Part shown: positions 1 through 32,963 of the stretch, in pieces
Layout: the number at the start of each line of letters is the position of its first letter
How positions within the stretch are numbered: position 1 is the first letter of the stretch
Assembly: GCA_020846005.1 (NCBI GenBank)
Contig: JADLEQ010000104.1
Location: 1 to 32,963, forward strand
DNA: 32,963 nt
Origin: Polyangiaceae bacterium
GTDB taxonomy: Bacteria > Myxococcota_A > Polyangia > Polyangiales > Polyangiaceae
Direction of reading: 5' to 3'
Position numbers and translations under genes: made by a program
The notes under the pieces: model-generated
Database searches by the model: none
The model's input: only the letters and a program-made list of their open reading frames with translations
What the model was told of the DNA's origin: nothing

Positions 1-123
1 ACGCCCGCCCCGTCCAAAAGCCTCGACATCAACGCCCGGATCTGCTGACGCGCACCCCCGCGATGGACCTCGTGGAGCCGGTCACGCGCACGCTCGATCA
101 CGAGCAACGAGAAGGCGCGCTAA

Positions 124-261
124 CACGAGGCGCTGGTCGCGGACGCCGCGGCGCCGCCCGAGGACGGCTTCTTCGACACCTCCGCGCGCTTCGCGGGTGC
201 CGTACGTGACGCGGGCGACCGCTGGACGCGCGAGCCGTGGCTGGTGTGGTCGGGGCGGTGA
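124..261 (+). pseudogene. 3' remnant of a secreted-type protein gene
   Basis: About 45 codons are open up to a TGA at 259-261, with strongly GC third positions and a sensible composition (a PPEDGFFDTSARFAGAV-type stretch, then W-T-R-E-P-W). The ending resembles the C-termini of exported beta-helix-type proteins of myxobacteria, a resemblance from memory that is not tested here. The same frame has stops at 46-48 and 121-123 and no start codon in between, so an intact gene cannot end here unless a frameshift or sequencing error is involved. The stop lies 4 nt from the convergent recQ stop. A truncated pseudogene is the best reading; chance openness in GC-rich DNA is the alternative. Confidence 0.35.
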
Positions 262-265
262 TGCG

Positions 266-1981
266 TCAGGGGTCGCTCGCGCCGCCCAACGCCTCGAGGA
301 ACGCCTCGCCGTAGGCGACGAGCCGCGCCGGGCCGACACCCGGCACGCTCCGCAGCTCGTCGAGGGAGCGCGGGCGACGCTCCGCCATGGCGCGGAGCGT
401 CGCGTCCGTGGCGACGACGTACGCGGGCAGCCCGCGCGCCTCGGCCAGCTCGCGACGCCGCGCGCGGAGCCGCTCGAAGAGCGGATCGGACGCGCGCGGG
501 GCCGAGCCGACCGGCGCGGCGGCTCGGGTCCGTCCCGGCGTCGGCGCACCTGCGAGCACGTCGACCGCGAGGCACACGTCGCAGGCGTCCCCGCACGGCT
601 CGATCCGCTCCTCGAAGTGACCGACCAGCGCAGCGTGGCGGCACGAGCGCCGCTCCGCGAACTCGTACATCGCGCGGACCTGCCGGCGCTGGCGCTCGAC
701 GATCTCGGCCGCGGCTTCGCTCTCCAGTCGATCGAACGCGAGCACGTCCGCCCAGGAGTAGAACAGCAGGCAGTCGCTCGCCTGACCGTCGCGGCCGGCG
801 CGCCCCACCTCCTGGTAGTAGCCCTCGAGCGATCGCGGGAGATCGCGGTGCACGACGAACCGCACGTCCGGCTTGTCGATCCCCATCCCGAACGCGATCG
901 TGGCGACCACCACGTCCGCGCGATCGCGCTTGAACGCGTCCTGAACTCGAGTCCGCTCCGCCGGCTCCATGCCCGCGTGGTACGCGAGCGCCCGAATCCC
1001 ACGTCCCCGCAGGTACTCGGCCGTGCTCTCCGTCGCGCGACGGGAGAGGCAGTAGACGATCCCGCTCTGGCCTGCCCGCGAGAGCACGAACCTGGCGATC
1101 AGCTCTCGAACGCTCCCGCGACCGTCCCCCTTGCGTCGCGCGTGGAGGCGGAGGTTCCTGCGAAAGAACGAGCCGCGCAGCACGACCGGGTCGCGCATCG
1201 CGAGCTGCTCGGCCACGTCCTGGATGACCGCCGGGGTCGCCGTCGCGGTCAGCGCGAGCACGGGCACACCCGGGAACCGGTGCTTCAACCCGGCGAGCGT
1301 GCGGTACGCCGGGCGGAAGTCGTGCCCCCACTGGGAGATGCAGTGCGCCTCGTCCACGGCGATGAGGCGCAAGCGCGCACGGGCGAGCGCCGCGCCGGCC
1401 GCCGCCTGCAGCCCCTCGGGGGCCGCGTACACGAGCTCGACCTCGCCGCGCTCGATCTGCCGCGCGCAGGCCCGGCGCTCCTCGAGCGACAGGCTCGAGT
1501 TCAGGTAGACGGCGCGCAGGCCGGCGGCGGCGGCGTTGTCGACCTGGTCCTTCATCAGCGCGATGAGCGGCGAGACGACCAGCGTCGTGCCCCCGAGCAG
1601 GCGCGCCGGGATCTGGTAGGTGAGCGACTTTCCGGCGCCGGTCGGCAGCACCCCGATGCAGTCTCGACCGGCGAGCAGCGCCTCGATCACCGGCCGCTGC
1701 CCCGGCCGGAACGACGGAAAGCCGAAGACGCCCGTCAGGATCTCGTCGGGGCCCTGGGCGAGCGGGGGGGCGGGGCGAGCGGAGTCGGCGACCTGGCGCA
1801 GCATGCTCACCACGTCGGGCTCGAACAGCGCGGGGTTGCGCCGATAGGCCAGCCGCAGCTCCGCGAGGGCGCTCGCCACGCGCGCCGCGTCGACCCCGAC
1901 GCGCGCGCACTCGAGCAGCGCGAGCGCGCGCTCCCGCACGGCGTCGCACGTGCCGAGCGCGTCCGGCAGCGGGGCGGTCAC
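266..1981 (-). CDS. recQ: RecQ-family ATP-dependent DNA helicase, lacking an evident winged-helix domain
   Basis: This 571-residue superfamily 2 helicase unwinds DNA 3'-5' in recombination and fork repair. Visible motifs are a RecQ motif 0-like FRPGQ (91-95), Walker A PTGAGKS (113-119, K118), DEAH (210-213), TATATP (245-250), motif V around GMGIDKPDV (365-373) and motif [12 protein letters not shown] (390-399). A zinc site uses Cys447, Cys463, Cys467 and Cys470. A C-terminal HRDC domain spans about 499-566. Only about 30 Ala/Pro-rich residues separate the zinc site from HRDC, so the RQC winged helix of E. coli RecQ (609 aa) appears missing, while about 80 residues precede the helicase. The start is GTG at 1981, 22 nt after the stop of the upstream Sel1 gene, so cotranscription is likely. 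Confidence 0.93.
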
Positions 1982-2003
1982 GTCAGCGGCGAGCCGATCC
2001 CGC

Positions 2004-3677
2004 TCAGAGCGCGGCGCCGCAGGCGAGCGCCTCGCTGCCGTCGAGCTCTAGGTCGTCGACCTCGGCGGCGGCCCGGCGACCGAGCTCGACGCCAGCGGGA
2101 TCGTCGGCCGCGGCCTCGAGCTCCTCGAGCGTCGGGGCGAGCTCGCTCGTCCGCACGCCGCTCGCGCACGCGCTCCGGTAGCCCTGAAGGGCCGCCGCGG
2201 CGTCCAGCTGCTGCCCGGCCACGACCTGCATCGCCTCGGCGAGCGCGGGGCACCCCGCCTGACCGGCGCCGGAGCAGGCGCGCGCGTAGAGGCGGCAGGC
2301 CGCGATCTGGCTGCGCGGCGCGCCCTCGATGCCGTTCATGAGCATGACCCCGGCGTAGGCGCAGGCCTGAACGTCGCGCATCACGCACGCACGGAGCCAG
2401 AACTTGAACGCCGTCGGCCGGTTCTGCCGTGTCCCCTGGCCGTTGTAGGCGAGCACCCCCAGGCGAGTGCAGGCTGCGGGATCCCCCGCGACGCACCCCT
2501 TGCCCCCGAACGCCAGCGCCTTCACCCACTCCTGGCGGTTCACGAAGAAGGTGCTGAGCGCCGTGCACGCCTTGGCGACCTTGGCGTTGCAGCCGATGAG
2601 CCACATCTTCACCGCCTTGGCCTCGTCCTTCGCGAGGCCACCCGAGCCGAGCGCGAAGTACCAGCCGACGTACACGCAGCTCTCCATGTTGCCGATCTTG
2701 CACTGGTTCAGGCACTCGGTCGCGTCGTTCGGGTCGACCTTGCAGACGAAGCCGCGCGCGACGACGGCGCTCGCTTCGTCTTTCGCGCGATCGACCGCCT
2801 TCCTCGCCTCGTGCTCCACTCGCCTCATGGTCACGCAGCTGTTGCCGTCCCACCGGAGCCCCTCGCCACAGTCGGGGATGTCCTGCTTCGGCGGCGCGAG
2901 CGGCCCCTGCGCGGTCGCCGCGGGCTGCGGCGCCGGCTCCTCGCCGTCGAGCGGGACGATCTCGATGCGCAGCACGGCGCGACATCGAGACGGCGCCTTC
3001 GGCGCGTCCGGATCGGCCTTGTCGCACTCGACGAAGTCGCCCGCGGAGCGGAGCAACTCGCGGCTCCCCTCGGCGGCGACCTCGCCGCCACGGCCGAACA
3101 CGCTGGCCGAGGCCTGACCCTTCCGCACCCGGCCCGACATGAAGCGGAACGCGCCGACGGTCATGCCGCGGACGACGTGCGTCGCGCCCTCGCAGCGGCC
3201 GCGGAGCTGATCACGGCGCACCGACACGCGGTCCAGCTCGTGCTTGCCCACCATCCGGATCGCGACCGTCAATCCGCCGGACTGCTCGAGGCGGCCCTCG
3301 AGCTCGAAGGCACCGGCCGGCAGGTTCGCGTGCAGCTCCGCCTTCGACCGGAGCGTGATCAGCTCCTCCTGGGGGGTGAACCCGTGGTACTCGTACACGC
3401 CGTCCGCGTGACAGTCGGGCAGGAGCTCGAAGGTGCGCTCGTCGAACCGCACGACGGCGGGGCCCTTCGAGGCTCGCACCTCCAAGTCGGACCGGTTCTC
3501 CGGCGTCCAGTCGACGATGAGCGGCTTCGACTTGTTCTTCGCCACGGTGACCCGCGCGCGCTGCGGGTCGGTGTCGTCCACGAAGTCATCGGTGTCGGGG
3601 ATCATGGCGTTGCCGCACGCGACGACCGCCGCGAGCGAGGCCACCCCAAGCGCGAGCTTGCGTAGCGGGTAGAACAT
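2004..3677 (-). CDS. Sel1-repeat lipoprotein
   Basis: 557 residues. The start at ATG 3677 has AGGAG 7 nt upstream; a longer in-frame extension through the 12-bp repeat region is rejected because it is low-complexity. The signal peptide ends in lipobox AVVAC (Cys21), giving an outer-membrane or periplasmic lipoprotein. Residues about 35-270 form an uncharacterised domain with scattered Cys, followed by a Pro/Ala linker. The C-terminal half has Sel1/TPR-like helical repeats with paired Cys (patterns such as C-x-N-Q-C, A-C-T-A-L, A-A-C-T-R-L-G). Sel1 repeats usually scaffold protein-protein contacts; the partner here is unknown. It is the first gene before recQ, with a 22-nt gap. The lipoprotein and repeat calls are firm; the function is not. 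Confidence 0.85.
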
Positions 3678-3807
3678 GTTGTGGCTCCTAGCTTCGCATT
3701 TCACTCCGCGCTCGGCAGAATGTCCAGCCGCGCCCCCAAGGCCACGTGTCCCCGGCGGCGGGCGTCGCGCCATCGGCCCGATCGAGCGCGTCCCCTCGGC
3801 CGCCCAG

Positions 3808-3891
3808 CCTCCTGCGGCGCCTCCTGCAGCGCCTCCTGCAGCGCCTCCTGCAGCGCCTCCTGCAGCGCCTCCTGCAGCGCCTCCTGGCGCC
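3808..3891. repeat. 12-bp tandem minisatellite, seven units
   Basis: The unit cctcctgcagcg occurs as five perfect copies from 3820 to 3879, flanked by a one-base variant at 3808-3819 and a diverged copy at 3880-3891. There are no spacers. Because 12 is a multiple of 3 the array stays open in several frames and produces spurious poly-AP or poly-GGAA frames. It lies about 130-215 bp upstream of the Sel1 lipoprotein start and about 210 bp upstream of the divergent lipoprotein, where copy-number change could alter promoter spacing. Confidence 0.9.
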
Positions 3892-4066
3892 GGGCGGGCG
3901 CGAAGTTTGCGCGCTCCGCGCCGGCGCACCGATCCTGCCGCCGGCTGGGAGCGCCGCGCACACGTCCGGCGCCGACGCGCCGGGCTCATGTCCGGCACCG
4001 GAGCGCGGCCCCCACGACGAGCCCCCCTTGCGAGCTGATCTGGCGGACGTGTATCGTTTAGGGGGC

Positions 4067-4072
4067 TAGACT
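4067..4072 (+). promoter_or_regulatory. -10-like box TAGACT
   Basis: TAGACT ends 27 nt before the ATG at 4100 and matches the TAnnnT hexamers before other genes in this window. I see no clear TTGACA-like -35 at 17 bp spacing. Confidence 0.4.
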
Positions 4073-4099
4073 CGTCCAACCCAACGGAAGGTCCTGAAC

Positions 4100-4864
4100 A
4101 TGATGAGCGTCCGAGGCATCACCCTCTCGAAATCGGCCTACGGGGTCGCCCTGGGGCTCCTCGCGGCCCTGTCGGTGCATTGCGGCGGAGGCGGCGGCTC
4201 GCCCGGCGGCCAGAGCACCGATCAGATGGTGCAGGATCTGCTCCGCGGCGCGGACACCGGCGGGGGCGGCCAGCCGCCGCCCGGCGGGCAACAGAACACG
4301 CTGGGCCCGGCGCCGTCGTCCGGGGGGCAGCCCACGGCGGGCAGTGGCAGCAGCGGCGGCGGCGGCAGCTCCGAGTTCTACTCGTTCGAGGAGAACGTCC
4401 AGCGCATCAAGGAGAAGGTCCCCACCTGGGACAACGGCTCCGGCGTCACCGTGAACTTCCTCAACGAGACCAGCGGCAAGCGGCTAAGCATCGTGTTCGT
4501 CGACCAGACGGCGCCGATCTACAAGGACCAGATTGGGCTCTGGGTCGTCCAGGGGAAGGCCACCGGCAACAACGAGACGCTCGGCCACATGGTCATCGGG
4601 CTGCAGAACCTCGCGCCCGGCCGCTACTCCGGGAGCCCGTCGAACAAGTCCGTCGTGATGAGCATCGCGCTCACGTCCGGCAACTACGACGGGAACTCCC
4701 CAGAGACGACCTGGACGATCAACCAGGGCGGCTGGATCGAGCTCACGCTCCAGGAGGGCCGTTCCGCGGGTGACCTCGAGGGGACCTTCCGCGCGAAGCT
4801 CTACTCGAACGACACGAAGAAGTTCTACACCGTCGAGAACGGGTACTTGTACATCAACCGCTGA
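4100..4864 (+). CDS. Secreted lipoprotein of unknown function
   Basis: 254 residues. There are tandem ATGs at 4100 and 4103, with GGAAGG at 4086-4091 favouring the first. An N-terminal hydrophobic segment runs into Cys near residue 29, followed by a Gly run. The residue before the Cys is His, so the lipobox is imperfect. Residues about 30-92 are a Gly/Ser/Pro/Gln-rich linker. The rest (about 93-254) looks like a single beta-rich domain with many Asn, Gly and Thr and no recognisable catalytic motif. The gene stands alone, divergent from the Sel1 lipoprotein and convergent with the sigma factor. I do not recognise the family. Confidence 0.8.
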   Translation: MMSVRGITLSKSAYGVALGLLAALSVHCGGGGGSPGGQSTDQMVQDLLRGADTGGGGQPPPGGQQNTLGPAPSSGGQPTAGSGSSGGGGSSEFYSFEENVQRIKEKVPTWDNGSGVTVNFLNETSGKRLSIVFVDQTAPIYKDQIGLWVVQGKATGNNETLGHMVIGLQNLAPGRYSGSPSNKSVVMSIALTSGNYDGNSPETTWTINQGGWIELTLQEGRSAGDLEGTFRAKLYSNDTKKFYTVENGYLYINR

Positions 4865-4890
4865 GGCCCTCGAGCCCGAGCCCACGAGCC

Positions 4891-4923
4891 CAGGGCGGCG
4901 CGACCGGGAGGTCCGCCGCCCTG
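4891..4923. terminator. Bidirectional hairpin terminator
   Basis: The arms cagggcggcg (4891-4900) and cgccgccctg (4914-4923) pair perfectly over 10 bp. They enclose a one-base bulge, a nested GACC/GGTC stem and a GGGA tetraloop. A short T run (gtcgttt) follows on the plus strand. It sits between the convergent stops of the 4100-4864 lipoprotein and the sigma factor. Confidence 0.7.
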
Positions 4924-4942
4924 GTCGTTTGCGGGGCCGGGG

Positions 4943-6292
4943 TCAGCCCTCGATGAAGCTCTTCAGGTCGCGAGCGCGGCGGCCGACTTGGAGCTTGCGG
5001 AGCGCCTTCGCCTCGATCTGCCGGATGCGCTCGCGTGTCACCTGGAAGAGCTGGCCGACCTCCTCGAGCGTGTGGTCGCTCTTCTCGTCGATGCCGAAGC
5101 GGAGCCGGAGCACCTGCTCCTCGCGCGGCGTGAGCGACTTCAGCACGCGGCGGGTCTGGTCCGAGAGGTCGTTCTCCACGAGGGCGTCCATCGGGCTCTC
5201 GGCCTTCACGTCCTCGATCAGATCACCGAGCTGACGGTCCTCGTCGTCGCCGATCGGGGTCTCGAGGCTGATGGCGTCCTTGCCGATCTCGAGGACCTTC
5301 TTCACGCGGGCGATGGGCATGTCGAGCTCGTCGGCGATCTCCTTCGCCGTGGGCTCGCGCCCGTGTTGGTGGAGGAACGTGCGGTTCACCCGTTGCACGG
5401 CGCGCAGCGTGTCGACCATGTGGACGGGGATGCGGATCGTGCGGGCCTGATCGGCGAGCGCGCGCTGGATAGCCTGGCGCACCCACCAGGTCGCGTAGGT
5501 GCTGAACTTGTAGCCGCGGCGGTAGTCGAACTTCTCCACCGCCTTCATGACGCCGATGTTCCCCTCTTGGATGAGGTCGAGGAACTGGAGCCCGCGGTTC
5601 TGGTACTTCTTGGCGATCGAGACGACGAGCCGGAGGTTGGCCTCGATGAGCTGGGCGCGGGCCTGATCGGCGCGGCGCTGACCCTTCGCGATGGTCTCGC
5701 AGCACTGCTGGAGGCGCTTCTTGTCGACCTTGAGCTCGGGGTGGGGGAAGGTCCCGTTCGTGACCGCCTCCCCCTCGCGGCGCCCGTTCTTCGTGCTCAC
5801 GCGCGCGTACTCGGCGCGAATGGCGCCCGCGAGCTTGTGGATCATGGGGCGGCAGAGCGGCAGCTCGCCCACCGCCTTCGCGAGCTGACCTCGGGCCTCC
5901 ACCAGCGACTCGTCCAGCGCCGCGCGGCGCTCCGCCGGCGCCGCCCCCCGCTCGGCTCCGAGGTCCGTCACCTTCTTCTCGAGGCGGCGGATGCGATCGA
6001 AAGTTCGCTGGAGCTTGCGGTCCGCCTCGACCTCGTCGAAGTCATCCTCCTCGGCGGCGTCCCCTAGCAGATCCTGGATCTTGACCTTGCCGGCCTTCAT
6101 TTGGTCGCGCAGGCCGAGGACGAGCTGCGCGGCCACCGGGCTCTCGATCACCGCGGTGCGCACGGCGTTCTCGCCGTCCTCGATGCGCATGGCGATCTCG
6201 ACCTCCCCCTCTCGCGTGAGGAGGCTGACGTTCGCCATCTTGCGCAGGTAGCTGCGGACCGAGTCGTTGCTCCAGCTTTCTTCTTTTTCCAC
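4943..6292 (-). CDS. rpoD: RpoD-type sigma-70 factor without region 1.1
   Basis: 449 residues from GTG 6292, preceded by GAGGTGGA; the next upstream in-frame sequence is Arg/Pro-rich and non-coding in character. Region 1.2 is at about 8-40 ([17 protein letters not shown]). A charged, helical non-conserved region spans about 45-205. Region 2 runs about 215-285 ([13 protein letters not shown], then FLDLIQEGN, then [15 protein letters not shown]), region 3 about 290-365 and region 4 about 383-440, with the [20 protein letters not shown]. Primary sigma factors normally carry region 1.1, which blocks free sigma from binding DNA; none is present. It may be the housekeeping factor of a lineage that lost region 1.1, or a second RpoD paralogue. 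It is divergent from a region-4-like protein. Confidence 0.92.
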
Positions 6293-6776
6293 GCTCCACC
6301 TCGAGGTGCGGGGGCTGCACCGCCCCGGCGGCGAACCGCCAGGGGGAACCCGAGTCGCCGCCGGCCCAGGAGCCTTCCGGGCGGTCGGAGGGGCGTAGCT
6401 TAGTCGCAACGCGCGCCTGCGCACGCGGATTGTGACACGGAACGACCTCCAGGGATCCTGGCTCATGCGGTTGGAATCACACGGTATTTTCTCCTGGCGC
6501 CCGAATGGATCCAGGAACCGGCCCGCGGGCGGAGCCGCGCGGCGCCCCCGCCTCGGCGGAGCCGCGCGAGGCCCGGCGCCGGCGAGGCGCCGGTGGGGCC
6601 GGGGGCGGAGCGTCGCCCGGCGGCGCGCGGGGCGACGCTGTGGGTCCATGTCATCCATGTCCCACCTTCTCGTTCCATTCGGCGGCGCGGCGCGCCTCCG
6701 GGCTTTCCATATGGAGCCACCGGGTCTAGGGGTCGGAAGCGAACGACCGACGCAAACCCGCAGGGGAGGACCTCCG
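6293..6776. other. Divergent intergenic region between two sigma-related genes
   Basis: 484 bp without a supported gene. It contains a 14-bp direct repeat ggcggagccgcgcg at 6528-6541 and 6555-6568 and a GC palindromic stretch around 6574-6592. Some open frames cross it but have low-complexity products. Promoters for both divergent genes must lie here; I could not place them securely. Confidence 0.5.
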
Positions 6777-7280
6777 ATGCAGCGAAGCCAAGCGATCGAA
6801 GCACCCGACTCCACATCGCCCTCGAACCCCGCGCGTTCGATCGCCCACCCGCCGTGCGTGAGCCGCGATCAGCGACGGTCCAGCCGCAAGCGAGCGGTGC
6901 GCGCGCGGACGATCCGCCCGGCGAACCTCGCGCGCTCCGAGCTGGCGCGCGACCTCATCGAGCTGCTGGACTCGCCTCGACCACGCACGCGATCGGAGTG
7001 CGCGGAGGGGCCGCGGCCCTGCCCGCACGTCGGATGCAAGCACCACCTCTATCTCGATGTGTCGCCGCGAACCGGAGCGATCAAGCTGAACTTCCCGGAC
7101 CTTGAGCCGTGGGAGCTCGAGCAGAGCTGCGCGCTCGACATCGCGGACGGTGGCGGCGCCACGCTGGAGGACGTCGGCGCGATCATGAACCTCACGCGCG
7201 AGCGCGTCCGACAGCTCGAGATCATGGCGCTCGCGCGCCTGGGCACGCTGGCGGACATGCGCGCGCTCCGCTTCGGCTGA
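6777..7280 (+). CDS. Sigma-region-4-like DNA-binding protein with Cys/His motif
   Basis: 167 residues from ATG 6777, which has GGGAGG about 7 nt upstream; an in-frame extension to 6432 lacks such support. The N-terminal 65 residues are basic and Ser/Pro-rich. The middle has a [14 protein letters not shown] segment with two Cys and two His that could bind metal. The C-terminus matches the sigma-70 region 4 helix-turn-helix ([20 protein letters not shown]), but there is no region 2, so it cannot act as a complete sigma factor. Similar small proteins occur in deltaproteobacterial lineages, to my knowledge without a settled function. Plausible roles are a promoter-binding co-regulator or a competitor of the divergent sigma factor; both are inference. 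Confidence 0.82.
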
Positions 7281-7334
7281 GCCGCGGGCCGCGAGGGAGC
7301 GCCCCCCACGTCGGCGCAGCGGGCGCCGCGCTCA
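7278..7334. terminator. Weak bidirectional hairpin anchored on both stop codons
   Basis: TGAGC at 7278-7282 (including the plus-strand stop) pairs with GCTCA at 7330-7334 (including the minus-strand stop). After a one-base bulge, GCGG pairs with CCGC. The interior is GC-rich without a T tract. Confidence 0.35.
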
Positions 7335-8825
7335 GTGCGCGTTCGCCAAGACCGGATCGTCTTCGCGGAGCAGCTCTTCCCACGTCGGCGGCCGCGCGCC
7401 GTGGCGGTTCAGGACCGCCGGCTCCCGGAGCGTCCCGAGCCCGAGGAGCAGCGAGTGGAGCCCCACCCAGCGGCCGACGAGCCCCGCGGGAAGCAGCCGG
7501 CTCGCCGGCGTGCGCGTCGACTCCTCGCAGTGGCGCTTGGCGTCGGTGAAGGCGTCGTAGTACCGCTGGACGCACCGCCGCGGATCGGCCCGCAGCCGCG
7601 CGTGCTCCTGCGCGCGGTGGGCGAGCGCGCGGCGCCGATGGCCGTTGCGCAGGAGCGCGACCGCCGCCGTGCCGAACTTCCAGTCCGAGCTCGCCGTGTC
7701 CGGTCCGGGGCGGACGAGCACGCCCGTCTCGCCGTCGCGGACCTGCTGGGACACGCCCATGCCGTCCTCCAGCGCGACGATCGGCAGCCCGCACCACGCC
7801 GCCTCGCTGACCACCTGCCCGTACGTCTCGGAGAGCGACGTGTAGACGAACAGATCGGCGTGGCGGTACCAGGTGGGCAGCTCGAGCAGGCGCTTCTCGC
7901 CGACGAAGAACGCTCGATCCGCGATGCCGAGCTCGGCGGCGCGCGCGCGGAAGGCGTCGTGGTCGGGCCCGTCACCCACGAGCGTGAGCGTGGCCTCGGG
8001 GACCTCCGGCGCGATCCAGCGCGCGAAGATCTCCAGCAGGCGAGCGATGCCCTTCTCCCGCGAGTGACGGCACACCACGAGCAGCCGGGCGCCGCGCCGG
8101 GCCTCGGCGGGGAAGGGATCGGCGCCGATGGGCGCATCGAACACCTTCGGCTCCACGCTCCTCGGGATGACGTGGATGGGCACCGTCACCCCGCGCTCGC
8201 GCCAGTAGCGCTCGAGCTTCTCGCTGAGGACGACGAGCCCGTCGCTGCGGTTGTAGTTCGCCGCCATCTGCCGCTCCACCCACGGCATCATCGCGCCGGA
8301 GAAGAACGAATTCACCGCGCGGTTCTCGTTCAGCGAGTCCGGCAGGAGGACGTTGTAGACGCTCGGCAGGTGGAGCGTGTTCACGCAGACGAACGGCACC
8401 CGGTGGCGCAGGCGCAGCCACAAGCCGAGGTCCAACATCGAGGTCGTGCACTGCGCGAGGACGACGTCGAGCTGGGCCGCCGCGACCCGCGCGAAGCTCG
8501 CTCGCGAGGGCATCGGGACGTGAACGCCGGGGTGATTGCGGAGCGGGAAGCTCGGCAACACCACGTGGCGCCGCGGGAGCTCGGCCTCGGTGGCGTCGGG
8601 ATCGTGCGGCCCGATGATCGTCACCTCGTGCCCTCGGACCGAGAGCTCGCGATAGAGGAACTGGCTGGCGAACGATGAGCCGTTCGCGTAGGGGACCCGC
8701 ACGTAGTCGTTCAGGATGCCCACGCGACGGGGCCACTCGAGCTCGGCGGCCGCCGCGGGGCGGCGCAGGCCGACGAGCGCGCGCTCGGCGCGAGGTGCAG
8801 GGCTGGGATCGATGTGAAGCGTCAT
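7332..8825 (-). CDS. GT4-family glycosyltransferase
   Basis: 497 residues with GT-B architecture. The N-terminal Rossmann domain starts at about residue 33 ([18 protein letters not shown]), typical of GT4 enzymes. The C-terminal domain has [18 protein letters not shown] and the EX7E pair Glu333/Glu341 in [10 protein letters not shown], which binds the nucleotide-sugar donor. About 110 extra residues follow the catalytic fold and end in an acidic tail. It probably transfers a hexose to a lipid or polysaccharide acceptor at the inner membrane; donor and acceptor cannot be read from sequence. The start is ATG 8825 without a clear Shine-Dalgarno. The gene is divergent from another glycosyltransferase, which suggests a small glycosylation locus. 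Confidence 0.88.
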
Positions 8826-9217
8826 CAGGGATTCCAGGCGGGCGCGCGAGCGGCGCGTCCTACGGGCGAAGCGAGGGGGGAGTCAACGGGGATCGTGGCG
8901 GCCGCGAGAGGGCGGCCCGGAGGACGCTCAGTGCAACCCCCTTGCCAGCTCGGCCTCGCCGCGCCGGCCGGGCGCTGGACACACGCCCAGCCATGAATTC
9001 CCGCCGGAAGGCGGGGGAACTCGGCGGCGGCGCGGCAGGCGGTGCGACCGGCGCTACGCGGCGGCAGGGCGAGTGTGGTGATTTTGCGACGGTCGCCATT
9101 CACACCCCCGGCGGGGAGGTCAGGTCCCCGCCGAGCGCCTCGCGCCTTGGCGCGTCCCGGCCCGCGCGGCCAACTAATCGGCGGCGGGGCCGTCCCGGCT
9201 AGGCTGGCGGAGCGCCG
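8826..9217. other. Divergent intergenic region with a stable hairpin
   Basis: 392 bp between divergent glycosyltransferase genes. The arms cggcgggga (9109-9117) and tccccgccg (9125-9133) form a perfect 9-bp stem with a 7-nt loop, about 85 nt upstream of the plus-strand gene. No T tract follows, and it precedes the TAGGCT box, so it would lie upstream of the inferred transcript. It could be an operator or a structured RNA from another promoter. I see no gene. Confidence 0.5.
9200..9205 (+). promoter_or_regulatory. -10-like box TAGGCT close to start codon
   Basis: TAGGCT ends 12 nt before GTG 9218. If used, the transcript would start about 5 nt before the start codon, although GGCGGAG lies in that interval. 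Confidence 0.35.
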
Positions 9218-10237
9218 GTGCGAGCCCTCGCCATCGCTTACTACGTCCACGGCCACGGCCGGGGCCACGCGAGCCGCGCTCGCAGCGTGGTCCGCGTGCT
9301 CGAGCGCGACGAGCACCAGGTGTCGCTCGTCGTCTCGGGTGAGGCCGGCGACCTCGTCGGGGCGCCGACACAGATCGAGCGACGGCCGCTGCTCCGCCCC
9401 GGTCCCCTCGCGCTGCCGCGCCTCGCGGCGCGCGCGCGAGCGGAGGCCGAGTGGCTCACGCGCCGCGCGGTCGACCTCGTGGTGAGCGACGGCGACCAAC
9501 CCTCGATCTTGGCGGCGCGGGCGCGTGGCGTCCCCGCGTTGGCGATCGGGCACGATCTGGTCTTCACCGCGTGCCGACTCCCCGCGGGGATGTCGCGCGC
9601 GCGTGTGCTCTACCAGCAGCTCAACGCGGCCGTCCCGACCCGCGTGGCCGACGCGCGCGTCGCGGTCGGCTTCCTCCCGCTGGCGGCGCAACGCCCGCAC
9701 ACGACCGTCGCGCGCCCGGACGACGTCGAACTCCCGCCACCCACCGTGAGCGAGCACTTCGTCGCCTACTTCAGCGAGCTGGACGGCAGCGCGATCCTCG
9801 ACCTCGTGGCGCGGACGGGGAGCGCGGTCGAGTGGTTCGGCGGCGACCCGCGGCGTGCACCCGCCGGTGTGCTCGTACGCCCGTTCGAGCGCGAGACGTT
9901 CGTCGCGCGACTCGCGAGCGCGCGGGGCGTGATCGGCTCCGCGGGCAGCAACCTGCTCGCGGAGGCGATCCTGCTCGGGAAGCCGATCCTCTGCGCGCAC
10001 GATCCGCGCCACGTCGAGCAGACGCTGAACGCCGAGCTCGTGGCGCGGATGGGGGTCGGCCTGGCTGCGCCGGTGCGCCGGGTCGACGCCGCGCTCGTCC
10101 GTCGCTTCCTGGAGCTGGCGCGCACGGGAGCCCACGCGCGCATCGATCTCGCGGGATCGCTCCCGACGGTGTCGGCGGCCGCGCAGGCGTGGGTGGGCGC
10201 GCTCTCGGCGGGCCGGGCGATCAGCCACCGTCAGTGA
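9218..10237 (+). CDS. MurG/UGT-like glycosyltransferase (TIGR00661-type)
   Basis: 339 residues, GTG start. The N-terminus carries a YYVHGHGRGHASRARSV loop, the Gly/His-rich acceptor-side loop seen in MurG-like and MJ1255/VC2487-type glycosyltransferases. The C-terminal donor-binding half has IGSAGSNLLAEAILLGKPIL (about residues 238-257), corresponding to the G-x-x-x-x-x-E-A-x-x-x-G-K-P element of GT1/GT28 enzymes. It is probably a cytoplasmic or membrane-peripheral nucleotide-sugar transferase of unknown acceptor. The 3' end overlaps the convergent DUF4846 gene by 17 nt. Confidence 0.82.
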   Translation: MRALAIAYYVHGHGRGHASRARSVVRVLERDEHQVSLVVSGEAGDLVGAPTQIERRPLLRPGPLALPRLAARARAEAEWLTRRAVDLVVSDGDQPSILAARARGVPALAIGHDLVFTACRLPAGMSRARVLYQQLNAAVPTRVADARVAVGFLPLAAQRPHTTVARPDDVELPPPTVSEHFVAYFSELDGSAILDLVARTGSAVEWFGGDPRRAPAGVLVRPFERETFVARLASARGVIGSAGSNLLAEAILLGKPILCAHDPRHVEQTLNAELVARMGVGLAAPVRRVDAALVRRFLELARTGAHARIDLAGSLPTVSAAAQAWVGALSAGRAISHRQ

Positions 10238-11288
10238 CCACCTTGCGCTCGAGGCGCATCAGCCCGCTCCAGGGGAACTCCTCCGTGTAGGGCGTGAGCA
10301 GCGGGCGCTCGGGTCGCAGCGTGAACCACGCCGTCCCCCGCCCGGGGCGCAGCACGTGGACGCTCTGGGCCGGGTTCAGCGCCTGCCCGAGGAGCGCGAG
10401 GCGCTCGCCGTCGTCGCGCACGACGACATCGAGCACGAGCGTCGCGTGGAACGGCGACCTCGGGTGGAGGAAGAAATCGCCGGGGCGGAGGTCCTCTGGC
10501 GCCACCGGGGTGGCCTGCTGCGCGAGGGACGTCGAGTTGGCGAAGGCGAACACGCTGTCGAGGAATTCGCGGAAGCCCGTGTGGGAGTCTGCCCCGCCCT
10601 TCGCGCGCTTCTGCCATGTCACGGCGGCTCCGACCGCGATGATCCGCTCCCCCTTCGCCCAGCGCGCGAGCGGGAGCTCGGTGCCGTTCGCCGCGCGGTA
10701 GCTGATGGCGTCGCGCTCGCCCGCCGACCAGAGCCACTCTGCGTGGAGGCGGAGCACCACGTCCGAGCTCTGCTGCAGGTCCGCGCGCCCGACGTCCATC
10801 GCGACCACGGCGGCGAGGTAGTCGTCGTCCGCCGGGCGGACGGTCTCCCCCTTGTGCGAGGTGACGGGCGTCCCGGGGGAGGCGAGCGGCAGATCGCGGA
10901 GCCACGCAGCGAACGAGCCGGGCGCGACCTGGACGCGCGCCCGCCCGGGTGGCGTCGGGAAGCGCGCCGACAGGGTGTCCGCCACGGCCGGCGCCTTGAG
11001 GCCCGGGCTGGTCAGCCAGGCGTAGCGACTGGGATCGGGCGGCGCGGCGGCCGCCGGCTCGGCCGGAGGCGCAGGCGGGGCGTCGGGCGAGGCCGCCCCG
11101 CTCGCCCGCACGGCCGGCGCGGCGTCGACGGGCGCCGCGGCGCTCGGAGCGCCCGACATCGCCGCGGGCGGCGCCGCCTCGCTCGCGGCCGGGGGCGGCT
11201 CCGACCGCCGGGTGCACGCCGCCAGCCCCACCGCGACGAGCGCGAGCGCGGGCAGCAGTCGGCGCGTCTCCACTCTCACGGGCGCCAT
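10221..11288 (-). CDS. DUF4846-family lipoprotein
   Basis: 355 residues from ATG 11288. The signal peptide ends in a good lipobox, GLAAC (Cys25). A Pro/Ala/Ser-rich linker (about 26-90) leads to a globular domain that I recognise as DUF4846 from segments such as SHTGFREFLDSVFAFAN and LRPGDFFLHPRSPFHATLVL. The conserved His, Asp and Arg residues suggest an enzymatic domain, but no reaction is established to my knowledge. It is likely anchored in the periplasm or outer membrane. Its 3' end overlaps the neighbouring glycosyltransferase by 17 nt, and its start lies 63 nt from the divergent PAD gene. Confidence 0.8.
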   Translation of the reverse strand: MAPVRVETRRLLPALALVAVGLAACTRRSEPPPAASEAAPPAAMSGAPSAAAPVDAAPAVRASGAASPDAPPAPPAEPAAAAPPDPSRYAWLTSPGLKAPAVADTLSARFPTPPGRARVQVAPGSFAAWLRDLPLASPGTPVTSHKGETVRPADDDYLAAVVAMDVGRADLQQSSDVVLRLHAEWLWSAGERDAISYRAANGTELPLARWAKGERIIAVGAAVTWQKRAKGGADSHTGFREFLDSVFAFANSTSLAQQATPVAPEDLRPGDFFLHPRSPFHATLVLDVVVRDDGERLALLGQALNPAQSVHVLRPGRGTAWFTLRPERPLLTPYTEEFPWSGLMRLERKVVTDGG

Positions 11289-11339
11289 GCTACCCCGGGA
11301 CGCGGGACGGACGCGAATCGCCTGCGATGCGCGGAGTGA

Positions 11340-11345
11340 TAGGTT
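11340..11345 (+). promoter_or_regulatory. -10-like box TAGGTT for leaderless transcription
   Basis: TAGGTT ends 6 nt before the GTG start of the PAD gene, so transcription would begin at about the start codon. No Shine-Dalgarno is present between box and start. Confidence 0.4.
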
Positions 11346-11351
11346 CGCGCG

Positions 11352-13202
11352 GTGCCTCCCGGCTCGCGCCTCACGTCCTCGCTCCGGAGCGCGGTCGTCG
11401 CCGTGGCCCTGCTCTGCGCCGCGGTGTCCGCCAGCTGCGGCGAAGCGGACGAGGGAGCGCCCGGCGACGCTGCGCCCGATCTGCGCGCGGACGTGGACCG
11501 CGACGGCCGGGTGGACACGCGCGGCGACTCGGACGAGGCGGGCGAAGCCGAGTGGTCCGCGACCCGCGGCGCGGTGGTGCTCGCCAACCTGGACGACGAC
11601 GAGCGCGCCTGCCCGCGCCTCGACGCCGCGGGCGCGCCCCTCTCCGATCTGGACCTCGCCGCGTGCCACGACGCCGCCGACTCGGTGGTGAACGGCCCCG
11701 ACGATCTCGCGGATCTCACGGCGATCGAGCTGCTCCCGTGGCCGGGCGCGCCGGCCGGCGTCGAGCTCAGCGTGACCTGGACCCGGGCGGACGTGCCCAC
11801 CGGCGCGCGGCTGTTCCTGCTCCAGGGCGGCGCGTGGACGCCGCTGCCGTCCGGGGCGCTGGTCCCACCCGAGGCAGCGCGGTCGGGAGCCTCCCTGCGG
11901 CTCGAGGCGACCGAGGTACCACGCGGGGTATCCGGTGAGGGCGCGTTCGTCGACGTCACGGTCGCGGCGGCCGCCGGCTCGCGCGCGTGGAGCGACACGG
12001 TCCGGCTTCGGGTCGCTCCCGTCGTGACGCAGCACGACCGGACGCCGGCGCGGCAGGTGCTCTCGAGTCGGGTCGAGGGGCTCGCCGGCTACCTCGACTT
12101 CCACGACGATCTCGTGCGCGGCGTGGCCGAGTCGGGCACGGGGGTGGAGGTGACGCCCTGGCCTCCCCCCGCGCTCGACCCCTGGATCCAGGACCTCTTC
12201 GAGCTCGGGTGGATGACGCGACCGATCGACGGCGGCACCCACGCGATCCTGGTAGCGCTGCGCTCGGCCAACGTCACACGGGCCGTCCTGCCGAGTCAGG
12301 TCACGCCGGAGTCGCCGCGGCGCGAGGCGGGGCGCATGGTGTTCGACTTTCGTGGCCCGGACACCGCCGTCGTCCAGGTGTTCGATCCGACGCACCCGGT
12401 CGCGCTCGACACCTTCAACTCGACGGGGAATTTCGATCGAGTCCCGCCCCACGAGGCTCCGGGGGGGAGCTACCCCCTGGGCCGAGCCGTCCGCGGCGCG
12501 ACGCCCACCGCCTACCCGGATCGGGCGTTCACGGCGCTGCTGGACGCTCAGGAGGAGGCTCCTCCGCTCGAGCTGGACACCTCGTGGCTCCGGGTGGGCC
12601 ACGTCGACGAGATGCTCGCCTTCGTCCCCGCCGCCTCGGCCCGGGGCTGGGCGGTGCTGATCGCGTCTCCGCGCCGCGCGCGCGCGGTGTTCGAGGAGCT
12701 CGCGGGGCGCGGGCTCGGAGAGACGCCGGTGTTCGCCGGCAAGCTGGCCGGGGCGAGCGGGGTCACGCCGAGCGCCGAGACGACCGTCGCGGCCGTGCTC
12801 GCCGACGAGGACGTGATGGCGGCGAGCCTGCGCGCCGCCATCGAGCTCGACGAGATCGCGTCGCGCCTGACGGCGGAGCTGGGCCTCGCGCCCAGCGAGC
12901 TGGTGGAGGCCCCGGTGCTGTTCGCGGAGTCGCTCGGCCGCGCGGTCGCGTACACCCCGTCGCTCGTGAACGGGGTGTCGCTGCCGCCAGCGCACCTCCT
13001 CGTCCCCCGCGCGCATGGGCCACGGGTCGACGGGGTCGACGTGCTCGAGGCCAGCCTCGCGGACGGCGTCGCCGCGCTCGGCCTCACGCTCGTCCCGGTG
13101 GAGGACTGGGAGCTCTTCCACGTCAACGGGGGCGAGGTGCACTGCGCGACCAACCTACTCCGCGGGCCGGGCACCGCGCCGTGGTGGGGAGGCCCTCCGT
13201 GA
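11352..13202 (+). CDS. Protein-arginine deiminase (PAD) family lipoprotein
   Basis: 616 residues from GTG 11352. A signal peptide with SASC at Cys29 suggests a lipoprotein. Residues about 45-220 resemble PAD_M: an acidic DVDRDGRVD (47-55), Trp68, then VVLANLDDDE (75-84), which parallels the calcium-binding start of PAD_M in animal enzymes. Residues about 225-616 match PAD_C. The catalytic set of human PAD4 (Asp350, His471, Asp473, Cys645) is present as Asp281 (DPWIQD), His417 and Asp419 (GHVDEM), and Cys598 (GEVHCATN). The family converts peptidyl-arginine to citrulline, usually with calcium. No PAD_N domain is evident. This is the vertebrate-type family, not the Porphyromonas PPAD type. It overlaps the next gene by 4 nt (GTGA), indicating coupled translation. 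Confidence 0.9.
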   Translation: MPPGSRLTSSLRSAVVAVALLCAAVSASCGEADEGAPGDAAPDLRADVDRDGRVDTRGDSDEAGEAEWSATRGAVVLANLDDDERACPRLDAAGAPLSDLDLAACHDAADSVVNGPDDLADLTAIELLPWPGAPAGVELSVTWTRADVPTGARLFLLQGGAWTPLPSGALVPPEAARSGASLRLEATEVPRGVSGEGAFVDVTVAAAAGSRAWSDTVRLRVAPVVTQHDRTPARQVLSSRVEGLAGYLDFHDDLVRGVAESGTGVEVTPWPPPALDPWIQDLFELGWMTRPIDGGTHAILVALRSANVTRAVLPSQVTPESPRREAGRMVFDFRGPDTAVVQVFDPTHPVALDTFNSTGNFDRVPPHEAPGGSYPLGRAVRGATPTAYPDRAFTALLDAQEEAPPLELDTSWLRVGHVDEMLAFVPAASARGWAVLIASPRRARAVFEELAGRGLGETPVFAGKLAGASGVTPSAETTVAAVLADEDVMAASLRAAIELDEIASRLTAELGLAPSELVEAPVLFAESLGRAVAYTPSLVNGVSLPPAHLLVPRAHGPRVDGVDVLEASLADGVAALGLTLVPVEDWELFHVNGGEVHCATNLLRGPGTAPWWGGPP

Positions 13203-14083
13203 GGCGCGTGCTCGCGCAGCTCGCGCTCGCCGCGCTCGCCGTCGCGCTGCCCGGGATCGCGCGCGGGGACGCCGGCCGCCCCGTACCGGGCGCCGTCGCG
13301 ACGGGCCCCGCGCAGGCCCGCCCCGCGCCGGGCTCCCCGCTGCTCGGGGCGCTCGCGGTGCCTCCGGGCGACCGAGCGCGGCTCGCGGCCGCGATCGCGC
13401 GCGAACGCGCGCTGAACCCCGCGGCGTTCGCGGCGCTCCGCGCGCTCGAGCGCTCGCTCGGCTCGATACCCGCCGGGCGAGACGGTCGCCTCGACGTACG
13501 CGCGGCGCTCCGGCCGCTCGGGCACGCTGCCGTGCTCCCCGTGCTCGAGCGCCTCGCGCTCGCCGGCCCCGAGGGCGAGGCGCTCGACGATCCCCGCCGG
13601 GAGGCGCTCGCGACCGCGCTGCTCGAGGCGGTCGGCGCGCTCCGCGACGAGCGCGCCCGGCCCGTGCTGGCAGCGGTCGTCGCGCGCGCGGGCGGGAGGC
13701 TCGAGGAGGTCCGCGCCGCCGCCGGCGGGCTCGCACGCCTCGGCGCAGACACCGACCTGGAGCTCGTCGCCCGGCTCGCGCGCTCCGGCGGCGCGCGCGG
13801 CCGAGCGGGCGTGGAGGCGCTCGGGGCGCTCCGGCGACCCGCGACGATCCGGACGCTCGAGGCGCTGCTCGCCGAGGCTGGCAGCGAAGACGACGCTCGG
13901 GCGGTCGTCCGCGCCGCGGGGGACGCGGGGAACGCCTGGGCGTGGCTCACGCCGGCGCTGGCGGGCTCTGGCGAGGGGGGTCGAACGCGCGCGGCCGCTC
14001 GCGCGCTGGTGGAGCGGGCCGCGCGGACGTGGCCCGGGCTGGCCCGTGAGGCCGCCAAGTCGGCTCGGGTGATCGACGGGTGA
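13199..14083 (+). CDS. Exported HEAT-like helical-repeat protein
   Basis: 294 residues from GTG 13199, whose GTGA overlaps the PAD stop. GGGGAGG at 13186-13192, 6 nt upstream, gives a strong ribosome site inside the PAD gene. Residues 1-23 form a signal peptide (VRRVLAQLALAALAVALPG, then A-R-G). The mature part is almost entirely helical, Ala/Arg/Leu-rich, with repeated pairs of about 30-40 residues (e.g. LPVLERLALAG, RPVLAAVVARAGG, ELVARLARSG), which look like HEAT or armadillo-type repeats. Such proteins act as scaffolds. Coupling to PAD suggests a periplasmic partner or substrate holder for the deiminase, by inference. The composition is biased, so repeat assignment is moderate. Confidence 0.75.
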   Translation: MRRVLAQLALAALAVALPGIARGDAGRPVPGAVATGPAQARPAPGSPLLGALAVPPGDRARLAAAIARERALNPAAFAALRALERSLGSIPAGRDGRLDVRAALRPLGHAAVLPVLERLALAGPEGEALDDPRREALATALLEAVGALRDERARPVLAAVVARAGGRLEEVRAAAGGLARLGADTDLELVARLARSGGARGRAGVEALGALRRPATIRTLEALLAEAGSEDDARAVVRAAGDAGNAWAWLTPALAGSGEGGRTRAAARALVERAARTWPGLAREAAKSARVIDG

Positions 14084-14107
14084 CCGCCGGCGGGCGGCGG
14101 CACCCAC

Positions 14108-14133
14108 GGTCCGCGCCGACGCCGACGCGGACC
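14108..14133 (+). terminator. Possible terminator hairpin
   Basis: ggtccgcg (14108-14115) pairs with cgcggacc (14126-14133) across a 10-nt loop, 25 nt after the HEAT-like gene. There is no T tract, so it could equally be a structural element. Confidence 0.35.
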
Positions 14134-14183
14134 CGGCGCGCCCGCCCCTGAGGAGCCCGGGTGCCGTCCGCGCGGCGTTCGCG

Positions 14184-14189
14184 TAGACT
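14184..14189 (+). promoter_or_regulatory. -10-like box TAGACT
   Basis: Same hexamer as before the 4100 gene. It ends 57 nt before the ATG of the hydrolase-like lipoprotein. No clear -35. Confidence 0.35.
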
Positions 14190-14246
14190 GCCCGCACCCC
14201 CCCCGGGCAGCTCGGCTGCCTCCCCCGCGCCCTGAAAGGCTACCCC

Positions 14247-16382
14247 ATGCTCGCGAACCGCTGGCTCCTTCGTTCCTTCACCTGCCTGTCGCTGCTCGCC
14301 ATCGGTTGCGGCGGGGATGACGAATCCGAGAAGAAGAACACCGCGCCGAGCATCGACCCGCCGGGCGACGGGCCGGCGGGCGGAGTGCACCTCCTGGCGG
14401 GGGACTGCGACTCCCTCACCCCGACGCAGTGCGGGTTCCCTTTCCCATCGAACGTCTACCTGGTCGACGACACGACGGGCCTCGCGACCTCGGGCAAGCA
14501 GGTGATGTTCGGGGCCGCGACGCTCCCAAAGAACCTCGGCCTCTACCCGGTGGACCCGACGATCCTCTCCTACAAGGACGGCTTCTCGACGGGGTCCGGG
14601 CCGCAGACGCACATGCCGGGCGCGACCTTCGAGGGCGTCGCGCGGCCGACGTCGATCGAGCGCTCGCTCGAGGACACCTCGCCGTCGATCCTGATCGAGG
14701 CGGACACGGGCCGGCGCGTGCCCCACTGGGTCGACATCGATCAGTCCACGCCGAACGACGGCCTCGAGGACCGCGACGACGAGCGCGCGATCCAGATCCG
14801 CCCCGCGGAGCGCCTGAAGGACGCCACGCGGTACATCGTCGCCTTCCGCAACATCCAGCACCGGGACGGCCACGTGATCGAGCCCGTGCAGGCGTTCCGC
14901 GAGCTCCGCGACGAGCTCAAGACGGAGGACTACGGCGTGAAGCGCCGGCGCGCGCTCTACGCCGACATCTTCGGCAAGCTGGAGACCGCCGGGTATCCCC
15001 GCGCGGACCTGCAGGTCGCCTGGGACTTCACCACCGCCACCAAGGAGAACACCACCCGTCGCATGGTCGCGCTCCGGGATCGCGCGCTCGAGGCGGTCGG
15101 CGCCGCCGGGCCCTCGTTCGTCGTGACCGAGGTCGAGGAGAGCCCCGGCAACGGCATCTTGCGGCGCATCCACGTGAAGATGACGGTGCCGATGTTCCTC
15201 AACTTCTACGCCAAGGGGTACAAGGAGTCGGAGTGGGAGACCCAGGGCGGCTACAACCGCCTGATGCTCGACGAGCAGGGCCTGCCGGAGCAGAACGGCA
15301 CGATGGAGCAGGACGTGCTCATCATCGTGCCCGAGGGCGTGACGAGCGGGACGAAGCACGGGCTGCTGCAGAACGGCCACGGGCTCTTCGGCAGCCGGTT
15401 CGAGGGGCAGGGCGGCTACCTCGCGAGGATGGCGGCGGACTACGGCTGGATCGCGTTCAGCACGAACCTCTTCGGCTTCGCCGAGGACGATGTCGGCCTC
15501 GCGATCACCGCGCTCGGCGCGCGCCCCCTGCTCTTCAATTCCTTCTTCGATCGCCAGCAGCAGGGCCAGGTGAACCAGCTCCTCGCGATGCGCATGATGA
15601 TGGGGCGCATCGCGACGGACGGCATCAAGGATCCCAACGATCCGAGCGCCTACCTGCTCGATCCTTCGTGGATCGACCCGAGCGTGCGGGCGTATCGCGG
15701 CGACAGCCAGGGCGGCATCATGGGGACGACGTACTGCGCCGTCTCGACGGACGTGACCCGCTGCCTCGTGGGCGAGCCGGGCATGCCGTACAGCCTCCTG
15801 CTGAATCGCAGCAAGGACTGGCCGGCGTACGATGTCGTCCTCCGTGCCAGCTACAACACCGGCCTGAACAACCAGTTCATGGTCGCGTTGATCCAGCAGG
15901 GCTGGGACGCCTCGGAGCCGGTCGGCTACGCGCCGTACATGACGACGGATCTGCTCCCGAACACGCCGCCGCACTACCTGCTCATCCACCCGGCGATCGG
16001 GGATCACCAGGTGGTCACGTGGGCAGCGCACATCATCGCGCGGTCGGTCGGCGCGGTGAACCTGGCGAGCCCCGCCGGCGAGGTGCACCGCACGGTGCCG
16101 TTCCTCGAGCAGGCGACGGCCCCCGTGACGAACCGCTCGGCCATGGTGGAGTGGGAGTTCGGCCTCGCGCCGGAGCCGCTCGAGAACCTCCCGCCGAAGG
16201 ACGGCTGCGATCCGCACGATCGCGTCCGTGTGCTCGACCCGGCTTACGAGCAGCAGGACCACTTCTTCCGCACCGGCGAGATCAAGTGGACCTGCGACGG
16301 CCTCTGCAACTGCGACAGCGCCAACGAAGAGGCTGGCTGCGAGCGGACGCGCGACGCGGGCGACACGGTCTGCAAGCCGTGA
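14247..16382 (+). CDS. Large lipoprotein with alpha/beta-hydrolase features
   Basis: 711 residues from ATG 14247 with AAAGG upstream. The signal peptide ends in LLAIGC (Cys about 22). Residues about 40-300 form an N-terminal domain of unknown type. From about 365 the chain looks like an alpha/beta hydrolase: an oxyanion-type GHGLFGS element, a nucleophile elbow GDSQGG with Ser487, and a late-strand HPAIGDHQV motif with Asp586 as candidate acid. The catalytic His is not certain. The C-terminal 40 residues are Cys-rich (CDGLCNCDS), so a disulfide-stabilised tail is likely. It is probably an outer-membrane or exported esterase or peptidase-like enzyme; the substrate is unknown. It ends in a strong hairpin shared with the convergent HAD gene. 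Confidence 0.78.
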   Translation: MLANRWLLRSFTCLSLLAIGCGGDDESEKKNTAPSIDPPGDGPAGGVHLLAGDCDSLTPTQCGFPFPSNVYLVDDTTGLATSGKQVMFGAATLPKNLGLYPVDPTILSYKDGFSTGSGPQTHMPGATFEGVARPTSIERSLEDTSPSILIEADTGRRVPHWVDIDQSTPNDGLEDRDDERAIQIRPAERLKDATRYIVAFRNIQHRDGHVIEPVQAFRELRDELKTEDYGVKRRRALYADIFGKLETAGYPRADLQVAWDFTTATKENTTRRMVALRDRALEAVGAAGPSFVVTEVEESPGNGILRRIHVKMTVPMFLNFYAKGYKESEWETQGGYNRLMLDEQGLPEQNGTMEQDVLIIVPEGVTSGTKHGLLQNGHGLFGSRFEGQGGYLARMAADYGWIAFSTNLFGFAEDDVGLAITALGARPLLFNSFFDRQQQGQVNQLLAMRMMMGRIATDGIKDPNDPSAYLLDPSWIDPSVRAYRGDSQGGIMGTTYCAVSTDVTRCLVGEPGMPYSLLLNRSKDWPAYDVVLRASYNTGLNNQFMVALIQQGWDASEPVGYAPYMTTDLLPNTPPHYLLIHPAIGDHQVVTWAAHIIARSVGAVNLASPAGEVHRTVPFLEQATAPVTNRSAMVEWEFGLAPEPLENLPPKDGCDPHDRVRVLDPAYEQQDHFFRTGEIKWTCDGLCNCDSANEEAGCERTRDAGDTVCKP

Positions 16383-16438
16383 GCGGCGAGGTCACGGCGA
16401 GCGTCCCGGCGGGGCGCTCGCCGTGGGCCACCGCTCAC
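16379..16438. terminator. Nested bidirectional hairpin including both stop codons
   Basis: The outer arms GTGAGCGG (16379-16386) and CCGCTCAC (16431-16438) pair over 8 bp and contain the TGA stops of both convergent genes. The inner arms cacggcgagcg (16393-16403) and cgctcgccgtg (16415-16425) pair over 11 bp around a loop that can add three C-G pairs. The symmetry suits bidirectional termination or mRNA 3'-end protection. Confidence 0.7.
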
Positions 16439-17934
16439 CCCGGCTCGGAGCCGTCGTGGGGGAGCTGCCCGAGCGGGGCGCGGAGGTACTCGAAGGGCGT
16501 CTCCACGAGGAAGTTCGAGACCCGTGAGGTGTATACGTCCGCGTAGCGCTCGATCTGGCGGGCGAGCAGGCTCTTGTCGCTGCCGGCACGGAGCAGCGGC
16601 CCCCAGCGCTCGTTGACGAGGCGCCCGGCGGCGCGAGCGAGCGGCGCGATCTGCTGATCGAGCGCCACCAGCTCGGCTCTCAGCGACTGCAGGAGCTGAC
16701 GGAGGCGCTCCGGCGGCGCCTGCGGGCGGGGGCCGTACGCGGCCTCGATGCGCTGGAGCCCGAGCCGGACCTGCGAGAAGCGGAGCTCCTTCTCACGTTT
16801 CTCGCGCATCAGCCGGGCGAGCAGCCGCTGATCCGCCTCGAACGACTCCGCCGCTGCGATCTCGGCCTCGAGCTCGTGGAGCACCAACGCCGTTCGCCAG
16901 CGCAGGATGTCCTTGCTGACGTGCACGTCCGCGAACATGTGGTCGCCGACGTAGAGGATCTCCTCGGGCGCGATCCCGAGCCCTTGCTCGATCAGCCCGG
17001 CGTGCCCGCCGAGGTAGGCGCCGCCGGGCCGGAGCTTGCCGATCCACGGGCGGAGCAGGCCGCTCTCGTCCACCACCTCGAAGACCGGTTGCTTCGCCGT
17101 GAAGAACGCCGGCTTGCGCGACTGCACGATGATGAGCGTGAAGAGCTCCCGCCACGATCGCCCGCCGAGCGCGGGGTCGAGGACGTAGCGCATCATGGCG
17201 TCCGTGTAGCCCCACTCGGAGTTGGTCACGAGGAGGAGGTCCCGGCCCGCGTGCTTCAGGTCGAGGAGGGCGAGGGGGAGCTCGGGATCCAGCTCCACGT
17301 AGCGCTCGGGCGCCGCGAGGATCTCGGCCTTCAGCTCTCCCTCGACGTGCGCTGCGTCCACGCACGACTTCACGGCGTCGTATAGATCGGCGTAGCCCAT
17401 GGCGTGCGGGAGCGCTCCCGCGTCGAGCAGCTCGACCCCGAGCGAGAAGAGCGAGCCCTCCGACAGGCTGAACAACGTGTTCAAGAACACCCAGCGGGGC
17501 TCGGCGAGATCGACGAGCAGGCGCGAGTACGCGCGCCGCTGCTCGTCGAACTCGAGCAGTCGCGTGCCGTGCGCCGCGCGGGTGACGTAGCCGAAGCGGT
17601 TCGCCTTCACGACATTCCCGAGCTTGAGATCGAGCACGAGACCCCGCGTCACGAGCTCCGGGTCGAAGCTCCAGTCACCGACGGGCCAGCCGCGCGCGGC
17701 GAGCCCCGCGCGCGCGTGCTCGAACGCTCGCTCCTCCCACGCGTGGACCGCGTAGTGGACCAGCGTGTAGTCCATGTCGAACCCGATCGCCCGGAGGGAC
17801 CGCAGGTTGAGGGTTCGGTTGCAGAAGAAGCGCCGGGCGCGCGGCGGCACGAGCGCGCCGTCGAGCGCGTCGGTGACGAGCGACGGCGCGGGGGGAGGCG
17901 GAGAGGGGCTCATCGTGGGGATCCCGCCGCTCAT
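16435..17934 (-). CDS. HAD-IG family 5'-nucleotidase-type phosphatase
   Basis: 499 residues. The HAD motifs are complete: motif I GFDMDYTLVHY with nucleophile Asp53 and Asp55, motif II in LLLVTNSEWGYT, and motif IV YVGDHMFADV with Asp331 and Asp336. The large insertion between motifs is typical of the HAD-IG group, related to cytosolic purine 5'-nucleotidase (cN-II). About 80 C-terminal residues look helical and may form a coiled coil. The expected activity is dephosphorylation of nucleotides or a related small phosphate in the cytoplasm. The chosen ATG at 17934 overlaps the kinase-like gene stop as ATGA; a second ATG at 17913 is possible. Coupling to a pseudokinase is unusual. Confidence 0.87.
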   Translation of the reverse strand: MSGGIPTMSPSPPPPAPSLVTDALDGALVPPRARRFFCNRTLNLRSLRAIGFDMDYTLVHYAVHAWEERAFEHARAGLAARGWPVGDWSFDPELVTRGLVLDLKLGNVVKANRFGYVTRAAHGTRLLEFDEQRRAYSRLLVDLAEPRWVFLNTLFSLSEGSLFSLGVELLDAGALPHAMGYADLYDAVKSCVDAAHVEGELKAEILAAPERYVELDPELPLALLDLKHAGRDLLLVTNSEWGYTDAMMRYVLDPALGGRSWRELFTLIIVQSRKPAFFTAKQPVFEVVDESGLLRPWIGKLRPGGAYLGGHAGLIEQGLGIAPEEILYVGDHMFADVHVSKDILRWRTALVLHELEAEIAAAESFEADQRLLARLMREKREKELRFSQVRLGLQRIEAAYGPRPQAPPERLRQLLQSLRAELVALDQQIAPLARAAGRLVNERWGPLLRAGSDKSLLARQIERYADVYTSRVSNFLVETPFEYLRAPLGQLPHDGSEPG

Positions 17935-19979
17935 CGGCGCGCGCGCCGCTCCAGGAAGCCCTCGAACACGGTGCGGTTCGAGGCGGTCGGGCGATCCCGG
18001 AACGTGTAGGGGCGCGGCGCCGGCGCGTTGAACAGGCAGAGGATGCCCGCCTCGATGGCGAGGGCGTGCGCCCGGACCTCGGCGGCGGCCAGCGGCGGGG
18101 CGAGCTCCTGCCCGAGCACCTCTCCGAGCCCCTTGCACGCCGGGCCGCCGGCAGGCGTGTCGAGCTGGCTCGCCGCCCCCGCGCAGCAGGAGAGCCGGAT
18201 CGCCGCGGTCGCCGCGAGCTGGTACCACCCGAGCATCGACCACTCCTTCATCCCGGGGGTCACCTTACCTGCGCCCGACGAGACGATGCGCGTGTGCAGT
18301 CGAGCGGTGATCTCGCGGAGATCCACGGCCTCGCAGACGAAACCGAACGACTCGTCGCCGCGGAAGGTGCCGTCGCCGAACCACGACGTGACGCAGCCGT
18401 CGACGCCGGCCGCGGGCGGCGCCGGCGCGCGCTCGACGACGGCGCTGGGCTGGGGCGTCGCGCTGGGCTGGGGCGTCACGCTGGGCTGGGGCGTCGCGCT
18501 CGGCTGGGGCGTCGCGCTCGGCTGCGGCGCCGCGCTCGGCTGCGGCGCCGCGCTCGGCTGGGGCGTCGCGCTGCGCTGCGCCGCGGGAGACACCGCGGGG
18601 CTCGGTCCGCTCGGCCAGGCGAGCCCCACGACCACCACCCCGACGGCGACGGCGCCGCCGCACGCGATGGCCCCCCAGCGAGGGATCCCCTTCCGGGGTT
18701 CCGCTTCCGCCGGCTGCCTCGCGGGAGCGAGGGGCGGCGAAGGCGCGGTCGCCGGGCGCGGGGCCACCGACGCCGGAGGCGGCTCCACGCGCGGCGCCGC
18801 CTCTGCGCGCGGAGGGACGGGCAGCGGCGGCAGCGACGGCGGCGGCAGCGGTCCTATCGCGATCGCGTGCGGCGGCTGGGCGGTAGGGGCGTCGTCGTCC
18901 TCCGACGCGAGCGCGGCGAGCAGCCGCTCCGTCTCCAGGGGCTCGACGGAGAGCGGCGCGTCGTCCGCCGACGCGCTCACCTCGAGCGTCGGAGCGCTGG
19001 CCCACGGCACCCGCGGCGGCGCGAGCGCCGGTTGGGGCGGCGCCGTCGACGGCGGCGAGGGCGCCACGGAGTCGGGGATGGCCACACCCTCGTCGTCGCC
19101 CAGACGGCGGCCCGGCGGCTCGACGGGGTGCAGCGACGTGCCGGTGAGCCGCGGCTCGTCGTCGTCCCAGTCCTCCTGGGCAGCCTTCTCCAGCCACCGT
19201 TCGAGCGCGCTCCGCAGATCCGCCGCGTGCAGCGTCCGCAGGGCGAGGTTCGGCTCCAGCCCGCGCTCGAGGAGCGCTTCGAGCGCGACATCCTCCACGC
19301 CCGCCAACGCGAGCCGAGGCCATCGCTTCGCGTTCATCGCCTCGAGCAGTTCGTCCTTCGACTTCGCCTCGAACGGCGCCACGCCGACGATGGCCGCGTA
19401 GAGGCACGCGTGCAGCGCCCAGACATCGTCCGCCGGCGTGGGCGGACCACCCGACAGGCGCTCCGGCGCGCTGTACGCGCCCGTGGCTGGGACGGCGAGC
19501 TGCGTGAGGATGGGGCGCGCGGTGCGGCCCTCCGGCGCGATGACGATCGCCCTCGGCGTGATCGCGCCGTGCACCGCGCCGGCGTCATGCAGCTCCACGA
19601 GCGCGTCGGCGAGCCGGATGAACCACGTCGCGGCGTCCCGCGGCGCCAGTCGGTGCAGGCGGAGCTGGTCGTGGAGCGTGCCGCCGGGGACGTGCTCCGC
19701 CACCCCGATCGCGGCCGCCTGCAGGCGCACACCTCCGGGGATCTCCTCGGGATCGAAGGTCTCCACGAAGGCGAGAAGGCTCGCCAGGTGCGGGTGCCGC
19801 ACGGCGAGCGCCGGCGCGAGCGATCGGCGCCGGCCCGCGCCGAGGGCCGACAGGACGACCAACCCCGAGCCCCTCTCGTCGGCCGCGAGCCAGGTCGGGG
19901 TCTTCCCCACGGAGGGCAGCGCGCCGGTGAAGCGATATCTGCCTGCGAGCGGCATCCGCGGCGGGAGCACCGAGCTCAT
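17931..19979 (-). CDS. Membrane-anchored serine/threonine pseudokinase
   Basis: 682 residues. Residues about 12-270 follow the Hanks-type kinase fold: YSAPERLSGG with APE at 171-173, then ADDVWALHACLYAAIVGVAPF as subdomain IX. Catalytic positions are lost. The beta-3 lysine site reads VVLSAL (Ser44), the HRDLKPEN loop reads HGAITPRA (Ala139 for Asp, Thr141 for Lys, Ala144 for Asn), and no DFG is present. A Pro-rich acidic stretch (about 290-470) precedes one transmembrane helix (GAIACGGAVAVGVVVVGLAW), a PQPSAT repeat stalk and an extracytoplasmic Cys-containing domain of about 160 residues. It probably relays or scaffolds signals without phosphotransfer. It is translationally coupled to the HAD phosphatase. 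Confidence 0.88.
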   Translation of the reverse strand: MSSVLPPRMPLAGRYRFTGALPSVGKTPTWLAADERGSGLVVLSALGAGRRRSLAPALAVRHPHLASLLAFVETFDPEEIPGGVRLQAAAIGVAEHVPGGTLHDQLRLHRLAPRDAATWFIRLADALVELHDAGAVHGAITPRAIVIAPEGRTARPILTQLAVPATGAYSAPERLSGGPPTPADDVWALHACLYAAIVGVAPFEAKSKDELLEAMNAKRWPRLALAGVEDVALEALLERGLEPNLALRTLHAADLRSALERWLEKAAQEDWDDDEPRLTGTSLHPVEPPGRRLGDDEGVAIPDSVAPSPPSTAPPQPALAPPRVPWASAPTLEVSASADDAPLSVEPLETERLLAALASEDDDAPTAQPPHAIAIGPLPPPSLPPLPVPPRAEAAPRVEPPPASVAPRPATAPSPPLAPARQPAEAEPRKGIPRWGAIACGGAVAVGVVVVGLAWPSGPSPAVSPAAQRSATPQPSAAPQPSAAPQPSATPQPSATPQPSVTPQPSATPQPSAVVERAPAPPAAGVDGCVTSWFGDGTFRGDESFGFVCEAVDLREITARLHTRIVSSGAGKVTPGMKEWSMLGWYQLAATAAIRLSCCAGAASQLDTPAGGPACKGLGEVLGQELAPPLAAAEVRAHALAIEAGILCLFNAPAPRPYTFRDRPTASNRTVFEGFLERRARR
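18442..18567. repeat. 18-bp tandem repeat encoding a PQPSAT-type stalk
   Basis: Seven consecutive 18-bp units (gcgctgggctggggcgtc and variants) with a diverged eighth after 18567. Read on the minus strand, each unit gives six residues of the form Pro-Gln-Pro-Ser-(Ala/Val)-(Ala/Thr). The array forms the extracytoplasmic spacer of the pseudokinase, and unit number changes would keep the frame. Confidence 0.9.
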
Positions 19980-19989
19980 CGGGCCGCGG

Positions 19990-19995
19990 AGCCTA
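19990..19995 (-). promoter_or_regulatory. -10-like box TAGGCT close to start codon
   Basis: On the minus strand TAGGCT ends 10 nt before the pseudokinase ATG (19979). No Shine-Dalgarno follows it. Confidence 0.35.
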
Positions 19996-20073
19996 TCACC
20001 GATCCGCGGCCATCGACGGACGAAGGAGCCCCAGCGAGGATCCCGCCCGCTCCCGGCTCAGGCGCGCAGGCGG

Positions 20074-20102
20074 TTCCGCGTCGCTCTGTCCCGGCGTAGT
20101 CT
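20074..20102 (+). promoter_or_regulatory. Putative sigma-70 promoter of pgi
   Basis: TTCCGC (20074-20079), a 17-bp spacer and TAGTCT (20097-20102), ending 21 nt before the pgi ATG. GAGGG, the ribosome site, lies between. This is one of the two places in the window where a -35-like element has canonical spacing. Confidence 0.45.
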
Positions 20103-20123
20103 CCGGCCGCCGAGGGACTCCAC

Positions 20124-21779
20124 ATGAAGCTCACCGAGACGACCGCCTGGAAGGCGCTCGCGGCCCATCGCCGCGAGCACGACGCGCTGCACCTCCGCCA
20201 GCTGTTCGCCGAAGATCCGCGCCGCTTCGAGCGCTTCTCGACGAGCGTGGGCGGCGTGCTCTTCGACTACAGCAAGCATCGCGTCACCGAGCGCACGCGC
20301 GACCTGCTGCTCGAGCTCGCGGCGGAGCGCGGGCTGCGCCGGGCGATCGACGCCATGTTCGCCGGCGAGAAGATCAACGTGACGGAGGACCGCGCCGTCC
20401 TCCACGTCGCGCTGCGCAACCGCGGCGACCGCCCCATCCTGGTGGACGGCGCCGACGTGATGCCCCTGGTGAACGGGGTGCTCGGACGCATGCGCGACTT
20501 CAGCTCCCGCGTCCGCTCCGGTGCCTGGACAGGGCACGGTGGCCGGCGCCTCACCGACGTGGTCAACCTCGGCATCGGCGGGTCCGACCTCGGGCCGGTG
20601 ATGGTGACGGAGGCGTTGAAGCCCTACGGTCGGGGCGGGCTGCGCCCGCACTTCGTCAGCAACATCGACGGCACCCACCTCACCGAGACGCTGAGGGGGC
20701 TGGACCCGGCGACGACGCTGTTCTGCGTCGCCAGCAAGACGTTCACGACGCAGGAGACGATGACCAACGCGCGGTCCGCGCGCGACTGGCTCCTCGCGAC
20801 GCTGCGGGAGCCGTCGGCGGTGGCGAAGCACTTCGTCGCGCTGAGCACCAACGCGCGGGCGGTGTCCGAGTTCGGCATCGACACCGCGAACATGTTCGAG
20901 TTCTGGGACTGGGTCGGCGGCAGGTACTCGCTCTGGAGCGCCATCGGGCTCCCCATCGCCCTCGCGATCGGCATGGATCACTTCGAGGAGCTACTCGCAG
21001 GCGCGCACGAGGCCGACGAGCACTTCCGCACGACACCCTTCGGCGAGAACGTCCCCGTGCTGATGGGTCTGCTCGGCGTGTGGTACTCGGGGTTCTTCGA
21101 CGCGCACACCCACGCGATCCTGCCGTACGACCAGTACCTCCACCGCTTCGCGGCGTACTTCCAGCAGGGCGACATGGAGAGCAACGGCAAGGGCGTGACC
21201 CGCTCGGGCGAGCCGATCTCCGACTACATGACGGGCCCCGTCGTGTGGGGCGAGCCGGGGACGAACGGCCAGCACGCGTTCTACCAGCTCATCCACCAGG
21301 GGACCCGCCTCGTCCCCTGCGACTTCCTGGCGCCCGTCGTGAGTCACAACCCGCTCGGGGATCACCACCGGATCTTGCTGGCGAACTTCTTCGCGCAGAC
21401 GGAGGCGCTCATGCGGGGGAAGACTCCGGACGAGGTGCGCGCCGAGCTGGGTCGCGCGGGGCTGCCCGCCCAGCGCATCGAGGCGCTCGTCCCACACCGC
21501 ACGTTCTCCGGCAACCGCCCGACGAGCTCGTTCTTGTTCGATCGCCTCGATCCGCGGACGCTCGGGCTGCTCGTGGCGCTCTACGAGCACAAGATCTTCG
21601 TGCAGGGCGTGGTGTGGGACGTGAACAGCTACGACCAGTGGGGCGTCGAGCTGGGCAAGCAGCTCGCGAACGCCATCTTGCCTGAGCTCGAAGGGGATAC
21701 CCCGGTCACCACCCACGACGCCTCGACGAACGGGCTCATCGCACACTTCAAGGCGCGCCGGGCGGCGAGCCGCGCGTAG
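20124..21779 (+). CDS. pgi: Glucose-6-phosphate isomerase
   Basis: 551 residues, the length of bacterial/eukaryotic-type PGI (E. coli 549). It interconverts glucose-6-phosphate and fructose-6-phosphate in glycolysis and gluconeogenesis. Conserved segments are [16 protein letters not shown] for phosphate binding, [16 protein letters not shown] (a family signature region), [13 protein letters not shown] with the catalytic-site Gln/His cluster, and a Lys-containing C-terminal signature around [13 protein letters not shown]. The start at ATG 20124 has GAGGG about 7 nt upstream. The gene is monocistronic in appearance and divergent from the pseudokinase. It also supplies fructose-6-phosphate for amino-sugar nucleotides used in polysaccharide synthesis. 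Confidence 0.98.
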
Positions 21780-22019
21780 GCGGTCCCCGGATCTCGCCGG
21801 TCGGCGCCGCCAGCTCCGCGACCGCGGGACGCAGGCCCACGAGGTGGGCGGCCTGGAGGCGGGCCGGCACGACGTTCGTCGCCGGACGAGCTGCGCGAGC
21901 GGCGCGAGCTCCGCGGATCCGAGGTGTCCGCTGGGCGAGCCGGCAGGAGCAGGAGGTCGCGGCGCGCCGACCGGGCGAGCCCGCCGCGCGAGTCGGCGAT
22001 CCCCGCAGCGCTCGCGCGC

Positions 22020-22226
22020 TCAGACACGGCCGAGGAGCAGCCCGAGCAGCGCTCCGTAGCCGGTCGAGAGCACGGGGCTCGCCCAGATCGCGCACGAGCC
22101 CGTCCGGCACCCGACGAACCGGTGGAACGCGTAGCCGGCGGCGGCTCCGGCGACGGCGAACGCGGCGAGCTTCAGCAGGGCGGGCATCGCAGGTGAGAGC
22201 CAGCCGGCGCGAATTGGGTTCGTCAC
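22020..22226 (-). CDS. Small DUF6132-like membrane protein
   Basis: 68 residues from GTG 22226, which has AGGGAG about 6 nt upstream; an alternative ATG at 22187 has no ribosome site. It contains a glycine/alanine-rich transmembrane segment with AGAAAGYAFHRFVGC, then CRTGSCAIW and a second hydrophobic stretch STGYGALLGLLLG. The CxxxxC pattern (two Cys flanking R-T-G-S) between two membrane segments is typical of DUF6132-type small proteins, often seen with sulfur or rhodanese-related genes elsewhere. No such neighbour is present here. Function unknown. Confidence 0.7.
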   Translation of the reverse strand: MTNPIRAGWLSPAMPALLKLAAFAVAGAAAGYAFHRFVGCRTGSCAIWASPVLSTGYGALLGLLLGRV

Positions 22227-22440
22227 GCCGCGCTCCCTGCCCCTCCGCCCGCCCCGCTGGCGATCCGTCGGTGCCCGGCGCGCGCCAGCGGGGGCGTCGC
22301 GGGGCGGCTTCGGGCGGACCCCTTCGGCTGCGTCGACCTCGTAGGCGCGCTCCGGCAGCGCCGGATCGACTCGCGCGCGCTGCTCGTGCTGGCCGGCAGC
22401 GCGGCCGCGCTCGGGATCACCGGCTTCGCGCGCGGCCCGC

Positions 22441-23844
22441 TCAGCACCCGCACGCGCCCGCGCACGTGAGCTTCACGTTGAGGGTGAAGACCCCGCCCTT
22501 GTCCTCGGCGGGTCCGTTGCTGTCCACCACGAGGGTGTACCAGCCGTCGGCCGGCGCCACCCAGCTGGGCGTCTGGCTGTTCGCGATGGTGCAGTACGCC
22601 TGCGTCGCGCACGTGGGGGCCGGGCAGGCGCCGCAGTCCGCGCACGCGTCCTGGTAGATCCGCAGGCTGATCGTGCCCGACCAGCCGATGGTGCAGGTCG
22701 AGCTGCCGCGGGCCAGCGACACGTCCAACGTCTCGCCCGCGCGCGCGAACACCCGATACTCGGCGTCGCCGCCCGCGCGCGTGTCGCACCCGCCGTTGAA
22801 TTGGTCGTTACGTCCGCACAACCCCCAGGTGCCGGCCACGGTGAAGCCGCCAGCCGCCCCGGCCTCCGTCCGGCTGATGCGGTACGGGTTCCCGCACCCG
22901 CCATCCTGGCTACCGCCGGAGGCGCACGCCGACGCCGGGGGCGTGCACGTCGGCGTCGCGCAGGCGTGAGCGGCGTCGCAAGTCCCCGCGGCGCAGTCGG
23001 CGGTGGTCCGGCACTGTACGCAGCTCGCCGTCCCGCCCTGGTCGAGGCAGTGCGGGGTCGACCCGCCGCACGCGGCGCAGGACGCCCCGCAGCGGGCGTC
23101 GCTCGCGCACGGGGCGCAGGCGCCCGCGTCGCACCAGCGGCCGACGCCGCAATCGGCGTCGAGGGTGCAGCTCTGGCACGCGCCCGCTGCGCACCCATAG
23201 GGGCAGGGAGTGTCCGTGGGCGCGTAGGTGCAGCTCCCGCCGGAGCACGACCCGACGCTCGCGTAGGTTCGTCGGGTCGTGGGCGTGGCGCAGGCGCTGG
23301 CGGGAGGCGTGTCGCAGGAGACGCCGGCGCACGGATCGCCGCTGCACACGCCGGCGACGCAGCCGAAGCCGCAGTCGACCGTGCGGCTGGTGTAGAGGCA
23401 GCTCCCGCCCGAGCAGGTGCCGACCGGGTCGAACACCAGCAGGTGGGTGGAGTCCTGGCACGCCGCCGCAGGGGGCGAGGCGCAGGGAACGCCGACGCAC
23501 GGGTCGGGGGCGTCCGGCGCGGCGTCGGCGCTCCCACCGCCGGATACGCCTCCCGACGCGTCGCCGCCGGTCCCGCTCGTGGCGCCGCTCCCGCTGGCAC
23601 CGCCGCTCCCCGACCCGCCGCCCGTCGCTGCGTCGCCGCCGCCCGCTGCCTCGGGCGCCGCGTCTGCGGCAGCGCCGTCGATTCCCCCCGCTCCGCCAGC
23701 ACCCGCGCGGGCCGCGTCGTGGCCGGCGTCGGCCCGCGCGCCGCCGACCGGCTGGATGTCCGCGCCGGTCGCGCACGCGACGGCCCCCCCACCCGACGCG
23801 ACACCCCAGAGGAAGAAGCCCACGAACCGGCCGAGGCGCGCCAC
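22441..23844 (-). CDS. Cys-rich repeat lipoprotein or surface protein
   Basis: 467 residues from GTG 23844. A signal sequence ends in AVAC (Cys about 24). Residues about 30-115 are a Gly/Ala/Ser/Asp-rich linker. Then come two related repeats of about 55 residues starting DPCVGVPC and DPCAGVSC, each with CSGGSC and ending C-x-x-G-x-C; further Cys-rich modules follow (about 225-310). The C-terminal part (about 320-467) looks like a beta-sandwich of the pre-peptidase C-terminal (PPC) kind, with WYTLVVDSNG. More than 40 Cys imply extensive disulfides outside the cytoplasm. This architecture is common in myxobacterial surface proteins; the ligand or role is unknown. Confidence 0.82.
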   Translation of the reverse strand: MARLGRFVGFFLWGVASGGGAVACATGADIQPVGGARADAGHDAARAGAGGAGGIDGAAADAAPEAAGGGDAATGGGSGSGGASGSGATSGTGGDASGGVSGGGSADAAPDAPDPCVGVPCASPPAAACQDSTHLLVFDPVGTCSGGSCLYTSRTVDCGFGCVAGVCSGDPCAGVSCDTPPASACATPTTRRTYASVGSCSGGSCTYAPTDTPCPYGCAAGACQSCTLDADCGVGRWCDAGACAPCASDARCGASCAACGGSTPHCLDQGGTASCVQCRTTADCAAGTCDAAHACATPTCTPPASACASGGSQDGGCGNPYRISRTEAGAAGGFTVAGTWGLCGRNDQFNGGCDTRAGGDAEYRVFARAGETLDVSLARGSSTCTIGWSGTISLRIYQDACADCGACPAPTCATQAYCTIANSQTPSWVAPADGWYTLVVDSNGPAEDKGGVFTLNVKLTCAGACGC

Positions 23845-23850
23845 GCCGAG

Positions 23851-23856
23851 ATGGTA
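23851..23856 (-). promoter_or_regulatory. -10-like box TACCAT for leaderless transcription
   Basis: On the minus strand TACCAT ends 6 nt before the GTG at 23844. No Shine-Dalgarno is present. Confidence 0.35.
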
Positions 23857-23969
23857 GCCCCGGCCCGGCCGGCCACCAGGAAGAAAGTCGCGAGCCGGTC
23901 AACGGGCACGAACCGGCCGAGGCCCACCCGGCGTTTCGCGGGTCCGCTGCGCCGGGAGGCCGCATCGGC

Positions 23970-23975
23970 TAGAGT
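23970..23975 (+). promoter_or_regulatory. -10-like box TAGAGT close to start codon
   Basis: TAGAGT ends 7 nt before ATG 23983; GAAGGG within the gap is too close to the start to be an ordinary ribosome site. Confidence 0.4.
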
Positions 23976-23982
23976 GAAGGGT

Positions 23983-24507
23983 ATGCGAAATCTTCTCGTT
24001 GGGTTGGTCGTGGTGGGAGGCGCCATGTCCGTGGTCGCGTGCAGCGACGACGGGAGCGGCGGCACCGGGGGCGGCGGAAACACTTACGGTGGCGTCTCGT
24101 TGTCGAAGAAGCTCGGGGAGTTCACCCTCGCGGACGCGAAGGGCGTCTGCAAGCAGTCGCAGAGCGAGTCGTTCAGCGCGGCGGCGGAGTTCGGGATGTG
24201 CGCCAGTGTCCTCGCGGAGCTGGCCCCGACGGAGTGCCAGTCGACCTGCTCCGAGCCGAGCGAGCCGGACCCGACGGACGATCCTTGCTCCGACGCGAGC
24301 GTCCAGGACAGCCTCACCGAGCTCGCCGGATGCGAGGCGACGCTCGGCGAGTGGGCCGCGTGCATGGACGCCGCGTCCGCGCAGTCGGAGGCGTTCTACT
24401 CGACGGTCACGTGCGAGAACGCGACGACGAAGGAGCCGCCCGCGGAGCTCCCGGCCGCTTGCGCCGCCGCCCAGACGAAGTGCCCGGACCTCTTCGACAT
24501 GGGCTGA
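23983..24507 (+). CDS. Small Cys-containing lipoprotein
   Basis: 174 residues from ATG 23983. The signal peptide ends in SVVAC (Cys about 20), then a Ser/Gly-rich linker. The mature domain (about 40-174) is acidic and mostly helical, with about eight Cys (for example C-K-Q-S, M-C-A-S, C-Q-S-T-C, A-C-M-D) likely forming disulfides. I do not recognise the family, although helical Cys-rich lipoproteins of this size are frequent in myxobacteria. It is divergent from the larger Cys-rich lipoprotein, 138 nt away, and could share regulation with it. Confidence 0.78.
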   Translation: MRNLLVGLVVVGGAMSVVACSDDGSGGTGGGGNTYGGVSLSKKLGEFTLADAKGVCKQSQSESFSAAAEFGMCASVLAELAPTECQSTCSEPSEPDPTDDPCSDASVQDSLTELAGCEATLGEWAACMDAASAQSEAFYSTVTCENATTKEPPAELPAACAAAQTKCPDLFDMG

Positions 24508-24570
24508 CGAGCCGCGGCTGAAGTCGCTCGGCGGTCGGCCGTCTCCGCAGCTGGCTCGGCGCCTCGCGCG

Positions 24571-26154
24571 TCAGCGGTGCTGCTCGCGGGTCTTCAAGAA
24601 CCGGAGCTCCGGCCACTCCTTCTGCGTCGTGTCGAGGTGCCAGCCGTTCCGCGCCAGGAACACCAGACCGCCGCTCGCGTCATCGGCCAGGCTCGCCCGG
24701 TTCTGCTCGGCGAAGCGCTCGAGCGTCGTCGCGTCGCCCTCGACCCACCGGGCCGCGGCCACGCTCGCCGTCTCGAACTGCACCGCCAGCTCGTACTCGG
24801 TGGCGAGCCGGGCGGCGAGCACCTCGAACTGGAGCACGCCGACGACCCCCACCACCCACGCACCACCGAGGCGCATCTTCATCACGGCGGCCGCGCCCTC
24901 CTCGGCGATCTGCTCCAGCGCCTTGCCGAGGTGCTTGGCCCGCAGCGGATCCAGCACGCGTACGCTGCGCAGCAGCTCGGGGGCGAAGCTCGGGATCCCC
25001 ACGAAGTGGAGGGCCTCGCCCTCGGTGAGGGTGTCTCCGATGCGCAGCGTCCCGTGGTTCGGGATGCCGAGGATGTCCCCCGGGTAGGCCTCCTCCGCCA
25101 GCTCGCGATCCTGCGCGAGGAACAACACGGGCGCCGCCACGGTGATCGGCTTGTCGCTCCGAACGTGGTGGAGCTTCATCCCGCGGCGGAAGTGTCCGGA
25201 TCCCAGGCGCAGGAACGCCACGCGGTCGCGGTGCTTCGGGTCCATGTTGGCCTGCACCTTGAAGACGAACCCCGTGACGTTCGCCTCCGTGGGCTCGACC
25301 GTCCGCTCGACGGCGCGCTGCGGCCGCGGCGGAGGGGCGAGCTCCGCGATGCCGGCGAGCAGCTCCCGCACCCCGAACGACGACAGCGCGCTGCCGAAGA
25401 AGACGGGCGTCATGTGCCCGCCGAGGTACGCTTGGCGGTCGAACGCCGGGCAGAGCCCCCGCGCCATCTCCACCTCGTCCCGGAGCGTGCGCGCGGCCTC
25501 GGGGGGCAGCAGCCGATCGAGCTTCTCGTCGGCCAGCCCCTCGCACGGCTCGCTCTCGGCGCCGAGGCGCTCGCGGCTCCGCTCGAGGAGCACGAGCCGA
25601 TCGTGGAAGAGGTCGTAACACCCGCGGAACGTGCGCCCCATCCCGATCGGCCAGCTCGCTGGCGTCACGTCGAGGGCGAGCGTCTGCTCGATCTCGCTCA
25701 TCAGGTCGAACGGGTCGCGCCCCTCGCGATCCAGCTTGTTGACGAACGTGAGGATCGGCACGTCCCGCAGGCGGCACACCTCGAAGAGCTTGCGGGTCTG
25801 CTCCTCGATGCCTTTCGCGGCGTCGAGCACCATCACGGCGGAGTCGACGGCCGTGAGCGTGCGGTACGTGTCCTCGCTGAAGTCCTCGTGGCCGGGCGTA
25901 TCGAGGAGGTTGAAGACGTGCTCCTCCCACTCGAAGCACATCGCGCTCACCGTGACGGAGATCCCACGCTCGCGCTCGACCTTCATCCAGTCGCTCCGGG
26001 CGCGCCGCTGCTCGCCGCGCGCCTTGACGGCGCCCGCGAGCTGGATCGCTCCACCGAAGAGCAGCAGCTTCTCGGTGAGCGTCGTCTTGCCGGCGTCGGG
26101 GTGCGAGATGATCGCGAACGTGCGACGGCGGGCGATCTGTCGGGCGAGGTCCAT
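24571..26154 (-). CDS. prfC: Peptide chain release factor 3 (RF3)
   Basis: 527 residues from ATG 26154 (E. coli RF3 is 529). This translational GTPase promotes dissociation of RF1/RF2 from the ribosome after termination. The GTPase motifs are G1 SHPDAGKTTLTEK (about 17-29), G2/G3 around RERGISVTVSAM and LLDTPGHEDFSEDTYR, and G4 FVNKLDREGRDPFD. The SHPDAGKTT form of G1 and the HEDFSEDTYR form of G3 distinguish RF3 from EF-G. Later beta-barrel and C-terminal domains are complete. The extension upstream of 26154 is Arg-rich and excluded. There is no obvious ribosome site; the SDR gene lies 110 nt upstream on the same strand. Confidence 0.97.
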   Translation of the reverse strand: MDLARQIARRRTFAIISHPDAGKTTLTEKLLLFGGAIQLAGAVKARGEQRRARSDWMKVERERGISVTVSAMCFEWEEHVFNLLDTPGHEDFSEDTYRTLTAVDSAVMVLDAAKGIEEQTRKLFEVCRLRDVPILTFVNKLDREGRDPFDLMSEIEQTLALDVTPASWPIGMGRTFRGCYDLFHDRLVLLERSRERLGAESEPCEGLADEKLDRLLPPEAARTLRDEVEMARGLCPAFDRQAYLGGHMTPVFFGSALSSFGVRELLAGIAELAPPPRPQRAVERTVEPTEANVTGFVFKVQANMDPKHRDRVAFLRLGSGHFRRGMKLHHVRSDKPITVAAPVLFLAQDRELAEEAYPGDILGIPNHGTLRIGDTLTEGEALHFVGIPSFAPELLRSVRVLDPLRAKHLGKALEQIAEEGAAAVMKMRLGGAWVVGVVGVLQFEVLAARLATEYELAVQFETASVAAARWVEGDATTLERFAEQNRASLADDASGGLVFLARNGWHLDTTQKEWPELRFLKTREQHR

Positions 26155-26264
26155 CGGGGCGCGGAAGATGGACCGCCGCGAGGCGGGAGTCGAGCGGCGG
26201 CGCCGCCGAGAGCTTCCGCCGCCCCGGCTGGGACCGCGCGCGCTGCGGGTGGCGGCCGCGCGCG

Positions 26265-27029
26265 TCAGGTACGCGGGCGCTGCGCCCACTTCGCGAGGTC
26301 GCGCACCACCGCCTCCGGCAGCGCGCGCACCGCGGGGGCGAGGAGACGGAGCTGCCATGGGAAGTCGAACGTACGCTCACGGCGACGGATGGCCTCGTCC
26401 GTCCACCGAGCGGCGCGCTCCACGTCGACGAGGAACGGCATCGGGTACGTGATGGACTCCGTCATCGGCGTCACGACGAACCCGGGGCAGATCGTCATCG
26501 CGTGGACGCCCGTCCCGTGGAGCTCCATCCGGAGGCCATCCATGAGCGTGATGACCGCCGCCTTCGACGCGGAGTACGCCGCGTGCCCGGGGAACGCCCG
26601 GTGCCCGGCGACGGAGCTCACGGCTGCGAGCACGCCGGAGCCGGCGCGCCGCATCGCGGGGACGAACGGCAGGACGGTGTTGGCCACGCCGATGACGTTG
26701 ATCGACAGCAGGCGCGCGACCGGCTCGGCGTCGCCGTCGAGCACGCCCTTCGGATTGGCGACGCCCGCGTTCGCTACCACGAGGTCGACGCCGCCCGCGG
26801 CCTCCAGGTAGTCGCGCGCCGCGCGCGCCAGGAAGGCGGTGTCCGCCACATCCCCGGGGTGGAGCGACACCCGCGCGCCCTTCGCCTCGAGCTCCCGCGC
26901 GAGCTCGGCGAGCAGCGACTCGCGTCGGGCGTTCAGTCCCAGAAACACGCCGGGACCGGCCCAGCGACGGGCGAGCGCGTTGCCGATGCCGGTGCTCGCG
27001 CCCGTGAGGAAGATGCGTCTCGGCTCCAT
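26265..27029 (-). CDS. Short-chain dehydrogenase/reductase
   Basis: 254 residues, the classical SDR length. The cofactor loop is TGASTGIG (9-16), the structural motif is VANAGVA, and the active site is Ser139 with Tyr152-x3-Lys156 (YSASK). A PGFVVTPM segment follows, as in classical SDRs, and the acidic/basic residues after beta-2 (NARRESLL) favour NADP(H). It probably reduces or oxidises a carbonyl or hydroxyl on a lipid or small metabolite. It is upstream of prfC on the same strand and divergent (168 nt) from the ketoacyl-synthase-III-like gene, so a fatty-acid-related role is possible but unproven. Confidence 0.92.
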   Translation of the reverse strand: MEPRRIFLTGASTGIGNALARRWAGPGVFLGLNARRESLLAELARELEAKGARVSLHPGDVADTAFLARAARDYLEAAGGVDLVVANAGVANPKGVLDGDAEPVARLLSINVIGVANTVLPFVPAMRRAGSGVLAAVSSVAGHRAFPGHAAYSASKAAVITLMDGLRMELHGTGVHAMTICPGFVVTPMTESITYPMPFLVDVERAARWTDEAIRRRERTFDFPWQLRLLAPAVRALPEAVVRDLAKWAQRPRT

Positions 27030-27197
27030 GACGACCCCGCGTAGCCGCTCCGGGCCGCGGCGTCGACGTGCTCGCGCTTCGGCCGGTCGCCAAGGTCAGA
27101 CCACTTCGACGCGTCGCGTGAGTCCGATCGCTGGCGCGTGGGCGCCCCGCGGCTACCATCGGCGGCCAACCACCGCGCCTGCGCGCAGGGAGCCACC

Positions 27198-28229
27198 GTG
27201 CCGAACGCCTACATCTCGGGAACCGGATTCCACGTGCCACCTCGGGTCGTCACCAACGACGCGCTCCGCACGGAGTACGGCATCGACACGACGAGCGACT
27301 GGATCATCCAGCGCACCGGCATCGAGGAGCGCCGCTTCGCCGAGGAGGGAGTGGGCACGGCGGACCTGGCGCTGCCGGCGGCGCGAGACGCCATCGAGCG
27401 GGCCGGCCTCCGCCCGCACGACCTCGACATGATCCTGTTCGCGACGCTCTCCCCGGACCACGCGTTCCCGGGGAGCGGCTGCTACCTGCAGGCGAAGCTC
27501 GGGCTCTGCGACGGGAACGACGCGAAGTTCGTCCCCGCGCTCGACGTGCGCAACCAGTGCTCCGGCTTCCTCTACTCGCTCGGGGCGGCGACCAGCATGG
27601 TGAAGAGCGGCGCGTGCAAGCACGTCCTGGTCGTGGGCGCGGAGAAGCACTCCGCGGCCCTCGACCTCACCACCCGAGGGCGCACCGTCGCGTCCCTGTT
27701 CGGCGACGGCGCCGGGGCGGTCGTCGTCAGCGCGACGGAGGAGGATCGCGGCGTGCGCGGGTGGTGGCTGGGCGCGGACGGCCGCCACGCGAGCGTGCTC
27801 TCGCAGAAGGTGTGGGACATCAAGAAGCGGAACTTCATCCCGCTCGACGAGGAGGGGCGCGGCCTCGTCGAGCCGAGCCACATGTGGGCACAGATGGATG
27901 GCAAGCTCGTCTTCCGGCACGCCGTGGAGCGGATGATCGGGGCGCTCATGCGCGCGTGCATGGAGCTCTCCATCACGCGAGACGACATCGACCTCTTCTT
28001 CTTCCACCAGGCGAACCTGCGCATCAACCAGTACGTCGCGGACCAGATCGGCATCCCGCCCGAGCGGCTGGTGAGCAACATCCAGCGCTACGGCAACACG
28101 ACGGCCGCGACGATCCCGATCTTGCTCGCGGAGGCCGAGCGCAGCGGCAAGCTCGAGCGCGGGATGAAGGTCGCGATGGTCGGCTTCGGCTCGGGCTTCA
28201 CCTGGGGCGCGGCCGTCGTGGACTGGTGA
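27198..28229 (+). CDS. FabH-like 3-oxoacyl-ACP synthase III
   Basis: 343 residues from GTG 27198, preceded by AGGGAG; an extension to 27138 is less likely. Thiolase-fold condensing enzyme of the KAS III type with the full triad Cys121 (RNQCSGF), His270 (FFFHQANLR) and Asn300 (YGNTTAAT), plus the N-terminal SDWIIQRTGIEERR segment typical of FabH. An insertion at about 215-240 makes it longer than E. coli FabH (317). It would condense an acyl-CoA with malonyl-ACP or a related pair. It is not beside other fab genes, so it may serve branched-chain or specialised lipid synthesis rather than housekeeping initiation. A TACCAT box lies at 27154-27159. Confidence 0.93.
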   Translation: MPNAYISGTGFHVPPRVVTNDALRTEYGIDTTSDWIIQRTGIEERRFAEEGVGTADLALPAARDAIERAGLRPHDLDMILFATLSPDHAFPGSGCYLQAKLGLCDGNDAKFVPALDVRNQCSGFLYSLGAATSMVKSGACKHVLVVGAEKHSAALDLTTRGRTVASLFGDGAGAVVVSATEEDRGVRGWWLGADGRHASVLSQKVWDIKKRNFIPLDEEGRGLVEPSHMWAQMDGKLVFRHAVERMIGALMRACMELSITRDDIDLFFFHQANLRINQYVADQIGIPPERLVSNIQRYGNTTAATIPILLAEAERSGKLERGMKVAMVGFGSGFTWGAAVVDW

Positions 28230-28250
28230 GCCGCTGCGGGGGTCGGCTCA
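28227..28250. terminator. Short hairpin formed by both stop codons
   Basis: TGAGCCG (28227-28233) and CGGCTCA (28244-28250) pair over 7 bp across a 10-nt loop. The first three bases are the stop of the ketoacyl synthase; the last three are the stop of the convergent 58-residue protein. Confidence 0.5.
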
Positions 28251-28424
28251 GCGCCTCCCCTTGAACCCCATCATCTGCTGGACGACCGCCTCGCTCTCCT
28301 CGGCGACGGCGTCGCCCTCGCGCGCTTCGTCGGCGCAGCTCTCGCACAGCTTCTTCGACTTGCCGGCGACCTTCACGCTCACCAGCTCCTCGACCTCTTC
28401 GCCACAGCTCTTGCACACCGGCAT
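28248..28424 (-). CDS. 58-residue CxxC protein, likely zinc-binding
   Basis: ATG 28424 to TGA 28250, 58 residues. It begins with a CKSCGEE knuckle (Cys4, Cys7) and has a second pair CESC (27 and 30), giving a four-Cys zinc ribbon. After that an acidic helix leads to a conserved-looking end, QQMMGFKGRR. The spacing of the Cys pairs (19 residues between) fits a small zinc finger. Related small proteins appear in myxobacterial genomes from memory, without known function. It has a TAGAGT box 9 nt upstream, so it is probably expressed separately from the methyltransferase 49 nt upstream. Confidence 0.8.
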   Translation of the reverse strand: MPVCKSCGEEVEELVSVKVAGKSKKLCESCADEAREGDAVAEESEAVVQQMMGFKGRR

Positions 28425-28433
28425 CGTGGCGGG

Positions 28434-28439
28434 ACTCTA
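28434..28439 (-). promoter_or_regulatory. -10-like box TAGAGT close to start codon
   Basis: On the minus strand TAGAGT ends 9 nt before the ATG of the 58-residue zinc-type protein. No Shine-Dalgarno separates them. Confidence 0.4.
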
Positions 28440-28473
28440 GCATCTGCGCCGGGCGCCGCGACGGCCGCGCGCG

Positions 28474-29421
28474 CTACCGGCCGCGCGCTCGCTCCTGGAG
28501 CCAGCGGGCGATCCGCCTCGCGTGCGCCCCGCGGACGACGCGCGCGAGCGGCCCCGCGGACAACCACGCGAGCGCGCGCGCGGCGCCGGGCAGCGCCCGC
28601 GCCGAGCCGCTCCCACGGCGCGCGATCGCGCGGACGCCCAGCTTGCGGGCGCCGCTCTCGAACGTGGACGCCTCGACGCCGACCTGGAGCACCTCGAGCC
28701 CCGCCCGCTCGAGCGCGACGCTGAGCGAGTCCTCGGAGAAGAAGCTGACGTGAGTCACCGGCTCCTCGAAGCGCGGGAGGCCCCCCACGATCTCGAGCGG
28801 CACCTCGACGACCAGCACGCCGCCCGGCGCGAGGCGATCACGCAGGCGCTCGAGCACGGCGACGGGCGCGGCCAGGTGCTCGAGGACGTGGCTCGCCAGC
28901 ACCACGTCGAAGCGCTGCTCGGGCGGCACCTCGTCGAGCGTAGAGCCGAGGCGCTCGACGCCGGGCACGGCGTGAGGCACGTAGTCGACGACGCCAGCCC
29001 GGTACCCGTGCTCGACGAACGTCGCGAGGAGCGCCCCGTTCCCGCCGCCGAAATCGAGGACCGCGCCGCCCGCTGGGAGCCAGGCCGCGGCCCAGTGGAA
29101 GAGCTCGCCCGAACGGCGTCGATCGAGCGCGCGCACCGCCCGCCGCTCGGGCCGCGGCGGCTCGATCCGCGCCAGGAACCGGTACTTCTGGTCGACCTCG
29201 TCCGCGCTCGCGCGGGGGAGGTACGTGACGAGCCCGCAGCGCCCGCACAGCACGAAGCGGAGCGTCACCTCCGCGGCGGCGGGCGCCCACACCTCGAACA
29301 GCACGCGCAGGCGGAGCCGGACGTAGGCGGAGCGCACGCGCGCCCCGCGCCGGAACGTGCGCTCACCGAGCGGGCGCCATGAGGTCTCGCCGCAGGCGGG
29401 GCACGGAGGGGAGTCGATCAT
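28474..29421 (-). CDS. Class I SAM-dependent methyltransferase with N-terminal zinc ribbon
   Basis: 315 residues from ATG 29421. Cys7, Cys10, Cys59 and Cys62 (CPACGE and CGRC) form a zinc ribbon before the catalytic domain. The SAM-binding motif I is VLDFGGGNGALL (about 121-132), with DVVLASHVLEHL as motif II region and LAPGGVLVVEVP after it, typical of methyltransferase type 11/12 folds in sugar and polysaccharide clusters. The C-terminal 60 residues are Arg/Ala-rich. It would methylate a sugar or lipid-linked intermediate in the cytoplasm. It is divergent from the glycosyltransferase at 29560, at the edge of the polysaccharide locus. Confidence 0.88.
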   Translation of the reverse strand: MIDSPPCPACGETSWRPLGERTFRRGARVRSAYVRLRLRVLFEVWAPAAAEVTLRFVLCGRCGLVTYLPRASADEVDQKYRFLARIEPPRPERRAVRALDRRRSGELFHWAAAWLPAGGAVLDFGGGNGALLATFVEHGYRAGVVDYVPHAVPGVERLGSTLDEVPPEQRFDVVLASHVLEHLAAPVAVLERLRDRLAPGGVLVVEVPLEIVGGLPRFEEPVTHVSFFSEDSLSVALERAGLEVLQVGVEASTFESGARKLGVRAIARRGSGSARALPGAARALAWLSAGPLARVVRGAHARRIARWLQERARGR

Positions 29422-29559
29422 GGCGGGGGCCCGCGTCGGGCGACCGACTGTCACACCCGCGCGGCCACGGGTCCAGCGCAGCGTGCGACCCGCGCCACCG
29501 CGCCCGGGTCTGCTACGGTGAGCGCCGCCGGGGCCCGCCCGCCCCGCGCCCGCCCGAGC

Positions 29560-30525
29560 ATGAGCCGCGACCGCGCGCCGACGTTCGTCGGTATCACGAC
29601 CTACTTCGCCCCCGGCGGCTCGGCGATCCGGCTGGAGAACTTCCGGAGGTTCCGCGAGCACAGCCGGCGCCAGGGCCTGCACCTGGTCGCGGTCGAGCTG
29701 GCGTTCGGCGAGGAGCCGTTCGTCCTCCGCCCCGGTGAGGACGGCGAGGCGCTCGTGCAACGTCGGTCCACGTCCGTGCTGTGGCAGAAGGAGCGCCTGC
29801 TCAACCTCGCGCTCGAGCACCTCCCGGCGAGCTGCCGCGCCGTGGGCTGGCTGGACGCGGACGTGCTGTTCGAGGACGACACCTGGATCGCCCGAGCGGA
29901 GGCGGCGCTCGAGCGCTGGGTGATCCTGCAGCCGTTCCGGGCCGTCGTCCGCCTCCCGCGCGACACCCCCCCGGGCGCGCTCCCCGGGCACGAGGTGGGC
30001 CGGCGGATCCGGCGCGGCACGGAGACGGGGACCTACGTGGAGCCGCTCTGCAAGACGCTCCGCGGCCTCCTGCCGACGTTCCGCGGCACGGTCGGCTACG
30101 CGTGGTGCGCGCGCCGGTCGCTGCTCGACACCGCGGGCTTCTACGATCGCTGCATCGTAGGCGGCGGCGACCGGGAGCTCGCGGTGGCGTTCGCTTACCC
30201 CCCGGGGAAGGCGCCCCGGCGCAACCTGAAGATCCATCACCCGGCGCTGCGCGCGCACCTGATCCCGTGGCAGCGCCGGGTCCACGCCGAGGTGCGGGGG
30301 CGCTTCGGCCACCTCGACGGCGTCGTCCACCACCTGTGGCACGGCGATCAGGAGGGCCGCCGGTACGCGGACCGGCAGCGGATCCTGGAGCAGCACGATT
30401 TCGATCCGGAGCGCGACCTCACGCTGGACGCCCAGGGGTGCTGGGCGTGGACGGGCAGGAACCCGAGCCTCGAGCTCGCGGTGCGCGACTACTTCGCCGG
30501 GCGGGCGACCGCCGCGTCAGCGTAG
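29560..30525 (+). CDS. Glycosyltransferase-like protein with DxD motif
   Basis: 321 residues from ATG 29560; the in-frame GTG at 29518 overlaps a TACGGT box (29514-29519) and is less likely. The metal-binding motif is GWLDADVLFEDD, a GT-A type signature, after the segment WQKERLLNLALEHLP. Conserved His and Asp residues lie in HHLWHGD near the C-terminus. The fold looks like a GT2-related or alpha-glycosyltransferase with cytoplasmic location; no membrane helix is visible. Substrate unknown. Its 3' end overlaps the convergent GT2 gene by 9 nt. Confidence 0.78.
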   Translation: MSRDRAPTFVGITTYFAPGGSAIRLENFRRFREHSRRQGLHLVAVELAFGEEPFVLRPGEDGEALVQRRSTSVLWQKERLLNLALEHLPASCRAVGWLDADVLFEDDTWIARAEAALERWVILQPFRAVVRLPRDTPPGALPGHEVGRRIRRGTETGTYVEPLCKTLRGLLPTFRGTVGYAWCARRSLLDTAGFYDRCIVGGGDRELAVAFAYPPGKAPRRNLKIHHPALRAHLIPWQRRVHAEVRGRFGHLDGVVHHLWHGDQEGRRYADRQRILEQHDFDPERDLTLDAQGCWAWTGRNPSLELAVRDYFAGRATAASA

Positions 30526-31269
30526 CGTCCCCCAGCCGCGTCGGTTCTTCACGACGATCCACCCGGTGAGGCGGAACCGCCAGCGGTTCAGCTTCCACTG
30601 GAGCTTCTTGTCGAGGTGCACCTTGCGGTGCCACTGGTGCAGCATCGCCGTCCGATCGCTGATCCATTCGATCTCGAGCCCCGCGCGCTCCGCGCGCCGC
30701 GTCATGTCGATGTCCTCCGCGCCCCAGTGCAGGTACTTCTCGTCGTACCCGCGGACCCGAAAGAAGAACTCGCGCGCCGCCGCCTGGCAGGCCCCCGTCC
30801 CGCCGAGGTCACGGAACTCTGCCTGCGCCCGGAGCGACTCGAAGTCGTCGGGGGACCAGCGGCGCTCCGGCACCGCCTCCGGCAGGTCGTGGCAGGCGCA
30901 GTGGACCATCCGCGGTCGATCGCTCGAGCGTTGCACGTCGAGGATCGTCTGCAGGAAGTTGGGCGCGAAGATCATGTCCGCGTCGGTGCAGAGGACGACC
31001 GCGCCCGTCGCTGCCTGGATCCCCAGGTTCAGCGCCCGCGAGCGGTTCCAGATCTCCGCTGTCTCCGTGTAGGCGACCCGTGCCCCCACCCCGCCGGCGA
31101 TCGCGGCGATGTCGGCGCGGCTCGCCTCGTCGCTGCCGAAGTCGCTCAGCACGATCTCCACCTGGTCGGCGGGCACGGACTGCCAGCGGAGGGACGCCAG
31201 GCAGTTCTCCAGGCGGGTGCCGCTGCGGTTGCGCACCGGGATCACGACGGAAATCGCGGGCGGGCTCAT
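30517..31269 (-). CDS. GT2-family glycosyltransferase
   Basis: 250 residues from ATG 31269 (a GTG at 31293 is possible). GT-A fold: VVIPVRNRSGTRLENCLASL at the N-terminus, DADMIF as the DxD motif, and WGAEDIDMTRRAERAG (the ED motif region found in GT2 and galactosyltransferase-C-type enzymes). It transfers a sugar from a nucleotide donor to a growing glycan or lipid carrier. It lacks membrane helices. It is divergent from the PseB-type gene, with the UDP-sugar dehydratase possibly supplying its donor. Confidence 0.88.
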   Translation of the reverse strand: MSPPAISVVIPVRNRSGTRLENCLASLRWQSVPADQVEIVLSDFGSDEASRADIAAIAGGVGARVAYTETAEIWNRSRALNLGIQAATGAVVLCTDADMIFAPNFLQTILDVQRSSDRPRMVHCACHDLPEAVPERRWSPDDFESLRAQAEFRDLGGTGACQAAAREFFFRVRGYDEKYLHWGAEDIDMTRRAERAGLEIEWISDRTAMLHQWHRKVHLDKKLQWKLNRWRFRLTGWIVVKNRRGWGTLR

Positions 31270-31322
31270 GGGGGTCGAGCCGGTGCATGGCACATCCCGC
31301 GCGCGGTCGCACCCGGGCGGGC

Positions 31323-31352
31323 TTCCTGCCGGACCGCCGCCTCGTGTAGAGT
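31323..31352 (+). promoter_or_regulatory. Putative promoter of the PseB-type gene
   Basis: TTCCTG (31323-31328), 18-bp spacer, TAGAGT (31347-31352), ending 9 nt before GTG 31362. The transcript would have almost no leader. Confidence 0.4.
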
Positions 31353-31361
31353 GCCGGCGCC

Positions 31362-32420
31362 GTGACGACGAGCCCGCTCGAAGACCCCGCCCGGGGTCGC
31401 ATGCTGAACCTCCTCCCGCCGCTGTCCGACCGCCAACCGAAGCTGGACGGCGCCGTGGTGCTGGTCACCGGCGGGACGGGCTCGTTCGGGCGCGCCTTCG
31501 TGCGCCGCCTCCTGGCGGAGCACCAGCCCGCCAAGGTGATCGTGTTCTCCCGCGACGAGCAGAAGCACTACGCGATGCAGGCGGAGATCCCCGACGCGCG
31601 CCTCCGCTTCTTCGTGGGCGACGTCCGCGACCGCGATCGGCTGATGCGCGCGCTCGGCGGGGTCGACGTGGTCGTCCACGCGGCGGCGATGAAGCACGTC
31701 CCCATCGCGGAGTACAACCCGATCGAGGCCATCCGAACCAACATCGACGGCGCCGCGAACCTCATCGACGCGGCGCTCGAGCGCCGCGTCTCACGGCTCG
31801 TGGCGCTCTCCACGGACAAGGCCGTCAGCCCCGTAAACCTGTACGGCGCGACGAAGCTGTGCATGGAGAAGCTGTTCGTCGCCGCCAACTCGTACGCCGG
31901 CGCGAGCGGGACGCGCTTCGATCTGGTGCGGTACGGCAACGTCGTCGGCAGCAAGGGCAGCGTGGTTCCGCTCTTCCTCGAGCAGGCTCGCCAGGGGCGA
32001 CTCACGGTGACGGAGCCCGCGATGACGCGCTTCTGGATCGGGATGGGCCGCGCGGTCGATCTCGTGCTCCTGGCGCTCGACGAGGGCACTGGCGGCGAGG
32101 TGTTCGTGCCCAAGCTCCCGGCGTGCACCGTGGCGACCCTGGCGGAGGCAGTCGCGCCGGGCGCCCAGGTGGACGTGGTGGGCATCCGACCCGGCGAGAA
32201 GGTCCACGAGGCCATGATCACCGTCGACGAGGCGCGGAGCGTGCTCGACTGCGGGCAGTACTTCGTCATCCGGCCACAGTTCCCCGCTTGGGGGGAGCGG
32301 CCGCGCACCAACGGCGCCGCGGTGGCCCCGAGCTTCAGCTACTCGAGCGACCGGGCGGAGCTCTTGGGCGTCGCGCAGGTGCGCGCGCTCCTCGCCGATC
32401 TCGGCTTGCTCCCGGCCTGA
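31362..32420 (+). CDS. pseB: UDP-GlcNAc 4,6-dehydratase (inverting), PseB/FlaA1-type
   Basis: 352 residues from GTG 31362; a start at ATG 31401 is possible. Rossmann motif TGGTGSFG near the start, then STDKAVSPVNLYGATK with Asp152, Lys153 and Tyr161/Lys165. The spacing Asp-Lys to Tyr (9) equals that of Asp132/Lys133/Tyr141 in Helicobacter FlaA1/PseB. The enzyme converts UDP-GlcNAc to the 4-keto-6-deoxy sugar with C5 inversion, the first step to pseudaminic acid and to other 6-deoxy-amino sugars of capsule or O-antigen. No PseC aminotransferase is visible in this window, so the final sugar is open. A flippase gene follows convergently. Confidence 0.9.
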   Translation: MTTSPLEDPARGRMLNLLPPLSDRQPKLDGAVVLVTGGTGSFGRAFVRRLLAEHQPAKVIVFSRDEQKHYAMQAEIPDARLRFFVGDVRDRDRLMRALGGVDVVVHAAAMKHVPIAEYNPIEAIRTNIDGAANLIDAALERRVSRLVALSTDKAVSPVNLYGATKLCMEKLFVAANSYAGASGTRFDLVRYGNVVGSKGSVVPLFLEQARQGRLTVTEPAMTRFWIGMGRAVDLVLLALDEGTGGEVFVPKLPACTVATLAEAVAPGAQVDVVGIRPGEKVHEAMITVDEARSVLDCGQYFVIRPQFPAWGERPRTNGAAVAPSFSYSSDRAELLGVAQVRALLADLGLLPA

Positions 32421-32458
32421 GCCCTCCCCGCGACGAGACTCCGCGGGGGACCGGCTCA
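32418..32458. terminator. Hairpin with both stop codons in its outer arms
   Basis: TGAGCC (32418-32423) pairs with GGCTCA (32453-32458), containing the stops of both convergent genes. Inside, tccccgcg pairs with cgcggggga with a one-base bulge, then a short AT-containing loop. Confidence 0.55.
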
Positions 32459-32963
32459 AAGCGGCACGAGCGACGCGGCGACCGCGAGCGCGCTGATCAC
32501 ACCGATCCACCCCAGGCCGGCGAAGCGGTGGAACCGCTGGCCGATCGCGAGCGACAACAGCGCGAAGATGGCGTACGCGCCCACGGTGGTCACGGCAGCG
32601 CCGCGGCCGCCCCACGCCGGGACGACCAGGAGGTTCCCTCCGAGGTTGAGCACACCGGGGACGAGGAACGTCACCAGCACGATGCGCGTGCGCTTCGCGT
32701 ACCCGATCCCCGCGGAGAACAGGTTGCCGAGCAGGAACGCGTAGTTCCCGAGCATCAGCCAGCCGAGGTAGTCGAGCCCCGCGCGGTACTCGTGGGCCCC
32801 GAAGAGCGAGTAGGCGTGCGTCGCGACCAGGCGCGTGCCGAGCACGGTCACCACGTGGAGGAGGAGGAACTTCCGCACGCGCGCCGCGATGTCCGCGTCG
32901 CGCGTGGGGCCGCCGTCTCGCATCTTGGCGTAGTAGAAGCGCGGCCAGTCGACGAGCGCCGAC
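32456..32963 (-). CDS. C-terminal part of a polysaccharide flippase (Wzx/MATE-type), partial
   Basis: The frame is open to the window edge and runs past ATG 32923 upstream (residues P-R-F-Y-Y-A-K before it), so the gene is cut at its 5' end and no start is given. The visible 169 residues contain five or so hydrophobic segments (FLLLHVVTVLGTRLVA, LGWLMLGNYAFLLGNL, VLVTFLVPGVLNLGGN, TTVGAYAIFALLSLA, IGVISALAVAASL), typical of the last helices of an oligosaccharide flippase that moves lipid-linked units across the inner membrane. With the glycosyltransferases and dehydratase it marks a surface-polysaccharide locus that continues to the right. Confidence 0.8.
   Translation of the reverse strand, partial: SALVDWPRFYYAKMRDGGPTRDADIAARVRKFLLLHVVTVLGTRLVATHAYSLFGAHEYRAGLDYLGWLMLGNYAFLLGNLFSAGIGYAKRTRIVLVTFLVPGVLNLGGNLLVVPAWGGRGAAVTTVGAYAIFALLSLAIGQRFHRFAGLGWIGVISALAVAASLVPL

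Follow-up and report, generated by a model that had tools for sequence, protein, structure and literature searches.

A predicted lipoprotein protein-arginine deiminase of Myxococcota and an overlapping gene for an exported HEAT-repeat protein

Work on citrullination has been almost wholly concerned with vertebrates, and the role of protein-arginine deiminases (PADs) in bacteria, from which the family came, has been little addressed. A two-domain form of PADI was described from actinobacteria, fungi and proteobacteria in 2021 (Cummings et al., PMC8826395); the same paper reports PADs from 69 species of Proteobacteria, broadly defined. The residue equivalent to D388 of PAD4 is reported as glycine in the actinobacterial and fungal two-domain enzymes, and the PPAD of Porphyromonas gingivalis as an agmatine-deiminase type of extended form that lacks PAD_M and is phyletically separate (PMC8826395). 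The main text of PMC8826395 uses none of the words signal peptide, lipoprotein, operon and HEAT. Within the open literature, taken as excluding subscription papers and preprints, we found no paper that joins PAD, HEAT repeats and an operon, and none on a protein-arginine deiminase in myxobacteria. The two-domain PAD type is already known; of the overlapping HEAT-repeat partner described below, no report was found.

The window, that is, the whole 32,963-nt stretch of Polyangiaceae DNA analysed, contains an open reading frame that starts with GTG and encodes a 616-aa product (Table 1). An initial annotation had proposed that this product is a vertebrate-type PAD made as a lipoprotein, and the reading frame and the four catalytic residues that it named are present in the sequence. 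The Pfam profile PF03068 (PAD) matched with E = 2.6e-73 and 247.7 bits (cut-off 25), so that the catalytic-domain match on which the proposal hinged was obtained; NCBIfam gave no match for the protein. A phmmer single-sequence search of the PDB returned human PAD3 at E = 3e-43, with human PAD3, PAD1, PAD4 and PAD2 spanning 3e-43 to 1e-34. When a profile of 27 Myxococcota PADs was compared with the PDB, its alignment to human PAD4 began where the middle domain begins and ran to the C-terminus (E = 1e-97). Membership of the PAD family is near certain.

Table 1. Features of the deiminase locus (positions in the window)
Feature	Position	Strand	Basis or remark
DUF4846 protein, lipoprotein-like N-terminus	10236-11291	-	transcribed away from PAD gene; absent from genus-mate
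Two-domain protein-arginine deiminase gene	11352-13202	+	PF03068, phmmer, model superposition
Predicted lipoprotein signal peptide, residues 1-28	11352-11435	+	PS51257-type lipobox VSAS-C
Cys29, predicted lipidation site	11436-11438	+	VSASC fits PROSITE PS51257
Divergent PAD_M-like middle domain	11478-11987	+	residues 43-212; profile alignment to PAD4 middle domain, residue mapping
PAD catalytic domain	11988-13187	+	residues 213-612; PF03068; holds D281, H417, D419, C598
GGAGG ribosome-binding sequence	13188-13192	+	within PAD 3' end, 6 nt 5' of next start
Exported HEAT-repeat protein gene	13199-14083	+	294 aa; family A3; start overlaps PAD stop as GTGA
Lipoprotein-like 711-aa protein	14247-16379	+	Pfam: no family above cut-off

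The middle domain was defined indirectly. Pfam PAD_M had no match in the protein at E<=1, as is also the case for the two-domain PADs of Cummings et al. 2021 (PMC8826395). The profile of the relatives nevertheless spans the PAD4 middle domain, the structural superposition begins at about PAD4 residue 110, and the calcium ligands of this region are kept; on these three grounds the PAD_M-like acidic calcium region suggested initially was accepted. The PAD_N domain, already thought to be missing, is absent: ahead of the middle domain there are only 42 residues, comprising the signal and a short linker, which leaves no room for it, and the alignments start at about PAD4 110-115. A divergent PAD_M followed by PAD_C, without PAD_N, is the architecture that defines a two-domain PADI. 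An AlphaFold model built from 18 sequences had a pLDDT of 83.7 and a pTM of 0.86, and the solved structures that fit it best were PAD4-histone peptide complexes (Z = 46.3, rmsd 2.1 A). In the superposition on PAD4, for which Foldseek was also used, 508 residues were aligned, spanning PAD4 112-663. A predicted structure of the PAD4 fold, which had been proposed as a check on the identification, was thus recovered.

Residues D281, H417, D419 and C598 align with D350, H471, D473 and C645 of PAD4, the PAD4 numbering having been checked against H471, C645 and D350, and all four are conserved in 69/69 Myxococcota relatives of the same clade (clade 1). Neither superposition nor alignment to PAD4 contradicts the idea that they form one site. 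The counterparts of the PAD4 substrate-pocket residues W347 and V469 are W278 and V415. In the middle domain the calcium ligands are retained as N79, D81, D83, D107, D110, D118 and D121, where D107 and D110 were equated with PAD4 D165 and D168 from ungapped spacing, and the ligands of the EF-like loop as D47, D49, D51 and D55. At calcium site 1, Q280, E284 and D362 take the places of PAD4 Q349, E353 and E411, respectively, and site 2 is broken, with PAD4 E351 replaced by L282 and D369 by R304; the assignment of PAD4 residues to these sites follows the PAD4 and PAD2 structures. The calcium-switch Asp (PAD2 D389, PAD4 D388) is retained as D337 and is Asp in 62/69 clade-1 Myxococcota PADs. The substrate arginines R372/R374 of PAD4 fall in a stretch that bears insertions, where the alignment gives no confident counterpart. 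Deiminase activity is likely. Since the calcium ligands are mostly kept and site 2 is changed, calcium control is likely and may be unlike that of the human enzymes; the altered site 2 ligands, together with the lack of confidently placed R372/R374 counterparts, suggest that the choice of substrate may also differ.

The lipobox-like Cys noted in the initial annotation proved to be a conserved feature. The sequence VSASC29 satisfies the PROSITE rule PS51257, as do 56/69 related Myxococcota PADs, compared with 2.1 expected from shuffled N-termini, and several of the remaining 13 have a hydrophobic stretch that ends in Cys and misses the strict rule. These counts use the PROSITE rule only, a simple SPI/LIPO classifier having been dropped because it mislabelled several lipoproteins as SPI. 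Some Myxococcota PADs have long low-complexity stalks after the lipobox. Among actinobacterial PADs the rule was satisfied by three of 23 rows, all three of them Nocardia loci, and most of the others, including most from Streptomyces, carry an ordinary Sec signal. A second clade of Myxococcota PADs, described below, gave 11/23 against 5.8 expected, a count that is uninformative because the start of the domain is uncertain there. With lipobox or Sec signals in most relatives, export appears to be general among these bacterial PADs rather than a quirk of one genome, and export of the window PAD as a lipoprotein is very likely.

The genome has one PAD, and PADs were found in 94/379 sampled Myxococcota genomes, about a quarter, and in 55/108 genomes of its own family. 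The window PAD is divergent, with a best identity of 44% to any other PAD and a long branch. In a first tree it stood beside long forms from Nonomuraea and Actinomadura; once the long-branched rows were removed it instead branched at the base of the Myxococcota PADs, so the first placement is attributed to long-branch attraction. In the reduced tree its sister group consists of 50 Myxococcota PADs (SH-aLRT 83), and the actinobacterial PADs come next (SH-aLRT 96). The grouping of the window PAD with Myxococcota and actinobacterial PADs had SH-aLRT values of 96-99; human PAD4 did not group with it, and the placement of PAD4 itself lacks support. The trees comprised Myxococcota and actinobacterial PADs and human PAD4, and so the comparison with bacterial and animal PADs foreseen initially was obtained for these groups, leaving aside cyanobacterial (e.g. 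Rippkaea orientalis PCC 8801) and fungal sequences. Four PADs of actinomycete plasmids were found in a plasmid collection, none nearer to the window PAD. The label vertebrate-type is not supported by these results: given the tree position, the architecture without PAD_N and the loss of site 2, the protein is better described as being of the bacterial two-domain type.

Several PADs in the sample were unusual in themselves. Those of Actinomadura and Nonomuraea (L055, L056, L057, L058) are long: their open frames span 920-1040 aa, the catalytic domain bears large insertions, and a signal peptide is not evident. A Myxococcota subgroup (L026, L027, L028, L141) has animal-like stretches (GPDFGYV in L026; RxAPW), despite which it has Arg at the position of PAD4 D369. 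In Streptomyces tuirus and S. viridochromogenes (L048, L049) the PAD genes are apparently broken or rearranged, the match being frame-split or widely gapped.

The initial annotation missed what is most informative about the locus, namely the HEAT-repeat gene whose start overlaps the PAD stop. A GGAG sequence lies at a roughly equivalent place in the 3' ends of most relatives' PAD genes. The HEAT gene is directly downstream of PAD in 64 of the 67 clade-1 loci with room for it and directly upstream in two, giving adjacency in 66/67. Among 44 distinct PAD/HEAT junctions, 36 read ATGA and four GTGA, so that 40/44 overlap. The 294-aa product has a Sec-type signal peptide. Alone it gave no Pfam HEAT match, and Pfam HEAT_2 matched 28/30 aligned members of its family; the family profile found alpha-Rep HEAT proteins in the PDB, with E down to 1e-50. 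The protein was modelled as a helical solenoid, for which Foldseek returned no PDB match under E 0.001. At E<1e-20 the family was present in 56/94 PAD-bearing and 0/285 PAD-less Myxococcota genomes (Fisher p 6e-42, a value that ignores relatedness and compares two genome lists matched by hand). No HEAT neighbour was seen at the 23 actinobacterial PAD rows examined, and thus a PAD does not need such a partner everywhere. Proteins or peptides are the usual ligands of HEAT repeats, and this favours an adaptor, inhibitor or substrate role for this protein. Taken on gene order and co-occurrence, PAD and the HEAT protein probably form a functional unit.

All other Myxococcota PADs make up a divergent second clade (loci L111-L129; support 100). 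At 18/20 of its loci the gene after PAD encodes a different exported or lipidated HEAT-repeat protein, a count made with a profile built from these very loci, some of which are near relatives. HEAT repeats were found in 13/13 members of this second partner family, which is distantly similar to the first (hhalign probability 93%). The persistence of a HEAT-repeat neighbour in each of two old PAD clades speaks for a functional link between the two proteins. Separately, a HEAT protein of the second-clade type (about E 1e-60) occurs without any PF03068 match in ten genomes of one genus in family f38 (G325, G314, G238, G171, G109, G113, G104, G195, G225, G064), where a more divergent pentein may perhaps lie beside it.

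The other genome of the genus, which is 90% complete, has no PAD, no HEAT gene and no counterpart of the upstream DUF4846 gene. What it does retain is a counterpart of the 14247 gene (65% identity) together with the gene that follows; since this conserved flank is present, the PAD block is not at that place in the genus-mate. Within the genus the block was acquired, lost or relocated. Neither the promoter scan nor the terminator scan of the PAD locus gave a hit. The 711-aa protein encoded downstream has a paralogue of 31% identity at G000:C19, which contains one in-frame TGA.

The reading that we consider likely is a two-gene operon for extracytoplasmic citrullination. The first gene would encode a calcium-dependent two-domain PAD that leaves the cytoplasm through Sec, receives a lipid at Cys29 and stays anchored to a membrane outside it, with a predicted final location at the inner membrane, the outer membrane or the surface. 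The second, translationally coupled to it, would encode the exported HEAT-repeat protein. The enzyme would convert arginine to citrulline in proteins or peptides of the periplasm or cell surface, where calcium could reach the level that such enzymes need. The HEAT protein would most likely bind the PAD, or present or restrain its substrates. A broader version, in which lipid-anchored PAD and co-translated HEAT protein constitute one extracytoplasmic citrullination module of Myxococcota, kept as a unit by two anciently diverged clades, is favoured somewhat over its negation.

Two alternatives, each of them unlikely, keep the enzyme active and assign the pair another purpose. In the first, the pair is aimed at neighbours: the PAD, as a lipoprotein of the surface or of outer-membrane vesicles, would act on prey or competitors by citrullinating their arginine-rich proteins or peptides, and the HEAT protein would shield the producer or aid delivery of the enzyme. 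Myxococcota include predatory species, and the conserved exported-lipoprotein signal and the stalks behind some lipoboxes, as in surface lipoproteins, would suit such a use. However, the neighbourhoods compared contained no recurrent secretion system or linked effector gene beside the pair, and PAD, present in just a quarter of sampled Myxococcota, shows no particular tie to predators. Predation, raised at the outset as a role for the PAD, is retained as a rival only and is not supported by these genomic comparisons. In the second, the HEAT protein would be the main substrate of the PAD or an arginine-bearing inhibitor of it, and citrullination a calcium-gated switch in the envelope. This would account for the strict coupling of the genes and for the near-invariant arginines of the HEAT family, among them R95, R213 and R264 of the window protein, although conserved arginines are commonplace in helical repeat proteins. 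It is very improbable that the PAD relative is catalytically dead or acts on free arginine without citrullinating protein, as its divergent sequence, the loss of calcium site 2 and the use of free guanidino compounds by other penteins (PMC8826395) might suggest, because the four catalytic residues, W278, V415 and the middle-domain calcium ligands are all kept in a full two-domain PAD architecture that free-arginine enzymes lack.

Returning to the two-gene operon, the conserved coupled partner and the predicted location make the role of a bacterial PAD testable in a culturable myxobacterium, and a natural protein that binds or regulates PAD would be useful to research on PAD control in disease. 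We know of no other bacterial PAD with a near-obligate protein partner, and if the module reading is true this would be the first.

Compared with known enzymes, the window PAD shares with Porphyromonas gingivalis PPAD the pentein fold and, as predicted, the character of an exported bacterial citrullinating enzyme; as the literature describes it, PPAD is set apart by its lack of PAD_M and its separate lineage. With vertebrate PAD1-4 and the three-domain PADI of cyanobacteria it has in common the middle and catalytic fold, the catalytic residues and the middle-domain calcium ligands, but it lacks PAD_N, has a broken site 2, is predicted to be exported and did not group with human PAD4 in the trees. 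The closest likeness is to the two-domain PADI, in the PAD_M-like and PAD_C domains without PAD_N, the retained catalytic residues, the changed site 2 and the grouping with actinobacterial enzymes. It differs from these in keeping the D388 equivalent as Asp (D337) rather than glycine, in its lipoprotein signal and in its overlapping HEAT gene.
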